Below, piece by piece: positions 1-64,000 of a stretch of DNA of 64,000 nucleotides (its first letter is position 1; each line of letters begins with the position of its first letter). The notes below the pieces were generated by a model. It made no database searches. It saw only the letters and a list, made by a program, of their open reading frames with translations, and was not told where the DNA came from. The position numbers and the translations under genes are program-made. The stretch is taken from contig NZ_JAPMLQ010000001.1 of assembly GCF_026410305.1 (NCBI RefSeq), positions 186,001-250,000 on the forward strand. The letters run 5' to 3'. The DNA comes from Sulfitobacter sp. F26204 (GTDB lineage: Bacteria > Pseudomonadota > Alphaproteobacteria > Rhodobacterales > Rhodobacteraceae).

Positions 1-365
1 TCACATGGCGCATTGCGATCGCGTCAGGGCTGGCTTTTCTGGTGGCGCAATTGGTCGACATCGGCATCTTTGCCGCATTGCGTGGCGGCAGCTGGTGGCG
101 GGCACCGTTGGTCAGCACCCTGATCGGCAGCCTGATCGACACGATGCTGTTTTTTTCCATCGCTTTTTCCGCGAGTTTCAGTTTCATCCACCGCGCCACG
201 GATGTCAGTTGGGCGGCAGAGACCCTGCCCCTGCTTGGTACCGGACCCGTCGCCCCACTCTGGGTATCGCTTGCGGTTGCGGACTGGGCCGTGAAACTCA
301 GCATCGCGATACTGGCCTTGATCCCGTTTCGCCTGATCACCACCCGCTTGAGGCGCTCCAACTGA
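1..365 (+). CDS. yhhQ: Queuosine precursor transporter, VUT/YhhQ family (3' part only)
   Basis: The reading frame is open from the left edge of the window (codons from base 3), so the gene starts outside it. The visible ~120 residues hold hydrophobic segments with the family-like sequence around WRIAIASG and a conserved polar LVAQLVDI stretch, ending in a basic ITTRLRR tail. Family members are inner-membrane importers of 7-cyano/7-aminomethyl-deazaguanine for queuosine in tRNA. The call rests on the C-terminal part only. A hairpin follows the stop codon within 20 bases. Confidence 0.8.
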   Translation, partial: TWRIAIASGLAFLVAQLVDIGIFAALRGGSWWRAPLVSTLIGSLIDTMLFFSIAFSASFSFIHRATDVSWAAETLPLLGTGPVAPLWVSLAVADWAVKLSIAILALIPFRLITTRLRRSN

Positions 366-380
366 AACCACTCTCTTTAT

Positions 381-420
381 GGCCTTAAATACCGCGGGGT
401 TTGGGGCAGAGCCCCAATAA
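381..420 (+). terminator. Hairpin downstream of yhhQ, part of a dispersed repeat
   Basis: TTGGGGC-AGA-GCCCCAA at about 401-417 can fold and is followed by TAAAAC, giving a plausible rho-independent terminator. The bases just before it (381-400) are shared, with one mismatch, with the reverse complement of an intergenic stretch near 29272-29291, so the hairpin belongs to a repeated element rather than being unique to this gene. Confidence 0.5.
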
Positions 421-542
421 AACAACAACTTGCGAATCTGCCTACGCGATAATCTACAGGTGCGGCAAAAATTCACTTTGCGATTTGACAAACCTGTGCA
501 ACGTTTCAAGGTGAGTTCAACAAATGCAAAGGAGGTGATCTA

Positions 543-599
543 GTGTCAGGAAAGGTACTGGAGCGAGGTGTCGGAACAGCTTGGGAGGAATCCTGTTAG
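543..599 (+). CDS. Possible 18-residue leader peptide
   Basis: A GTG start at 543 lies 7 bases after GGAGG within AAAGGAGGTGATC, a near-perfect complement of the 16S rRNA 3' end. The frame reads MSGKVLERGVGTAWEESC and stops with TAG at 597. The Shine-Dalgarno sequence is also one strand of the outer helix of the candidate RNA, so translation could depend on folding. No function is recognised. It may be a leader peptide, a dual-function RNA product, or fortuitous. Confidence 0.35.
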   Translation: MSGKVLERGVGTAWEESC

Positions 600-670
600 G
601 GCAGCCCCTGACGGGTGATCATCCCGAGTGGATCCCGGTCTAACCGATCCCCTCCTCAAGCCATTCGTTT

Positions 671-705
671 GGGCCGCTCCGGCAACGGAGCGGCCCATTG
701 TGCTT
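671..705 (+). terminator. Strong GC hairpin upstream of arfB
   Basis: GGGCCGCTCCG (671-681), loop GCAA, CGGAGCGGCCC (686-696) form a perfect 11-bp stem followed by ATTGTGCTT. It could end the upstream RNA. It lies 62 bases before the arfB start, so arfB would then need readthrough or its own promoter in 697-758. Confidence 0.55.
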
Positions 706-758
706 CCCGGCCCAAGGCGGATTTTGACCTTGGATCGGCAGAATGCAACAAAGGGCCC

Positions 759-1181
759 ATGCTTCATATTACCGATACCATCAACATTCACGACTGGGAG
801 CTGACGGAACAGTTCGTGCGTGCATCAGGGCCAGGTGGCCAGAATGTCAACAAGGTGTCCTCGGCTGTCGAATTACGGTTCGAGGCCGAGAGTTCGCCCT
901 CCCTGTCCGCACCCGTCAAGACCCGGTTGCGGCGTTTGGCAGGCCGGCGCTGGACCAACGAAGGTGCCCTGGTCATTCAATGTGACGAAACCCGCAGCCA
1001 GGCCCGCAACCGCGACATTGCACGCGAACGTCTGGCTGCGTTGATCAAACAGGCCCTGACCCCCCCCAAACGGCGGATCGCAACCCGCCCGACACTGGGC
1101 TCCAAAAAGCGGCGCCTCAAGGCAAAGAAACTGCGTGGTGATGTCAAGGCGATGCGCGGAAAGGTTGATCCAGAATCCTAG
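759..1181 (+). CDS. arfB: Alternative ribosome-rescue factor / peptidyl-tRNA hydrolase ArfB
   Basis: The 140-residue product has the release-factor catalytic GGQ motif (residues 26-28, context SGPGGQNVNKVSS) and a basic, probably disordered C-terminal tail from about residue 103 (PPKRR..KKRRLKAKKLRG). This is the ArfB/YaeJ/ICT1 architecture: the tail enters the empty mRNA channel of a stalled ribosome and GGQ hydrolyses the peptidyl-tRNA. The frame is open further upstream, but the MLHI start fits family length and has AAAGGG just before it. It stands alone downstream of the candidate RNA hairpin. Confidence 0.93.
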   Translation: MLHITDTINIHDWELTEQFVRASGPGGQNVNKVSSAVELRFEAESSPSLSAPVKTRLRRLAGRRWTNEGALVIQCDETRSQARNRDIARERLAALIKQALTPPKRRIATRPTLGSKKRRLKAKKLRGDVKAMRGKVDPES

Positions 1182-1264
1182 ATTCTGCTGGTCTTTGCGT
1201 GCTATTTCAACACTTTAACAACTATCGTCATGATTTTATTCACTTTGCCTCGCGGGGACAAATC

Positions 1265-2003
1265 TCAGGCCGTGCGGCGCAGAATATAGATGTCCATGAT
1301 CCAACCGTGATCTGACCGCGCCTTGGCTCGTATCTCGATGATCCTGGCGCCGACTTCGTCCAGGGGCCCTTCACGGATGATCTGTTCCTGCATGCCAACA
1401 TAGGCACCCCACCAGATGTGCAGGCCACGGGGCGGCAGTTCCTGAAAGGCGTAGTCTCCATCCAGCATCACAACAATCGTATCAACCCCTTCTGGCCAGC
1501 CCTCATCCCGCAACCGCCGTCCGGTGGTCACAAGAAACGGCGCGCCGATTTCGTTGACGGGGAGCGCATGAGCGGCGGTTAATGCCTGCAACGATGTGAT
1601 GCCGGGGATTACTTCGATCTGGGGGGGGGGTCAACCTTGCCGCAATGCGCAGCGTACTGTCATAGAGCGACGGATCCCCCCAGACCAGTAGCGCCACCTT
1701 TTCGGCCTGATGCCCCGCCATCGCCTGCTGCCAGGTCTTGGCAATGGCATCATGCCAATCATCCACGCGCTGCTTGTAATCGGCTGTAGCTTCATCGCGC
1801 ACCGGTAATTCAAATTCAACAATGCGCGTTCGAGTATCGGTCAGCACCTCATCGCAGATCGTACGGCGCAATTCAGCAAGATCGGCCTTTCCCGCACCCT
1901 TGCGCGGAATCAGGATCAGGTCCTGTGCATTGATTGCGCGGATTGCCTGCAACGTCAGATGTTCGGGATTTCCGGTGCCAATGCCTATCAACGTCAGTTG
2001 CAT
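1265..2003 (-). pseudogene. cobF: Precorrin-6A synthase (deacetylating) CobF, frameshifted in a G10 tract
   Basis: CobF methylates C1 and releases the acetyl fragment of precorrin-5 in the aerobic B12 pathway. The N-terminal part (from 2003) begins MQLTLIGIGTGNPEHL, the SAM-binding start of the family. The C-terminal part continues in another frame (EVIPGITSLQAL, then VVMLDGDYAFQ, to the stop at 1265). The break falls in ten G bases at 1621-1630 (ten C in the gene). Removing one base restores a 245-residue frame of normal length. It may be a sequencing error, a slippage-prone site or true inactivation. It is the last gene of the leftward cob run, 3 bases after a DUF1636 gene. Confidence 0.85.
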
Positions 2004-2006
2004 GAT

Positions 2007-2309
2007 CTATCCCGGTATCCGTGCGATGGCTTTGGTGCGCAAATTCCCCAGCACACGCGCGTCAACAAACGTGCCGTCCGGTGAGGCGGCATAAAGCCTT
2101 GCAAAGTTTTGCAGCGCGCTCAGATCGTTTCGGGTGAGGTTGCCGAACAGGTAAGCTACCTTTCCCGAAGCGCGAAACGCCACCGTCTGTGCATTTTTGC
2201 AACCCGACATGCACTCAACCGGCTCAACCGCGAGGTCCGGCATACCCTCTTGGATGACCTTGACAAAATCGTCATTGCCCGCGCATGAGGTGCAGACCAG
2301 TACCTTCAT
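2007..2309 (-). CDS. DUF1636 small Cys-rich protein (first of two paralogues)
   Basis: This 100-residue protein has Cys6/Cys9 (VCTSCAG) and Cys33/Cys37 (ECMSGCKNA), a four-cysteine layout suggesting an Fe-S or metal site in a thioredoxin-like ferredoxin fold. DUF1636 proteins sit among aerobic cobalamin genes, but no reaction is established that I know of. It overlaps cobA by 4 bases and precedes cobF by 3. A paralogue lies at 14888-15262 beside cobW, so the two copies bracket the corrin genes. Confidence 0.8.
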   Translation of the reverse strand: MKVLVCTSCAGNDDFVKVIQEGMPDLAVEPVECMSGCKNAQTVAFRASGKVAYLFGNLTRNDLSALQNFARLYAASPDGTFVDARVLGNLRTKAIARIPG

Positions 2310-3031
2310 GCTCCAGGCTCCATAAGCGGACCGAACAAGATCAGCGCAGGCGTGGTACTGCTGCTTGTTTCCAGATGGTTGCCAAGGCTTTCAATCGTAA
2401 ATCGGGTCACTTTTTCAGCCGGAGTCGAAACCGCTTCGGCCAAAATCGCGGGGGTATCGGCGGGCAGACCTTCTGCGATCAACCGCGCCACCAGTCCGGG
2501 AAAGGTACGTTTGCCCATATAGACTACGGTTGTCGCAAGTGGGTCGGCAAGAGCGGCCATGTTCACATCCGCTGGCAATTCGCCCGTGACATCGGCACCG
2601 GTGATGAATTGCACCCGCCGCGCCGTAAGACGACGTGTCAAAGGAATGCCAGCGGTCGCAGCGGCAGCAGAGGCAGAGGTCACACCAGGGATAATCTCGA
2701 ACTGGATTCCGGCCGCTTGCAATGCGTTAATTTCTTCCTCAAGCCGCCCGAACAGGCCACTGTCGCCGGATTTCAAACGCACAACACGCAACCCTTCCTT
2801 GGCGTGATCGACCAGAACCTGACTGACATGGTGTTGCTTGGGCGAGGCCCGTCCAGCCCGCTTTCCCACACCGATCAGATCGGTTTCGGGCCCAGCATGT
2901 TCCAGGATCGGTCCTGCGCTCAGGTCATCAAACAACACGACATCGGCATTTTGCAACCGGTCAACCGCTTTCACGGTCAGCAACTCGGGATCGCCGGGAC
3001 CAGAAGATACAAAGGACACGTACCCGCTCAT
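2306..3031 (-). CDS. cobA: Uroporphyrinogen-III C-methyltransferase CobA
   Basis: CobA (SUMT) transfers two methyl groups from SAM to uroporphyrinogen III, giving precorrin-2, the branch point to B12 and siroheme. The 241-residue product shows the N-terminal SAM loop (SSGPGDPELLTVKA, residues 9-22), the VRLKSGDSGLFGR loop (about 84-96) and VVYMGKRTFPGL. The common KGGDPFIFGRG form is altered to KSGDSGLFGRL. It is a single-domain form, not the fused CysG. It overlaps cobB and the DUF1636 gene by 4 bases each, indicating translational coupling. Confidence 0.92.
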   Translation of the reverse strand: MSGYVSFVSSGPGDPELLTVKAVDRLQNADVVLFDDLSAGPILEHAGPETDLIGVGKRAGRASPKQHHVSQVLVDHAKEGLRVVRLKSGDSGLFGRLEEEINALQAAGIQFEIIPGVTSASAAAATAGIPLTRRLTARRVQFITGADVTGELPADVNMAALADPLATTVVYMGKRTFPGLVARLIAEGLPADTPAILAEAVSTPAEKVTRFTIESLGNHLETSSSTTPALILFGPLMEPGA

Positions 3032-4353
3032 GCGCCCTGGCCGATCATATGGAAAAACGTTCCTGTTGCGCAGCCTCCGTCTTCAAACTGGCGGACCGAT
3101 CCGGTTTCCGCAACATCAAGTCCGTTGCTGTCGGTGATCTTGGCCAGGGGCGCATCAGGTTCGGCAAGGATGGACGCATAATGGAATTCATGGCCGCGCA
3201 AACGTGTCTCTGCGGCAAAGCCGGGCATCGCCGCGTTCAGGGTTGCTTTGCGATACCCCAAGTGGAACTTGCGTTTCTCGAACGAAGTCTCAAGTCCCAG
3301 AAGGCCGGCCATTTCATGCCGCTGCCCGTCCTTGTCGACCAGTCCAGCACCCATCGCCATATATCCACCACATTCGCCGTGAACCGGTTTGGTTCGGGCA
3401 AAATCCTGGACTCCCCTGCGGAAATTTTCCGCGGCGGCCAATTTTCCCGCGTGCAATTCGGGATAGCCACCGGGCAGCCAGCAGACGTCGGCGCTTGGGT
3501 CCGGAGCAGCGTCGCCGAGCGGTGAGAACGGCAGGATTTCGGCGCCTGCTGCGCGCCAGCCGGCCATCAGGTGCGGATAGACAAAGGCAAATGCATCATC
3601 CTGGGCCAAAGCGATGCGCATCCCCGGTGGAATCACCCTTGCCGGGGGCGGGGCATCCTGCAAGGTGCCGTCAGCCGCAGCGCGCAATGCCTCCAGATCC
3701 ACATGTTCCGAAACAAAGGCCGCTGCCTGAGCCAGGAGTTCTGGCAGGTTTTCCTGTTCGCCGGCCTGCACAAGTCCAAGATGCCGTTCCGGCATCTCGA
3801 TCTCCTTTCGGCGCGGCAACGATCCCAGAACCTTTATGCCAACCGCATCCATGCCGACACGCACCAGCGCTTCGTGGCGGGGTGATGCGACCCGGTTCAG
3901 CACCACACCGGCAAGTTGGACATCGGGCCGCATCTGACTGAACCCAAGCGCGGTCGCCGCGACCGACTGGGCTGCGCCTGAGACATCGAGAACCAGTACG
4001 ACAGGCCATCCCATCTGCGCCGCAATATCTGCGCTGGCCCCATTTCCGCAGGCGCCGGGGATCGCAACACCGTCAAACAGACCCATTGATCCTTCGGCGA
4101 GTATCAGATCGGCCCCCGCAGCGTTGCCGACCAAACCGTTGATCACGGTGAGGTCCATGGACCAGCTGTCTACGTTGAAAGACGCACGGCCCGAGGCAGC
4201 GGTATGAAAGGCAGGATCAATGTAGTCAGGGCCGCTTTTGAACGGTTGCACCATGACACCCTGCGCCCGAAAAGCCGCAAGCAACCCCAACATCAGCGTT
4301 GTCTTGCCCGTGCCGGAGGATGGGGCCGAAATCATCAATCCAGGGGGGATCAT
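3028..4353 (-). CDS. cobB: Hydrogenobyrinic/cobyrinic acid a,c-diamide synthase CobB
   Basis: CobB amidates the a and c side chains of the corrin using glutamine and ATP. The 441-residue product has an N-terminal dethiobiotin-synthetase-like ATPase domain with P-loop [12 protein letters not shown] (residues 9-20) and a C-terminal class I glutamine amidotransferase domain with nucleophile Cys328 ([11 protein letters not shown]) and a late histidine (His435, GTFFHMIG). Length is normal. It lies between cobM and cobA with 4-base overlaps on both sides. Confidence 0.95.
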
Positions 4354-5135
4354 TCTGCGGTCTCCGGAAAGCGGGGGGACGTGCCGACAGGACGGAAACG
4401 ACGGTCGTAATCACCAGCGTATAACCTGCTTTCGCCAAAATCATCTGCACCGATGGCATGACCAACCAGTATCAACGCGGTGCGCTCCATCTCGGCACCG
4501 ATCGCGGTTTGCAAGGTTTCGAGCGTGGCCTTTACAATGCGCTGATCCGGCCAACTGGCGCGCCAGACAACAGCAACGGGGCATGCGCCGCCGTAATGCG
4601 GGGTGAGATCGCGGATCACTTTTTCAAGCACGTGAACGGACAGATGGATGGCAAGGGTCGCACCTGTTCTGGCGAAATTTTCAAGTGCTTCGCTTTCTGG
4701 CATTGCCGTTGCGCGACCAGAGGTACGGGTCAGGACCACAGATTGCACAACACCCGGAAGCGTCAGTTCCGCATTCAGCGCTGCAGCAGCGGCAGCAAAG
4801 GACGGAACACCAGGGGTCACGTCATATGGGATGTCCAGCCCCCGCAACCGGCGCAGTTGTTCACCCATTGCAGACCATACCGACAGATCACCGGAATGCA
4901 GCCGTGCGATGTCATGTCCTGCCGCATGGGCGGTGGCGATTTCTTCCATGATCTCGTCCAGTGACATGCGGGCGGTGTTGATGATTCGGGCATCTTCGGG
5001 GCAATGGGCAAGCAGCGCTTCGGGCACGAGGGACCCTGCGTATAGGCACACCGGACAGGCCGCGATCAGGTCACGACCCCGCAGTGTGATCAGATCGGGT
5101 GCACCGGGACCTGCGCCGATAAAATGGACGGTCAT
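4350..5135 (-). CDS. cobM: Precorrin-4 C11-methyltransferase CobM
   Basis: This 261-residue tetrapyrrole methylase starts [17 protein letters not shown] and carries [10 protein letters not shown] and the CobM-typical [12 protein letters not shown]. It adds the C11 methyl to precorrin-4, giving precorrin-5, the substrate of CobF. It overlaps cobE by 4 bases upstream and cobB by 4 bases downstream. Confidence 0.95.
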
Positions 5136-5518
5136 GATTGGGATTCCTTGAGGCTTTGTGCAATGGCGGCTGTCGCCTTACCATCGCCCGAGACGACACG
5201 CGGTGCAAGAAGCAGCGCATCAGGGCCAGCCGCGACAAGAGCTGCGGCTTCGGCCAGGGATCCGGTGCCGAACCGGTCTTGAATGCGCTGTGATTGGGTG
5301 GGGGTTATCATTTGCGCAAGGTTGCTTTGCGTGACACCGAGACCGGGTAGCCCCATAAGCTGCGCCAGTTCGCGAAACACCTTTTCGCGGGATTTTGCAG
5401 CCTCTGTGACCAGAGCGTCGACCATTTGATTACCCGAACTTTCCAGCGCCAGTCGCATGGCATCTTGCAGGCTGGCCAGGTCGGCAGCTGCACGAAAACC
5501 GATTCCCATGATGATCAT
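5132..5518 (-). CDS. cobE: Cobalamin biosynthesis protein CobE (CbiG C-terminal-like)
   Basis: This small protein (128 residues) begins [18 protein letters not shown] and has the CbiG/CobE C-terminal fold pattern (LASLQDAM near the start, then a variable region and LAEAAAL). In the aerobic pathway its role is poorly defined. I chose the ATG at 5518 because it forms an ATGA overlap with the cobL stop (5515-5517). The frame is open a further 14 codons upstream, but those lie inside cobL. Confidence 0.8.
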
Positions 5519-6696
5519 AGGGTAACGCTCCACTGCACCAATGGGCGCGAGGGGGTCCAACCGCGCAACGCCCCGAGAGGCTGTGCCTGCGCGATCTCAA
5601 ACCGCATCAAATTTCCACCGTGACGGGCGTGCAGGTTCAAGAGCAGCGTTTCGGTTTCCAGCGTGACACCATTGGCGACCAAACGGGTGCCTGCGGGAAG
5701 CTGAATCAGTTGCTCGAAAAGTACCGCTGTTCCCCCACCTCCAACAAATACGGCGTCGGGTACCGGCCGGTTCCGGAGTGTCTCGATGGAGGCTCCTTCG
5801 ACCACCTGCATACGCTGGCCGATGCCGAAAGCGTCGATGTTGCGCCTGATGTTGACGACGCGGTCCGCCCTGATTTCAAAGGCGGTGGCGTGGCCCCCTG
5901 CGAGGCACCATTCGACCGAGACCGAGCCGGAGCCTGCACCAATGTCCCAAAGGGTTTCACCCTGGCGCGGTGCGAGGGCGGAAAGGGTCAATGCGCGTAT
6001 GGGACGTTTGGTGATCTGCCCGTCATGCGCAAACGCGGTATCTGGCAGGCCTGAGGCGCGTGACAATCCGACATCACCGGGGAGCATGACCGCAACTGCA
6101 ACGGGGGCGGCCACCTCTGTCAGATCGAATGATGCGGCCGTGGTGTTGCGGATGCGTTGGCGCGGTCCGCCCATGTTCTCGCAGACGGTCAAGGAAGCTG
6201 CACCTGCCCCTTGCGCCGTCAGCCAATCGGCAAGGGCAGCGGGGGCAGCACCGTCGCGGACGAGGCAGATCATTTTACCCAAGGGGCTGAGTGCGCGACG
6301 CAGCAGCGCAAAAGGAGCTGCGTGCAGACCATGACAGGTGACTTCTTCCATCCGCCAGCCAAGCGCACCCGCGACGAGGCAGAAGGTGGACGGGGCGGGC
6401 AGGACGACCCAGTCTGCAGGGTCGAGATGCGCCGCAAGGCTGCCACCAACCCCGAACCAAAAGGGATCGCCTGAAGCCAGGACAGCCACCCGTTTGCCTT
6501 TGGCTTCAAGCACGGGTTCGACACTGAAGGGGACTGGCCAGGGCTGGCCACGCTCGCCAGCACTGACCAGTTCGAGATGGCGGGGACCGCCAAAGATCAC
6601 TTCGGCTGCATCAATTACGGCACGGCTTGCAGGCGGCAGCTGCGCTGCGGTATCGTCCGGCATTCCAATGAGTGTGAGCCAGGGATCAGCCATCAT
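5515..6696 (-). CDS. cobL: Precorrin-6Y C5,15-methyltransferase (decarboxylating) CobL
   Basis: CobL methylates C5 and C15 and decarboxylates the C12 acetate of precorrin-6B, giving precorrin-8. The 393 residues contain an N-terminal CbiE-type tetrapyrrole methylase half (MADPWLTLIGMPDD, VLASGDPFWFGVG) and a C-terminal CbiT-type Rossmann methyltransferase half (LWDIGAGSGSVSVEWC, about residues 240-256). Its start codon overlaps that of the divergent cobK by two bases. A second Met directly follows the first. Confidence 0.95.
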   Translation of the reverse strand: MMADPWLTLIGMPDDTAAQLPPASRAVIDAAEVIFGGPRHLELVSAGERGQPWPVPFSVEPVLEAKGKRVAVLASGDPFWFGVGGSLAAHLDPADWVVLPAPSTFCLVAGALGWRMEEVTCHGLHAAPFALLRRALSPLGKMICLVRDGAAPAALADWLTAQGAGAASLTVCENMGGPRQRIRNTTAASFDLTEVAAPVAVAVMLPGDVGLSRASGLPDTAFAHDGQITKRPIRALTLSALAPRQGETLWDIGAGSGSVSVEWCLAGGHATAFEIRADRVVNIRRNIDAFGIGQRMQVVEGASIETLRNRPVPDAVFVGGGGTAVLFEQLIQLPAGTRLVANGVTLETETLLLNLHARHGGNLMRFEIAQAQPLGALRGWTPSRPLVQWSVTL

Positions 6697-7441
6697 GCGT
6701 GTCCTTTTGCTGGGCGGTACAACAGAAGCCAGTTTGATGGCGCAAGCGCTGGCCCGAACACAAGTGGCGTCTGTATTTTCCTATGCGGGCCGCACTGCCA
6801 GACCCGTTGCGCAACCCCTGCCCACGCGGGTTGGCGGTTTTGGCGGTGTCACCGGATTGATCACCTATATGCAGGAACAGGGTATCACGCATGTTGTGGA
6901 TGCCACACATCCCTTTGCGGCCGGGATGAGCCGGAATGCATTTGCAGCCTGTGCCAAAATCCATATCCCTCTTATCCGGTTGGAGCGCGAGGCCTGGCAG
7001 CCGCAGGCCGCAGATGACTGGCGATTCTTTGACACCATAGCGGCCATTCCGCCTGCCTTGCCTCAAGCTCCGGCGCGGGTGTTTCTGGCCATCGGAAAAC
7101 AGCAGATCGGGCAGTTTGCGCATTACCCGCAGCATCATTATGTGCTGCGGTTGGTGGACACTCCGGCGGGCGCATTGCCCCTGCCCAAGGTGCAGGTCGA
7201 AATCGCACGCGGGCCTTTTGATCTGGCCGGTGATCTGGCGTTGTTGCGCAGATATGCCATCACCCATGTCGTGGCCAAGAACAGCGGCGGGGCGGGTGCC
7301 CGGGCTAAACTGGACGCGGCGCGAAAACTGGGCTTGCCGGTTTTGATGGCGCAGCGTCCGGCGGTACCGGGCAGTCGCGTCGCGGGAACCATTGACGAGG
7401 CCTTGCATTGGCTCGATCATGTGGCCGACCGGGGTGTATAG
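6695..7441 (+). CDS. cobK: Precorrin-6A reductase CobK
   Basis: CobK reduces precorrin-6A to precorrin-6B with NADPH. The 248-residue product begins MRVLLLGGTTEASLMAQAL, a nucleotide-binding start, and has the family DATHPFA motif (about residues 69-75) and VAKNSGGAGARAK near the C-terminus. The frame is open far upstream, but this ATG is the family start. It is the only corrin gene here on the plus strand, overlapping cobL at its start (2 bases) and cobJ at its end (25 bases). Confidence 0.94.
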   Translation: MRVLLLGGTTEASLMAQALARTQVASVFSYAGRTARPVAQPLPTRVGGFGGVTGLITYMQEQGITHVVDATHPFAAGMSRNAFAACAKIHIPLIRLEREAWQPQAADDWRFFDTIAAIPPALPQAPARVFLAIGKQQIGQFAHYPQHHYVLRLVDTPAGALPLPKVQVEIARGPFDLAGDLALLRRYAITHVVAKNSGGAGARAKLDAARKLGLPVLMAQRPAVPGSRVAGTIDEALHWLDHVADRGV

Positions 7442-8151
7442 ACATACCGGCCTATACATCGGGTCGTTGAACTTCCGACGATGACTACTGTTTGCATGTC
7501 GGCCATCTCTGGCGTGGCTTCGGCCAGCGTCACCGTGACCAATCTCTGATCCGGCTTGCTGACGGCGCGGGCAAATGTGATCAGGCGGTCGGGGCCGCAT
7601 TCCTCGCGCAGCAGCTCAAGTGTTTTTTCAAACCCGTGCGGGCGGGATTTGGAGCGCGGATTGTAGAACGCCATCGCGAAATCACCACGGGCCGCCATGC
7701 GTAAACGGTGTTCGATCACCTCCCATGGCTTGAGGTTATCGCTGAGGTTGATCGCGCAGAAATCATGGCCCAGCGGCGCACCGGCAGCAGCGGCAGCGGC
7801 CAGCATGGCGGTAATGCCGGGCAGGACGCGGATGTCTGTGTCGGTAAATTCGATATGCGCCTCGACCGCTTCGAAAACGGCAGACGCCATGGCGAAAACG
7901 CCCGGATCACCAGATGAAACCACAACGACGCGGGCACCGTTCGATGCCAGTTGCAGGGCATGCAAGGCGCGGTCCAGTTCGACACGATTATCGGTGGGAT
8001 GCAGGTTCAGCCCCTCGCGCGGCGCGATGCGGGCGACATAGGGGATATAGCCGATGATGTCGGTGGCTTGGGCCAGCGTTTCAGTGACCTCTGGCGTGAC
8101 CAGCGCGTCGTTGCCTGGCCCCAGACCGGCGATGGCGACCCAGCCTGTCAT
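7417..8151 (-). CDS. cobJ: Precorrin-3B C17-methyltransferase CobJ
   Basis: The 244-residue tetrapyrrole methylase has VAIAGLGPGNDALVTPEV at the start, VVVSSGDPGVFAMA, and the CobJ-like segment INLSDNLKPWEVIEHRL. It methylates C17 with ring contraction, giving precorrin-4. Its start overlaps the cobI stop by 4 bases. Its 3' end runs 25 bases into the convergent cobK. Confidence 0.95.
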   Translation of the reverse strand: MTGWVAIAGLGPGNDALVTPEVTETLAQATDIIGYIPYVARIAPREGLNLHPTDNRVELDRALHALQLASNGARVVVVSSGDPGVFAMASAVFEAVEAHIEFTDTDIRVLPGITAMLAAAAAAGAPLGHDFCAINLSDNLKPWEVIEHRLRMAARGDFAMAFYNPRSKSRPHGFEKTLELLREECGPDRLITFARAVSKPDQRLVTVTLAEATPEMADMQTVVIVGSSTTRCIGRYVYTPRSAT

Positions 8152-8879
8152 TCCGCCGCCTCTGGACGGCGCCCCTGTCCGTGGACAAGCACGATGGCGA
8201 AATAGGGGCAGTCGTCGTCCGCCACATCGGCCAGTTTCGCGGTGCGTTGATCCGGCATCGTGCCCTTTTCAACCAGCCACGCATCGTCCAGCCGCCCTGC
8301 GGCGGCGAGGGCGCGTTTGACGGTTGGCAAGTTGCGTCCGGTTTTCATCACCACCAAGGCATCAGAGCGTTTCATATGCGCGACCAGATCATCCTCGGGC
8401 AGCGTTCCCATCAGGACCGTCATCACATCGTCGCCCCAGGTGAATGGCGTATCTAGAGCATTCCAACAGCCGACCATGCCGGGGATTGCGGGCAATACCT
8501 CTACCTCCGCGCGGCCTTGAAGACGGGTGTGCAGATGCATGAAAGAGCCATAGAAAAACGGATCCCCCTCGCAAAGAACAACAACCTCTTCGGTCTTTGC
8601 CAATGCCTCCAGCCTGTCCGCCCAATCAACGTAAAAACCCACCATCAACTGGCGGTACTCCTCGCTGTCGAAACGCAGTTCGGTGGTGACAGGGTATTCC
8701 ATCGGGTATTCGATCACATCACCGCGCAACATCCCCTCGACGATCCTGCGTGCCTGTCCCGCGCGGCCTTTCTTACGGAAATATGCCAGATGTTTGGCTC
8801 CGCGAATGGCGCGGTCGGATTTCACACTCATCAACTCGGGGTCGCCGGGGCCAAGACCTGCGCAAATGATCCTGCCCAT
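8148..8879 (-). CDS. cobI: Precorrin-2 C20-methyltransferase CobI
   Basis: The 243-residue methylase starts MGRIICAGLGPGDPELMSVKSDRAI and carries VVLCEGDPFFYGSFMHL, both typical of CobI/CbiL. It makes precorrin-3A from the CobA product. It lies two bases after cobH and overlaps cobJ by 4. Confidence 0.95.
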   Translation of the reverse strand: MGRIICAGLGPGDPELMSVKSDRAIRGAKHLAYFRKKGRAGQARRIVEGMLRGDVIEYPMEYPVTTELRFDSEEYRQLMVGFYVDWADRLEALAKTEEVVVLCEGDPFFYGSFMHLHTRLQGRAEVEVLPAIPGMVGCWNALDTPFTWGDDVMTVLMGTLPEDDLVAHMKRSDALVVMKTGRNLPTVKRALAAAGRLDDAWLVEKGTMPDQRTAKLADVADDDCPYFAIVLVHGQGRRPEAAE

Positions 8880-8881
8880 GG

Positions 8882-9511
8882 TTATTCCGCCCTACTGGCA
8901 AGGGCGTTCACCGCTGCAACGGTGATGGCGGATCCCCCAAGGCGTCCCTGAACGATCATCGAAGGGGCTGGCAGATCCTGCATCAGGGCTTCCTTGGATT
9001 CCGCTGCCCCGATGAAGCCAACGGGGCAGCCGATGATCGCCGCGGGGCGTGGGCAATCTGGGTCTTCCAACATGTTGATCAGGTGGAACAGGGCGGTGGG
9101 CGCATTGCCGATGGCAACCACTGCGCCAGCAAGGTGGGGGCGCCAGAGCTCGAGAGCCGCGGCAGAGCGGGTGTTGGACATCTCGGCGGCCATATCCGGC
9201 ACACGCGGATCACGCAGGGTGCAGATCACTTCGTTCTCGCGCGGCAGGCGCTTGCGGGTGATGCCCTCGCTGACCATATAGGCATCACAAAGGATCGATG
9301 CACCGTCTTCAAGTGCGGCGCGGGCCTTGATCGCCATCTGGGGCGAAAATTGCACATGTTCCTCAAGCCCGACCATGCCAGCAGCGTGGATCATGCGCAC
9401 GGCGACAATTTCCTCTTCCGGGGTGAAACGGGCGAGGTTCGCCTCGGACCGGATGGTCGCGAAGGACTGGCGATATATCTCGGTGCCGTCGGTGATGTAG
9501 CTATGGGGCAT
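8882..9511 (-). CDS. cobH: Precorrin-8X methylmutase CobH
   Basis: CobH moves a methyl group from C11 to C12, giving hydrogenobyrinic acid. The 209-residue product begins MPHSYITDG and has RMIHAAGMVGLEEHV, whose His42 matches the catalytic histidine of the family, and the C-terminal GCPVGFIGAAESKEAL segment. The MPHS start at 9511 was chosen over a longer frame to 9595 because it fits family length. It overlaps the cobG end by 11 bases. Confidence 0.94.
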   Translation of the reverse strand: MPHSYITDGTEIYRQSFATIRSEANLARFTPEEEIVAVRMIHAAGMVGLEEHVQFSPQMAIKARAALEDGASILCDAYMVSEGITRKRLPRENEVICTLRDPRVPDMAAEMSNTRSAAALELWRPHLAGAVVAIGNAPTALFHLINMLEDPDCPRPAAIIGCPVGFIGAAESKEALMQDLPAPSMIVQGRLGGSAITVAAVNALASRAE

Positions 9512-10613
9512 GCGAAAGCGCCTTGATAATGTCGTCGGTGGAGAGCGAAGTGGCCGCCGGGGTGTCGCCTGCGCGGCCCTGTTTGACAAGGTCAAAACCG
9601 TTTTCCGTGGCGGTTAGCGTCAGTGGTGCGGGTTTTGGATGTGCGCAGCCCTTTGCACAGCCGGAAATGTGAAGCGTTTGGAACGGTTTCAGGTAGGCGG
9701 CGATACTGCGCGCAATAGGGCGTGTTTGGTTCAGCGCCTGAGTACAGCCGGGGGCCCCGGTGCAGGCAATGATACGCAACAGAGGATCGGCAGGGTCTGT
9801 GATCAGACCGTCAAGGCGCGGCGGGTTTTCGACCCCTTCAAGCAGGATCATGCGCCAGGGTGTCAGGCGAATGTCGCCAAGTGTTGAAAACGCCCCCGCC
9901 GTGATTTGACCAAAAGCTATACCGGCAAGCATGCCGTGAGGCGTAAGACCAGGTGCGGGTTGGTAGGTTTGGGTTTGACGGGCTGTGGTAAAATCGGCTG
10001 GCGGCGATTTACCGTCTGCAAGCAACTGTGCCATGCGGTTATGTGTCCCGCGGGTGTCCATGAACCATTGCGCAAGCGTGAGGGCCTCTTGAATGCTTTC
10101 ATTCGCTGCGACAGGTTTGCCTGCGGTCATGCCCTCGGCAACAAGGATCAATCCGCCGGTAGCGTCACGTTCCAGCCGGATGTCAGCGGGGGCGGTTTGC
10201 AGCACAGGCTTGGGACCGGTGTCGACGGCAAATCCGAACTTATGCGGCAGCTCAGGCGCGTCAGGCTGGGTGAGCGCCTCTGTCAGGGAGGTGGCATTGG
10301 TTTCGCCAAATGGAGTCACGATGATGTTGCGGCGGCTCTCGACCGCCTCGGACGGGTCTATCAATGAAAGGCTGCGCAGACCTTCGATCAAGGCACCATG
10401 GGTGTCACGCGTTACACCGCGCAGTTGAACGTTTGCCCGGCTGGAAAGGTCGATGAAGCCGTTACCATAGCGCTGTGAAAGTGCGGCGATGCCCTGGACC
10501 TGGGCATGGCTCAACCGGCCGTTGTAAGGTCGAATGCGCACAACCAGACCGTCCCCGGACATCATCGGGCGCAGGGCCCCCGGGCAAAATCCCTTTATCT
10601 CGGGCCTGTTCAT
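9501..10613 (-). CDS. cobG: Precorrin-3B synthase CobG
   Basis: CobG is the oxygen-dependent monooxygenase that marks the aerobic pathway. The 370 residues follow the nitrite/sulfite reductase fold, with a [4Fe-4S] set at Cys284/Cys290 (ACTGAPGC) and Cys319/Cys323 (SGCAKGC). It is shorter than the well-studied Pseudomonas denitrificans enzyme (about 459 residues), yet both cysteine pairs are present. It overlaps cobN by 4 bases. Confidence 0.93.
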   Translation of the reverse strand: MNRPEIKGFCPGALRPMMSGDGLVVRIRPYNGRLSHAQVQGIAALSQRYGNGFIDLSSRANVQLRGVTRDTHGALIEGLRSLSLIDPSEAVESRRNIIVTPFGETNATSLTEALTQPDAPELPHKFGFAVDTGPKPVLQTAPADIRLERDATGGLILVAEGMTAGKPVAANESIQEALTLAQWFMDTRGTHNRMAQLLADGKSPPADFTTARQTQTYQPAPGLTPHGMLAGIAFGQITAGAFSTLGDIRLTPWRMILLEGVENPPRLDGLITDPADPLLRIIACTGAPGCTQALNQTRPIARSIAAYLKPFQTLHISGCAKGCAHPKPAPLTLTATENGFDLVKQGRAGDTPAATSLSTDDIIKALSHAP

Positions 10614-13600
10614 TCAGCAGCATCCATTGCTGCGGTGATGGAGTTGCGCCGCGTGATCCAGAGACCGGCATCACGCAGCGCGGTGAAGCGATCGCGCATC
10701 GCCTGCAGGGCGTCCGGATTCTCGGCCTCCATGAAAGAGACAAGATCGGCTCGGCCCAGGGTGGCATCATAGTAGAGGTCAAACAGATGCGCGGGCACAT
10801 CGCGGGTAAGATGGGCAAACGCCGCCAGATTGTCGAGCGTCGCTGCGATCTCGGCCGCCCCGCGAAAGGCGTGGCGCATCATGCCACTGGCCCAGTCGGG
10901 ATTGGCGGCGCGGGCACGGACAACACGGGCGATTTCCTCGGCCATGGTACGGGCGCGCGGTGTATCCAGTTTGGTTGTGTCAACGTGGTACATGGCAGGT
11001 TTGGCCGCGCCGAGGTGGGCCATGGCGGCGGCGAATCCGCCCTCGTGGCTGGCGTAATCAGAGGCCAACAGCACGTCGGATTCGGTAAGATCCTGAACAT
11101 GGGCGAAGGTATCGGCCTTCTGAAGACGCCGTTCAAGGGCGGCACGGTTCTGATGCGCGTCGCCTTTTGCATCAACCGACCATTCCGAGGCTTTGAGCCA
11201 AGCTTCTCCGGCGGCGGCGCGTCCCTCTTGCGAATAATCCAGCATCGCCGCTTCCATGTTCATGCCGTAGAGACCTGGTTTGGGGCCAAAAACCCGTGGT
11301 GTTTTTGTGCGATAGGGGTTCATGTCGGGCGCTTCTTCGCGTTCAGCAAGGGCCAAAGCGCCAGCTTCGAAGAGTTGCGAAAGACCTGGAAAGACGTCGC
11401 GGAACAGACCGGAAATACGCAGGGTCACGTCAATACGCGGGCGGTTGATCAGGGTCAGGGGCAGAACTTCAAACCCGCTGACACGTTCGGACCCTTCGTC
11501 CCATTTCGGCGATAGACCCGCAAGGTGCATCGCCATCGCCACTTCCTCGCCTGCGGTGCGCATCGTGGCACTGCCCCATAGGTCGACAACCAGGCCTTTG
11601 GGGTAGTCACCTTCGTCCTGCAGATGGCGGCGCACGAGTTCCTCGGCCAATTTGACGCCCTGGGCATAGGCCGCACGGGTCGGAACGCTGCGCGGATCGA
11701 CAGCGTATAGATTGCGGCCCGTGGGGAGCACGTCAGACCGGCCCCGGTAGGGTGAACCGGAAGGGCCCGGTGCGACGAATTTGCCGTCGAGCGCCGCAAG
11801 AAGGCCTTCGGTCTCACCATCACCAAGCCCGTAGATGTGCAAGCCATCGCCATATTGCGATTCCTTGATGTCACAGACAAAGCGGTCGATCAGGGTGATC
11901 GCTTCGGCCATGCAGGTATCCTCTACAATGCCGAGATCGTTTTCGACACCTGCAGCGCGGGCTTCGTTGCGGATCGTTTCGATCAAACGGTCCCGGCGTG
12001 CCGGGTCGAGCCCGTCAGCCGTTGAATATTCATCCAGCAAACGTTCCAGTTGCAACAGGCCGTCCGGCGTAGCGCTTTGTTTCAATGGCGGCGGAAGGTG
12101 GCCAAGCGTCACTGCCCCGATGCGGCGCTTGGCCTGTGCGGCTTCGCCCGGATCGTTGACGATGAACGGATAGATCACCGGCAGGTCGGCGGTGAGCGCT
12201 TCGGGCCAGCAATTGTCCGAAAGCGCCACGGATTTACCCGGAAGCCATTCAAGCGTGCCATGGGCACCGATGTGAACCAGCGCATGATGGCCTTGCGCGT
12301 GAAGCCAAAGGTAAAAGGCAACATAGGCGTGGCGCGGCACGCGGGCGAGATCGTGATAATCGGTTTCTCGCTGATCAATGGCACCGCGTTCGGGTTGCAG
12401 GGCGACAAGGGCATTGCCGCAGGATTGCGCGGGAAAGTGGAAAGCCCCGTTACGGACCAGCGGATCTGCGAAGACATCCGGCCATGCGATTTTCAGATCC
12501 GTCTGAAGCGAGGGGGGGAGCGTTTCAAGCGCCTCTACATATGCAGTCAACGGCCATTCGATCGTTGCATTTGCAAGCGTTTTGCCAAACCCAATTGCCG
12601 GTTGCACAGCGTAGCCAGCCCCCGCGAGTGTCATCAGCATGTCTTCGGTAGAAGCCAAGGCGTCAAGACCGACTGCATGGGCGACCTGATCCGGACGACC
12701 CGGATAGGTGGAAAGAACAAGCGCGATCTTCCGTTCTTTCTGGGCGGTGGCCGCAAGGCGGAGCCAGCCTGAAATACGTTCAACCACAGCTTCTACCCGG
12801 CCGGTGTTGGCGCGGTGGGAAAAACGTGAATATTCAAGAAAGGGATCTTTTTTTTCGGGGGCTTTGAAACTGACAACACCTGAAAAGATACGTCCGTCGA
12901 CCTCAGGCAGAACAACGTGCATGGCAAGGTCGGCAGGAGAAAGGCCACGTTCGGATGACGCCCATTCCTTGTGACGGGCGGTAGAAAGCGCGACCTGGAA
13001 CACAGGGCAGCCGGGAGCATCCAGCGGAGAAGTGCCATCCTCGCCACGTCCGGAAAAAGCGGTGGCGTTGATGATGGCAGCGGGAGGAGTTTCTGAGAGA
13101 ATTCGGGCAAGGAAAGCGCGGCCTTCTGCGTTTTTCAGGGAGGGAACAAAAAGCCCAAGTGCCGCAAAGCCCCGTTTACGCAAAGCACAGATCAGCGCAT
13201 CAACCGGAGCGGTATCGGCAGCGGTCAGGTAGCTGCGATAAAAAGTGACAAAAATCGGATTTTCGCCTGTGTCGACGCCCGGCACAATACCCAGGTCGGG
13301 ATCGTAGCACCCGCAAGCGGGAACGGTTTTTATGCCACTGACCGGGCCAGCATAGAAACCGGCGGCGAGGGCCAGTTGCGCAAGAGCGGCCTGCGCGGCG
13401 ACGGCACCGCCTGTATCACAAAGGTGCGAGAGGCGTCGCAGGGTTGAGACAGGCAATGTCGAATGTTGGTCAAGCGCCGGATCTTCACGACCGTCGGCGG
13501 GCAAAATAGCGAGAGCAATGTTATTACGGCGGGCAAAGTCTTGAACCTGCATGATGCCGTAGGGCCAATAGTTTTCGCCCCCGATCAAACGGATCAGGAT

Positions 13601-13852
13601 GCCTTTGGCCCCTGTCAGCGTCTGTTCAACATAGTTGTCTACTGAGGCCGGGTGCCGCAGAGCAGTGAGGTTGCACAGGCGTAGTGTCGGCAGTTTTCCT
13701 GCCGGTCCGCCGCCACGATGCCAGCCTGCCGCGAAAGCGCCGAGGTCACTGTCGGAAAACGAAAGCACCACCAGATCAGCGGGAGATTGACCCGGATCAT
13801 AGGGGGTTTCGCTATCCTCTAACCCGTGGCTTTCGCGGAAGACAACGTGCAT
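10610..13852 (-). CDS. cobN: Cobaltochelatase large subunit CobN
   Basis: CobN is the large subunit of the ATP-dependent aerobic cobaltochelatase CobNST, inserting Co(II) into hydrogenobyrinic acid a,c-diamide. The 1080-residue protein has the CobN/BchH-type core, with HALVHIGAHGTLEWLPGKSVALSD, DLWGSATMRTAGEE and ASDYASHEGGFAAAM. It is shorter than Pseudomonas CobN (about 1275). cobS and cobT are not in the window. It lies 4 bases after cobW and overlaps cobG. Confidence 0.95.
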   Translation of the reverse strand: MHVVFRESHGLEDSETPYDPGQSPADLVVLSFSDSDLGAFAAGWHRGGGPAGKLPTLRLCNLTALRHPASVDNYVEQTLTGAKGILIRLIGGENYWPYGIMQVQDFARRNNIALAILPADGREDPALDQHSTLPVSTLRRLSHLCDTGGAVAAQAALAQLALAAGFYAGPVSGIKTVPACGCYDPDLGIVPGVDTGENPIFVTFYRSYLTAADTAPVDALICALRKRGFAALGLFVPSLKNAEGRAFLARILSETPPAAIINATAFSGRGEDGTSPLDAPGCPVFQVALSTARHKEWASSERGLSPADLAMHVVLPEVDGRIFSGVVSFKAPEKKDPFLEYSRFSHRANTGRVEAVVERISGWLRLAATAQKERKIALVLSTYPGRPDQVAHAVGLDALASTEDMLMTLAGAGYAVQPAIGFGKTLANATIEWPLTAYVEALETLPPSLQTDLKIAWPDVFADPLVRNGAFHFPAQSCGNALVALQPERGAIDQRETDYHDLARVPRHAYVAFYLWLHAQGHHALVHIGAHGTLEWLPGKSVALSDNCWPEALTADLPVIYPFIVNDPGEAAQAKRRIGAVTLGHLPPPLKQSATPDGLLQLERLLDEYSTADGLDPARRDRLIETIRNEARAAGVENDLGIVEDTCMAEAITLIDRFVCDIKESQYGDGLHIYGLGDGETEGLLAALDGKFVAPGPSGSPYRGRSDVLPTGRNLYAVDPRSVPTRAAYAQGVKLAEELVRRHLQDEGDYPKGLVVDLWGSATMRTAGEEVAMAMHLAGLSPKWDEGSERVSGFEVLPLTLINRPRIDVTLRISGLFRDVFPGLSQLFEAGALALAEREEAPDMNPYRTKTPRVFGPKPGLYGMNMEAAMLDYSQEGRAAAGEAWLKASEWSVDAKGDAHQNRAALERRLQKADTFAHVQDLTESDVLLASDYASHEGGFAAAMAHLGAAKPAMYHVDTTKLDTPRARTMAEEIARVVRARAANPDWASGMMRHAFRGAAEIAATLDNLAAFAHLTRDVPAHLFDLYYDATLGRADLVSFMEAENPDALQAMRDRFTALRDAGLWITRRNSITAAMDAAE

Positions 13853-13856
13853 TTAT

Positions 13857-14891
13857 CTAGGCGCCGAGTGTGGCACGGATGGCGGCCGTATCGATGTGAT
13901 CGTGTTCCGCGATGACTACCAGGTGACCCTGCCGAGATTCCGCACCCCACGGGCGGTCGAACTGCTGGCGTACGCGGGCACCCACGGCCTGAACCAACAG
14001 GCGCATGGGTTTGCCCGACACGGCAACATAACCTTTGACACGCAAAATGTGCTGTTCGTTGGCCAGCTTTTCAATGGCCGCAACCAGTGCATCAATGTTG
14101 TCGATTTCGGGCATCGGGACAACGATGGTTTCAAAATCGTCATGTTCGTGATCGTCATGGCCATCGTGATGAGAAGGGCGCGCGGCAAGGTCGTCTTCTG
14201 CTGCAGCATTCAGACCGAGAACGATATTTGGGTCGATCACACCTTCGCTCATGGACAAAATCGGGATGGTCCGTGGCGATTCAGCCTCGATGATCTTGCG
14301 GGCGGCGGCAAGACCTGCTTCGCCGGCGAGATCGGCCTTGGACATCAGGATAATGTCAGCGCAACTGATCTGGTCTTCGAAGACTTCGGACAGGGGCGTT
14401 TCGTGATCGATGCTGTCGTCTGCCTTGCGTTGCAGATCCACCGCATGTTCGTCAGCGGCAAAGCGTCCGGCTGCGACAGCTTCGGCATCTGCCAGGGCGA
14501 TAACACCGTCGACGGTGATCTTGGAGCGGATCGCGGGCCAGTCGAATGCCTTGAGCAAAGGTTTGGGCAGGGCCAGGCCGGAGGTTTCGATCAGGATGTG
14601 ATCGGGTTTCGTGGGCAAGGCCATCAATGCCTCGATGGTTGGAATGAAATCATCCGCCACCGTGCAACAGATACATCCATTGGCCAGTTCAACGATGTTT
14701 TCAGCGGGGCAATCCGGGATGGCACAGGATTTGAGAATATCGCCATCAACGCCGACAGTACCAAATTCGTTGACCAGCACGGCAAGCCTGCGGCCCCCCG
14801 CATTTTGCATCAGGTGACGGATCAGTGTCGTTTTGCCGGACCCCAGAAAGCCGGTAACAACGGTAACTGGGATTTTGGACAGGTCGTTCAT
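13857..14891 (-). CDS. cobW: CobW family GTPase / metallochaperone
   Basis: The 344 residues start with a G3E GTPase P-loop (VTGFLGSGKTTL, about residues 12-23), then the CobW/COG0523 metal motif NGCICCT (Cys73, Cys75, Cys76), a His/Asp-rich linker (SHHDGHDDHEHDD, about 240-252) and a C-terminal CobW_C domain. It is thought to deliver cobalt to the chelatase, and its place between DUF1636 and cobN supports that. It overlaps the DUF1636 gene by 4 bases. Confidence 0.93.
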   Translation of the reverse strand: MNDLSKIPVTVVTGFLGSGKTTLIRHLMQNAGGRRLAVLVNEFGTVGVDGDILKSCAIPDCPAENIVELANGCICCTVADDFIPTIEALMALPTKPDHILIETSGLALPKPLLKAFDWPAIRSKITVDGVIALADAEAVAAGRFAADEHAVDLQRKADDSIDHETPLSEVFEDQISCADIILMSKADLAGEAGLAAARKIIEAESPRTIPILSMSEGVIDPNIVLGLNAAAEDDLAARPSHHDGHDDHEHDDFETIVVPMPEIDNIDALVAAIEKLANEQHILRVKGYVAVSGKPMRLLVQAVGARVRQQFDRPWGAESRQGHLVVIAEHDHIDTAAIRATLGA

Positions 14892-15262
14892 GTCAGGGCC
14901 TCCACGGGCATATTGAAAGGGGGAACGCGAGCGAGGCTTTGTTTACGGAAAACCAGGGGACGCTCGCGCCAGGGAACAAGGCCATCCGGCGTTGCCGCAT
15001 AGGCGGCAGCACCGGCGAGGATGTCGGGCGCGTCGTCATTGGTGAGACGGCCATAGACATAAGTCCATTTGCCGGGTTCACACAAGGCAACGGCAGCACC
15101 TTGCTTGCAAGCCGACAGGCATTTCACACCGACGATTTCGACACCTTCGGGGGCACCAACTGCGGTCAATGCGTCATGCAGCATGGCACCCGGGCGCGGC
15201 GCGTCGTCCTCAAGGACTTCGCCTGCGCGACAGGTGGTGCATACATAGAGAGTTGCGGTCAT
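14888..15262 (-). CDS. DUF1636 small Cys-rich protein (second paralogue)
   Basis: The 124 residues have Cys8/Cys11 (VCTTCRAG) and Cys48/Cys52 (KCLSACKQG), the same CxxC + CxxxC layout as the protein at 2007-2309, with similar flanks (VAL..G.W.Y..G.LT, then AATPDG). It probably binds a metal or Fe-S cluster. Coupling to cobW by a 4-base overlap suggests a role near cobalt handling. This is inference, as the family has no established reaction. Confidence 0.8.
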   Translation of the reverse strand: MTATLYVCTTCRAGEVLEDDAPRPGAMLHDALTAVGAPEGVEIVGVKCLSACKQGAAVALCEPGKWTYVYGRLTNDDAPDILAGAAAYAATPDGLVPWRERPLVFRKQSLARVPPFNMPVEALT

Positions 15263-15272
15263 CAGATGCGCC

Positions 15273-15767
15273 TTATTCTAAAGTCAGGATTTCGCTGGCC
15301 GAGATCAGGGTGCCAGCCACGGCCAGAGGGCTGTGATCATTGGCGTTCAGTGTAACCTTGATTTCAACTTTGCCTTTGGGAAGAGCATCAATATGATACC
15401 ATTCACCATAAAGCCGCCCAAGTTTTTCACCGTTTACATAGAGATGGGCATGTCCCTCACCCGGCACATGCGCGCCGCCGGCATTCTGGGGCGCAAATGC
15501 GAAATTCCGGGTAATGACATGCAGGTTATGGCCTGCCATCGGGTCCGGTGCGACCGCGATCGACACTTCGGGCGGGTTGTCAGCGGAAATATCGCGGGGC
15601 GTGTCATGCATCACACCATGCGCGCCGTGATCCATCCCGGCCACGTGATGAGAGGGGTCAGCATGATCATGGCCTTCAAAGGCGGCCCCGCTGCCGGCTG
15701 CAATGGTAAAGCCGATGCCGCCGCCAAAAATCAGGCCGATTACAAACAACGAAAGACTGCGCTTCAT
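15273..15767 (-). CDS. His-rich exported protein of unknown function in the cobalt locus
   Basis: The 164-residue product starts MKRSLSLFVIGLIFGGGIGFTIAAG, a signal peptide or N-terminal anchor. It is followed by a His-rich stretch (FEGHDHADPSHHVAGMDHGAHG, with eight His within about 25 residues) and a C-terminal beta-like domain with HAHLYVNGEKLGRLYGEWYHI and LNANDHSPLAV. I do not recognise the domain with confidence. Periplasmic metal binding is a reasonable inference from composition and from its place directly after cbtA. The start at 15767 follows GAGGG and lies 8 bases after the cbtA stop; a longer frame exists. Confidence 0.7.
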   Translation of the reverse strand: MKRSLSLFVIGLIFGGGIGFTIAAGSGAAFEGHDHADPSHHVAGMDHGAHGVMHDTPRDISADNPPEVSIAVAPDPMAGHNLHVITRNFAFAPQNAGGAHVPGEGHAHLYVNGEKLGRLYGEWYHIDALPKGKVEIKVTLNANDHSPLAVAGTLISASEILTLE

Positions 15768-15775
15768 ACCACCCT

Positions 15776-16474
15776 CTACGCCTGGGCGGTTGAGTTCTGG
15801 TTCAGGCCTTCCCGACACCAGAAATATCCGGCAAATGACCCAAGCAAGACCCAGGCAGCAAGACCAACGCCAAAGGCGCGCGCAGCAAATAGAGCGCCGA
15901 TTTCAGTCGGGACAGGACCGGCAAACGCATCAGGTTCCGGTGCCCCTATCACATGCGGTGCGGCCAACAATATGACGGCCAAACTCCAGACCATCCAGTT
16001 GCGACCGAATGCTATGAGCCATAGACCGACCAACGCCGCCGCGACGGTGGCGAACCACCAGACCTGACGTGCGGCCACGTCTGCCGCTGCAACGCCGGGC
16101 ACTTCGGGGGCAAGTGTGATGCCGGGTGCAAGATGGAAGGCCACAAACCCTGCCACCCCCCAGATGATACCGGTACGGCCGTCAATGGTGGCACCGCGCT
16201 CTTCGGCAATGCCCATCGCGGCAATCAGGATCAGTGCATAGCCGGTGTAGGTCAACATGGTGAAGACAAGGCTGAGACCATCACGCATGGCGTCAAAACC
16301 GGGCAATTCGGGATTCGCGGAAACAGGCGCAGCACCAAAATGAACAATTGCACCGGTTTCATATAGTTCGGCGTGAAGCAGTACGGGCTGGACAAAAACC
16401 AATTGCAACAGGCCTGCAATCAACCCAGCGGCCGCCCCGGCGAAAATCGCGGAAACAAGAAAGCGAGAGTACAT
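15776..16474 (-). CDS. cbtA: Cobalt transporter subunit CbtA
   Basis: The 232-residue protein has about six hydrophobic segments and the CbtA start (MYSRFLVSAIFAGAAAGLIAGL, then FVQPVLLHAELYE) with conserved histidines (VAFHLAPGITLAPEVPG). CbtA is predicted to be the membrane permease of a B12-regulated cobalt importer that works with small CbtB. GGAG lies 8 bases before the start. Confidence 0.92.
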   Translation of the reverse strand: MYSRFLVSAIFAGAAAGLIAGLLQLVFVQPVLLHAELYETGAIVHFGAAPVSANPELPGFDAMRDGLSLVFTMLTYTGYALILIAAMGIAEERGATIDGRTGIIWGVAGFVAFHLAPGITLAPEVPGVAAADVAARQVWWFATVAAALVGLWLIAFGRNWMVWSLAVILLAAPHVIGAPEPDAFAGPVPTEIGALFAARAFGVGLAAWVLLGSFAGYFWCREGLNQNSTAQA

Positions 16475-16581
16475 GGAAACAACTCCAAAGATATGAGTAA
16501 ACAGCGATTTGGCGGCATGTGCACATCAGACGACGCATGCCAAAAAGCAGGCGACCGGATACCGATAGCGCGCTCAGACCA

Positions 16582-16615
16582 AACAGACTGTGAGAAAAGC
16601 TAGTGTTTGTCTGTT
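16582..16615. repeat. Inverted repeat in the cbtB-cbtA gap
   Basis: AACAGAC at 16582-16588 and GTCTGTT at 16609-16615 form a 7-bp perfect inverted repeat with a 20-base spacer, inside the 212-base gap between cbtB and cbtA. Gaps elsewhere in this gene run are mostly under 15 bases. It may be an attenuating or stabilising hairpin or a protein site. No other feature is seen in the gap. Confidence 0.3.
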
Positions 16616-16686
16616 CATGCCCTCAGAACCATCGAAATCACGCAGCGGCAGCCACGGTCGGATTCGTGCGGGCGGTCAGCCTACAC

Positions 16687-16851
16687 TTAGTGGCAGGGGA
16701 ACCCGGTTGCGTGACGCACATCATGGGCCGCATCATGCAGCGCGGCTGCCTGAACGTGGCCAGTCAGTGAAATTACAGCCAGGCCCAGCACCGCTGCAAA
16801 AACTGCGGGCAAAAAGCGGAGACCGCTGCGTGTCATCGTTGTTGTCGTCAT
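16687..16851 (-). CDS. cbtB: Cobalt transporter subunit CbtB
   Basis: This 54-residue protein has one membrane segment (FLPAVFAAVLGLAVISLTGHV) and a C-terminal His-rich tail (HDAAHDVRHATGFPCH), the CbtB signature, thought to bind cobalt outside the membrane. The ATG at 16851 is set by AAGGAG seven bases upstream; an in-frame GTG at 16872 is less likely. It is the first gene behind the B12 riboswitch. Confidence 0.92.
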   Translation of the reverse strand: MTTTTMTRSGLRFLPAVFAAVLGLAVISLTGHVQAAALHDAAHDVRHATGFPCH

Positions 16852-16864
16852 GTTTTCTCTCCTT

Positions 16865-16882
16865 GCCGTCACACCCGACGGC
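16865..16882 (-). promoter_or_regulatory. Expression-platform hairpin next to the cbtB ribosome binding site
   Basis: GCCGTC and GACGGC form a 6-bp stem with a GGGTGT loop that ends at the base next to the AAGGAGAG ribosome binding site (16857-16864). Its position between the riboswitch aptamer and the start codon suggests translational control of cbtB, but the alternative fold has not been computed. Confidence 0.45.
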
Positions 16883-16895
16883 CTTCATGTTACGT

Positions 16896-17087
16896 TTGCT
16901 TGGCAGGTCTCCTGGCTCGCGGATCGTGGCCTTTTCCCGCCTTCCCTGTCAGGTGACAAGTGGCATATCGGGTTGGGCTCACCGCTTACAGTCGCGGGGG
17001 CGGCTTCAGCTTGGGGCGGATGCCTTGACTGAATTCCCTGTTAGGTCCCGCATGAACAAAGTTGCATGCATCGGGACACCAAGCACC
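16896..17087 (-). promoter_or_regulatory. Cobalamin riboswitch upstream of cbtB
   Basis: Read leftwards, the RNA begins GGTGCTTGGTGTCCCG, has AACAGGGAA, a GC-rich core around GCGACTGTAAGCGG, a second CTGACAGGGAA, and ends with the B12 box AGCCAGGAGACCTGCC (16902-16917) followed by AAGCA, which pairs back to the 5' TGCTT. This order matches the adenosylcobalamin aptamer. B12 binding is expected to lower expression of cbtBA and the coupled corrin genes. Confidence 0.95.
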
Positions 17088-17246
17088 TTACCTCTCGCAT
17101 TTTGCCCCATCAAAGGCAAGATTGTTTTGCGACCAAAAAGAGCACCAAAACGCGTGTTCTCTGACGACTGGCCGGCGCTTTGTGCGTAGGGTTGTGCCAA
17201 ATCGCGCCCGCAACGTGCGAATCCCCCAAAATGCCGGAGCCCCTGC

Positions 17247-18158
17247 ATGTCGTTGAACAAGACCACCCTTGCGATCCTGTATCTGTTGATCGCAATTGTG
17301 TTGTTCGACGCAATGGGATTGCTGATCAAACACCTGTCCGCGGATTATTCCGCAGCGGAACTGTCTGCCTACCGCAATATTTTCGGGTTGGTTCCTGCCG
17401 GACTGGTCTTGTGGCGCTCTACTGACTGGCACAGAAAGGGCAGGATTCTAAAGTTGCGGCAATGGCGGCTGGCGCTTTTTCGCGGCGCGATCCTGACCTG
17501 CGCGCAACTGTCGTTCTACATGTCGCTGGGCCTGTTGAGTTTCGCGACCGCCTCGACCATCACCTATGCAAACGCCCTGTTTCTTGTTGCGCTTGCGGTG
17601 CCCTTGTTAGGCGAAAAAGTGGGGTTCATGCGGTGGTGCGCGGTGCTGATTGGTTTTGCCGGCGTCGTCCTGGTTGTCGGACCGGGGCGCGATACCTTTT
17701 CCAACGCGGCCTTGCTGCCGCTGTTTGCCGCTTTCTGCTATGCATTGGTCGGGGTGAGCGCCAGGATGATGGACGCAGATGTGCCGACAGCCTTGATCAA
17801 CCTTTATTCATCGATAATTGCCGCTATCGGGGCTTTTGTGCTGGTCCCGCTGTTGGGAGGGTTTTCCCCATTAGGATCCCCTGGCGATCTCATTTCGATT
17901 GCAGGCATGGGGGCATTTGGCGGCACAGCGGTCTTGTTGCTGATCACATCCTATCGAATGGCCGATCAAAGCGATTTGGCTCCTTTCAGCTATTTTGGTA
18001 TTCCAATCGCCTTTGTGCTGGGTTGGGTATTTTACGATGAAGCCCCTTGGTCAGAGCTGTTTCCCGGGGCGGCGTTGATCATATTCGGCGGATTGATGAT
18101 CATCTGGCGGGAGCGCCGGTTGCGACTGGATCACACCACTACCTCTTCCGAAATCTGA
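17247..18158 (+). CDS. EamA/DMT-superfamily transporter
   Basis: The 303-residue protein has about ten hydrophobic segments in two EamA repeats (MSLNKTTLAILYLLIAIVLF at the start; GFAGVVLVVGP closing the first repeat; GAALIIFGGLMIIWRERR closing the second). Members export or import small metabolites. The substrate cannot be read from the sequence. It starts divergently from the B12 riboswitch transcript, sharing the 159-base gap 17088-17246, and its last 28 bases overlap the end of pncB. Confidence 0.85.
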   Translation: MSLNKTTLAILYLLIAIVLFDAMGLLIKHLSADYSAAELSAYRNIFGLVPAGLVLWRSTDWHRKGRILKLRQWRLALFRGAILTCAQLSFYMSLGLLSFATASTITYANALFLVALAVPLLGEKVGFMRWCAVLIGFAGVVLVVGPGRDTFSNAALLPLFAAFCYALVGVSARMMDADVPTALINLYSSIIAAIGAFVLVPLLGGFSPLGSPGDLISIAGMGAFGGTAVLLLITSYRMADQSDLAPFSYFGIPIAFVLGWVFYDEAPWSELFPGAALIIFGGLMIIWRERRLRLDHTTTSSEI

Positions 18159-19423
18159 TCGCCGACACCAAAGACCCGCTTGTAGCGCGCAATCTCGGAG
18201 GCGGGGCCCATCGCCTTGTTGGGGTTGTCAGACAGTTTGACCGTCGGCGCGCCGTTGGCCTTGACCGCCTTGCACACCAAGGAGAACGGCGCGAGGGCAT
18301 CATCCGGTACCAGATTGCGGAAGTCGTTTGTAAGCAATGTCCCCCAACCGAACGAGACCTTGACCTTGTCCGAGAATTGGGCATGCAAGGTCTTGATCTT
18401 GTCGACGTCCAGTCCGTCGCTGAAGATGACACGTTTTTCAGAAGGATCTTCGCCCCGCGACTTCCACCAGTCGATGGCGATGTTAGCGGCTGTTGCAGGA
18501 TCGCCGCTGTCGACGCGAATACCTGTCCAGCCCGCCAGCCAGTCAGGCGCATTATCAAGAAACCCTTTCGTGCCATAAGTATCCGGCAGAATGATGCGCA
18601 GGTTGCCTTCATGTTCGTCGTGCCAATCCTGCAGCACATCATAAGGTGCCTGGGCCAGCGCGGCATCGTCGGGCGCCAGGGCGGCATAGACCATTGGCAG
18701 TTCATGGGCGTTGGTGCCTATCGCCTCGACTTCGCGGCTCATGGCGATCTTGCAATTAGAGGTGCCAGTGAAGGCTTCACCCAGACCACCACTCATCGCC
18801 TGGACGCACCAATCCTGCCATAAGTATGAATGCCGACGCCGGGTACCGAAGTCCGCAATCGACAGATCAGGAATTTCGCGCAATGTCTCTATCTTTTCCC
18901 AAACCCGGGTCATTCCACGGGCATAAAGAACCTGAAGTTCGAACCTTCCCATTGTGTCGAGCACTGCCCGGCCTCGCAGTTCCATCAGAATCGCCAGAGC
19001 CGGAATTTCCCACAACATGACTTCGTGCCATTTCCCCTCGAAAGTCAGTTCGTATTGGTCACCCTTGCGTTCAAGGTGATAGGGCGGCAGACGCAATCCT
19101 TCGAACCATTCCATAAAATCGGATCGGAACATCTGGCGCTTGCCGTAAAAAGTATTGCCGCGCAGCCAGGTGGATTCGCCACGCGACAGCGACAGGGAGC
19201 GCACGTGATCAAGTTGTTCGCGCAATTCGCCTTCGTCAATCAGGTTTGCCAGCGGAATATGCTTGGACCGGTTGATCAGGCTGAAGGTAACTTCTGTATT
19301 GCGTTTGTTGTGAAAGATCGACTGACACATCAACAGTTTATAGAAGTCAGTATCGATGAGCGACCGCACAATCGGGTCGATCTTCCATTTGTGGTTCCAG
19401 ACACGGGAGGCGATATCGACCAT
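18131..19423 (-). CDS. pncB: Nicotinate phosphoribosyltransferase PncB
   Basis: PncB converts nicotinate and PRPP to nicotinate mononucleotide for NAD salvage. The 430-residue protein has the N-terminal PIVRSLIDTDFYKLLM signature, FGTRRRHSYLWQ (the phosphoribosyl-binding FGTRR region) and GTSNCKIAM. The start at 19423 has AAGGA seven bases upstream; an in-frame ATG six codons earlier is possible. With pncA (20215-20808) on the same strand, it gives a two-step nicotinamide-to-NaMN route. Confidence 0.95.
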   Translation of the reverse strand: MVDIASRVWNHKWKIDPIVRSLIDTDFYKLLMCQSIFHNKRNTEVTFSLINRSKHIPLANLIDEGELREQLDHVRSLSLSRGESTWLRGNTFYGKRQMFRSDFMEWFEGLRLPPYHLERKGDQYELTFEGKWHEVMLWEIPALAILMELRGRAVLDTMGRFELQVLYARGMTRVWEKIETLREIPDLSIADFGTRRRHSYLWQDWCVQAMSGGLGEAFTGTSNCKIAMSREVEAIGTNAHELPMVYAALAPDDAALAQAPYDVLQDWHDEHEGNLRIILPDTYGTKGFLDNAPDWLAGWTGIRVDSGDPATAANIAIDWWKSRGEDPSEKRVIFSDGLDVDKIKTLHAQFSDKVKVSFGWGTLLTNDFRNLVPDDALAPFSLVCKAVKANGAPTVKLSDNPNKAMGPASEIARYKRVFGVGDQISEEVVV

Positions 19424-19554
19424 GAGGTGTTCCTTGTGCAATCATACCCTTGTTGCAAATGCGACATGGCAGGGGCAAGGAAGATTTCTGTTTTCGTGCC
19501 ACGGTTGCCAATTTCACCCAATCTCTTTTGGATGCTCCGAGAAGGGAGCAGCGC

Positions 19555-20199
19555 ATGACACCTGTAGAAATCCTGACATCTGTGGTCTGCGTTATGGCCT
19601 TTGTCGGTTATGTCGCCTGTTTGTCACATCTGCTCTGGTTGACCATCGCGGCAACTGCGGGTTTGGGCTTTTATTTGTCACGCTATGTACCGTTTACGCC
19701 AGAGTCATTGATCTATTGGGGCGGTGCCGCTGGTTTGCTGCTCGCTGCTTTGCTCTGCTTGTGGTTCTTACCCGCAAAAACCCCGCCAGCGGGCAAACCG
19801 CGTCGACAGACAAAGGAACCACAGGTCGTCATTGACGGAACCAATGTCATGTATTGGGACGGAGAAGCCGATCTGGGCACCCTGCGCGCGGTGGTGGACC
19901 TTATCAAGGCCAAAGGTTTGACGCCCTTTGTCTTTCTGGATGCATCATCAAGGCACCATCTTGGCGACACGTCACTGGATGAAAAAGGGTTTTCCAAGGC
20001 CCTCGGCTTGAGGCGCGACAGCGTGATGGTCTGCCCGGCACGCACCGAAGCGGATGCATTTATTCTAAAGTTTGCACGGGAAAAGAGTCTGCCGGTGGTT
20101 TCGAACGACCGGTTTGGAGATCGCGCACAACAGGCCAAGGGGCTGAAACTGATCAAGGGCGGTATCGCTGGAGGAAAGCCGATCCTGCATGGGATTTGA
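19555..20199 (+). CDS. Membrane-anchored NYN/PIN-like ribonuclease
   Basis: The 214-residue protein has two or three hydrophobic segments in residues 5-73, then a basic linker and a C-terminal Zc3h12a-type NYN domain (about 88-214). Acidic active-site candidates are Asp94 (VVIDGTN), Asp129, Glu165/Asp167 (ARTEADAFIL) and Asp185 (VVSNDRFGD), the usual four-acid pattern of a Mg-dependent RNase. The start follows GGGAG. It is transcribed against pncB and pncA and sits between them. Substrate RNAs are unknown. Confidence 0.8.
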   Translation: MTPVEILTSVVCVMAFVGYVACLSHLLWLTIAATAGLGFYLSRYVPFTPESLIYWGGAAGLLLAALLCLWFLPAKTPPAGKPRRQTKEPQVVIDGTNVMYWDGEADLGTLRAVVDLIKAKGLTPFVFLDASSRHHLGDTSLDEKGFSKALGLRRDSVMVCPARTEADAFILKFAREKSLPVVSNDRFGDRAQQAKGLKLIKGGIAGGKPILHGI

Positions 20200-20214
20200 C
20201 CCCTGGTGAGAAGC

Positions 20215-20808
20215 TCAGACCAACCGGACCCCGGCCCCTTGCAACTCATCTGTTGCCGCGGTGAGCGAGCCACCCATGTCGATAGCGCGGCACAGATCAC
20301 GATGCACGGTCACGTTAAAACCGAGCTTTGCAGCATCCACCGCTGAATAATGCACGCAAAAATCAAGCGCGAGGCCAACCATCGTCACGCCGGTGATACC
20401 GCGTGTGCGCAGGTAACCCTCGAGACCAGTAGGTGTTTCATGATCATTCTCAAAAAACGCGGAATAGCTGTCGATGGCGGGATTGTACCCTTTTCGGATG
20501 ATCAGATCAGCGCGGTCCTGATGCAACTCCGTGTGGAACTTTGCCCCCATGCTCCCCTGGATACAATGATCAGGCCACAGAACCTGTGGACCATAGGGCA
20601 TGTCGATCAAATCCATCGGGGCCTTGCCCTCATGCGACGAGGCAAAGGACGAATGGCCCGCCGGATGCCAGTCCTGGGTCAGGACAACGGCCTCAAAATC
20701 GTTCATCAGCGCATTGATGCCCTGAACAATGGTGTTGCCACCTGCAACGGCCAAGGCACCACCCGGGCAAAAGTCGTTCTGGAGATCGATCACAATTAGC
20801 GCCTGCAT
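20215..20808 (-). CDS. pncA: Nicotinamidase PncA
   Basis: PncA hydrolyses nicotinamide to nicotinate, feeding PncB. The 197 residues contain the catalytic triad Asp8 (VIDLQNDF), Lys106 (IRKG) and Cys151 (ALDFCV), and the metal ligands Asp46, His48 (QDWHPAGH) and His81 (WPDHC). Length is normal. It ends close to the convergent NYN nuclease gene and is divergent from trhO. Confidence 0.95.
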   Translation of the reverse strand: MQALIVIDLQNDFCPGGALAVAGGNTIVQGINALMNDFEAVVLTQDWHPAGHSSFASSHEGKAPMDLIDMPYGPQVLWPDHCIQGSMGAKFHTELHQDRADLIIRKGYNPAIDSYSAFFENDHETPTGLEGYLRTRGITGVTMVGLALDFCVHYSAVDAAKLGFNVTVHRDLCRAIDMGGSLTAATDELQGAGVRLV

Positions 20809-20897
20809 GGGATTTCCCTTTTTGGTTGCTGTTCTGGATCGGTTTTAGCCCAGCCCCCTCTTGCAAAACAGCCCCCAAGGGGCCTATTTCAGCCCCC

Positions 20898-21791
20898 ATG
20901 TATACAATTGCCGCACTTTATCATTTCACCCACTTTGACGATCCCGCCTCGCTTAAGCCCGCGTTGCTGGAAACCTGCATAGCACAGAATGTCAAAGGCA
21001 CCTTGTTGCTGGCAGGCGAAGGGGTGAATGGCACGATCGCGGGGCCGCGTTCGGGGATTGATACCGTGATTGCTCATCTGCGCAGCTTGCCAGGGTGTTC
21101 CGCATTGGAGTGGAAAGAAGCGACATCCAAGACCCCACCGTTTCACCGCATGAAAGTACGGATCAAGCGCGAGATCGTGACAATGGGGCAACCGGATGTT
21201 GATCCGGTAAGCAAGGTTGGCAACTACGTCGCGCCGCAGGACTGGAACGCATTGATCCAAAGCCCTGACGTTGTCGTGATCGACACCCGCAATGATTATG
21301 AGGTCGAGATTGGTACTTTTCAGGGCGCGGTTGATCCAAAAACCAAGAGTTTTGGCGAATTCCCGGCCTGGTGGGAACAAAACAAGGAGCGATTTCACAA
21401 CAAGCGCGTCGCGATGTTTTGCACAGGCGGCATCCGCTGTGAGAAATCAACCAATTACCTGTTGGGCCAGGGTGTTGAGGATGTGTTTCACCTGAAGGGC
21501 GGCATCCTGAAATATCTTGAGGAAGTGCCGGAAGAACAAAGCACCTGGGAGGGTGATTGTTTTGTCTTTGATGCACGCGTCAGTGTTGGACACGGGCTGC
21601 GCGAGGGCGCGCATGTGTTGTGTCACGGCTGCCGCCAACCGATCCTGCCCGTTGACATGCAGCGTCCCGAGTTTGAGCAGGGTGTGAGCTGTCACAAGTG
21701 TTTCGACCAGACAACCGATTGGGACAAGGACAGATTTCGCGAGCGGCAAAAACAGATCAGGCTGGCAGAGGCGCGCGGTTCAAGGCCCTAG
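20898..21791 (+). CDS. trhO: tRNA uridine(34) hydroxylase TrhO (rhodanese-domain, YceA family)
   Basis: TrhO uses O2 to hydroxylate U34 of certain tRNAs. The 297-residue protein has an N-terminal ferredoxin-like UPF0176 domain (LYHFTHFDD, LLLAGEGVNGTIAG), a rhodanese domain with active Cys175 in FCTGGIRCEK, and C-terminal Cys pairs 242/245 and 265/268 that may bind zinc. MYTI at 20898 was chosen by family alignment; the frame is open upstream without a ribosome site. Its last 35 bases overlap the convergent MFS gene. Confidence 0.94.
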   Translation: MYTIAALYHFTHFDDPASLKPALLETCIAQNVKGTLLLAGEGVNGTIAGPRSGIDTVIAHLRSLPGCSALEWKEATSKTPPFHRMKVRIKREIVTMGQPDVDPVSKVGNYVAPQDWNALIQSPDVVVIDTRNDYEVEIGTFQGAVDPKTKSFGEFPAWWEQNKERFHNKRVAMFCTGGIRCEKSTNYLLGQGVEDVFHLKGGILKYLEEVPEEQSTWEGDCFVFDARVSVGHGLREGAHVLCHGCRQPILPVDMQRPEFEQGVSCHKCFDQTTDWDKDRFRERQKQIRLAEARGSRP

Positions 21792-22980
21792 GTTTGCTAC
21801 GCATGAGCAACCACAACATGATTGCGATGTTGAAACCGTTCCAGACGATGCCGTTCACAAAGGCCCATTGATAGGATCCCGTCCAATCATAGATCTGCCC
21901 AGACATCCAACCTCCCAGCGCCATTCCCAGAATTGTTGCCATCAGCACAAAACCAACCCGTTGGCCCGCCTCATGCGCAGGCATGTATTCACGCACGATC
22001 AAGGCGTAACTGGGCACGATGCCACCCTGTGACAGCCCAAAGACCAGGCTGACGACATAGAGAGAGACAAGACCGCCGGCAGGGAGATACAGAAACAGAG
22101 CAAGGCATTGCAGGGTTGATCCAATCAGCAAGGTGCGCACGCCGCCCAGACGATCCGCCAGCAAGCCCGAAACGATACGCGAGCCGACACCCCCCAACAA
22201 CATCAAGGCAAGCATTTCGGCTCCGACCGCGGGACCGAACCCCAAATCGACGCAAAGGGAAACGATGTGCACCTGTGGCATCGACATGGCCACACAACAG
22301 GCGATCCCCGCAAAGCCAAGCAGATAGGCAAGCGTGCGCGGGCTTAACCCCGAGGATTGCGCATTGAGGGTCGAGGCAAGATGTGCTGCATCGCGGGTCG
22401 CCAGCGTTGTCTGGCGGCGCAGCAACAGGGCCAGCGGGATAACACCCGCGAAGGTCACCACTGCCATCACCACATAGACCGCACGCCAACCGTTGTCCGC
22501 AAGGACACCGGCAAGCACCATCGGCCAAATTGCCCCTGACAGGTAATTACCGCTGGCCACCAAGGCAACCGCGATACCGCGGCGGCGGACAAACCAGTGC
22601 GAGATGTCGGCAATGAGGGGCCCAAAGCCGACGGCTGAGGCAAAGCCGACAATCAATTGTGCCAAGGAAAGCATGGCAATTGATTGGGACAGGATCGCAA
22701 GGATCAACCCTGCGACAATGCATAAAGTAGCGAGGATCAGCGACATTGTGACGCCAAAACGGTCAAGCGCGCGGCCGATCGCGAAATTGCCCAGCGCGAA
22801 ACCGATCATGTTCAGTGTATAGGGCAGTGCGGCATTGGCGCGGCTTGACCCGAACTCGGCTTCGACGGCGGGCATGATCACAATGATCGCCCACATACCA
22901 GCGTTGGCAATAACCGCCACCAGCATTGTCACAACCAGCCTGAACCAGGAATACCGGCTGTCGGTTTCTGTCAATTCCAT
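21757..22980 (-). CDS. MFS transporter
   Basis: The 407-residue protein has about twelve hydrophobic segments, with the MFS loop motif around IGRALDRFGV (helices 2-3) and its second-half echo LLADRLGGVR. It resembles monocarboxylate/oxalate-formate type carriers, but the substrate is not clear. The ATG at 22980 follows GGAGGGG; a longer frame to 23046 is open. It is the last gene behind the polyamine-type operon, 68 bases after the fusion gene, so co-transcription is possible. Confidence 0.85.
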   Translation of the reverse strand: MELTETDSRYSWFRLVVTMLVAVIANAGMWAIIVIMPAVEAEFGSSRANAALPYTLNMIGFALGNFAIGRALDRFGVTMSLILATLCIVAGLILAILSQSIAMLSLAQLIVGFASAVGFGPLIADISHWFVRRRGIAVALVASGNYLSGAIWPMVLAGVLADNGWRAVYVVMAVVTFAGVIPLALLLRRQTTLATRDAAHLASTLNAQSSGLSPRTLAYLLGFAGIACCVAMSMPQVHIVSLCVDLGFGPAVGAEMLALMLLGGVGSRIVSGLLADRLGGVRTLLIGSTLQCLALFLYLPAGGLVSLYVVSLVFGLSQGGIVPSYALIVREYMPAHEAGQRVGFVLMATILGMALGGWMSGQIYDWTGSYQWAFVNGIVWNGFNIAIMLWLLMRSKPRALNRAPLPA

Positions 22981-23048
22981 CACGCGGCCCCTCCGTACCC
23001 CCGCATCAAGCGCATATCGTTGATAGGGTGCAAGCAGGAACGGCAAGA

Positions 23049-26000
23049 TCAGACGAGTTCTCCAAGAATTTGATCCAGGGTGGTAATGATCATCTCAGCG
23101 TCTTCAGCCTCGATGGTGAGGGGGGGACGGATCTTGAGAATATTGTCTTTCGGTCCCTCGCTTCCGATCAGGATGCGATGATCACGCATCCGGTTTTTGA
23201 CATAGGCACAAATCTCGGTCGCCTCGGCACCATCGGGTTTGATCAATTCCAGTCCAAGGAACAATCCCATACCCCGCACATCGCCGACACAATCGTATTT
23301 CACCTCAAGCGATTTCAGACCGGTCATGAGTTGTTCGCCAACAACGCGCGCATTTTCCTGCAAAGCTTCGTCATCCACAATATCCAGGACTTCGCCTCCG
23401 ATGCGGCACGACAATGTCGAACCCCCAAAGGTCGAGAAAAACTCGATTCCATTGTCAAAACTTTGAGCGACCTCTTTCGTTGTGACCAACACACCCAATG
23501 GATGCCCATTACCGATAGGTTTGCCCAGTACAACGATGTCGGGCGATACTTCCTGGCCCTCAAAACCGAAATAGTGGGTCCCCAAACGGCCCAGACCTGT
23601 TTGCACTTCGTCGGCGATACAGATGCCGCCCGCCGCACGGACTTTTTGATAAACCGCCGCCAGATAGCCTTTGGGTGGGATGATTTGTCCGCCAACAGAG
23701 GGGAATGTCTCGGCGATGAAACCTGCAACGCCATGCCCCTTGCGGTTCAGCGCCGCAATGGCAGGGTCGACCAGATCGGCAAATTTCTGTGCACGATGAG
23801 GATCGTCGCGGCCGAATGACCCGCGGTAGTCATCAGCGATTTCTACCAATTCAACCCAATCTGATTGCCCTACCCCACCCGGTTTGTTGAATTTATAGGC
23901 AGAAATATCGACCGCACCAGTCGTGTTGCCGTGGTAGCCGTGATCAGGCGTGATCATTCCTTTGGCCCCCGTGTGGGCGCGAGCGAGGCGCAGGGCAAGT
24001 TCGTTGGCTTCTGACCCTGAGTTCACAAAATAACAGACCTGCAAGTGGTCTGGCATTTTCGCCAGAACCTTATCCGCAAAGGCGGTTTGCGCAGGATGCA
24101 AATAACGGGTGTTGGAATTGATCCGCCTGAGCTGATCCGCTGCCACCTTTTGGATACGGGGATGAGCGTGCCCTACATGCGGCACGTTATTGTAAGCATC
24201 CAGATATGGACGTCCCCATTCATCGAACAGATGATGTTTCCAGCCTCGTACCAGCATCACGGGATCATCATAGGTCAGGCTGAGGTTGCCGCCGAAATGT
24301 GCTTCGCGTCCCTCCCTGATACGTGATTTTTCCGTGGGGAAAAAGCGTACCTTTTCATCAGGCAGATTCAACAATGCCGCAGGGTTGGGACATATCGCTC
24401 GCCACAGGTACATCTCGTCCGGGTCTCCGACACCGGGCCAATCCGCTTCGATCCCCTCAGTGGTAAGCGCAAGTTGGAAATGTACATGCGGTGACCAACC
24501 ACCGTTCATTGACGGATCACCAAGGCGGCAGAACTCTTCACCTTTGTCGATCACTTGGCCCACTTCAAGGCGTTCCAGAAACTCGGGATCGAGATGGCCA
24601 TACAGCGTAAAAAACGGATCACCCTCTGGCGTCTGATGACGCAGGATGATCACCCCGCCATAGTCCAGGTGACCTGCACGGTATTCCGCAATAAAAACTT
24701 CGCCGCGCAATGGCGCATACATGGGTGTTCCAGCAGTCGTGAACACATCAACCGCCAGATGCACCGTGCGCCTGTCGCTGGCTTTCCAGGGGCCTTTGCG
24801 AAAGGCGGGTTCGGCATAGATCAGCCGGGGTTCGTGATAGTAGCCCAGCCAGATGCTGCCCTGATCTTCGAATTCCTCGCCCACTTTCGCGGCTTCTTCC
24901 AGGGGCATGTGGAAAGGGTTTTGCGGCCAGGTTGATTCTTCGACAGAAAGCGACCCTAAAGGGGCATCAGAGATATCGCTGCCCATCAGAGGTGCAAAAT
25001 TTCCGCGCTCCTGTTCAAGCCAGGCCCGAACACGGTCAGCCCTTTCGACCACCGGCAGGCCGCAGGCGGCACGCAGGCGCGCCGACAATAAACCACCGTG
25101 AACCCGATCCCCTTCCAGGAACCGCCAGGCGGGGGCCTGTGAAATGGTTACATAGGGATCATCGGGATTTTCGATTGCCATCAATGTGGAATTCACCACA
25201 CTCACCGCGAGGCGGGTGCGAAGCAGCGGCCAGAGCATATCGATTTCAGCGGCCACAAGCGGGTTGGCGTCGTGATAGCCCGCGACCAGCGCGGAAAGGG
25301 CCGCTTCGGGGTTGGCATGATCCAGCACAATATAGGCTGCTGCAATTGCCAGATCACAAATTCTCGGTGCCGCACAAATATCGCCAAGGTCGATCAGGCC
25401 AGACACGCGGCGCGGCGCGCCCAACACTCCGGTGACCAGAATGTTATAGTCGTTGGCGTCATTGTGGATTGCCTGTTTCGGCAGGGCCGCCAATTCCGGT
25501 TTCAAATTGGCAAACTGCGCATGGATGTCTTCGATAATCTGACGTCGCACGGGATCGGCTATGCAGTCCGTATTGTCGCGGATCCAATCTGCGCGCATCA
25601 GATCCCATTTGAATTCACGATCAAGCCTGTCATGCTGGAAATCAGCCAAGGCGAGAGCGGTGCCGCCCAATACCTGACCGATCTCGTGAATGAGGGCATC
25701 ACTTTTGGGTGCGGTATAGGCATAACACCGGCCTGGCAGTTGACCCAACAACCAGACAAGGCGTTGCACGCCGTTCTCATCATCTACTGTCAGCAGGGCG
25801 TCTTTGTTGGAGGTGCGAATGATGACAGGACAGGGTAAATGCGGCTGCCTTGCAGTAATATGCTCAAATGCCTTGACCTGTATATCGACCAGCCAGGATT
25901 CACATTCCGCGCGCATGACCTTTAGAACATAGCCCTTTCCATCATGCGCTTTCGCGAGGAAATTCAGATCATATTCGCCATCCAATTGGGTGAGATTTGC

Positions 26001-26066
26001 GAAGATTCCCCATTTTTCCTTGAGAACAGTTTGCCAGTGCTGAAGCCTATTTTCCATTTTAGTCAT
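23049..26066 (-). CDS. Three-domain fusion: APH-type kinase, M23-like domain, class III aminotransferase/phospho-lyase
   Basis: The 1005-residue protein has no signal peptide. Residues ~30-260 form an aminoglycoside-phosphotransferase-like kinase ([10 protein letters not shown], 201-210; IDLGD, 225-229). Residues ~405-560 resemble LytM/M23 peptidases and keep the metal ligands His436/Asp440 (HLAVD), His491 (YGHLD) and His527/His529 (PHVHF). Residues ~590-1005 are a class III PLP enzyme with Asp819 and PLP-lysine Lys849 ([14 protein letters not shown]). The C-terminal part resembles ETNPPL/PHYKPL phospho-lyases, so the kinase may phosphorylate an amino alcohol that the lyase then cleaves. The middle domain has no clear role. 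It follows a PuuB-like oxidase in the same operon. Confidence 0.88.
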
Positions 26067-26202
26067 GATTCACATTCACCGGCCCGTTTTCATTCCATCC
26101 CTTTGTGATGAGGCCGCTGTTCTGCGCTGTCAAGAAACGAGCCCCCATTCGGGGATCAAACCGAAACCCTCCGGATAGATCGGATGCCCTTCAAGGCAGA
26201 GC

Positions 26203-27531
26203 CTAACGATCCTTTAACGCAAACCCGGCATAGGCGATGGGCATCAAGGCGCGGCGCCAGCGGCCAAGTTCGAATTTCGCCAAAGGCCGCTGGACGGCCT
26301 GAGGGTAAATTCTTTCTGGTGTCTTTTCCTGGACCAGATCAGCCAGCAAGGCACCGCAATAACTTGCCATCGCGACCCCGTTTCCATGGTAACACAGGCT
26401 GGCGAACATATCCGGTGTATCGGGTATCTCTGCGACAAATGGCATGCGATTGCGGGCGATGCAAACCATGCCAGACCAGGCATTTGGCGTTTCGACATGC
26501 TGCCAGGCCGGAAACATCGCTTCGAAATCCGCCCGCGCGCGTCTGATTGCGCGCGCCTCTGATCCCGGAGAGGCCATCAAACCTCCACGAACCCCGAACA
26601 ACATGCGTTTGTCAGGCATCAAGCGGAAGTAATGTAATAGATGCCGTGTGTCATAAGAGGCCTGCATGCTGTTCCACCCTTGCTGGTCCAGCTCCGACGA
26701 CGACATCGGACGGGTGACAATGACACTGGATTGTGTAGGCATGTAGCGCCCCGAAAGCCAGTCAGGCAAATCTTCGCTGGAATATCCGTTGGTTGCAATG
26801 ACGACCTTGCTTGCACGCACCGTCCCTTGCGGTGTTTTCAGCGCAAAGGTCTCCCTGTTCCGGGCAATGCTTGTGACTGGTGTCTCATGGAAAATCCTCG
26901 CACCCGCTGTTTCCGCAGCAGTGGCCAGACCGGTGATATATTTGCGCGGGTTCAATCCAAAACCAATCGGGACCGTCACCGCCCCTTCAAAACCGGCCTT
27001 CATGCCTTCGGCGGCAAGATCCGCCCTGGTCGTGAGCCTCGCGACGAGACCATAACTGTCCGCATAATAATCGACTTCGTCTCGCAGTTCCTCGAAATCG
27101 CGGGCCCGGTGGGCCAATTTGGTTTCTCCGTCTGAATGCCGATCTACCTCTATACCGAAACGGTCAATCAGCGCTTCGACCAGGCGAATTGCTGCCAGTT
27201 CGGTCTGCCGCCAGTCGTCCCGGCCTTGTCTGCCGAAGGATTTTTCCAGAGCCGCATTGTCCAGCATGCCGCCGCCCAGGCAGCAAAAGCCACCATTGCG
27301 CCCCGAGGCACCCCAACCGACATAGCGGTTTTCCAGGACCATGACGGACAAGCCCGCCTCGGCCAGATGCAGCGCGGTGGAAATGCCGGTGAACCCCCCA
27401 CCCACAATCGCGACATCACAGGTGGCATCCTCGGTCAGTTTGTCACGATCGGGAATGGGACAGGTCTGATCCCACCAGCATTGCGCACGGGGCGCATCAG
27501 AATAGGCATAGTCGGGATAGATATGGCGCAT
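26203..27531 (-). CDS. FAD-dependent amine oxidase, PuuB/DAO family
   Basis: The 442-residue protein has an N-terminal FAD-binding GGGFTG motif (residues 44-49, CDVAIVGGGFTGIST), the DAO-type GWGASGRNGGFC segment (about 73-84) and a late WSGMVCIARNRMPFV. This fits gamma-glutamylputrescine oxidase-like enzymes, which oxidise the amine and release H2O2. Its start overlaps the permease stop as TGATG (one shared base), so it is translated with the importer, which supports a polyamine or related amine as substrate. puuA is not in the window. Confidence 0.85.
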   Translation of the reverse strand: MRHIYPDYAYSDAPRAQCWWDQTCPIPDRDKLTEDATCDVAIVGGGFTGISTALHLAEAGLSVMVLENRYVGWGASGRNGGFCCLGGGMLDNAALEKSFGRQGRDDWRQTELAAIRLVEALIDRFGIEVDRHSDGETKLAHRARDFEELRDEVDYYADSYGLVARLTTRADLAAEGMKAGFEGAVTVPIGFGLNPRKYITGLATAAETAGARIFHETPVTSIARNRETFALKTPQGTVRASKVVIATNGYSSEDLPDWLSGRYMPTQSSVIVTRPMSSSELDQQGWNSMQASYDTRHLLHYFRLMPDKRMLFGVRGGLMASPGSEARAIRRARADFEAMFPAWQHVETPNAWSGMVCIARNRMPFVAEIPDTPDMFASLCYHGNGVAMASYCGALLADLVQEKTPERIYPQAVQRPLAKFELGRWRRALMPIAYAGFALKDR

Positions 27532-28352
27532 CAGTTGGTCGCACGTTCAGCGGCCTGTGCTTCCTGTTGGGCGCGCACCGCATTGCGTTTGGTGACCAGC
27601 GACGCCGTTACGACACCGACCGTCACGATCAGGATCATGATTGTAGACAGGGCATTTATCTCGGGCGAAACTCCCAGCCGGACCGCTGAAAAAATCTTGA
27701 TCGGCAAGGTTGTCGCAGCGGGGCCGGCAGTAAAGGATGCGATGACGAGATCGTCCAGACTGAGCGTGAAGGCCAGAAGCCAGCCAGAGATCACCGCGGG
27801 CGCGATGATGGGCAATGTGACAAGGCGGAATGCCTCCCACGGGGTAGAGCCAAGATCGAGCGCCGCTTCTTCCAGTGAACGGTCAAAGGTCATGAGGCGG
27901 GAAGACACCACAACCGATACATAGCACATTGAAAACGTCGTATGGGCAAGCACGATGGTTAGCACGCCACGATCCAGACCAATGCTGATGAACAGCAACA
28001 ACAGCGACAGACCGGTGATGACTTCGGGCATGACCAGCGGAGCATAGATCATGCCTGAAAATAATGTGCGCCCCATAAATCGGCCGCCACGTACCAGGAC
28101 ATAAGCGGCCATTGTGCCCAGGACTGTGGCGAAACAGGAGGACAGCACTGCGACCTTGAGCGTAATCCAGGCCGCGTCCAGAAAGGCTTCGTTCTGGAAC
28201 AATGTGCCGTACCATTTTGTCGAAAATCCAGCCCAGACCGTGACCAGTTTTGATGAATTGAAGCTGTAGAAAATGAGCACCAGCATCGGCAGATAAAGGA
28301 AGGCAAACCCCAGCGTCAGCGAGGTCACGTTGAACCAAGACAAACGTTTCAT
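27531..28352 (-). CDS. potI: ABC transporter permease, PotC/PotI type
   Basis: The 273-residue inner-membrane protein has six hydrophobic segments and the ABC permease EAA loop (EEAALDLGSTPWEAFRLVTLPIIAPAV, shown as two parts EEAALDLGSTPWEAF and VTLPIIAPAV). It pairs with the upstream permease, which it overlaps by 4 bases. Specificity for putrescine/spermidine is inferred from family and neighbours. Confidence 0.88.
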   Translation of the reverse strand: MKRLSWFNVTSLTLGFAFLYLPMLVLIFYSFNSSKLVTVWAGFSTKWYGTLFQNEAFLDAAWITLKVAVLSSCFATVLGTMAAYVLVRGGRFMGRTLFSGMIYAPLVMPEVITGLSLLLLFISIGLDRGVLTIVLAHTTFSMCYVSVVVSSRLMTFDRSLEEAALDLGSTPWEAFRLVTLPIIAPAVISGWLLAFTLSLDDLVIASFTAGPAATTLPIKIFSAVRLGVSPEINALSTIMILIVTVGVVTASLVTKRNAVRAQQEAQAAERATN

Positions 28353-29227
28353 TGTTCTGCCTCCTGCTGTTTTTGCTGGTTGCGTTGGAACAATACGATG
28401 GGAATGATCAGCAACAACAAAAGGATCACTGCCACGGCCGAGGCGACAGGCCAGTCGCGGTTGTTAAAGAACTCTTCCCAAAGCACCTTGCCGATCATCA
28501 GCGTGCCTGATCCACCCAGCAGGGAGGGGATCACGAATTCACCCAATGCGGGAATAAAGACAAGGAACGAACCCGCGACGATGCCGTTTTTAGAGAGCGG
28601 GATCGTGACCAGCCAAAACGCCTGTGTGCGCGTACATCCGAGATCCTGCGCCGCCTCATCCAGAGAAGGATCCAACCGGTCAAGCGCCGCGTAAATCGGC
28701 AGGATCATGAAAGGAAGGTAGGTGTAAACAATGCCGATATAAACCGCGAGGTTGGTGTTGAGGATCACCAAGGGTTCATTGATAAGGCCCAGCCAGAACA
28801 GCAACTGGTTAAGCAGACCTTCATTGCTGAGAATGCCCATCCAGGCATAGACCCGGATCAGGAAGGAGGTCCAGAACGGCAGGATCACCAGCATCATCAA
28901 GGTCGCACGCCATTCATCGGGGGCCTTGGCCATGCCATATGCAATAGGATAGCCGACCAATAGCGTCAGGAAGGTAGAGACCAGCGCAATGCGAAAGGAA
29001 CTGAAGTATGCCTTCCAGTAAAGATCATCCTCGGTAAGAAAGACGAAATTCTCGAAGTCCAGTTCGGCAAACATGGCACCGACCCCGTCCTTGATCGTCG
29101 GTGTATAAGGCGGAATGGCGAGAGCAGCATCTGAAAGGGATATTTTCAGAACAATCAGGAACGGGGCAAAAAACAATACCAGCAGCCAGAGGTAGGGCGC
29201 TGCGATGAGTAGCGTACGACGCGTCAT
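28349..29227 (-). CDS. potH: ABC transporter permease, PotB/PotH type
   Basis: The 292-residue protein has six membrane segments and the EAA loop DEAAQDLGCTRTQAF with VTIPLSKNGI. It also has the PotB/PotH-like N-terminal APYLWLLVLFFAPFLIVLKIS. It is preceded by an 89-base gap holding a repeat element, the only sizeable gap inside the importer operon besides the one after the binding-protein gene. Confidence 0.88.
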   Translation of the reverse strand: MTRRTLLIAAPYLWLLVLFFAPFLIVLKISLSDAALAIPPYTPTIKDGVGAMFAELDFENFVFLTEDDLYWKAYFSSFRIALVSTFLTLLVGYPIAYGMAKAPDEWRATLMMLVILPFWTSFLIRVYAWMGILSNEGLLNQLLFWLGLINEPLVILNTNLAVYIGIVYTYLPFMILPIYAALDRLDPSLDEAAQDLGCTRTQAFWLVTIPLSKNGIVAGSFLVFIPALGEFVIPSLLGGSGTLMIGKVLWEEFFNNRDWPVASAVAVILLLLLIIPIVLFQRNQQKQQEAEQ

Positions 29228-29251
29228 TCAGGTTCCGCCTGTTGTATCTGT

Positions 29252-29291
29252 GGAACCGGGGCCAGCCCCGGACCCCGCGGTATTTAGGGCC
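29252..29291 (-). repeat. Intergenic hairpin repeat, second copy
   Basis: On the minus strand this reads GGCCCTAAATACCGCGGGGT, then CCGGGGC-TGG-CCCCGG. The copy at 381-417 on the plus strand reads GGCCTTAAATACCGCGGGGT, then TTGGGGC-AGA-GCCCCAA. The 20-base lead differs at one position and the hairpin arms differ by compensating changes. This copy lies inside an operon, between the ATPase and permease genes. Confidence 0.6.
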
Positions 29292-29316
29292 AAAAAGAAA
29301 GAAGAAGGTGTCTGTT

Positions 29317-30444
29317 TCATTGTTCCAACATCACGCCAGCAGTTGCATTCCATGAAATCCACACCGGATCTTCCCAAGTGATGTCACGCCGCGCAATGCG
29401 GCGTGTATTGGCGGTCTGTGCCTTGATCACCTGACCGCCGGGCAGTTCGACATGGTAGGTGGACAGGTTCCCTAGATAGGCAATGTCCAGAACCTTGCCC
29501 TGCATTGCGTTTTCCGCATCTTCTGGCTTTTCACTGGAGATACGGATTTTTTCGGGGCGGATGGCAAGATGGGCCTTTTGCCCTTCGGCAAAGCTGGTCT
29601 GCGAGGTGGCAATGATGGGGGCCTGGCTGTCCACCCAGTTCAGCTTGTATTTCTCGGTTCCAGAAGCGGATGCATGCCCTTCGATGATGTTAACATCACC
29701 AATGAAGTCAGCCACATAGACAGAGTTAGGATATTCATAGATCGACGCAGGTGTCGCCACCTGAATGACCCGACCTTCGTCCATCACGGCGACCCGGCTT
29801 GCGACTGTCATTGCTTCTTCCTGGTCATGGGTCACGATAACAAAAGTGGTTCCGGTTGTTTCCTGAATGTCCATCAATTCAAATTGGGTGTCCTGGCGCA
29901 GCTTCTTGTCCAATGCGCCCAGCGGTTCATCCAGCAGGAGAAGTTTCGGTGCCTTGGCCAGGGACCGCGCCAGGGCGACACGCTGGCGTTGGCCGCCTGA
30001 AATCTGATGCGGTTTGCGCTGGGCGAATTTTTCCAGCCGAACAAGCTTGAGCATTTCCTCAACCCGCGCGTCGATCTCGGGCTTGGCTTTCTTGTCGCGT
30101 TTCAAGCCAAAAGCAATATTCTCCCAGACGCTCAGATGTGGAAACAGGGCGTAGGACTGGAACATCATGTTCACGGCGCGCTCGTTCGGCGGCACCTGGC
30201 CGATGTCCTGACCCGCAAGTTCGATCACGCCTTCCGTAACCGTTTCAAATCCTGCCAGCATCCGCATCATTGTCGTTTTACCGCAGCCGGATGGCCCGAG
30301 CAGGGCAAAGAATTCCTGTGCATAGATGTCGAGAGTCAGATCATCGATCGCGACAAATTCACCGAATCTCTTGGTGACATTGCGAAAACGGATCAACGGC
30401 TTTTCGTTCGGGTCTTCCCATGGGGCAAAGACGGTTTGGCTCAC
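29317..30444 (-). CDS. potG: ABC transporter ATPase, PotA/PotG type
   Basis: The 375 residues have Walker A GPSGCGKTT (50-58), the ABC signature SGGQRQR, Walker B LLLLDEPLGALD, and a C-terminal TOBE-like regulatory domain (LAIRPEKIRIS). This is the energising subunit of the polyamine-type importer. It lies 72 bases after the binding-protein gene, with a hairpin between. Confidence 0.92.
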   Translation of the reverse strand: MSQTVFAPWEDPNEKPLIRFRNVTKRFGEFVAIDDLTLDIYAQEFFALLGPSGCGKTTMMRMLAGFETVTEGVIELAGQDIGQVPPNERAVNMMFQSYALFPHLSVWENIAFGLKRDKKAKPEIDARVEEMLKLVRLEKFAQRKPHQISGGQRQRVALARSLAKAPKLLLLDEPLGALDKKLRQDTQFELMDIQETTGTTFVIVTHDQEEAMTVASRVAVMDEGRVIQVATPASIYEYPNSVYVADFIGDVNIIEGHASASGTEKYKLNWVDSQAPIIATSQTSFAEGQKAHLAIRPEKIRISSEKPEDAENAMQGKVLDIAYLGNLSTYHVELPGGQVIKAQTANTRRIARRDITWEDPVWISWNATAGVMLEQ

Positions 30445-30481
30445 GCGGAAATCCTTGTATTGACGCGGTAACAGTGGGGGT

Positions 30482-30509
30482 AGGGCGCGCCTTGGGTAGA
30501 GCGCGCCCT
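30482..30509 (-). terminator. Intercistronic hairpin between binding-protein and ATPase genes
   Basis: AGGGCGCGC (30482-30490) and GCGCGCCCT (30501-30509) form a perfect 9-bp stem with a 10-base loop, just after the binding-protein stop codon. No T run follows on the minus strand. Such hairpins often protect the upstream message and lower expression of the ATPase and permeases relative to the binding protein. Confidence 0.55.
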
Positions 30510-30516
30510 GATGTGG

Positions 30517-31602
30517 TCAGGTGCCGGACTTGATCTTGGTCCACATACGCGTCACGAACCGCTGCACCTTGGGGCTGTAAGGTGAAGTAGTATAGAGGTT
30601 TTCCAGAGTTGCGGCATCAGGATAGATCGCAGTATCACCGATCACGTCTTCTGCAAGAAACTCCTGGGAGGCCTCGTTACCATTGGCATAGTAGACATAG
30701 TTCGATGCTGCCGCCATGTTCTGAGCATCCATGATGAAGTTCAAAAACTTATGGGCACCATCGGGGTTTGGCGCGTCAACCGGAATCGCCATGTTGTCGA
30801 ACCACATCAGTGCGCCTTCTTTCGGTGCATAATATTCGATTTCGACACCGTTCTCAGCCTCTGCCGCGCGGTCACGGGCCTGCAGGATGTCCCCTGACCA
30901 GCCAAAGGCCACACAGATGTCGCCGTTTGCCAATGCGTTGATATATTCTGAACTGTGGAATTTTTGAACAAAGGGTGCGACGGCTGTCAGCACCGGCTCT
31001 GTTTTGGCGATCACATCAGTATCCTGGCTGTCCGGGTCTTCGCCGAGATAAGCCAGTGTCGCAGGAATGATTTCAACCGGGGCATCAAGGAAATGTACGC
31101 CACATTCCTGCAGTTTTTCCATGTTGGCCGGATCAAGGATCAGTGCCAGCGAATCAACCGGGGCATCTTCGCCCAGCGCCTCTTTTACCTTGCCGATGTT
31201 CACACCGATGCCGGTCGTACCCCACATATAGTTGATCGCATATGCTGCTTTGGGGTCATATTTTTTCAAACGTTCGGAAATCGTCCCCCACAAGTTTTCC
31301 ATGTTGGGCAGTTTGGATGTATCCAGCTTCTGAAATGCGCCTGCGGTGATCTGGCGCTGCAGGAATGTGCCAGATGGCACCACTACGTCATATCCGGAAC
31401 CACCGGCAAGCAGCTTGGTCTCAAGTACTTCGTTACTGTCAAAGACATCATAGATCAGGTCAATGCCGGTTTCTGTCTCGAATTTTTCCAGCAGGCTTTC
31501 GTCAATATAGTCGGACCAGTTATAGACGCGGACCTCTTCGGCGGATGCGGCACCGCCCAGCATTGCAGCCACAGCAACGCTGCCTAGGATAGAATATTTC
31601 AT
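30517..31602 (-). CDS. potF: Periplasmic polyamine-binding protein, PotD/PotF type
   Basis: The 361-residue protein has a signal peptide (MKYSILGSVAVAAMLGGAASA) followed by EEVRVYNWSDYIDESLL, the start of mature PotD/PotF proteins, and later YDVVVPSG and AINYMWGTTGIGVN. It captures polyamine in the periplasm. It is the first gene of the leftward operon. Exact ligand (putrescine, spermidine or a related amine) cannot be decided by eye. Confidence 0.9.
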   Translation of the reverse strand: MKYSILGSVAVAAMLGGAASAEEVRVYNWSDYIDESLLEKFETETGIDLIYDVFDSNEVLETKLLAGGSGYDVVVPSGTFLQRQITAGAFQKLDTSKLPNMENLWGTISERLKKYDPKAAYAINYMWGTTGIGVNIGKVKEALGEDAPVDSLALILDPANMEKLQECGVHFLDAPVEIIPATLAYLGEDPDSQDTDVIAKTEPVLTAVAPFVQKFHSSEYINALANGDICVAFGWSGDILQARDRAAEAENGVEIEYYAPKEGALMWFDNMAIPVDAPNPDGAHKFLNFIMDAQNMAAASNYVYYANGNEASQEFLAEDVIGDTAIYPDAATLENLYTTSPYSPKVQRFVTRMWTKIKSGT

Positions 31603-31646
31603 ATGGTAACTCCCTTAAATTCGCCGGTTGATCCCAGCATTGTTTG

Positions 31647-31665
31647 AATTTGATCAAGTTTTGCC
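31647..31665. promoter_or_regulatory. Candidate GntR operator upstream of the importer operon
   Basis: AATTTGATCAAGTTTTGCC contains the palindrome TTGATCAA and lies about 45-63 bases upstream of the binding-protein start, in the 146-base divergent gap with the regulator gene. The first ten bases recur exactly upstream of the aminotransferase gene (32467-32476). Confidence 0.45.
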
Positions 31666-31748
31666 TCTTGCGGCAAGATACTTTATGCTTTTGTGAAGAA
31701 TAGGGTGGCGCGACGCCGATCCTACCCCTTGATTGCAGGCTACTTAGT

Positions 31749-32438
31749 ATGAATATGGATGTCATCACGCCCACCAACCCGTTTGTTACCTCGGATGCCG
31801 GAAAAATGCCGGCCCATCAGGCCGTATATGAACAATTGCGTGTGATGATTCTTTTTGGCGATCTGGCCCCGGGCCAAGCGGTGACAATTCAGGGGCTGGT
31901 GGAACTGCTGGGGGCGGGCATGACACCTGTACGCGAGGCGCTGCGCCGTTTGATTGCCGAAGGTGCCCTGACCCACCAGGGAAATCGGCGTGTCAGTGTG
32001 CCTGTATTAACAAGCAGTTGCGTTGATGAACTGGCGTTTATGCGCAGAACGCTGGAGCCTGAATTGACGCGCCGAGCCACCTTGCGGCTGACACCCCAGT
32101 TGCTCAAGAATATCACCGCATGTGATGAGGATCTGAACAAATCCATCGCCCAGGGGGACGTTGGCGGATATTTGACCCACAACTACCGTTTCCATACCAT
32201 GATTTACGAAGCCGCAGGTGCCCCCATGCTGGCGGCCACGGTGGACCGGCTTTGGTTGTTGTTTGGCCCGTCGTTGCGAGTGGTCTGTGGCCGTTTCGGG
32301 ACCAATAACCTGCCCGATAAACACAAAGAATTGATTTCGGCCTTCCATCTAAACGACGCAAAAGCCGCGGCTCTGGCCATGGCCGAAGACGTGGCGCAGG
32401 GGGTTGAACAGATCAAATCGGCGCTGGAAGGTGCCTAA
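31749..32438 (+). CDS. GntR-family transcriptional regulator (FCD subfamily)
   Basis: The 229-residue protein has an N-terminal winged helix-turn-helix (about residues 20-85, with MTPVREALRRLIAEGAL) and an all-helical FCD ligand-binding domain (about 95-220). It lies divergent from the importer operon and 84 bases before the aminotransferase gene, so it probably controls both. A second Met two codons in is an alternative start; no strong ribosome site is seen. Confidence 0.88.
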   Translation: MNMDVITPTNPFVTSDAGKMPAHQAVYEQLRVMILFGDLAPGQAVTIQGLVELLGAGMTPVREALRRLIAEGALTHQGNRRVSVPVLTSSCVDELAFMRRTLEPELTRRATLRLTPQLLKNITACDEDLNKSIAQGDVGGYLTHNYRFHTMIYEAAGAPMLAATVDRLWLLFGPSLRVVCGRFGTNNLPDKHKELISAFHLNDAKAAALAMAEDVAQGVEQIKSALEGA

Positions 32439-32466
32439 GAATTTCGTAGTCTGATTGACTTTGCAT

Positions 32467-32484
32467 AATTTGATCATATTCTGC
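32467..32484. promoter_or_regulatory. Candidate GntR operator upstream of the aminotransferase gene
   Basis: AATTTGATCATATTCTGC shares AATTTGATCA plus a TT-TGC tail with the site at 31647-31665. It lies in the 84-base gap between the regulator stop and the aminotransferase start. Confidence 0.4.
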
Positions 32485-32522
32485 AGGCAAGTTTTTTCCC
32501 CTTGCTGCAAAGGTCACAGATC

Positions 32523-33920
32523 ATGCCGACATTCACGAACCATCTACCGACAGCCGAACTGCAGGCGCTGGATGCTGCGCATCACATGCACCCGTTCACC
32601 ACCAACGCCGATCTGGCGGCCAAGGGCGTGCGTGTCATCACCCGCGCCAAGGGCGTATTTCTGACCGACAGTGACGGCAACGAGATTCTTGATGCCATGG
32701 CCGGTCTTTGGTGTGTCAACCTTGGTTATGGTCGCCCTGAAATGGGTCAGGTCGCCATGCGCCAGATGAACGAGCTGCCATATTACAATACATTTTTTCA
32801 AACGACACACTTGCCGGGCATCGCATTGGCGAAACAGTTGGCGGATCTGGCCCCCGGCAGTTTGAACCATGTCTTTTTTGCCGGTTCAGGGTCGGAAGCA
32901 AATGACACCAATCTTCGCATGGTGCGCGTCTATTGGGCACAAAAGGGCCGGCCTGAAAAGAGCCATGTGATCAGCCGCATGAACGCTTATCATGGGTCTT
33001 CTGTCGGATCTGGATCCTTGGGTGGCATGACACCCATGCATGAGCAAGGCGGCCTGCCGATTCCGGGCATCCATCACATTGGGCAACCAGATTGGTGGGC
33101 CGAAGGTGGTGATCAAACCCCTGAAGAATTCGGTTTGGCCCGTGCACAAGAGCTCGAGGCAAAAATCCTTGAGCTGGGTGCAGAAAAGGTAGCCGCCTTT
33201 ATCGGCGAACCGGTGCAGGGTGCAGGTGGTGTGATTGTCCCACCTGCTACTTACTGGCCTGAAATCCAGCGCATTTGTAAAAAATATGATGTACTGTTGA
33301 TTGCGGACGAAGTTATCTGCGGTTTTGGCAGAACCGGAAACTGGTTCGGTTCCGAAACGATGGGAATCACGCCAGACATCATGACCATCGCCAAGGGGCT
33401 GTCGTCAGGATACGCACCGATCGGCGGCTCCATCGTGTCTGATGAGATTGCAGAGGTCATTGGTGCCTGCGAGTTCAACCATGGCTATACATATTCCGGG
33501 CATCCGGTTTGTGCGGCTGTTGCGCTGGAAAATCTGCGCATCATGCAAGAAGAGGATTTGTTGTCCCATATCCGCGACGTGGCAATACCGGCATTAAAAA
33601 CCGCGCTTGATGGTTTGGGCGATCATCCTTTAGTCGGCGGTGTGAACATTTCGGGTCTGATGGCATCGATTCAGTTGACCCCGCACAAGGAAAGCCGTGC
33701 CAAATTTGCGGCTGAAGGTGGCGCGGTCGGCTATATTTGTCGTGAACATTGCTTTGCCAACAATCTGGTGATGCGCCACGTCGGCGACCGGATGATAATT
33801 TCGCCACCGCTGGTGATTACACCGGAAGAAATCGACATCTTTGCCAAAAGAGCGAAACAAGCGTTGGATGCGACTTATGCAGATCTCAAGGAAAAGGAAA
33901 TGCTCAAGGCCGCATCATAA
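32523..33920 (+). CDS. Class III omega-aminotransferase (putrescine/beta-alanine:pyruvate type)
   Basis: The 465-residue PLP enzyme starts with the family segment DAAHHMHPFTTNADL and has GSGSEANDTNLRM (about 121-133), Asp262 in ADEVICGFGRTG and PLP-lysine Lys291 (IAKGLSSGYAPIGG). It resembles SpuC-like polyamine:pyruvate transaminases. The start at 32523 follows AAAGG; a longer frame is open. Its 3' end overlaps the transglycosylase gene by 6 bases. Its place by the regulator and importer supports amine catabolism. Confidence 0.9.
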   Translation: MPTFTNHLPTAELQALDAAHHMHPFTTNADLAAKGVRVITRAKGVFLTDSDGNEILDAMAGLWCVNLGYGRPEMGQVAMRQMNELPYYNTFFQTTHLPGIALAKQLADLAPGSLNHVFFAGSGSEANDTNLRMVRVYWAQKGRPEKSHVISRMNAYHGSSVGSGSLGGMTPMHEQGGLPIPGIHHIGQPDWWAEGGDQTPEEFGLARAQELEAKILELGAEKVAAFIGEPVQGAGGVIVPPATYWPEIQRICKKYDVLLIADEVICGFGRTGNWFGSETMGITPDIMTIAKGLSSGYAPIGGSIVSDEIAEVIGACEFNHGYTYSGHPVCAAVALENLRIMQEEDLLSHIRDVAIPALKTALDGLGDHPLVGGVNISGLMASIQLTPHKESRAKFAAEGGAVGYICREHCFANNLVMRHVGDRMIISPPLVITPEEIDIFAKRAKQALDATYADLKEKEMLKAAS

Positions 33921-35192
33921 GGCCCGAAGGCGTTCCAATAAACCAAGCGACGGGAAGCCATCGGGCGTCAGCCCTTTGGCCTTCTGAAATCTGCGCACGG
34001 CATTAATCGTCAACGGCCCCATTTTTGCGTCGATCTTGACCGTATCAAAGCCGGCTGCAGTCAACCGTTCCTGTAGTTCTATCCGCTCGGGCTTTGACAG
34101 GGCGCGCAGGCGGCGCGGCCAGCTTTTTTTGATCGCAGGTGCCCCCTTTATCCGATCACTGAGATGGCCAACTCCGATCACATAGGCGTCGGCGGTATTA
34201 TATTTTTCAATCACGGCAAAATTGGAAAAGATCATAAAAGCTGCGCCCTCCGCTCCGCCTGGCAACAGGATCGAGGCATTGCCATATGTATCAGTCAGCC
34301 CGCCATTCACTGCGGAAACGCCACTACTTTTCCAATCGCTTGGCAGGCGCATGTCTGCGCGGTCCGCCTGCAGGTAATCAAACCCCTTCGGCAAACGCAC
34401 CTCGACACCCCATGGTTGACCTTTGATCCAGCCGAAATGTTTCAGATAAGCGGCCGTCGACGCCAGCGCATCGCGTGGGTCGTCCTCCCATATGTTGCGT
34501 TTGCCATCGCCATCAAAGTCCACCGCATGGGCCGCAAACGACGACGGCATAAATTGTGTATGACCCATTGCGCCTGCCCAACTGCCACGCATCTTTTCTG
34601 GCGCGGTTTCACCGTTCTGCAGGATACGCAGAGCGTGCACCAGTTCCTCCTCAAAGAAGTCTGCGCGCCGTGCATCAAAGGCCAGGGTCGCCAAACCGTT
34701 GATGACCGGTGCCGCCCCCCGAAAAGTACCATAAGCGCTTTCCAGTCCCCAGATTGCGGTCACAACTTCTTTCTCGACCCCATAGGTCATTTCGATTTCG
34801 CTCAAGGCCTTATCCCATTTTGTCAGAGCCTTGCGTCCGTTGGCGATTCTCAAATCAGAAACGGCTGTGTCCAGGTAATCCCATACCGTTTTTGTGAATT
34901 CGGCCTGATTCCTGTCTCGTTTAATGACATCGGGATCATAGCGCAGCCCGGTCATCACACTGTTGAAAGTTGCGGCTGTAATCCCCTGCTCCAGTGCCCT
35001 TTTGCGAAAACCCTTCAGCCAGACTTCAAAGGTACCTGGGCGCGCCTTCTCGTCTGCATCGCTGCCATGAGCTTCTGGTGTGCTGAGTTCCGCCGGGCGA
35101 ACAGACAATTCCGGCCCCGTCGCCAGAGCTGCGGTGCCCACCACCACAAAAAGCGCCAGCGCCAACTTCAATAGGTATTTATGCATGATCAT
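33915..35192 (-). CDS. Lytic murein transglycosylase, MltB family with peptidoglycan-binding domain
   Basis: The roughly 425-residue protein has an N-terminal signal sequence (YLLKLALALFVVVGTAALA), a MltB/SLT_2 catalytic domain with the glutamate in AIWGLESAYGTFRG and MGHTQFMPSSF, and a C-terminal PG_binding_1 domain (ELQERLTAAGFDTVKIDAKMG). It cleaves the glycan strands of murein in the periplasm. The start could be 35192 or 35186; neither has a strong ribosome site. Confidence 0.9.
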   Translation of the reverse strand: MIMHKYLLKLALALFVVVGTAALATGPELSVRPAELSTPEAHGSDADEKARPGTFEVWLKGFRKRALEQGITAATFNSVMTGLRYDPDVIKRDRNQAEFTKTVWDYLDTAVSDLRIANGRKALTKWDKALSEIEMTYGVEKEVVTAIWGLESAYGTFRGAAPVINGLATLAFDARRADFFEEELVHALRILQNGETAPEKMRGSWAGAMGHTQFMPSSFAAHAVDFDGDGKRNIWEDDPRDALASTAAYLKHFGWIKGQPWGVEVRLPKGFDYLQADRADMRLPSDWKSSGVSAVNGGLTDTYGNASILLPGGAEGAAFMIFSNFAVIEKYNTADAYVIGVGHLSDRIKGAPAIKKSWPRRLRALSKPERIELQERLTAAGFDTVKIDAKMGPLTINAVRRFQKAKGLTPDGFPSLGLLERLRAL

Positions 35193-35255
35193 CCCGCCCG
35201 CACCGGTGTTGCGTTTTGCCGGTATACTAACGCTTTGGCAACGGCCCACAAACCT

Positions 35256-35975
35256 CTAGGTGCCGGTTTCGCGGTCTGCTGCCCGCGCGACAGCTTCTGC
35301 TCTCAGGATTTCTGTGTAAGCGCGCAACATAGGCACGCGACGGGGGCGAAAGCTCTGGCCTGTGCGTTCCAGGTCGTCCATCCGGTCCAGTCGGAATACC
35401 CGAAAATCCCGGCGTAAATGACACCACGCCATAAGCATGTTCGTATCCTGCAAATAGACCAAGCCCAAAGGATCGACAGAGCGGACAGAGGCCGCACCGT
35501 TGCGATCGGCATAGGAAAACCGTACGGTTTCTTCTTCCCATGTTGCGGCCCGCAATCGGGCGACATCGATGCGAGGCGGAGCCGGGCGCACAAAACGCCG
35601 CGCGTCCAGAACCGCATGTTGAAGACGATGCGCCTGACGGGGTGGCACGCGTGCGGTAATCTTGGCCAATGCTGTTTGCGCTGCCTTGGCCAGAGCTGGA
35701 TCACCGATCACCGCGACATCGCGCAGCCCAAGCACAAGCGCTTCCAATTCATCATCCTCGAACCCCAGCGGCGGAAGCGCTGCATCCTCGATCAGCGTGT
35801 ATCCGAACCCCGCTTCGCCATCAATCACCGCACCCAGCCCCCGCAATGCATCAATGTCCCGATATACAGTACGCAATGAAGTGCCCATTTCATCCGCCAG
35901 TTGCGTGGCACGGACCGGCGCGGGCAATCGCCGCAGCGTTGTCATCAGTTGGAACAGGCGGTGGGTGCGATTCAT
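35256..35975 (-). CDS. WYL-domain transcriptional regulator (YafY family)
   Basis: The 239 residues have an N-terminal HTH_11 domain (RLFQLMTTLRR, GTSLRTVYRDIDALRGLGA) and a C-terminal WYL-type domain (VRFSYADRNGAASVRSVDPLGLVY). It is divergent from the GST-like gene, with a 79-base gap to that gene's start, so it may regulate it. The ligand is unknown. Confidence 0.88.
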   Translation of the reverse strand: MNRTHRLFQLMTTLRRLPAPVRATQLADEMGTSLRTVYRDIDALRGLGAVIDGEAGFGYTLIEDAALPPLGFEDDELEALVLGLRDVAVIGDPALAKAAQTALAKITARVPPRQAHRLQHAVLDARRFVRPAPPRIDVARLRAATWEEETVRFSYADRNGAASVRSVDPLGLVYLQDTNMLMAWCHLRRDFRVFRLDRMDDLERTGQSFRPRRVPMLRAYTEILRAEAVARAADRETGT

Positions 35976-36054
35976 ATGGTCATCGTAGCAAATGCTGACA
36001 AAAATTGACAGTAGTACATGCTAGCTCTTGGCCAAGATAACCAAGGAGAAACTC

Positions 36055-36783
36055 ATGATCACCCTCATCACCTTTGCCAAAACCTTTGGCCAACCCGCCG
36101 CCAGCCCCTTTTGTATCAAGGCGATCTGGTTGCTGAACATGTCAGGCCAACCCTGGCTGCGCGAAGATACGGCAGACCCGCGCAAAATGCCCAAACAAAA
36201 GCTGCCCGCGATTCGCGTGGCGGGCAATATCATCCCTGACAGCGACAACATTCGCAGTTACCTTGAAACACGGGGGGCCAATTTCGATAAGGGTTTGTCG
36301 GACATGGAAAAAGCCACATCGCGGGCTTTCATCCGTATGGCCGAAGAACATATGTATTTTCATATTGTCATGGATCGCTGGGGCAATGACGAGGTATGGC
36401 CGATCATCCGCGATACCTATTTTGATGCGATCCCCAGACTGTTACGCGGCGTGATCACCAGCAAATTGCGCAGGAACTGTCTATTAGGCATGGACCGTCA
36501 GGGGCTTGGCCGGCTTTCACCGCAAGAACGTCTTGAGCGGATCGAACCTGACCTCAAAGCCATCACCACGCGATTGTGGCACGGGCCATTCCTGTTCGGA
36601 GACCGGCCTACCGCAGCCGATGCTTCGGTTGCGGCGATGTTGGCCAGCATGCGCGCGACGCCGGGTAAATCACTGTTGAAAATGCGCATTGCCGAAGATG
36701 AAATCCTGTGCCGTTACATCGACCGAGCGAGTGATGCCATGAACCAGCCGGTCAGCGCCGTGTCCGCGAAACTTTGCGCTTGA
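36055..36783 (+). CDS. Glutathione S-transferase-like protein
   Basis: The 242-residue protein has a thioredoxin-like N-terminal half (LITFAKTFGQPAASPFCIKAIWLLNMSG, KLPAIRVAGNIIPDSDNIRSYLE) and a helical GST-C-like half ending in GPFLFGDRPTAADASVAAML. The ATG at 36055 is set by AAGGAG; the frame runs 27 bases further. Enzymatic activity is not evident. Its last 32 bases overlap the end of rnr. Confidence 0.8.
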   Translation: MITLITFAKTFGQPAASPFCIKAIWLLNMSGQPWLREDTADPRKMPKQKLPAIRVAGNIIPDSDNIRSYLETRGANFDKGLSDMEKATSRAFIRMAEEHMYFHIVMDRWGNDEVWPIIRDTYFDAIPRLLRGVITSKLRRNCLLGMDRQGLGRLSPQERLERIEPDLKAITTRLWHGPFLFGDRPTAADASVAAMLASMRATPGKSLLKMRIAEDEILCRYIDRASDAMNQPVSAVSAKLCA

Positions 36784-39007
36784 TCTTGTCTTTCTTGCGC
36801 TTGATCTTATTGGATTTTCGGCGGGGGTTCCGCCCTGCCGGAGATCTGCTGCCTTGCTTGATTTTCTGGTCCTCAAGCTCTAGCAACTCAAGCAGAATAC
36901 CACCCGTCACAGGTGTTGCCTCGGCCAGGCGGACCTTGACCCGCTGGCCCAGCGAAATGATCATGCCGGTGTCAGAACCTCGCAAGGTCTGGCTTTCTTC
37001 ATCGTGATGAAAATATTCGCGGCCCAGACTGCGCATTGGTAGCAACCCATCTGCGCCGGTCTCGTCCAGTTTCACGAAAACGCCAAACCGTGCGATCCCA
37101 CTGATCCGGCCCATGAATTCATTGCCCACGCGCTCTGACAGATAGGATGCCAGATACCGGTCGGTTGTATCCCGTTCCGCCATCATCGAACGACGCTCCG
37201 TGTCCGAGATATGGGCACCGGTCAACTCTAACGATTCATAGTCTTCGGACCGCAAGCCATCCTTGCCCCAGCCATGGGCTGCAATCAGCGCGCGGTGTAC
37301 GATCAGATCCGCATAGCGTCGGATCGGCGAGGTGAAATGCGCATAGGATTTCAACGCCAGACCGAAATGGCCGATATGGGCGGGACCATAGTAAGCCTGG
37401 GTCATCGAGCGCAGGGTTGAAAGGTTGATTAACTCTGCTTCGTCCGTGCCGGCAGCATCATTCAGCAACTTGTTGAGATGTCGCGTTTGCAGGACCTGAC
37501 CCTTGGCGAGCGTGAAACCAGAAGCCTGTGCAGTTTCACGCAAGCTTTCCAGTTTGGTAGGTGTGGGTTCCTCGTGAATGCGGTAGAGCAGCGGTGTTTT
37601 CTTGGCCAACAGCGTTTCGGCAGCGGCGACATTGGCCAGCACCATAAACTCTTCGATCAGTTTATGCGCATCCAGACGCTCTTTGAAGTTGATGGATTGT
37701 ACGGTCCCGTCTTCCTTTAACTCCACCCGACGTTCCGGCAGTTCCAGATCAAGCGGCTGACGCTCGGCACGGGCAATCTTTAGCGCAGCATAGGCGGCAT
37801 AGAGCGGTTTCAAAACAGACTCTAACAGGGCATCTGTTCTTGGGTTCGTCCGTCCGTCAATCGCATTCTGAACTTCTTCGTAATGCAAGGATGCTGGCGA
37901 ACGCATGATACCGCGATGAAAGCTGTGCGACAGTTTGTTCCCCTTGGCGTCCAGCACCATCCGCACCGCGATACAGGCCCGTGGAACCCCTTCATGCAAG
38001 GAACACAAATCACCGGAAAGCCGATCCGGCAGCATGGGCACGACACGGTCAGGAAAATAGGTCGAATTGCCCCGCTTGCGTGCCTCGTGATCCAGCGCCG
38101 AACCCGGAGTCACATATGCCGCAACATCCGCGATCGCGACCCAGATCACATGACCATCCCTGTTGAGGGGGTCATCATCGGCATGGGCATAGCACGCATC
38201 GTCATGATCACGAGCATCAGAAGGATCAATGGTGATCAGGGGCAAATCCTGCAAATCCTCGCGCCCCTTCAGAGTGACTGGGCTGGCTGCATCCGCCTCT
38301 GCAATGACTTCATCGGGGAACTCATCGGGGATGCCGTGTTGGTGGATCGCAATCAGAGATACGGCTTTGGGTGCAGAGGGATCGCCCAGACGGTTCACAA
38401 TGCGCGCACGAGGCAAGCCCATCCGGCCTTTTGGACCTGCCAGCTCAGCTTCGACCAATTCTCCGTCTTGTGCATCAAACATGTCCGCATCGGCGACGAC
38501 CCATTCCTTGTCTGACCCTTTGTCAATCGGCAGGATCCGACCGCCTTCGGAACCTTTGCGAAAAACGCCCAACACTTTCTTGGGATTGGTGCCGATGCGC
38601 CGGATAAGCCGCCCTTCATAGGAATGGTTTTCATCCTGGACCAAGGTCAGGCGAGCCAGAATACGGTCACCTTCGCCCAACGCCGGATCGGAGGGTTTGC
38701 TGATTATCAGCACCGATGGTTCATTTGCTGCGCCGTGCCATTCCATCGGTTTGGCGAACAGATCACCCTGTGCATTCGGCCCTGTCACCATCAATACCGA
38801 CACAGGCGGCAGGCGATCGGGATCCTGATAGCTGCGCTTGCGCTTTTCCAGATGACCTTCGGCTTGCAGCTCTTTCAGGAGCTGTTTCAAATCGATCCGC
38901 GCAGCCCCCTTGATGCCAAATGCACGCGCAATGTCACGTTTGGCGGTTTTAGTGGGATTTTGTTCGATCCATTCGAGAATCTCGGCTTTGCTGGGTATTT
39001 TACTCAT
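36752..39007 (-). CDS. rnr: Ribonuclease R
   Basis: The 751-residue exoribonuclease has an N-terminal winged helix (about 1-70), cold-shock-like domains, the RNB catalytic domain with the acidic cluster TIDPSDARDHDDA (about 258-270), an S1 domain (GRISGIARFGVFVKLDETGADGL, given here as GRISGIARFGVFV) and a very basic Lys/Arg tail (final ~35 residues). It degrades structured RNA from the 3' end. It is the last gene of the dapE-GNAT-glycosyltransferase-rnr run. Confidence 0.95.
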   Translation of the reverse strand: MSKIPSKAEILEWIEQNPTKTAKRDIARAFGIKGAARIDLKQLLKELQAEGHLEKRKRSYQDPDRLPPVSVLMVTGPNAQGDLFAKPMEWHGAANEPSVLIISKPSDPALGEGDRILARLTLVQDENHSYEGRLIRRIGTNPKKVLGVFRKGSEGGRILPIDKGSDKEWVVADADMFDAQDGELVEAELAGPKGRMGLPRARIVNRLGDPSAPKAVSLIAIHQHGIPDEFPDEVIAEADAASPVTLKGREDLQDLPLITIDPSDARDHDDACYAHADDDPLNRDGHVIWVAIADVAAYVTPGSALDHEARKRGNSTYFPDRVVPMLPDRLSGDLCSLHEGVPRACIAVRMVLDAKGNKLSHSFHRGIMRSPASLHYEEVQNAIDGRTNPRTDALLESVLKPLYAAYAALKIARAERQPLDLELPERRVELKEDGTVQSINFKERLDAHKLIEEFMVLANVAAAETLLAKKTPLLYRIHEEPTPTKLESLRETAQASGFTLAKGQVLQTRHLNKLLNDAAGTDEAELINLSTLRSMTQAYYGPAHIGHFGLALKSYAHFTSPIRRYADLIVHRALIAAHGWGKDGLRSEDYESLELTGAHISDTERRSMMAERDTTDRYLASYLSERVGNEFMGRISGIARFGVFVKLDETGADGLLPMRSLGREYFHHDEESQTLRGSDTGMIISLGQRVKVRLAEATPVTGGILLELLELEDQKIKQGSRSPAGRNPRRKSNKIKRKKDKIKRKVSRTRR

Positions 39008-39027
39008 AGGGCGCAGTTATCACGCGC

Positions 39028-39612
39028 TTAGGTCTGCGTCATGGGTAAATCGTCGACTGTATCAACATCACGCAGGGTCGCGATTTCGGCAATACGGTGA
39101 TCGGGAAGGCTCGCCTTGCTGTCGTTCAAGGCGTATTCGCTGGACCAGCGCACCTTCTGTAGAAACCCTTTTGACTGCCGCCGGGGATGTTTCAAACCGA
39201 TCAACCAGTACCCACCATCCAAGGCAGGCCCAAAAACAGCGTCATGATTTCCCAACGCCTGGAAGGCTTGCGCGACATGATGCCGACGGATCTCCGGAAT
39301 GTCAGCGCCGATCAAACAGGCAGGCCCATTAGGCACCCGCCCCAACATCCGGGCCATACGGGCACCCAGATCCCCGCCACCCTGCGGCAGGCGAGGCAGA
39401 TCCCCAGGCCAGATACGGCTTGTCAGCCCTTCACGGTCGGGGCTGACGGCCAGGACAAGATCCCACCGCGGATCACGCAGGGCACGCAAAACCCAGCGTG
39501 TTTGATGACGGAACCACCAGGCAGCGCTGGTCATGCCAAGGTCACGGCCAAGTCGGGTTTTGACGCGGCCTGGACGCGGCTCCTTGACCATAACGATCAG
39601 TGTTTTCCTCAC
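39028..39612 (-). CDS. DUF2064 / TIGR04282-type glycosyltransferase-like protein
   Basis: The 194-residue protein starts [21 protein letters not shown] and has LIGADIPEI and AVFGPALDGGYWLIGLK, the nucleotide-sugar/GT-A-like motifs of DUF2064 proteins, some of which are annotated in arsenosugar synthesis. No arsenic genes are near, so the substrate is open. It overlaps the GNAT gene by 4 bases. Confidence 0.82.
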   Translation of the reverse strand: MRKTLIVMVKEPRPGRVKTRLGRDLGMTSAAWWFRHQTRWVLRALRDPRWDLVLAVSPDREGLTSRIWPGDLPRLPQGGGDLGARMARMLGRVPNGPACLIGADIPEIRRHHVAQAFQALGNHDAVFGPALDGGYWLIGLKHPRRQSKGFLQKVRWSSEYALNDSKASLPDHRIAEIATLRDVDTVDDLPMTQT

Positions 39613-40025
39613 AGGTCGCGCACCATCTCCCTATGGGGAATGCCGGCGTCGTCATAGACTTGGCCAACAGGGTCAAAACCCAGCCGTTGATAAAACCCCA
39701 ATGCGTGAACTTGCGCGCCCAGCCGGGCTTGTTTGGCCTTGCCTCGCGACACCTCCAACGCCTTGTGGATCAGCGCCGCACCCAGACCCGTACCGCGCAT
39801 TGACTTGATCACACACACGCGCCCGATCTTGGCAACACCAGAGGCGATATAAATGCGGGCGCTGCCAACAGCATTTGCCCCTTCCATTGCCAGCAGGTGC
39901 AACGACACATCGTCGAGGTCATCGATTTCATCGGCTTCGGAGACACCCTGTTCTTCAATAAACACCTGCCGCCGCAAGGCGCGACAGGTGACAATATCAT
40001 CGGTCAGGGAAATGGTGGTACTCAT
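39609..40025 (-). CDS. GNAT-family N-acetyltransferase
   Basis: The 138-residue protein has the ElaA-like start ([12 protein letters not shown]) and acetyl-CoA-binding [21 protein letters not shown], then a late [15 protein letters not shown]. The acceptor is unknown. Four-base overlaps with dapE and the glycosyltransferase gene indicate a coupled operon. Confidence 0.88.
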
Positions 40026-41179
40026 GCAAAGTATTCCTTGAGTATCCGGCCATAAATCGCCTTGAGCTGGTGAATATGTTCGATGCGCACATTCTCATCC
40101 ACCTGATGCATAGACTGCCCGACAAGACCGAACTCCACCACCGGACAATGTGATTTCACAAATCTTGCATCCGACGTACCGCCTGTGGTCGAAAGCTGTG
40201 GTGTAACCCCTGTTTCCGCCTCAACGGCCGATGCCACCAAGGTAGAGAGAGGGCCGGGAGGTGTGATGAAGCTTTCGCCTGAAACCTTGATCTGCATGTC
40301 GATCTCAATGGCAAATTCGGCGCGAACCTTTTCAACCTCCTTTTCCAGCCAAGCCGTGAGCGACGCAGCGGAATGGCTGTCATTGAACCTGATATTCGCC
40401 GTTGCCGAGCAAGAGGCAGGAATGACATTGGTCGCTGTATTGCCCGTATCCACCGTTACCACCGCCAGAGTCGACGGATCAAAATGATCGGTGCCTTCGT
40501 CCAGGGTGTGTGAGGCCAGCCGATCCATAAGGCGCATCATTGCTGGCAGCGGGTTGTTGGCGCGATGAGGATAGGCGGAATGGCCCTGTTTACCCAGCAC
40601 CTTGAACCAAACCGTCATCGAACCCCGGCGTCCGATCTTGATCATATCGCCCATCACCTCGGGGCAGGTCGGTTCCCCAACGAGGCAGACATCCATGCGA
40701 TCACCGTTTTTCTCCATATGCTCCAGCAAAGCGGTGGTACCGTCCAGCGCATCACCTTCCTCATCCCCAGTGATGGCAATGACAACCGACCCATCAGGCG
40801 GTGTCGCGCGCACGAAATCAACCGCAGCGGCGACAAAAGCGGCGACGCCCGATTTCATGTCTGTCGTACCGCGTCCGTACATTATCCCATCTTTGATTTC
40901 AGCGCCGAAGGGCGGCATCGTCCAATCCGACGCATTCCCGATTGGTACGACATCAGTATGACCGTTGAACCCAAAAGTTTTTGTGTTGCCCTTTTTGCCC
41001 CAGCGCGCAAACAGATTGCGGATGCCACCACGGTCGGCCCAGACACAGTCAAACCCCGCAGCGGTCAACACCTCCTGCACGATCTCCAATGCACCTTCAT
41101 TTGCTGGCGTCACCGAGGCGCATCGCACCAATCGGGCGGTCAGATCTACAGGATCAATCGGGTCAATTGCGCGGGCCAT
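40022..41179 (-). CDS. dapE: Succinyl-diaminopimelate desuccinylase DapE
   Basis: DapE removes succinate from N-succinyl-LL-diaminopimelate in lysine and murein synthesis. The 385 residues carry the M20 metal-site segments [21 protein letters not shown] and [11 protein letters not shown], and the late TSDARF motif. It heads the leftward operon. Its pathway partner dapD lies at 44906-45733 on the same strand, separated by the plus-strand Hint pair. Confidence 0.95.
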
Positions 41180-41265
41180 GCTGGGTCCTTTTCAAAAAAC
41201 ACTAGGGCCCGTCACTTTTGTGGCGAAAAAGGCGCGGTGCCAAGGGGGGCTGCGCAGGAAATGCT

Positions 41266-41289
41266 TAACAGAGGGCGCGGCACCTGTTA
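41266..41289. repeat. Interrupted palindrome in the dapE / Hint-gene divergent gap
   Basis: TAACAG (41266-41271) and CTGTTA (41284-41289) are inverted around a 12-base spacer in the 282-base gap 41180-41461. It could be an operator for either divergent gene. Apart from this, the gap holds no evident gene. Confidence 0.3.
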
Positions 41290-41461
41290 GCATTATGTCA
41301 ATAATATGACCCGAGGCAGGGCATCAGCAGTACCGCAGTCGCACCGAGCACCTGAAAACAGGGCCGATTTGACCGCAATGTAACACAACAGACAAGGGTG
41401 GTTTCCGCCTGAAATCCTGTGCTGATCATTGCTATCCGGGCCCAAGGTGTGAGGCAGGACA

Positions 41462-43042
41462 ATGGTAGCAGCAGCAGAGCTTCCAATTAATACGGTACGC
41501 GAAGGCACCACCGCCACGCAGATGGCGCAGACCATCTTTGGCAATGGTGTCACGGTTACGGGTGCCACCTACTACGGCGATATTGATAGTGCCGGGATTT
41601 ATTCCAACGGAGACTCTGTGACACCCGGTGTCACACCTGGCAACACGGGTGTCATCCTTTCAACGGGCAACGCACAAGATTTCACGAATTCTTCAGGTCA
41701 GTCCAACCAGAACACCAACACCTCGACGAATACTTCGGGAACAAACAATCACGGCCAATACAATAGTGCTGCGGGTGCCCGGACCTATGATGCCTCGACG
41801 CTGGATGTCGATTTCATCCCCGACACAAGCATCATGACGATGCAATTCATCTTTTCATCGGAAGAATACCCGGAGTTCGAAAATTCGATCTATCAGGATT
41901 TTGTTGGCGTCTGGATCAACGGGACACTGGTGCCAATGGACGTGGGGAATGGCGATGTCGACCCTGGCAACGTCAACACGACCAACAACATCAACATGTA
42001 CGTCAACAACCAGAATGACGAATTCAACACCGAGATGGACGGTTTTACGATCACGCTTACCTTGACGATGAACGTCAATGTTGGCGTGACAAATTCCATG
42101 CGCATCGCAATCGCGGATGTGGCTGATTCAAACTACGATTCCAACCTGTTGATCGCAGGTGATTCCGTGCAAACCGATCTTGTGGCCTTGTCAGACAACA
42201 TTGATCTGTTTCCCGACGGGGACAAAGTTATCGATGTTCTGGCCAATGACATCAACAACGGCCCCGGTTCGCTGACCATTACGCAGATCAATGGCGTCGA
42301 TGTGGTTGCGGGTGACACAATCACCTTGCCGACCGGGCAAACCGTCAAGTTGAATGCCGACGGCACATTTACCGTAACTGGTGATGGCGACGTAGAGAAT
42401 TTCAACTTTACCTACACAATCGACAACGGTGTCGATACGGATGTCGGTTTTGTCAATGCGACGGGCGTCCCTTGCTTTGTTGCCGGTACGATGATCGCCA
42501 CCCCCGATGGAGAGCGGCCCGCCGAAAGTCTTGTTCCCGGAGACCTCGTCTTGACCCAGGATGACGGCCCACAGCCTCTGCGCTGGATCGGAACACGTGA
42601 GGTTGCAGCCACAGGTGATTTTGCTCCGATCCAAATTCGCGCAAACACTTTTGGTACACACCGTGATCTGCTGGTCTCGCCGCTGCACCGTGTACTGATC
42701 CGCGACAACCTTGCTGAACTGCTTTTCGGTGAGGCCGAAGTATTGATTGCCGCGCGTGATCTGGTGAATGACCGGTCTGTGCGGCGGCGATCAGGGGGCG
42801 AGGTAACCTATGTACATCTTCTGTTTGACCGCCATCAGGTTGTGTTTTCCGAAGGGTTGGAAACCGAGAGTTTCCTACCTGGCCCGCAAACAACCAAGAG
42901 TTTCGAACGCGAGATTGTTGACGAGATCTGTGCAATTTTTCCCGAAATAGATCCAGAGACCGGTCGCGGTTATTCCCCAGCCGCGCGCCGCACCCTGAAA
43001 CGCTATGAGGCGGATTTGCTGCGCGCCGCCAAGGTGGCCTGA
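41462..43042 (+). CDS. Choice-of-anchor L / Hint-domain surface protein
   Basis: The 526-residue protein has a choice-of-anchor L-like N-terminal region (about 30-240; FIFSSEEYPEFENSIYQDF), an Ig/cadherin-like segment (~245-335; DVLANDINNG) and a Hint domain (~336-475). The Hint nucleophile Cys338 (GVPCFVAGTMI) and the block-F-like SPLHRVL with His409 are present. There is no Sec signal peptide, which fits type I or other unconventional export known for Roseobacter Hint proteins. Self-cleavage is predicted, not shown. The second Hint gene starts one base after its stop. Confidence 0.85.
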   Translation: MVAAAELPINTVREGTTATQMAQTIFGNGVTVTGATYYGDIDSAGIYSNGDSVTPGVTPGNTGVILSTGNAQDFTNSSGQSNQNTNTSTNTSGTNNHGQYNSAAGARTYDASTLDVDFIPDTSIMTMQFIFSSEEYPEFENSIYQDFVGVWINGTLVPMDVGNGDVDPGNVNTTNNINMYVNNQNDEFNTEMDGFTITLTLTMNVNVGVTNSMRIAIADVADSNYDSNLLIAGDSVQTDLVALSDNIDLFPDGDKVIDVLANDINNGPGSLTITQINGVDVVAGDTITLPTGQTVKLNADGTFTVTGDGDVENFNFTYTIDNGVDTDVGFVNATGVPCFVAGTMIATPDGERPAESLVPGDLVLTQDDGPQPLRWIGTREVAATGDFAPIQIRANTFGTHRDLLVSPLHRVLIRDNLAELLFGEAEVLIAARDLVNDRSVRRRSGGEVTYVHLLFDRHQVVFSEGLETESFLPGPQTTKSFEREIVDEICAIFPEIDPETGRGYSPAARRTLKRYEADLLRAAKVA

Positions 43043-43043
43043 C

Positions 43044-44138
43044 ATGACTTGGCTTGCCCTTTGTGACCATGATGACCGCAGATTGTCCTTGCGCGGGCTT
43101 GGCACCGACAAAAAAGAGTCTCCACAGCTTGAGGATACGCCTGCGACACTCCTGACCCGTGGCAGCATCATGTTTGAAACCCGATTGTCGGCAGATGGTC
43201 GTCCACAGGTTCTATTTGGCTACAAAACCACATTCCCTGCCATGCGCAGTTTGACGTTTCAGGCCATCCCCGGTGGCGGCATCGCGATGGTGCAGGTTCA
43301 AAACGGTGACATATCACACGCAGCCATCAAACACGCCGAAGCAGGCCGGACCGATGTGGTGCGTATCACCTATTCCTGGGACAGCACGCTGAATTGGGGT
43401 CGCATGACGCTGGAGAAACCGGAAGAAACGGAAGTTACCAGCGTTTACATCGACAATCCCCGTGCCCTGTCTTTAGAGGATATTCGCGATTTGATGCTGG
43501 GGCGCAGCGATCAGACCTTTGCCTCTGACATGATATTCGCCGCTCTGTCGGACCAGATCGAACCGATTGGTCCGATGCCAACACTGTTGCCTGGGACGCC
43601 GCTGGCGACGCCTTGGGGCTATAAAGATGCCAATAAATTGCAGCGTGGCGATACGGTGATCACCCGTGAGGCTGGCATTGTACCGGTATTGCAACATGTC
43701 GGGCGCACCGTGCCTGCCCGCGGCAGTTTCTGTCCCATCCGTTTGCGCGCGCCTTACTTTGGGCTGCAGCAGGACATCATTGTCGCACCTGACCAACGCT
43801 TGATTATTGACGGACCCGAAGTAGAATATCTGTTCAGTCAGGAGGCCGTGCTGGTGCCTGCGCGTCATTTGGTCAATGGCTTTGCCGCGCTGACCGAGCC
43901 TTGCGGCCCGATGATCACCTATTCCCAGCTGTTGCTGCCTCGCCATGAAACCTTGCTGGCCGCCGGCACCTCGGTCGAGAGCCTGTATATCGGCCGGATC
44001 AGGCGCAACAACCAGCATCTGCAAAGCAGCCTGTTACATAGTTTTGATCGGGCACTACTGCCTGAACATCCGCGCCCCGCGCATCACGTTTTACGTTGGT
44101 TTGACGCCATCCATCTGGCACGTCGTCGCGCGGCATAA
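43044..44138 (+). CDS. Degenerate Hint-domain protein coupled to the previous gene
   Basis: The 364-residue protein has an unrecognised N-terminal half (~1-175; contains FETRLSADGRPQVLFGYK and ITYSWDS) and a C-terminal Hint-like region matching the upstream protein segment by segment. At the nucleophile position PCFVAGT becomes PTLLPGT (Thr180), and SPLHRVL becomes APDQRLI (Gln251), so both catalytic residues are changed. It starts at a TGACATGA junction with the previous stop, indicating coupled translation. It may be a partner or inhibitor rather than a protease; that is inference. Confidence 0.78.
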   Translation: MTWLALCDHDDRRLSLRGLGTDKKESPQLEDTPATLLTRGSIMFETRLSADGRPQVLFGYKTTFPAMRSLTFQAIPGGGIAMVQVQNGDISHAAIKHAEAGRTDVVRITYSWDSTLNWGRMTLEKPEETEVTSVYIDNPRALSLEDIRDLMLGRSDQTFASDMIFAALSDQIEPIGPMPTLLPGTPLATPWGYKDANKLQRGDTVITREAGIVPVLQHVGRTVPARGSFCPIRLRAPYFGLQQDIIVAPDQRLIIDGPEVEYLFSQEAVLVPARHLVNGFAALTEPCGPMITYSQLLLPRHETLLAAGTSVESLYIGRIRRNNQHLQSSLLHSFDRALLPEHPRPAHHVLRWFDAIHLARRRAA

Positions 44139-44159
44139 ACCGATACAGCCCTTAAGAGG

Positions 44160-44498
44160 TCAGTCGAAAAACGGCGTCATCTGTGCAATGATCACAGAAT
44201 TTTCATCCAGTGCCCGTTGCATCAGTCCACGCTCTTCTTCATCGATTTCATGCCCCTCTGCCTCGCGTTCAGCCAGAGTGCCATAGCCGTCGACATCAAG
44301 CGGATTGGTATCGGCCTGTTTGAGAATGGCGACAGTTTCACGCACGGCCTCAGCCTCATCCACGCCGGAAGCGAAACACATCAGAGCAGCACCTGTTGCC
44401 TTGTCCGGCAGGCCGTCACCCTCCTTGCGCCCGATCTGGACCAATAGGGTATAAACCTGCTGACGCGAAGGTTTTTTGGTTTTATTGCTCTCTGACAT
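44160..44498 (-). CDS. Conserved-looking hypothetical protein, acidic
   Basis: The 112-residue protein begins MSESNKTKKPSRQQVYTLLVQIGRKEGDGLPD and is acidic and probably helical, without a signal peptide or membrane segment. I do not recognise a domain. The start at 44498 was chosen over a longer frame because MSES begins a coherent protein. It is last in a dapD-led leftward run. Confidence 0.6.
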   Translation of the reverse strand: MSESNKTKKPSRQQVYTLLVQIGRKEGDGLPDKATGAALMCFASGVDEAEAVRETVAILKQADTNPLDVDGYGTLAEREAEGHEIDEEERGLMQRALDENSVIIAQMTPFFD

Positions 44499-44541
44499 GA
44501 CCGGGGTTGCCCTTTGGTAAATACGATAGCTTCGGGAACCG

Positions 44542-44904
44542 CTATTCGCAGCGAATGTAACGTGTAACGTCTCCGCCGTCACGAACCGTCACGATCCCCT
44601 CCGGCGTGTCGAGGATCATGATCCGCATCTGAGATATTTCGCTCTCGTTACTGCAGTGCAGATCAAACAGCGTCGCATCCATGTCCCGCACCTTGGTAGG
44701 ATTCAGCATCCGGCATTCGGACTCGATGCCAAAGAACACCCCATCCTGAATGGCCATAGCTCCGCCATCCATTCCGACGCTCTTGCAATCCCAGGCGTCG
44801 GCCCATTCCGCATCGGGTTTATACAGGCCGTCCAAACCCTGCGCATGTGAAACATTTGTCATGGCAAGCGTTGCCATTAGCACGATTGCAGACGCACGCA
44901 TCAA
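44542..44904 (-). CDS. Small exported hypothetical protein
   Basis: The 120-residue protein has a signal peptide (MMRASAIVLMATLAMTNVSHA) and a mature part with four cysteines (AWDCKS, SECRM, LHCSN, IRCE), suggesting two disulfides in the periplasm. No family is recognised. It follows dapD by one base on the same strand. Confidence 0.65.
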   Translation of the reverse strand: MMRASAIVLMATLAMTNVSHAQGLDGLYKPDAEWADAWDCKSVGMDGGAMAIQDGVFFGIESECRMLNPTKVRDMDATLFDLHCSNESEISQMRIMILDTPEGIVTVRDGGDVTRYIRCE

Positions 44905-44905
44905 A

Positions 44906-45733
44906 TCAGTCCCGCAACAACTCGTTTATCGAGGTTTTGGAGCGCGTCCGTTCGTCGACCCGCTTGACGATTACCGCGCAATATAGGTTCACACCGTTCT
45001 TGGACGGCATGGAGCCTGCGACCACAACAGAGCCTGAGGGCACTTCACCATACATGACTTCGCCGGTTTCGCGGTCCACAATCTTGGTTGACTGGCCGAT
45101 AAATACCCCCATGCCAAGCACGGAACCTTCGCGTACGATACAGCCTTCGACCACTTCGGAACGCGCACCGATAAAGCAATTGTCTTCGATGATCGTCGGG
45201 CCGGCCTGCATTGGCTCCAACACGCCACCAATGCCCACGCCGCCGGACAAATGTACGTTTTTCCCGATTTGTGCACAGGAACCCACGGTAGCCCAGGTAT
45301 CGACCATCGTTCCGGAATCAACATAAGCGCCAATGTTCACAAATGACGGCATCAATACAACACCAGGCGCGATATAGGCAGATTTGCGCACGACACAATT
45401 TGGAACAGCGCGAAATCCGGCAGCAGCCCACCGGGCATCATCCCATCCCTTGAACTTGCTGTCTACCTTGTCCCACCAGCCGGCACCCTGCGGGCCGCCT
45501 TCCTGATGTTCCATGTCCTTAATGCGAAAACCCAGCAGCACGGCCTTTTTTGCCCATTGGTTCACATGCCAGCTGCCATCGTCCTGCTTTTCCGCCACCC
45601 GCAGTTTACCACTGTCGAGGGCGTTCAGCGTGTCTTCGATTGCGTCTCGTGTCTCGCCCGTGGTGGCCGAGGTGATCTCATCGCGCGACTCCCACGCGGC
45701 TTCGATGGCGTTTTCAAGTTGGGCGTTGGACAT
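44906..45733 (-). CDS. dapD: Tetrahydrodipicolinate N-succinyltransferase DapD
   Basis: DapD makes N-succinyl-2-amino-6-ketopimelate, two steps before DapE. The 275-residue protein has the N-terminal helical part ([13 protein letters not shown]) and a left-handed beta-helix of hexapeptide repeats ([35 protein letters not shown]). It is divergent from the LOG gene. Confidence 0.96.
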
Positions 45734-45926
45734 CTGGCTGCTCCTGCTGCAAACGGTTCCCCGCGCTATATCCTTGGCCCGAGGTCAGCGCAATCTCTCA
45801 GCGTAATTTGATCGAATGACGTTTCAGAGCCCGAATCCACGCGTTATTGAGCTTTCCAACAGGCAGCATCCCTTGCAAGTCCGCCCCAACCAAGCCACCC
45901 TGACGTCGACCATTTTGGAGACTTCG

Positions 45927-46772
45927 ATGAAAGACGATCAACGCCGCCATCCCCTACGCGATGCGAACACAGATCGCGCAGCGGCCGAAGCGGCACCAGA
46001 CACCCCCCAGACACGTGCACCTGCATACAAGTTGGCCTTTACCGATGATGCCTTCATGGGGCGGGAAGAATTGCGACCCGTACGGTTGCAACTGGAACTG
46101 TTGAAGCCAGAGATGATGTTGGACGCCGAAGGCATTACATCAACCATCGTATTGTTTGGCGGTGCCCGCATTCCCGAACCTGCGCAAAAAGACATGGCAC
46201 GCACCAAAACCCTGGCGGAATTGTCTCGCTTTTATGATGAGGCACGCGAATTTTCGCGACTGATGACGTTGAAATCGATGAAAGGTGGCGGCACCCAGGA
46301 CGTGATTGTCACCGGCGGCGGTCCCGGTGTGATGGAGGCAGGCAACCGTGGCGCCGTAGACGCCGGTGGCCGGTCCATCGGCCTGAACATCGTGTTGCCG
46401 TTTGAACAGGCGCCAAACCTGTATGTTACGCCCGAGCTCTGCTTTAATTTCCATTACTTCGCGATCCGGAAAATGCATTTCCTGATGCGCGCAAAGGCGA
46501 TCTGTGTCTTTCCCGGTGGCTTTGGCACCATGGACGAAACCTTTGAGGCACTGACCCTGATCCAGACCGGCCGCATGCAACGAGTGCCGTTTCTGTTGTT
46601 CGGCCGTGCGTTCTGGCAGAAAATCATCAACTGGGAGGCGCTGGCGGATGCGGGCACCATTTCAGCCGAAGACCTTGATCTGTTCAGGTTTGTCGAAACC
46701 GCAGATGAGGCGATGGCGTTGATCGACAATTGGGAGCCAGCAACCGCGCGAGAATCAATTCCCGGCCGGTAG
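45927..46772 (+). CDS. LOG-family protein (putative cytokinin-riboside-type phosphoribohydrolase)
   Basis: The 281-residue Rossmann protein has VTGGGPGVMEAGNRGA and the LOG signature PGGFGTMDE, with an N-terminal extension of about 80 residues. LOG enzymes release the base from nucleoside 5'-monophosphates. Many bacterial members act generally on purine nucleotides. MKDD at 45927 is set by GGAG 7 bases upstream; the frame is open earlier. Confidence 0.87.
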   Translation: MKDDQRRHPLRDANTDRAAAEAAPDTPQTRAPAYKLAFTDDAFMGREELRPVRLQLELLKPEMMLDAEGITSTIVLFGGARIPEPAQKDMARTKTLAELSRFYDEAREFSRLMTLKSMKGGGTQDVIVTGGGPGVMEAGNRGAVDAGGRSIGLNIVLPFEQAPNLYVTPELCFNFHYFAIRKMHFLMRAKAICVFPGGFGTMDETFEALTLIQTGRMQRVPFLLFGRAFWQKIINWEALADAGTISAEDLDLFRFVETADEAMALIDNWEPATARESIPGR

Positions 46773-46797
46773 GGCCGCCGCCCCGGAAGGGATCAGT

Positions 46798-47010
46798 CTA
46801 GGCGCTTATTTCTGCGGGAAGGACACCGACTTCGACATGATGTGGCAGGGTTTCTACGACCTGACCGTGATCCGTGTCTTTGATCGCATAGCCGTACCCT
46901 GCCAGCCGGTGCTTCCATTCGCGCTGGGACAAGGCATTTCCGCGTTCGCGCAGAACCAGATCAATAACCTGGGCAGTGATGAACGGGTCTTTGTTGGACA
47001 TGATGGACAT
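46798..47010 (-). CDS. Small hypothetical protein
   Basis: The 70-residue protein starts MSIMSNKDPFITAQVIDLVL and is mostly helical, with no membrane segment. AGGA lies 8 bases before the ATG at 47010. It is read towards the convergent LOG gene. No family is recognised. Confidence 0.55.
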   Translation of the reverse strand: MSIMSNKDPFITAQVIDLVLRERGNALSQREWKHRLAGYGYAIKDTDHGQVVETLPHHVEVGVLPAEISA

Positions 47011-47158
47011 CTGAATGTTCCTGATTGACTGTTTCGATGGAAACAATCTGCTCCCGAACCATGGCAGCAATGACGCTGGATTACGGCAGAACCGAGGTTT
47101 TTTGGCGATGGTCGGCAAAGGTTTACCTTAGGTTGCATCGCCGAAAATTTGCGTAAAT

Positions 47159-47668
47159 TCAGTGCCTTGAAGAATTGCCTTTGTTCATCATTTTGGCAAA
47201 GTCGGTGATGAACTTACCTTGTTCTACTGTATCGGGAACTGAAACACTTCTGGCGGCGCTGACTTTTTCAACCGCGGAACCTGCCGCATCACCCAAGGCC
47301 ATCAAAGTACATGCCGCCACCATTCCCGAGCGTCCGATACCTGCACGGCAATGAATTGCAACAGTACCGCCGCCTTTCAATTGTGCGGCAATCTCAGTGA
47401 TCAAGCCCAGGAAATCCTCGGGATCAGGCAGACCAAAGTCCACGATCGGATAGGACACGAATTGCATGTCGTGTGCGGCACAAAGATCTGCCTCACTCTG
47501 CAGGCCCAGATCACATGCTTCCGGTTCCGGCAGCATTGACAATACTGTGCTTACGCCCATCTCCTTTAGATGCCGCATGGCCTGCATTACATCCTCGCGT
47601 GGCGGGCAGGGCATGATCCACAGAGCGCCCGGCGCTGCCACCGGCACCGGGTAACAACGCAGGGTCAT
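47159..47668 (-). CDS. Cysteine-based (PTP/DSP-like) phosphatase
   Basis: The 169-residue protein has the P-loop HCRAGIGRSG with Cys107 and Arg113, and an upstream acidic loop (PIVDFGLPDPE, residues 74-84) that can supply the general acid. It resembles bacterial dual-specificity-like phosphatases. The substrate is unknown. It is directly abutted by rlmN (no gap), so the two are probably co-transcribed. Confidence 0.87.
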   Translation of the reverse strand: MTLRCYPVPVAAPGALWIMPCPPREDVMQAMRHLKEMGVSTVLSMLPEPEACDLGLQSEADLCAAHDMQFVSYPIVDFGLPDPEDFLGLITEIAAQLKGGGTVAIHCRAGIGRSGMVAACTLMALGDAAGSAVEKVSAARSVSVPDTVEQGKFITDFAKMMNKGNSSRH

Positions 47669-48847
47669 TCAGGACAGGCCCGTTTCAGCCTCGATCTGCC
47701 TGCGGGATTTGCGCGCACGTTCAGTTGCCGATTTCAACTGGCCACAAGCGGCCATGATGTCCTCTCCACGCGGCTTGCGGACAGGAGATGCATAGCCCGC
47801 TTGATGCACAATGTCGGAAAATGCCCGGATGCGGTTGTTTGACGATCGTTTGTAAGGCGCCCCAGGCCATTCATTGAACGGGATCAGGTTTATCTTTGCC
47901 GGGATGCCCTTGATCAGTGCCACCAACCGATGTGCATCTTCGTCACTGTCGTTTACGCCCTGCAGCATCACATATTCAAAGGTGATCCGTTCTGAATTGG
48001 AAACCTTTGGATAGGCCCGCAAGGCTGCCAGCAGTTGTTCAAGATTCCATTTCTTGTTGATCGGCACCAATCTGTCGCGCACTTCATCCGTCGTCGCGTG
48101 AAAACTGATCGCCAGCTGGCAACCGATCTCTTCAGCAGTGCGGGCAATCTCTGGTACGACGCCTGACGTGGACAGGGTAATCCGGCGGCGCGACAATTGG
48201 ATGCCTTCGGGATCCATTGCGATCTTCATCGCATCGCGCACGTTCTCGAAATTATAAAGGGGTTCACCCATCCCCATCAACACGATGTTGGACAGCAATC
48301 GGGTTTCGACATTGCGCGCTCCGACTTCGGGCCATTCATCCAGATCATCACGGGCCACCAGAACCTGACCGATGATCTCGGCCGCGGTCAGGTTGCGCAC
48401 CAGCTTTTGCGTTCCGGTATGACAAAAAGAACAGGTCAGGGTACAACCGACCTGCGATGAAACACACAGGGTACCGCGCCCTTCTTCCGGAATATAAACA
48501 ACCTCAACCTCATGTCCGCCGGCAATACGCACCAGGTATTTGCGTGTGCCGTCCTCGGAAACCTGACGCGTCACTACTTCGGGCACCTCGATCACAAAGG
48601 TCTGCGCCAGTTCAGCCCGAAAGGCCTTGGACAGGTTGGTCATCTCCGCAAAATCGCGCTTGCCCCACTGGTAAATCCACTGCCAGATCTGTCCGACACG
48701 CATCTTGGCCTGCTTTTCCGGGGTCCCTTGGGCAATAAGGGCCTCCCGCATCCCCTCACGGGTCATGCCAATCAGATTCTGTGGGCCAGCCGGCAATTTA
48801 CGCGGCATGGTATGAACATCCTGGGTGATGGGGGCGGTGACAGACAT
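47669..48847 (-). CDS. rlmN: 23S rRNA/tRNA adenine-C2 methyltransferase RlmN
   Basis: RlmN methylates A2503 of 23S rRNA and A37 of some tRNAs by radical SAM chemistry. The 392 residues contain the CxxxCxxC cluster Cys135/139/142 ([13 protein letters not shown]) and the second, methyl-carrying cysteine in the C-terminal MAACGQL segment. The N-terminal [15 protein letters not shown] is typical. The 198-base gap to the next gene (48848-49045) shows nothing clear. Confidence 0.96.
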
Positions 48848-49045
48848 GGGGACGACTCACTGGTTGGGATGGGCTTGCTATATACGACACACCGCAAATT
48901 GCAAAAGATGCCCGACATACCCCGCAGCGCGGCTCCAGAAACAGCGCAAATCCGCTGCTTCATCTTGCCAATAAACTCAATCCCGCACCCACTGCCCGTT
49001 CGACACCGGCGTTTGGTATCGCTACAGACAGGCCGTCAGCCCCGC

Positions 49046-49576
49046 TCAGCCGCCACAGCGTTTTGCAGCATCCTCAAGAGCCGCAGTGAAGCCAAGCAGC
49101 GAAAAGGTATCCTTTGTCGCGGTCCCGCGACCGGAACGTCCGGAAAGGATGGCATTGGCACCGCGTTTCATCGCGGTAATGATCTTGGCATCGTCATCTG
49201 TCGTTGCCGGCCAGGCCCATTCGCCCTCGGTGAACAACTCGAAAGACGTGCCCGATATGTTCATCGTGACTGTTGACCCAGATGCAAACGGATAGCCACC
49301 TGTAAAGGCAACCTGCCCCTTGGCCCCTGCTGACGGACGGTAAAACACCATCAACAAGGTTTGACCGCGGTTGACAGCCACAACACGTCCATCACGCGAA
49401 TTCACGGTTTCCTTGGGTGTCGATACGCCCCAACACTCGGTAGGATTGTCTTCGACGAACACGCTCCAGTCGGTTTTGGCCGCAACGCGATTTGTACTTT
49501 GTTCTTGTGCATTTCCGCTCGTGGCCAATAGCGCTGCCAGCCCCAAAACGCATCCAAAACTTGTTCTCATTCCCAT
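49046..49576 (-). CDS. Invasion-associated locus B (IalB)-like exported protein
   Basis: The 176-residue protein has a signal peptide (about residues 1-24, cleavage near SGNAQEQ) and the IalB-like beta domain (DWSVFVEDNPTECWGVSTPK; cysteine near the C-terminus in RCGG). The family is periplasmic and poorly understood. The start at 49576 follows GGAGG by 8 bases. Confidence 0.75.
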   Translation of the reverse strand: MGMRTSFGCVLGLAALLATSGNAQEQSTNRVAAKTDWSVFVEDNPTECWGVSTPKETVNSRDGRVVAVNRGQTLLMVFYRPSAGAKGQVAFTGGYPFASGSTVTMNISGTSFELFTEGEWAWPATTDDDAKIITAMKRGANAILSGRSGRGTATKDTFSLLGFTAALEDAAKRCGG

Positions 49577-49752
49577 CTGTCCAGCCTCCAAGCTGTCCTT
49601 AACCTCAATATGACCAGGCCCTGTTGGCGATGCTTTGCCCATCGCTCTTGTCTCAAGTGCCTGTTATCTTTTCGTCAAAGAGCATAATAACGCGAAACAG
49701 GCGACAGACGAAACCCTGATTGGCAGGATTTCGCTTAACAAATAGGTGAATA

Positions 49753-50733
49753 ATGACCCAGGCAGCCCCCTTCACGGAAATTTGGCGTGGTCCTTTTCTT
49801 GAGAGTGTCCATTTCGGGCATGCCGTGATCTGTGACGAGAACGGTCAAATCACGCAGGCGTGGGGTGATCCGGACAAAGTTATCATGCCACGGTCTTCCT
49901 CAAAAATGATCCAGGCACTCCCGCTTATCACCTCTGGTGCGGCCGATATACGTGGACTGACGACACAGCAACTGGCCCTGTCCTGCGCCTCTCACCAGGG
50001 GGCTGCGATCCACACCGATCTGGTCGCTGTCTGGTTGGAAACATTGGGCCTGACCGCTGCGGCCTTTCGCTGCGGCCCACAAGAACCTGCAGACAAAGAC
50101 GCAAGAGAGAAACTGATCAGTGCGCATGAAACCCCTTGCCAGATCCACAATAACTGTTCGGGTAAACACGCGGGCTTTCTGACCCTCACCCAACATCTGG
50201 GTGCCGGTCCCGATTATATTGATCCTGATCACCCGGTTCAAAAGGCATGTCTGGACGCCTTTGAACAGATCACGCAGGAAACCTCGCCCGGTTACGGCAT
50301 TGACGGATGTTCCGCGCCAAACTACGCCTGTTCATTGCATGGCATGGCCCGTGCAATGGCGCATTTTGCTGCTGCTCCTGATGGATCGCCAGAGGCACGC
50401 CTGCATCAGGCGATGCGCCTGCATCCTGAACTGGTTGCCGGAGAAAGCCGCGCCTGTACCGAATTGATGCGGGCGATGGATGGCAAGGTTGCGCTGAAAA
50501 CCGGCGCTGAGGGATTTTTTATCGCCATCCTGCCGGAACAAAAGCTCGGTATTGCGCTCAAGGCCGCCTGCGGCACCACCCGCGCTGCTGAATGTGCGAT
50601 TGCAGCACTGCTGGTCAAACTGGGCGTTCTCCACGCCAATCATCCTGCAACGCTGAAACGCCTAAATGCGCCCATCAAGAATTGGCGCGGCATCGAAACC
50701 GGTATCCTGAAACCGGCAGCCGGTCTCATCTGA
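49753..50733 (+). CDS. L-asparaginase, Rhizobium etli (class 3) type
   Basis: The 326-residue protein fits the thermolabile R. etli asparaginase family, which hydrolyses asparagine to aspartate with a serine-lysine site and zinc. Ser48 and Lys51 (PRSSSKMIQ) fit the SxxK motif, and Cys135/Lys138 (NNCSGKHAG) and Cys186 (GCSAPN) fit the zinc site, at nearly the same numbers as I recall for R. etli ReAV. It is unrelated to the E. coli AnsA/AnsB fold. It ends 14 bases before the convergent YCII gene. Confidence 0.87.
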   Translation: MTQAAPFTEIWRGPFLESVHFGHAVICDENGQITQAWGDPDKVIMPRSSSKMIQALPLITSGAADIRGLTTQQLALSCASHQGAAIHTDLVAVWLETLGLTAAAFRCGPQEPADKDAREKLISAHETPCQIHNNCSGKHAGFLTLTQHLGAGPDYIDPDHPVQKACLDAFEQITQETSPGYGIDGCSAPNYACSLHGMARAMAHFAAAPDGSPEARLHQAMRLHPELVAGESRACTELMRAMDGKVALKTGAEGFFIAILPEQKLGIALKAACGTTRAAECAIAALLVKLGVLHANHPATLKRLNAPIKNWRGIETGILKPAAGLI

Positions 50734-50747
50734 GCCTCTAGGTGGCG

Positions 50748-51059
50748 CTACATCTCAACGATGGGGGCCACTTCGACTGACCCGCCGGAGGCGCAGATCG
50801 GACAACCGGCAGCCATCTCGCAAGCCTCTTCAATGCTGTCAGCCTTAACGATGGTGTAACCGGACAGCGGATTCGACCCGCCATTATCAGCAACGCCTGT
50901 GGCACTGACCGTTTTGGACATGCCAACAGGGTTGCCGGGGTTCACCATCTTGTCGCCCAGACCTTCCATCCAGGCACCCCAAGCTTCCATCATCTTTGCA
51001 CCTTCTTCCGGAGTTTCCGGCATGCCGCCGCCATGATATGCAAACATATACTCGGTCAT
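50748..51059 (-). CDS. YCII-family (DGPF-like) protein
   Basis: The 103-residue protein starts MTEYMFAYHGGGMPETPEE and has PLSGYTIVKADSIEEACEMAAGCP, the ferredoxin-like YCII/DGPF pattern. The role of the family is unclear. It lies 23 bases after serB on the same strand. Confidence 0.82.
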   Translation of the reverse strand: MTEYMFAYHGGGMPETPEEGAKMMEAWGAWMEGLGDKMVNPGNPVGMSKTVSATGVADNGGSNPLSGYTIVKADSIEEACEMAAGCPICASGGSVEVAPIVEM

Positions 51060-51082
51060 TGTCGTGCTCCTGCTGGTAAAAG

Positions 51083-51958
51083 TTAGGTTTGGAACTCATC
51101 CTTAGCATATCCCTGCACAAAAAGCAGTGCCGTCAGATCGCCATGGTTTATCCGCAGACTGCATTGCGCCGCAACCGACGGCTTTGCATGCAGGGCGACG
51201 CCCATGCCAGCACGCGTCAGCATCCCCAGATCATTTGCTCCGTCCCCGACCGCAATGACATCACAGTCACCTATCCCCAGACGCCCAGTGATCTCTTCCA
51301 ATGCATCGACCTTGGCCTGGCGCCCCAGGATCGGCAGGCCGACTTCGCCGGTGAGAACGCCATCTTTGATCAGCAGACCGTTGGCGCGGTTTTCGTCAAA
51401 CCCGAGTTCCGTGGCAACATGGGCGGTAAAGGCCGTGAACCCCCCCGACACAAGCGCCGCGTATGCGCCATTTGCCTTCATGGTTGCCAACAAGGTCCTG
51501 CCGCCAGGCATGTAGGTAATCCGTTCGGCCAGTACCTTGTCGATCACCGATGAGTCCAGTCCCTTCAGCAACCCGACGCGCGCGCGCAGGGCACCGTCAA
51601 AATCCAGTTCGCCATTCATCGCCCGTTCGGTAATGTCCTTGACCCTGGCACCGACCCCTGCTTCTTCTGCGAGCTCGTCAATGCATTCCTGCTGGATCAT
51701 CGTGCTGTCCATATCCGCGAGCAGCATCTTCTTGCGGCGATGTGCAGTGGGTAACACCAACAAGTCGACCCTCATCGCCTGACAGCTTTCCCAGACCTGC
51801 CATAGGTTACTGGGCATTTCGGGGATTTCGAATTCAGCGGCCTCGTCCGGTGCCAACCATGCGGCATCACCGCCGCCCCAGGCATTACGCACCGACTCTA
51901 CCAGTGACGGTTCCAGCGAAAGGGCTGTCGGGGAGGTCAGCAAAACAACTGTAAACAT
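51083..51958 (-). CDS. serB: Phosphoserine phosphatase SerB
   Basis: The 291-residue HAD enzyme has nucleophile Asp82 and acid/base Asp84 (LLADMDSTMI), the ECIDELAEEAG segment and the terminal GDGANDLGML loop, with an N-terminal ~75-residue extension as in Proteobacteria. It performs the last step of serine synthesis. It is divergent from serC-serA across a 157-base gap. Confidence 0.95.
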   Translation of the reverse strand: MFTVVLLTSPTALSLEPSLVESVRNAWGGGDAAWLAPDEAAEFEIPEMPSNLWQVWESCQAMRVDLLVLPTAHRRKKMLLADMDSTMIQQECIDELAEEAGVGARVKDITERAMNGELDFDGALRARVGLLKGLDSSVIDKVLAERITYMPGGRTLLATMKANGAYAALVSGGFTAFTAHVATELGFDENRANGLLIKDGVLTGEVGLPILGRQAKVDALEEITGRLGIGDCDVIAVGDGANDLGMLTRAGMGVALHAKPSVAAQCSLRINHGDLTALLFVQGYAKDEFQT

Positions 51959-52115
51959 GGCAAAGTTTCCGATCCGCGTCAGGGAGGTCGCAAAAAAGCG
52001 ATCAAACGGCGGTCTAGCCCCGTTTTAGCGATTGTGCCAGCCCGCACCGCCGCATAAACGCAGCAGTGGGACACCCTTCCCCAACGAAGGGCGCATATCT
52101 GAGAGGATAGCATCA
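51959..52115 (+). promoter_or_regulatory. serB/serC divergent region with possible serC RNA leader
   Basis: Two hairpins can be drawn upstream of serC: CCCGC (about 52043) with GTGGG (about 52068), and CCCTT/AAGGG around 52074-52092, just before the GAGAGG ribosome site. A conserved serC leader RNA is known from Alphaproteobacteria in this position. I cannot confirm the match by eye. Confidence 0.4.
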
Positions 52116-53255
52116 ATGGCTATTGAACTACCGGTCGCGCGACCGATGAATCCGCGTTTTTCTTCTGGCCCCTGTGCCAAACCCCCCACATTTGATCTGA
52201 CCGCATTGTCTGACGCGCCTCTTGGCCGCAGCCATCGCGCCGCTGTTGGCAAGGCCAAACTGCTGGAAGCGATCGAAACAACCCGCGACATTCTGGGCGT
52301 GCCAGCCGATTATCGCATCGGCATTGTGCCCGCGTCCGACACCGGCGCGTTTGAAATGGCTATGTGGAGTATGCTGGGCGAGCGCCCCGTACAGATGGTG
52401 GCATGGGAATCATTCGGCGCAGGCTGGGTCACAGATGTGGTTAAACAGCTCAAGATCGACGCCACCACCCATACCGCGGACTACGGCGAGATCGTCGATA
52501 TGACCGCGCTGAACTATGACAACGACGTTTGTTTTACATGGAACGGCACCACATCTGGCGTCCGCATGGCGAACGGCGATGCGATTCCGGCAAAGCGTGA
52601 GGGGTTGACCCTTTGTGATGCAACATCAGCTGCATTTGCCATGGACCTGCCATGGGACAAACTGGATGTCACGACATTCTCCTGGCAAAAAGTTCTCGGC
52701 GGCGAGGCAGCACACGGCATGCTGATCCTGTCCCCGCGTGCGGTCGAACGGTTGGAAAACTACACCCCCGCATGGCCGCTGCCCAAGATTTTCCGCATGA
52801 CAAAAGGCGGCAAGCTGAACGAGGGCATCTTCAAGGGTGAAACCATCAATACGCCTTCGATGCTATGCGTTGAGGATTACCTGAACGCTCTGAAATGGGC
52901 GAAATCCGTAGGTGGGTTGAAAGGGTTGATTGCACGGGCAGATGCCAATGCACAGGCGGTCGCTGATTTCGTGACGGCACACGACTGGATTGATTTCCTG
53001 GCCGTTGATCCAGCGACGCGATCGAACACTTCGGTCTGCCTGAAATTCACGGATCCACGCATCAGTGATGGCGCAGCTTTTGCCAAAGCTGTCGCAAAGC
53101 GGCTGGCGGATGAAAACGTCGCCTTTGACATCGGTGCCTATCGCGATGCTCCTCCGGGTCTGCGCATCTGGTGCGGTGGCACGGTTGAAACCGCTGATGT
53201 CACGTCGATGTTGCCTTGGCTTGCGTGGGCATTTGAGACCGAAATTTCATCCTGA
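52116..53255 (+). CDS. serC: Phosphoserine aminotransferase SerC
   Basis: SerC converts 3-phosphohydroxypyruvate to phosphoserine. The 379-residue protein is of the alphaproteobacterial type ([13 protein letters not shown] at the start, [16 protein letters not shown]) with the PLP lysine in [14 protein letters not shown]. The ATG at 52116 follows GAGAGG. An 85-base gap leads to serA. Confidence 0.95.
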
Positions 53256-53340
53256 TTCCACAGGTAAATTGCCCACTCTATATCCCCTCCCTCATGGTGG
53301 ACCTCCGGGCCACCCCCGTCTTGAATAAAGGACCAAACTC

Positions 53341-54936
53341 ATGGCCCCCAAAGTACTCATCTCCGACAAACTCAGCGAAGCCGCGGTTCAGATCTTCCGC
53401 GACCGTGGCATCGATGTGGATTTTCAGCCCGATCTGGGCAAAGACAAGGACAAACTCGCTGAAGTTATCGGCAATTATGACGGCCTTGCCATCCGCTCCG
53501 CGACCAAGGTAACCGAGAAAATCCTTGCCAATGCGACCAACCTCAAGGTCATTGGCCGCGCCGGCATCGGCACCGATAATATCGATAAGGAAGCCGCGTC
53601 CAAGAAGGGTGTGATTGTGATGAATACGCCTTTTGGCAATATGATCACGACCGCTGAACATGCCATCGCGATGATGTTTGCCGTGGCACGTCAAATTCCC
53701 GAGGCCAGCACATCGACGCACGCTGGCAAATGGGAAAAATCCAAGTTCATGGGTGTCGAACTGACCGGCAAGACGCTTGGCGTGATCGGCGCGGGGAACA
53801 TTGGCGGTATCGTCTGTGACCGCGCGCGGGGTCTCAAGATGAAAGTTGTCGCCTATGACCCCTTCCTAGGTGAAGAAAAAGCTGAAAAAATCGGTGTTGA
53901 AAAGGTCGAGCTGGACGAACTCCTGTCGCGTGCCGATTTTATCACCTTGCATGTGCCCTTTACCGATCAAACGGCAAATATCCTGAGCCGTGAAAACCTT
54001 GGGAAAACCAAAAAGGGCGTGCGCATCATCAACTGCGCGCGCGGTGGTCTGGTCGACGAGGAAGCACTGGCAGATATGCTGAAATCCGGTCATGTTGCCG
54101 GCGCGGCCTTTGATGTATTCAAGGTAGAGCCAGCAAACGAAAACCCGCTGTTCAACCTGCCCAATGTCGTATGCACGCCGCATCTCGGTGCCGCTACGAC
54201 TGAAGCACAAGAAAACGTGGCGTTGCAGGTGGCAGATCAAATGGCCGACTATCTGTTGACTGGTGCCGTCAGCAACGCGCTGAACATGCCGTCTGTCACC
54301 GCGGAAGAAGCCAAGGTGATGACACCATGGATTGAATTGGCTGGACATCTTGGTGCGTTTATCGGTCAGATGACCGATGAACCGATCAAGGCCATCAATA
54401 TCCTGTATGATGGTACGGTTGCGGACATGAACCACGAAGCGTTGAACTGTGGTGTGGTCGCGGGGATCATGAAACGCGCCAACCCGGATGTGAACATGGT
54501 CAGCGCGCCCGTGGTTGCACGTGAAAAAGGCATTCAGATCAGCACGACCAATCAGGACAAATCCGGCGTCTTTGATGGCTATGTCAAAGTGACTGTGGTG
54601 ACGGAAAAGCGCGAGCGTTCTGTCGCCGGGACGGTATTTTCGGACGGCAAGCCAAGATTCATCCAGATCAAAGGCATTCAGATCGACGCTGCAATCGGTG
54701 CGCATATGGTCTATACCACGAACGAAGACGTGCCGGGCATTATCGGTACCTTAGGCCAGACCATGGGCGAGAATGGCGTCAATATCGCAAATTTCACATT
54801 GGGACGTTCCGAAGCCAAAGGCGAAGCGATTGCGCTGCTTTATGTCGACGAACCCGTACCAGCGCCGGTGATCGAAAAGCTGAGCAAGACAGGCATGTTC
54901 ACACAGGTCAAACCATTGCAATTCGACGTGGCCTGA
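53341..54936 (+). CDS. serA: D-3-phosphoglycerate dehydrogenase SerA
   Basis: The 531-residue long-form enzyme has the NAD motif GVIGAGNIGG, the catalytic segments NCARGGLVDEEAL and PHLGAATTEAQE, an intervening (ASB) domain and a C-terminal ACT domain (~455-531; VPGIIGTLGQTMGENGVNIANF, shown as VPGIIGTLGQTMGENGV). It is the first step of serine synthesis, and the ACT domain suggests serine feedback. A strong terminator follows. Confidence 0.96.
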   Translation: MAPKVLISDKLSEAAVQIFRDRGIDVDFQPDLGKDKDKLAEVIGNYDGLAIRSATKVTEKILANATNLKVIGRAGIGTDNIDKEAASKKGVIVMNTPFGNMITTAEHAIAMMFAVARQIPEASTSTHAGKWEKSKFMGVELTGKTLGVIGAGNIGGIVCDRARGLKMKVVAYDPFLGEEKAEKIGVEKVELDELLSRADFITLHVPFTDQTANILSRENLGKTKKGVRIINCARGGLVDEEALADMLKSGHVAGAAFDVFKVEPANENPLFNLPNVVCTPHLGAATTEAQENVALQVADQMADYLLTGAVSNALNMPSVTAEEAKVMTPWIELAGHLGAFIGQMTDEPIKAINILYDGTVADMNHEALNCGVVAGIMKRANPDVNMVSAPVVAREKGIQISTTNQDKSGVFDGYVKVTVVTEKRERSVAGTVFSDGKPRFIQIKGIQIDAAIGAHMVYTTNEDVPGIIGTLGQTMGENGVNIANFTLGRSEAKGEAIALLYVDEPVPAPVIEKLSKTGMFTQVKPLQFDVA

Positions 54937-54960
54937 TCTGGCGAGCAGTGCTAAACCCTC

Positions 54961-54996
54961 AACGCCCGCCCCTTGTCGGGGCGGGCGTTCTTATGG
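54961..54996 (+). terminator. Rho-independent terminator after serA
   Basis: AACGCCCGCCCC (54961-54972) and GGGGCGGGCGTT (54978-54989) form a perfect 12-bp stem with a TTGTC loop, followed by CTTATGG. The stem strength makes termination likely even with a short T run. Confidence 0.85.
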
Positions 54997-55006
54997 AGCG
55001 ACCCAG

Positions 55007-55747
55007 ATGGTGCACCCAATCTATGCAATCGGCGATATTCACGGTCAGCTGACCGAATTGCACCGCGTTCTGTCGCTGATCGAAGCTGACGGCGGCCCTG
55101 ATGCACAGATCGTTTTCCTGGGCGATTACACAGATCGCGGCCCCGACAGCCGCGGCGTTCTGGATCTATTGGTCCAGGGAAAGGAAGCCGGGCGCAACTG
55201 GATCTTTCTGAAAGGCAACCATGACCGCATGTTCTATTGGTTCATGCAAGATTATCCGCAGCATGAAGCCTATCTACCCGTAGAACTGTACTGGTTGCAT
55301 CAGCGGTTGGGCGGGGACACGACGCTGGCTTCTTACGGCGTTGAGTTTACCGCACATTCGCGACAGATCGAAGTTCACGAACAGGCGCATCAGGCAATTC
55401 CAGAAACTCATGTACAGTTTTTGAAAGATGCCGATTTATCCTATCAAACAAATTCCCTTTTTTTCGCCCACGCCGGAATCCGGCCAGGGGTGGCATTGGA
55501 GGACCAGGATGAAGAGGACCTATTGTGGATCCGCAAGGAATTTCATCAGGATCCCCGAAGCCATCCCAAGTTGATAGTGCACGGCCACACACCAGTCGAC
55601 AAAGCCACCCATTACGGCAACCGCATCAATCTGGACAGTGGGGCAGGATACGGCAACTCTCTGACCGCCGCTGTCTTTGAAGGCAATAATTGTTGGGTAT
55701 TGGGGCACGAGGGGCGTGCGCCGCTACTGCCGCAGCAGGACCGCTGA
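55007..55747 (+). CDS. PPP-family metallophosphatase
   Basis: The 246-residue protein has the calcineurin-like motifs GDIHG (8-12), GDYTDRGPDSRG and GNHDRM, and a late VHGHTP. Bacterial members are protein phosphatases or ApaH-like hydrolases. The short cap region does not decide between them. It lies just downstream of the serA terminator and converges with ubiB. Confidence 0.9.
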   Translation: MVHPIYAIGDIHGQLTELHRVLSLIEADGGPDAQIVFLGDYTDRGPDSRGVLDLLVQGKEAGRNWIFLKGNHDRMFYWFMQDYPQHEAYLPVELYWLHQRLGGDTTLASYGVEFTAHSRQIEVHEQAHQAIPETHVQFLKDADLSYQTNSLFFAHAGIRPGVALEDQDEEDLLWIRKEFHQDPRSHPKLIVHGHTPVDKATHYGNRINLDSGAGYGNSLTAAVFEGNNCWVLGHEGRAPLLPQQDR

Positions 55748-55764
55748 AACATAGCAGCGCCTGA

Positions 55765-57297
55765 TCAGAAAAGCGCGTCCACAATAACAACAAGGCCCGC
55801 GCCACCTACCGCGCTGACGATCCCGGTAAGGAAAAACCAGCGTTTGCGCGGCCGACGGTCCACTTGGGGTGGGTTGGTCTGTGCCATCAACGCACCCTCA
55901 ACCAATGCAGGCAAGCGCGGGCCAAAACGGGCCAGCACCATAGCGGTATCGGCCAGATCACCGATCAATGCAGCCGGGCCAATCGATTTAGTAATGTAAT
56001 TGGTGACAATCGGGCTCGCGACTTCCCAGATGTTCATATTGGGGTTCAGCGACCGCGCAACGCCTTCCACCACAACCATCGTGCGTTGCAGCAGGATCAG
56101 TTCGGTGCGTGTTTCCATCCCGAAACGTTCTGTAACCTCAAACAAGTAGGCCAGAAGTCGCGCCATCGAGATATGCGTGGCATTCATCCCGAAAATCGGT
56201 TCCCCGACTGCCCGCAAGGCACGGGCAAATTCATCCATGTCCTTGTCGGCGGGGACATATCCAGCCTCGAAATGCACACGCGCCACGCGTTTATAATCAC
56301 GACGGATAAAGCCATAGAGAATCTCGGCGTAGACACGGCGAGTGTATTCATCAATGTAACCCATGATGCCGAAATCAAGGGCGATGATATTGCCATTCGG
56401 TGCGACTTTCAGGTTTCCCTGATGCATGTCGGCGTGAAAATAGCCGTCGCGCAATGCGTGGTTCAAAAACAATTGCAGCACTCTGTTGCTAAGCACCACG
56501 CGGTCATGACCGGCTGCATCTATTGCGTCATTATCCCCCATGGAAACGCCTTCCGCCCATTCCAGCGTCATCACGCGACGCGACGAATGATTCCACTTGA
56601 TCGCGGGCAGCTGAAATCCTTCGTCCTTGACCGTGTTGGCGGCAAATTCCGAGGCTGCAGCACTTTCCAGTCGCAGATCAAGCTCACCGCGCACCACCCC
56701 GTCAAAATGTTCGATCACATCCAGAGGACGCAAGCGCCGTGCTCCGGGAGAGAAAAGTTCGACCATCCGAGCAGCCAGATAAAAGGCGTCAATGTCTTTA
56801 CGAAATGCTTTTTCGATACCCGGGCGCAGCACTTTGACAGCGACATCCGACCCATCGTCGATCAGTCTTGCGTGATGTACCTGTGCGATAGAGGCAGCAG
56901 CAACAGGTTCGCTGAATTCTGAAAAGATCTCATCAACGGGTTTTCCCAACTCACGCTCAACCGCCTTTTTTGCCTCTTCGATGCTGAAGGGCGGCAGCTT
57001 GTCCTGTAGCACACGCAGCTGCACGGCCAGTTCGTCGCCAACAACATCGGGACGCGTGGACAATATCTGACCAAACTTGATGTAGGCGGGACCTAATGCG
57101 GTCAAGGCACGAGTAGCAGGCGGCATCGATGGATCACCTCGATACCCCAGAAATTTGAACGGCAACCCAAGCGCGCGCGCCACAAAACGCAGGGCTGGTG
57201 TTGCCTCGAATGCATCAAGGACGACATTCATTGCGCCTGCGCGTTCCAGCGTCGCACCGGTGCGGATCAACCGCCAAATATTATGTACCCCGCGCAA
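55765..57297 (-). CDS. ubiB: Ubiquinone biosynthesis protein UbiB
   Basis: The 510-residue atypical kinase has the KxGQ motif in YIKFGQILSTRPD, the Ala-rich nucleotide loop EFSEPVAAASIAQVH, the lysine in VAVKVLRPG and a C-terminal hydrophobic anchor (FLTGIVSAVGGAGLVVIV). It supports ubiquinone synthesis or trafficking with ATPase activity. It follows ubiE by 3 bases on the same strand. Confidence 0.94.
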   Translation of the reverse strand: MRGVHNIWRLIRTGATLERAGAMNVVLDAFEATPALRFVARALGLPFKFLGYRGDPSMPPATRALTALGPAYIKFGQILSTRPDVVGDELAVQLRVLQDKLPPFSIEEAKKAVERELGKPVDEIFSEFSEPVAAASIAQVHHARLIDDGSDVAVKVLRPGIEKAFRKDIDAFYLAARMVELFSPGARRLRPLDVIEHFDGVVRGELDLRLESAAASEFAANTVKDEGFQLPAIKWNHSSRRVMTLEWAEGVSMGDNDAIDAAGHDRVVLSNRVLQLFLNHALRDGYFHADMHQGNLKVAPNGNIIALDFGIMGYIDEYTRRVYAEILYGFIRRDYKRVARVHFEAGYVPADKDMDEFARALRAVGEPIFGMNATHISMARLLAYLFEVTERFGMETRTELILLQRTMVVVEGVARSLNPNMNIWEVASPIVTNYITKSIGPAALIGDLADTAMVLARFGPRLPALVEGALMAQTNPPQVDRRPRKRWFFLTGIVSAVGGAGLVVIVDALF

Positions 57298-57300
57298 GGC

Positions 57301-58044
57301 TTACAGCTTCCAGCCGGAATGGAGCGCGGCGATTCCCATGCTCAGATTCCGGTATTTTGCCTGTTCGAAACCAGCTTGTTTTACCATATCCAGAAACGTT
57401 TCCTGATCAGGAAAGTTTCTAATGGATTCAACTAGATATTGGTAACTATCACGATCATTGGCGATGATCTGACCCATGCGCGGGATCACATTGAAGCTGT
57501 AAAGATCATAGGCTTTCTGCATCATGGGATTGGGCAGCTGGCTGAATTCCAGCACCATCAGTCTGCCACCGGGGCGCAGCACGCGAAAGGCCTCGTTCAG
57601 CGCTTCTTGGGGACGAGTGACATTGCGAATGCCAAAGCTGATCGTATAAACATCAAAGGAATTATCTTCGAAGGGCAGCGCCATCGCATCTCCCACTACC
57701 CAATCAAGGCTATCCTCCATTGCGGCAGCTTCGGCACGTTTGCGCCCTTCAACCAGCATCTCTTCAGTCAGATCACAGACAGTGGCATGGCCGGACCCGG
57801 CGCGTTTCAGGAATTTGAACGATACATCCCCCGTACCGCCCGCCACATCCAGCAGTTTTTGACCGGCACGCGGGGCCAGCCAGTCCATCATCGCTTCTTT
57901 CCATATTCGATGAATGCCAACACTCATCACATCATTCATGATGTCGTATTTGTTGGCGACATCTGAAAAAAGGCTGCGCACCATGCCGGCCTTGTCATCT
58001 TCACGGATGGTTCGGGCCCCAAAATGCGTGGTCTTGTCAGTCAT
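57301..58044 (-). CDS. ubiE: Ubiquinone/menaquinone methyltransferase UbiE
   Basis: The 247-residue SAM methyltransferase has [31 protein letters not shown] and [16 protein letters not shown], all UbiE signatures. It methylates the C2 position of the quinone ring. The start MTDKTTHFG at 58044 has GAGG at suitable spacing; an ATG two codons earlier is possible. It is divergent from mutM. Confidence 0.95.
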
Positions 58045-58137
58045 GGTCATCGCCTCGATATTGCTTTGGTCGAGATATAGCGCCAAAGCCTTAGATACAA
58101 ACAGCCATTTGCCGCAGGGCCGCAAGCAGGAGACAAC

Positions 58138-58989
58138 ATGCCAGAGCTTCCCGAAGTTGAAACCGTGATGCGGGGGCTGTCCCCGGCAATGACAGGCGTG
58201 GTAATTGTGCATGCCGAAGTAAACCGGCCCGATCTGCGATGGCCATTCCCCGAACGGATGGCGGAACGGCTGACCGGGCAAACGGTAAAGCAGCTGCGCC
58301 GCCGATCCAAATACATTCTCGCAGATCTCTCCTCGGGAGAATCACTCTTGATTCATCTGGGCATGTCAGGGCGCATGTTGGTTTCTGGTGATCCATTGGG
58401 CCAGTTTGTCCATGAGCACCCCGCAGCGGAAAAGCACGACCATGTCGTGTTGCATATGGATAACGGTGCGCGGATTACGTTTAATGATCCACGGCGGTTT
58501 GGCGCAATGGACCTGTTGGACACTGTGACGGCTGCACAACACAAGTTGCTGGCCTCGATCGGGCCGGAACCTTTGGGCAATGACTTTCACGAGGCGCAGT
58601 TGATCAACGCTTTTGCGGGGCGCAAAACGCCTGTCAAATCCGCCTTGCTGGATCAACGGCTGGTTGCCGGTCTTGGAAATATCTATGTCTGCGAAGCACT
58701 TTACAGGGCGGGGATACATCCGGCGCGCAAGGCCGGACATATATCCAAGTCGCGCGTCGCTTCCCTTGTCCCGATCATCCGCGATGTATTAGGCGCTGCA
58801 ATCGAAGCTGGGGGGTCATCGCTCAAGGATTTTCGGCGCGCAGATGGCGAACTGGGATATTTCCAACACAGTTTTGATGTCTATGGCCGCGAGGGAGATC
58901 GTTGTCGAACGCCCGAATGCACAGAACAAATCAAAAGGATTGTGCAGGCGGGGCGGTCGACATTCTATTGCAGTCAATGTCAAAGATAG
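58138..58989 (+). CDS. mutM: Formamidopyrimidine-DNA glycosylase MutM (Fpg)
   Basis: The 283-residue repair enzyme starts [10 protein letters not shown], so Pro becomes the catalytic N-terminus after Met removal and Glu follows. It has the H2TH segment ([23 protein letters not shown], shown as [14 protein letters not shown]) and a C-terminal zinc finger ([14 protein letters not shown]). It removes 8-oxoguanine and Fapy lesions. Confidence 0.96.
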
Positions 58990-59054
58990 CTTGAAACGCC
59001 CTTGGCCCATGTTATTCACGAAACCCAGTGCGAAACAAAAGAGAGCATCGCCAA

Positions 59055-59831
59055 ATGGCCTATGAAACGATCACCCTTGACGTGGACAACCATGTGGCAC
59101 TGGTCACATTGAACCGGCCGGACGCCATGAACGCGTTGAATGATGTGTTGATGGAGGAACTGGCCGAAGCCTTGAAAAGCTGTCAGGAAAACGAAAAGGT
59201 ACGCTGCATTGTGATCACCGGATCGGAAAAGGCCTTTGCCGCCGGTGCCGACATCGCGATGATGAAGGACAAATCGTTCGTCGACGTCTTTGCCGGTGAT
59301 CTTTTTACACCCGAAACAGACCAGATCATGCGCGTGCGCAAACCAATCATCGCTGCTGTATCCGGCTATGCGCTGGGCGGCGGCTGCGAATTGGCGATGA
59401 TGTGTGACTTTATCATCTGCTCGGAAACGGCCAAGTTCGGTCAACCCGAGATCAATCTTGGTGTGGTGGCAGGCATCGGCGGCACACAGCGTCTGACGCG
59501 TCTGGTGGGCAAGTCCAAAGCGATGGATATGAACCTTACGGGCCGTTTCATGGACGCCGAAGAGGCCGAGCGCTCGGGCCTTGTGTCGCGCGTTGTGCCT
59601 GTGAAAAAGCTGATGGACGAGGCACTGGGCGCCGCGGGCAAGATCGCTGAAAAGTCGATGATCACGGTGATGGTTGTAAAAGAGGCAGTAAACCGCGCCT
59701 ATGAGGTGCCTTTGCGCGAAGGTCTGCTGTTTGAACGTCGCGTGTTCCATTCGTTGTTCGCGACCGAAGACCAGAAAGAAGGCATGAGCGCGTTTCTGGA
59801 GAAGCGGGAAGCGCAGTTCCGGGACAAGTGA
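59055..59831 (+). CDS. Enoyl-CoA hydratase
   Basis: The 258-residue crotonase has the oxyanion-hole segments FAAGADIAMM and ALGGGCELAMMCD, the catalytic glutamate region FGQPEINLGVVAGIGGTQRL (20 residues) and length typical of short-chain hydratases. It acts in fatty-acid beta-oxidation. The start at 59055 fits MAYETI of the family; only a weak ribosome site is seen. Confidence 0.93.
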   Translation: MAYETITLDVDNHVALVTLNRPDAMNALNDVLMEELAEALKSCQENEKVRCIVITGSEKAFAAGADIAMMKDKSFVDVFAGDLFTPETDQIMRVRKPIIAAVSGYALGGGCELAMMCDFIICSETAKFGQPEINLGVVAGIGGTQRLTRLVGKSKAMDMNLTGRFMDAEEAERSGLVSRVVPVKKLMDEALGAAGKIAEKSMITVMVVKEAVNRAYEVPLREGLLFERRVFHSLFATEDQKEGMSAFLEKREAQFRDK

Positions 59832-59868
59832 TCAAGGAACGCTGGCTTTCCTGCAAAGCAGAAAACGC

Positions 59869-60246
59869 TCACGTGCCAAACCCTTCATCTGACCTGAGCG
59901 CACAACGATTTCCATCTGGGTCGTGAAACTCTGCGGTTGTGCCCCAGGAATGTTCCATGACCTTTACAGTGACGCCTTTTCTTTGGAGCGTGTCACTGGT
60001 GGCTTTAACATCTTCAACATTAAAGCGGAATTTGACCGGTGACATTTCGATGGGCTTTGGACCGTCATATGCGATACCATCATTTTCAACCATCAGATAT
60101 GTATCTCCAAGGCTAAAGGTGGTCAGCCGCTCTTCCTCCCGGTCAATCCTGTGCAACAGATCCAGTTCAAGTATGTCCCGGTAAAAAGCCACACAGTCAT
60201 TATATCTTTTTGTGAAAAGAATAATTCCGGCCCTTGTGTATCGCAT
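59869..60246 (-). CDS. VOC-superfamily (glyoxalase-like) protein
   Basis: The 125-residue protein has paired beta-alpha-beta units (GIILFTKRYNDCVAFYRDILELDLL in pieces VAFYRDILELDLL; VKFRFNVEDV; EFHDPDGNRCAL). Metal ligands and substrate are not evident. It is convergent with the hydratase gene, with 37 bases between. Confidence 0.82.
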   Translation of the reverse strand: MRYTRAGIILFTKRYNDCVAFYRDILELDLLHRIDREEERLTTFSLGDTYLMVENDGIAYDGPKPIEMSPVKFRFNVEDVKATSDTLQRKGVTVKVMEHSWGTTAEFHDPDGNRCALRSDEGFGT

Positions 60247-60550
60247 TTTCCATCCTTCCGTGTCGTAAAGTAACGATCATTGCGCTCGTACCCACCCTGA
60301 CGCTACAGGTTGAAGCATGGTTTAGCTCAAGCGGAATTTTTGGTGATTTGGTGTTTCTCTGCAGTCGCAACGCGGCCAGAACGCAGCACACCTTTACAAC
60401 CTCCCCACTTCCCGTCTATAGCCCGCCTCATACATGCGCGTGCAGCCCGCTCAGGCTAGAATCACCTTCCCAAATGGGGAACCGTTTCAAAGCGGTCAGG
60501 GTTTGGCGTCACGCGTCGAAATTTTGAATATGACCCAAAGGTAGATCCGC
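60247..60550. other. Gap upstream of rpsT, no gene seen
   Basis: This 304-base stretch holds the promoter region for rpsT and for the divergent VOC gene. A plus-strand open frame of 97 codons (60234-60527) lacks a ribosome site and has no protein-like pattern. AAAGG lies before the rpsT ATG. I see no RNA gene. Confidence 0.5.
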
Positions 60551-60814
60551 ATGGCCAATACACCACAGTCCAAAAAACGCGCACGTCAGAACGAGAAGCG
60601 TTTCCAGATCAACAAAGCACGACGTTCGCGCATCCGCACATACCTGCGCAAAGTCGAGGAAGCCATCGAATCTGGCGTCAAAGAAGACGCAGTTGCAGCG
60701 CTGCGCGCCGCCCAGCCAGAGCTGATGCGCGGTGTGACCAAGGGTGTTTATCACAAGAACACAGCAAGCCGGAAAATGTCCCGTCTTGCGGCGCGCGTCA
60801 AAGCGATCGGCTGA
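60551..60814 (+). CDS. rpsT: 30S ribosomal protein S20
   Basis: The 87-residue, highly basic protein ([40 protein letters not shown]) is S20 of the small subunit. AAAGG lies 8-12 bases before the ATG. A strong terminator follows at 60868. Confidence 0.97.
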
Positions 60815-60867
60815 GACGAACCATCACGCCGGGTTTTTCTTTTACGAAAAACGGCTAATAGATTGAT

Positions 60868-60899
60868 AAAAAAGGCGTCGGAATTCCGGCGCCTTTTTT
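60868..60899. terminator. Bidirectional terminator after rpsT
   Basis: Six A, GGCGTCGG-AATT-CCGGCGCC (one T-G wobble), six T. The 8-bp GC stem flanked by A and T runs is a classic intrinsic terminator. Confidence 0.93.
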
Positions 60900-61336
60900 G
60901 GTTCATGTTCGGTCTCAAAATTGACGCATAGATTCTTTTCCAGCATTTCATGAGTCAAGTTTGAAGATGTGTTGAAGCGAACCCTGAACACTTGGTAATA
61001 GAGACATGCGAGTCACTTCGCAGGGGGGACAGGCTTTGGGTTTTGGGTGTAAATTGCATCCGATCCAAAAAAACCAAAGTAAGTCAAAAGGTCGAATGGC
61101 CAGAAAAGGCGAACTGCAAATTGTGCTGCCGCACATTTGCCCTGTCACAAAAAAGTCGAGCAGACGACCGCGTCTGACGCAAAGGTACAATCAATTGTAC
61201 CCGATTCGTCAGATTGGTTTTCTGTGAGTGTGTCTACTGGACGCAAGTTGGTTTCACTGCTGAGGCCGAACCAAAACTTGTGGGCGGTGGTTTTGATACG
61301 AGTTGGGTGCCGGTGTGTAAGCCGGTGTGGGGAAAT
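60900..61336 (+). promoter_or_regulatory. dnaA upstream region with a perfect palindrome
   Basis: This 437-base gap before dnaA holds GGTACAATCAATTGTACC at 61184-61201, an 8-bp perfect inverted repeat around two bases and a likely protein site about 136 bases before the dnaA start. I see no TTATCCACA-type DnaA boxes, so I do not call oriC here. No gene is evident. Confidence 0.45.
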
Positions 61337-62716
61337 ATGGACAGAAAGAACGACATGACGCAGGATCATTGGGGTGATATCAGGCAGCGGCTATTAAAGA
61401 CTGTCGGTCAGAACAACTACACAACCTGGATCGAGCCGATTGTTCCGGGTGACATTGTCGATAACATTGCGACACTGAATGTACCGACAACCTTTTTCGG
61501 CAACTACGTCAGTCAGAATTTTGCCGATCTTATCCTGCATGAAATCAACGCCGCTGGGCTAGAAGCCGCGCGCCTGAACTTTGCTCTTTGTGCCAAACCC
61601 GCAACCAATGTCCCGACTTCACCCGCCGTGATTCGCCAGGCCGCGACCGCACCCAAACCGTCGGCATCAAGCATTTCCTCAACCGCTCCGCTGGATCCAC
61701 GTTTCAGCTTTGACAATTTTGTTGTCGGTAAGCCCAACGAATTGGCCCATGCCGCAGCACGCCGTGTCGCAGAAGGCGGACCTGTGACCTTTAATCCATT
61801 GTTTCTTTATGGCGGCGTTGGCCTGGGCAAAACCCACCTGATGCATGCAATCGCGGCTGAACTGAAACAACGCAAACCCGAAATGAACGTGCTCTATCTC
61901 TCTGCCGAGCAATTCATGTATCGCTTTGTCCAGGCCCTGCGCGACCGCAAGATGATGGACTTCAAAGAACTGTTTCGTTCCGTTGACGTGCTGATGGTTG
62001 ATGACGTCCAGTTCATCGCCGGCAAAGACAGCACCCAGGAAGAGTTCTTTCATACTTTCAATGCACTGGTCGACCAGCACAAACAGATCATTATTTCAGC
62101 GGATCGCGCGCCGACAGACATCAAAGACCTCGAAGATCGCGTTCAGTCACGGCTGCAATGCGGTTTGGTCGTCGATTTGCACCCGACAGATTATGAACTG
62201 CGCCTTGGTATCCTGCAAAGCAAGCTGGAAGTGCAGCAAAAAACCTATCCGGGCCTTGAAGTCGACAAGACCGTTTTGGAATTTCTGGCGCACCGCATCA
62301 CCTCGAACGTGCGTGTTCTGGAGGGTGCCCTGACGCGGCTGTTTGCCTTTGCTTCGCTGGTCGGGCGCGAGATCAACATGGAGTTGACACAGGATTGTCT
62401 GGCCGACGTTCTGCGTTCCAGTGAACGTAAGGTTACGGTTGAAGAAATTCAGCGCAAGGTCAGCGAGCATTATAACATCCGTTTGAGCGACATGATCGGT
62501 CCCAAACGTCTGCGCAGTTATGCCCGCCCCCGTCAGGTTGCAATGTATCTCAGCAAACAATTGACCAGCCGGTCCTTGCCCGAAATCGGACGCCGGTTCG
62601 GCGGGCGCGACCATACGACAGTGATGCACGGCGTGCGCCGGATCGAAGAGCTCAAGCAATCCGATAGCCAGATCGCGGAAGACCTTGAATTGCTTGGTCG
62701 CGCGCTCAAGTCCTGA
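61337..62716 (+). CDS. dnaA: Chromosomal replication initiator DnaA
   Basis: DnaA melts oriC and loads the helicase. The 459-residue protein has domain I (HWGDIRQRLLKTVGQNNYTTWI), a Pro/Ser/Thr-rich linker, the AAA+ domain with Walker A GGVGLGKTH and Walker B LMVDDVQF, and the C-terminal DNA-binding signature GGRDHTTVMHGVRRIE. The start could be 61337 (MDRKND, near GTGGGG) or 61355 (MTQDHW, the usual roseobacter form). A longer frame to 61214 is unlikely. Confidence 0.97.
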   Translation: MDRKNDMTQDHWGDIRQRLLKTVGQNNYTTWIEPIVPGDIVDNIATLNVPTTFFGNYVSQNFADLILHEINAAGLEAARLNFALCAKPATNVPTSPAVIRQAATAPKPSASSISSTAPLDPRFSFDNFVVGKPNELAHAAARRVAEGGPVTFNPLFLYGGVGLGKTHLMHAIAAELKQRKPEMNVLYLSAEQFMYRFVQALRDRKMMDFKELFRSVDVLMVDDVQFIAGKDSTQEEFFHTFNALVDQHKQIIISADRAPTDIKDLEDRVQSRLQCGLVVDLHPTDYELRLGILQSKLEVQQKTYPGLEVDKTVLEFLAHRITSNVRVLEGALTRLFAFASLVGREINMELTQDCLADVLRSSERKVTVEEIQRKVSEHYNIRLSDMIGPKRLRSYARPRQVAMYLSKQLTSRSLPEIGRRFGGRDHTTVMHGVRRIEELKQSDSQIAEDLELLGRALKS

Positions 62717-62747
62717 GCTATTTTTTGACAGGCTTTGATGTTTTCTT

Positions 62748-62774
62748 GAGGGGCCTTCTGGCCCCTCTTGCATT
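62748..62774 (+). terminator. Terminator between dnaA and dnaN
   Basis: GAGGGGCC (62748-62755), loop TTCT, GGCCCCTC (62760-62767), then TTGCATTT. It suggests dnaN has its own promoter or is partly uncoupled from dnaA. Confidence 0.7.
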
Positions 62775-62857
62775 TAATCCCACAAAGCCTCAAAAGTCTT
62801 GCGCAAGCGGGGGAACCGGGTAGTCTGCCTTTCCCGGCAGTTATTGGGAGTAGGCAT

Positions 62858-63976
62858 ATGAAATTTAGCATCGAACGGGCCGCATTGCTCAAGGCGGTCA
62901 GCCAGGCGCAATCTGTTGTGGAACGTCGCAACACAATCCCGATCCTCGCCAACGTGCTGATCGAAGCCGAAGGTAGCGATGTGTCGTTCCGTGCTACGGA
63001 CCTGGACATCGAAGTGGTAGATAAGGTTGGTGCGCAGGTCGAGCGCGCCGGGGCGACCACGGTTTCTGCCACGATGCTGCACGAAATTGTCCGTAAACTG
63101 CCGGACGGAGCGTTGATCAACCTGACAGCTGATCTTGCAGCGGGACGCATGACCGTTGAGGCCGGGCGTTCCAATTTCTCGTTGGCCACACTACCACGAG
63201 AAGACTTCCCGGTGATGGCAACCTCTGAATACGCCTCAAACTTCAGTGCAGACGCAAAGGTTCTGCGTCGTCTGTTCGACAAATCCAAATTTGCGATCTC
63301 CACCGAAGAAACGCGGTACTATCTGAACGGCGTCTATATGCACATTTCCGATGCGGATGGCGGTAAGGTCCTGCGCTGTGTCGCGACCGACGGACACCGG
63401 CTTGCGCGTATTGATGCAGATTTGCCTGAAGGTGCAGCCGATATGCCCGGCGTGATCGTTCCACGAAAAACCGTAGGCGAATTGCGTAAGCTGCTGGATG
63501 ACGATGACATGAAGATCGCAGTGTCCGTATCCGAAACCAAAATAAGATTTGCCACTCCCGAAATCACCCTGACTTCAAAGGTCATTGACGGCACATTCCC
63601 CGATTATACCCGCGTGATCCCACAAGGAAACACACGTAAAATGGAAGTGGACGCCTCTGATTTTGCAGCGGCTGTTGACCGTGTGGCGACCGTCAGCTCC
63701 GAACGTTCTCGCGCTGTGAAACTGCAACTGGACGAAGACCGGTTGGTCCTGTCCGTGAATGCGCCAGACAGTGGCGCAGCAGAAGAAGAACTGGTTGTGG
63801 CCTATGGGGACGAACGTCTTGAGATCGGGTTTAACGCGAAATACCTGCTGGAAATCGCCAGTCAGGTCGACCGCGAAAATGCTGTTTTCCTGTTCAACTC
63901 GTCGGGTGATCCGACGTTGATGCGCGAAGGCAACGACATGTCCGCTGTCTATGTCGTCATGCCGATGCGTGTTTGA
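62858..63976 (+). CDS. dnaN: DNA polymerase III beta sliding clamp DnaN
   Basis: The 372-residue protein has the three-domain clamp pattern: MKFSIERAALLKAVSQAQSVVERRNTIPIL (start in pieces MKFSIERAALL; RRNTIPILANV), RCVATDGHRLA in the second domain and the conserved C-terminus YVVMPMRV. GGGAG lies before the ATG at 62858. It tethers polymerase III to DNA. Confidence 0.97.
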   Translation: MKFSIERAALLKAVSQAQSVVERRNTIPILANVLIEAEGSDVSFRATDLDIEVVDKVGAQVERAGATTVSATMLHEIVRKLPDGALINLTADLAAGRMTVEAGRSNFSLATLPREDFPVMATSEYASNFSADAKVLRRLFDKSKFAISTEETRYYLNGVYMHISDADGGKVLRCVATDGHRLARIDADLPEGAADMPGVIVPRKTVGELRKLLDDDDMKIAVSVSETKIRFATPEITLTSKVIDGTFPDYTRVIPQGNTRKMEVDASDFAAAVDRVATVSSERSRAVKLQLDEDRLVLSVNAPDSGAAEEELVVAYGDERLEIGFNAKYLLEIASQVDRENAVFLFNSSGDPTLMREGNDMSAVYVVMPMRV

Positions 63977-64000
63977 GGGAAACGGATTATTTGAAATATT

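What the first reader, a model, noticed from the sequence alone, without database searches (positions are those of the whole stretch)
23049..26066. Kinase, M23-like metalloprotein and PLP lyase joined in one 1005-residue protein
The kinase loop ([10 protein letters not shown]), the M23 ligands (HLAVD, YGHLD, PHVHF) and the PLP lysine are all kept. Human HYKK with PHYKPL, or ethanolamine kinase with ETNPPL, do kinase-then-lyase chemistry as separate proteins, so this could be a one-chain version for an amino alcohol. The metal domain without any export signal is unexplained and may be a new cytosolic use of the LytM fold. Such fusions likely exist in related genomes, but I know of no assigned function.
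Basis: partly seen in the sequence, partly recalled or inferred. Interest (0 to 1): 0.78.

Follow-up and report, generated by a model that had tools for sequence, protein, structure and literature searches.

The report
Kinase–metalloprotein–PLP lyase fusion protein
A single bacterial protein most likely phosphorylates a small amino alcohol and then splits off its phosphate and amino groups, and between those two enzymes it carries a cell-wall-peptidase-type metal domain whose purpose is unexplained.

Summary
One intact 1005-residue ORF (23049-26066, minus strand) carries an APH-type kinase, an M23/LytM domain and a class-III PLP domain, each with its catalytic residues. It is a full-length member of PRK06148, named 'hypothetical protein' by NCBI. 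The genome has a second copy.

Kinase then phospholyase is well supported. The PLP part is nearest to human ethanolamine-phosphate phospho-lyase (44% identity) and a bacterial phospholyase. Elsewhere the same kinase and lyase are neighbouring genes, or once a two-domain fusion without M23. That pairing is not new (2012 paper, title seen).

The M23 part is the open question. Its five ligand/catalytic residues are intact in 121 of 127 family rows. On a quick lyase tree its presence needs one change. It occurs without the kinase (3 proteins) and alone (1). The metal site has decayed in two lineages that kept a barrel. So the barrel probably has a structural role, with metal chemistry on top in most members. 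The polyamine-transporter operon in the window is not conserved in relatives, so the substrate stays unassigned.

The parts
23049..26066 (-). Whole ORF, 1005 aa: kinase - M23 - PLP phospholyase (PRK06148 family)
   Evidence: NF004799 1540.5 bits, cut-off 1128, residues 3-1003
25260..25982 (-). APH-type kinase domain, residues 29-269
   Evidence: 70.3 bits
25380..25466 (-). Kinase catalytic segment 201-229: H201, D203, N208, D226, D229 (roles recalled)
   Evidence: intact in 125 of 130 rows; the other 5 are 3 kinase-less members and 2 rows that I judge frame artefacts; invariant in 31 kinases including split ones
24816..24833 (-). E-x-R-x-x-Y motif (412-417) just before the M23 core
   Evidence: ERY in 121 of 130 rows; also in the stand-alone relative L126
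24465..24764 (-). M23/LytM domain, residues 435-534
   Evidence: 44.9 bits (cut-off 28.7); Foldseek of the predicted domain
24747..24761 (-). HLAVD, M23 ligands H436 and D440
24594..24596 (-). H491 of YGHLD
24480..24488 (-). H527-V-H529 of PHVHF
23064..24254 (-). Class-III PLP domain of phospholyase type, residues 605-1001
23607..23612 (-). D819-E820, Asp that holds the PLP ring nitrogen (role recalled)
   Evidence: 130 of 130 rows
23520..23522 (-). K849, PLP Schiff-base lysine (role recalled)
   Evidence: 130 of 130 rows
26203..27531 (-). FAD-dependent oxidoreductase (DAO family) upstream, same strand; local context, not conserved
27531..31602 (-). Four-gene polyamine-type ABC transporter, same strand (substrate-binding protein and ATPase resemble PotF and PotG in NCBIfam; the two permeases named by eye); local context, not conserved

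Best explanation
It is a cytosolic one-chain kinase and phospholyase. The N-terminal APH domain phosphorylates the hydroxyl of an amino alcohol or hydroxy-amino acid with ATP. The C-terminal PLP domain then eliminates phosphate and ammonia and leaves an aldehyde for catabolism. The M23 barrel between them probably entered this lineage once. It has a structural or substrate-handing role, because the barrel survives loss of the metal site, and in most members, this one included, it also keeps a zinc-type hydrolase site. My leading guess for that site is that it cuts an amide-bound (peptidyl or acyl) form of the substrate before or between the other two steps. Shown: domains, intact residues, phospholyase kinship, gene pairing, clustering of the M domain on the tree and repeated decay of the metal site. 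Inferred: the kinase-to-lyase order and chemistry (about 0.75). Guess: metal-dependent hydrolysis (about 0.3) and substrate (hydroxylysine-like cationic amino acid about 0.4, ethanolamine about 0.3, other 0.3).
For: PLP part: 401 bits to human ETNPPL 6tor and 302 to phospholyase 5g4i; in the full-length search these two head the list and the next chain, dialkylglycine decarboxylase, scores 164.5. Foldseek top hit 6tor, 44% identity. Lyases of this type in the fetched loci (257 bits or more) are separated by a gap from other class-III enzymes (148 or less). Kinase next to lyase: in 6 of 7 plasmid regions without M23 that I fetched, directly adjacent, and in the seventh one gene apart on the other strand; in 8 unnamed loci picked because both parts had matched (in three of them the kinase stop is followed at once by the lyase ATG); and 5 adjacent plus 1 fused (786 aa) of 30 further lyase loci. 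Transporters beside split pairs fit amino substrates: Lys/Arg/Orn type, ethanolamine permease. All catalytic residues kept. M23: 1 change on the lyase tree; 5 residues intact in 121 of 127 rows. No EutB in this genome.
Against: No activity is shown for any family member here. In the 30-locus sample, 24 lyase loci had no kinase similar enough to be seen (E<=1e-8 against this kinase), so the lyase often has none nearby. No neighbour is conserved widely enough to fix the substrate. ETNPPL and 5g4i are the only two chains over one search's limit, so closeness to ETNPPL does not choose between ethanolamine and hydroxylysine. Against hydrolysis by M23: six members keep the barrel without the full ligand set. 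The tree is a quick one without bootstrap, and the fork at the base of the lyases is unresolved. The AlphaFold model of the lyase part is poor in places (pLDDT about 30-40 at 591-660).
Confidence: 0.62

Rival explanations
1. The M23 barrel is purely structural: it spaces or docks the kinase and the lyase and holds at most a structural metal, as the degenerate LytM domains of EnvC or DipM do outside the cytosol (their role recalled).
For: The barrel is kept in a clade of five PRK06149-type members whose metal residues are gone (hhalign 97.0%, E 1.2e-10) and, separately, in L260 (Pfam M23 31.7 bits over the cut-off of 28.7; H491, H527 and H529 replaced). L260 lies elsewhere on the lyase tree, as L193.
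Against: All five catalytic-type residues are intact in 121 of 127 rows, some only about 37% identical to this one. A lone M23 relative and three kinase-less ones also keep them, where no spacing between kinase and lyase is needed.
Confidence: 0.4
2. The PLP domain is an ordinary aminotransferase for polyamine catabolism, in line with the Pot-like transporter and FAD-oxidoreductase neighbours, and the kinase is a vestige or regulates.
For: Same-strand run with polyamine-type transporter and FAD oxidoreductase. Among 21 loci with a kinase-lyase pair without M23, 4 hold an FADox homologue, 6 a PotH and 4 a PotI homologue in the fetched stretch; one is annotated with a PotD/PotF-family protein.
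Against: Kinase residues are intact in every row that has the domain. The PLP part is much closer to phospholyases than to putrescine aminotransferase (about 145 bits). FADox, PotF, PotH and PotI homologues (E<=1e-20) lie in 0 of 80 near relatives within 10 kb; in 38 more diverse loci FADox, PotH and PotI are in 1 each and PotF in none.
Confidence: 0.1
3. The kinase inactivates an aminoglycoside or similar antibiotic and the protein is a defence or resistance factor.
For: The domain is APH type, and the best-scoring solved structures for the kinase profile include an aminoglycoside phosphotransferase and amicoumacin kinase.
Against: Homoserine kinase scores nearly as high (60.9 against 65.1 bits). 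Fusion or pairing with a lyase and amino-acid transporters argues for catabolism.
Confidence: 0.03

Closest known systems
PRK06148 (NCBIfam NF004799, 'hypothetical protein')
   Same: Full-length, all three domains, 1540 bits over a cut-off of 1128
   Different: Nothing structural; the family has no assigned function
PRK06149 (NF004800, 'aminotransferase')
   Same: Kinase - barrel - lyase order; barrel homologous by profile comparison
   Different: M23 residues lost in the five distinct members examined (I call them PRK06149-type by length and by falling under the PRK06148 cut-off, not by a scan with that model); this protein scores 686 against a cut-off of 973
Ethanolamine-phosphate phospho-lyase (human ETNPPL, PDB 6tor) and Arthrobacter phospholyase A1RDF1 (5g4i)
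   Same: PLP domain, 401 and 302 bits; PLP lysine and aspartate
   Different: Separate proteins without kinase or M23
Hydroxylysine kinase HYKK with the phospholyase PHYKPL (human)
   Same: APH-type kinase feeding a phospholyase (recalled; the title of the 2012 paper seen in a reference list)
   Different: Two separate proteins; not compared by sequence here
Peptidase M23 / LytM family (lysostaphin, ShyA, LytM)
   Same: Fold and five ligand/catalytic residues
   Different: Flanked by metabolic enzymes, no sign of export

Membership tests
PRK06148 (NF004799) | Score over curated cut-off along the full length | tested here: met
   1540.5 bits, residues 3-1003, model 8-1010 of 1015
PLP phospholyase (ETNPPL/PHYKPL/A1RDF1 group) | Closer to phospholyases than to aminotransferases | tested here: met
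   gap of 257 against 148 bits
PLP phospholyase (ETNPPL/PHYKPL/A1RDF1 group) | PLP lysine and ring-nitrogen aspartate | tested here: met
   D819, K849 in 130 of 130 rows
PLP phospholyase (ETNPPL/PHYKPL/A1RDF1 group) | Elimination of phosphate and ammonia | not testable with these tools
   needs an enzyme assay
APH kinase (PF01636) | Catalytic HxD...N and metal-binding Asp | tested here: met
   H201, D203, N208, D226, D229
Hydroxylysine kinase (HYKK) | Orthology to HYKK or activity on 5-hydroxylysine | not tested
   no HYKK sequence was used; one search lists aminoglycoside phosphotransferase, homoserine kinase and amicoumacin kinase as best-scoring solved structures
Peptidase M23 (PF01551) | HxxxD and HxH residues plus family score | tested here: met
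   44.9 bits over 28.7; residues
Peptidase M23 (PF01551) | Metal-dependent peptidase activity | not testable with these tools
   needs metal analysis and assay
Peptidase M23 (PF01551) | Export signal (usual, not strictly defining) | tested here: not met
   hydropathy peak 0.56 against 1.67-2.44 in six other M23 proteins of the genome; a simple hydropathy test

The most novel reading that the evidence does not exclude
A three-step enzyme on one chain: a cytosolic M23 site first frees an amino alcohol or hydroxy-amino acid from an amide conjugate, the kinase phosphorylates it and the lyase deaminates it. This would be a catalytic use of the LytM fold in the cytosol, away from cell-wall peptides, that was lost at least twice while the barrel was kept.
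Probability: 0.28. Interest if true: 0.75.

Novelty: new variant of a known kind. Interest (0 to 1): 0.5.

Why it matters
The family is frequent in Rhodobacterales (80 loci kept of 533 confirmed candidates; 21 of 149 genomes of the window's family) and also present in rhizobia, yet it is named only 'aminotransferase class III-fold' protein or 'hypothetical protein'. A test would assign a route for nitrogen recovery from amino alcohols in genomes without EutB (this one). It would also tell whether a cell-wall-peptidase fold does chemistry in the cytosol. The natural series intact / decayed / absent metal site makes that testable by comparison. The lyase part of the Sinorhizobium member scores 495 bits to human ETNPPL, against 312 to the bacterial phospholyase, so this family may also bear on where the animal enzymes came from.

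Tried and rejected
Polyamine-operon idea: FADox, PotF, PotH, PotI and GntR homologues (E<=1e-20) lie in 0 of 80 near relatives within 10 kb, and PotG-like ATPases, at most 41% identical, in 14 of 80 (an earlier layout, resolved 78 of the 80). In 38 diverse loci FADox, PotH and PotI are in 1 each. Rejected as a family-wide clue. Against that rejection: the 21 loci with a kinase-lyase pair without M23 hold FADox in 4 (three of them look like one lineage), PotH in 6, PotI in 4 and GntR in 4.

Conserved neighbour for all members: none found. The commonest clusters (by eye a dehydrogenase-like gene in 37 of 80 and a phosphatase-like one in 34 of 80) I read as genus-level synteny from the locus list, not from a test.

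A hypergeometric figure for the invariance of the five M23 residues was discarded: the 16 rows behind it had been chosen for keeping those residues. One search replaces it without that choice.

Antibiotic-resistance kinase: homoserine kinase scores about as high.

Stand-alone M23 relatives as a common form: only one (L126) among 18 matches in 14 of 385 genomes.

Structure: the domain model is middling (pLDDT 68) and the full model has a poor lyase part. I had no coordinates, so no metal-site geometry was measured. A terminator/promoter scan of the run gave nothing above its shuffles worth using.

Literature: the nine searches, judged from their listings only, showed no paper on this architecture. 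PRK06148 is named in one paper (PMC8249566; listing seen only). Veiga-da-Cunha 2012 is not held. For the A1RDF1 structure paper I looked up a DOI given from memory, which is not held.

Dropped rows: three rows had no M domain (L207, a real kinase-lyase fusion; L213 and L137, which I judged frame artefacts of my ORF caller), leaving 127; the window protein is in that set twice. For the tree, 193 lyase hits were thinned to 119 by similarity and length; 11 of 16 outgroup rows were then dropped, leaving 108, and L106 and L213 were relabelled as plain lyases and L107 as PRK06149-type by hand.

Full report
What is there. The window holds one intact ORF at 23049-26066 on the minus strand, 1005 aa. 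Pfam gives APH 29-269, Peptidase_M23 435-534 and Aminotran_3 605-1001, all over cut-off. NCBIfam gives one full-length family over its cut-off, PRK06148, 1540.5 bits against 1128, named 'hypothetical protein'. A second full-length copy, 62.9% identical over aligned positions, lies on another contig of the same genome.

Relatives. In a sample of 299 genomes of the phylum, 8 exceed the family cut-off, all from the window's own class. In 149 genomes of its family, 21 have a full-length member (19 over the cut-off plus 2 below it, at 1120 and 933 bits), and 13 of these 21 also have a separate lyase match at E<=1e-100, two of the 13 with a stop codon inside the match. So the fusion does not simply replace the single lyase. 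Plasmid records show it in Sinorhizobium, Ensifer, Shinella, Phyllobacterium and others at about 37-40% identity.

Kinase and lyase. The PLP part scores 401 bits to human ETNPPL and 302 to the Arthrobacter phospholyase. In the full-length search these two head the list, and the next chain, a dialkylglycine decarboxylase, has 164.5. Foldseek of the full model puts 6tor first, 44% identity. Among the class-III proteins found in the fetched loci there is a gap between 257 and 148 bits. The same kinase and lyase appear as neighbouring genes. Of 7 plasmid regions without M23 that I fetched, 6 have them directly adjacent and in the seventh an ethanolamine permease lies between and the kinase is on the other strand (two of the seven had been chosen with a phosphotransferase already listed under the match). 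All 8 unnamed loci picked because both parts had matched show them side by side, in three of them with the lyase ATG directly after the kinase stop. In 30 further lyase loci picked by lyase score, 5 have an adjacent kinase and 1 is a direct fusion of 786 aa, while 24 show none at E<=1e-8. Two split pairs have telling transporters: a lysine/arginine/ornithine type in a Klebsiella plasmid and an ethanolamine permease in Chimaeribacter. The kinase residues H201, D203, N208, D226 and D229 are invariant in 31 diverse kinases. Their roles, and that of D819, are recalled from the families. I take kinase then phospholyase as the core function, by inference.

The M23 domain. Its five residues (H436, D440, H491, H527, H529) are intact in 121 of the 127 rows that have the domain (the window protein is counted twice). 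In 28 rows under 45% identical to the window protein they are kept in 79-93% of rows against a median of 21% for the columns of residues 405-535. The six exceptions are five PRK06149-type proteins and L260. Profile comparison shows that the PRK06149-type middle domain is homologous (97.0%, E 1.2e-10, 136 columns), and it ends in the same W..LCP.PA.LL segment. L260 still passes the Pfam M23 cut-off (31.7 against 28.7 bits) but has other residues at H491, H527 and H529; its first histidine is aligned by one program, with spacing to the aspartate one residue too long by eye. On a quick maximum-likelihood tree of 108 lyase domains, presence of the M domain needs one change (support of the branch to the M-less lyases 90% SH-aLRT; no bootstrap; the fork at the base is unresolved). 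The kinase-less members form one clade of 3 and the PRK06149 type one clade of 5, while L260 (as L193) sits in another clade. The metal site therefore decayed at least twice while a barrel was kept. A lone 298-aa relative, L126, keeps all five residues. Foldseek of the predicted domain gives 33 matches at E<=0.001, by title M23/LytM-domain proteins or phage particle proteins.

Location. The two fusion proteins have N-terminal hydropathy peaks of 0.56 and 0.69, while the six other M23 proteins of the genome have 1.67-2.44 (one of these ORFs, in L001, runs to the end of its stretch). Over 124 long family rows the median is 0.86 and the maximum 1.58, close to the lowest of the six. This is a simple hydropathy test, not a signal-peptide predictor.

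Context. In the window the gene follows, on the same strand, a four-gene polyamine-type ABC transporter and an FAD oxidoreductase. This is local: FADox, PotF, PotH, PotI and GntR homologues lie in 0 of 80 near relatives within 10 kb. In 38 more diverse loci FADox, PotH and PotI appear in 1 each. In 21 loci with a kinase-lyase pair without M23, FADox appears in 4, PotH in 6 and PotI in 4, and Agrobacterium fabrum has a PotD/PotF-family protein near its pair, so uptake systems of that type are not excluded for the wider group. The own second copy has, next to it, what look from their sequence starts like a peptide-type transporter and dehydrogenase genes (read by eye). One relative, L251, lies in a run with a protein over the cut-off of PRK07324 (an aminotransferase model; GntC is its second hit) and with EutB-, DoeB-, HisN-, ornithine-cyclodeaminase- and GlnQ-like proteins that stay below their models' cut-offs. 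L128 has beside it a protein like gamma-glutamylputrescine synthetase (254.9 bits, cut-off 650). The contexts agree on amino compounds and no further.

How it most likely works. ATP phosphorylates the hydroxyl, then PLP chemistry removes phosphate and ammonia. The M23 barrel is probably a once-acquired insert that has a structural role, and in most members a probable hydrolase site. I put metal-dependent hydrolysis at about 0.3, a purely structural role at about 0.4, and leave the rest open.

What is known. The kinase/phospholyase pairing is anticipated: the title of the 2012 paper (hydroxylysine kinase and ammoniophospholyases acting on 5-phosphohydroxylysine and phosphoethanolamine) is reference 76 of PMC12138971, and the order of references places it at that paper's passage on fusions of two uncharacterised partners (passages and reference list seen; the marks themselves are blank in the held text). 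The three-domain family is catalogued without function. The single entry and double decay of the M23 metal site are, as far as the listings can tell, not described.

Noticed in passing
L149 8935-11961 (Sinorhizobium meliloti 1021 pSymB): The lyase part scores 495 bits to human ETNPPL and 312 to the bacterial phospholyase 5g4i, while a Klebsiella split lyase prefers 5g4i (397 against 325) and a Chimaeribacter one scores 355 and 332. The animal enzyme may be nearer to the M23-bearing bacterial clade.
   Followed up: partly
   Followed up: partly
L127, L224, L226: M23-lyase proteins of 692-745 aa without the kinase, one clade; all three genomes (G008, G540, G612) also hold a full-length member.
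   Followed up: partly
L251 4604-17778: Family member inside a run of amino-acid-transporter, ornithine-cyclodeaminase-like, PRK07324/GntC-like, EutB/DoeB-like and HisN-like genes; possible hydroxy- or guanidino-amino-acid catabolism.
   Followed up: partly
L139 4961-7688: Beside a split kinase-lyase pair, an ORF that looks by eye like an M20 peptidase starts just after the lyase, with an FAD oxidoreductase further on; a separate peptidase next to the pair would fit an amide-bound substrate.
   Followed up: no
window 18131-20808: A protein that looks like nicotinate phosphoribosyltransferase (by eye) near an isochorismatase-family hydrolase: possible NAD salvage pair.
   Followed up: no
G000 C11 and C26: Two full-length copies 62.9% identical and no EutB in the genome.
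   Followed up: partly
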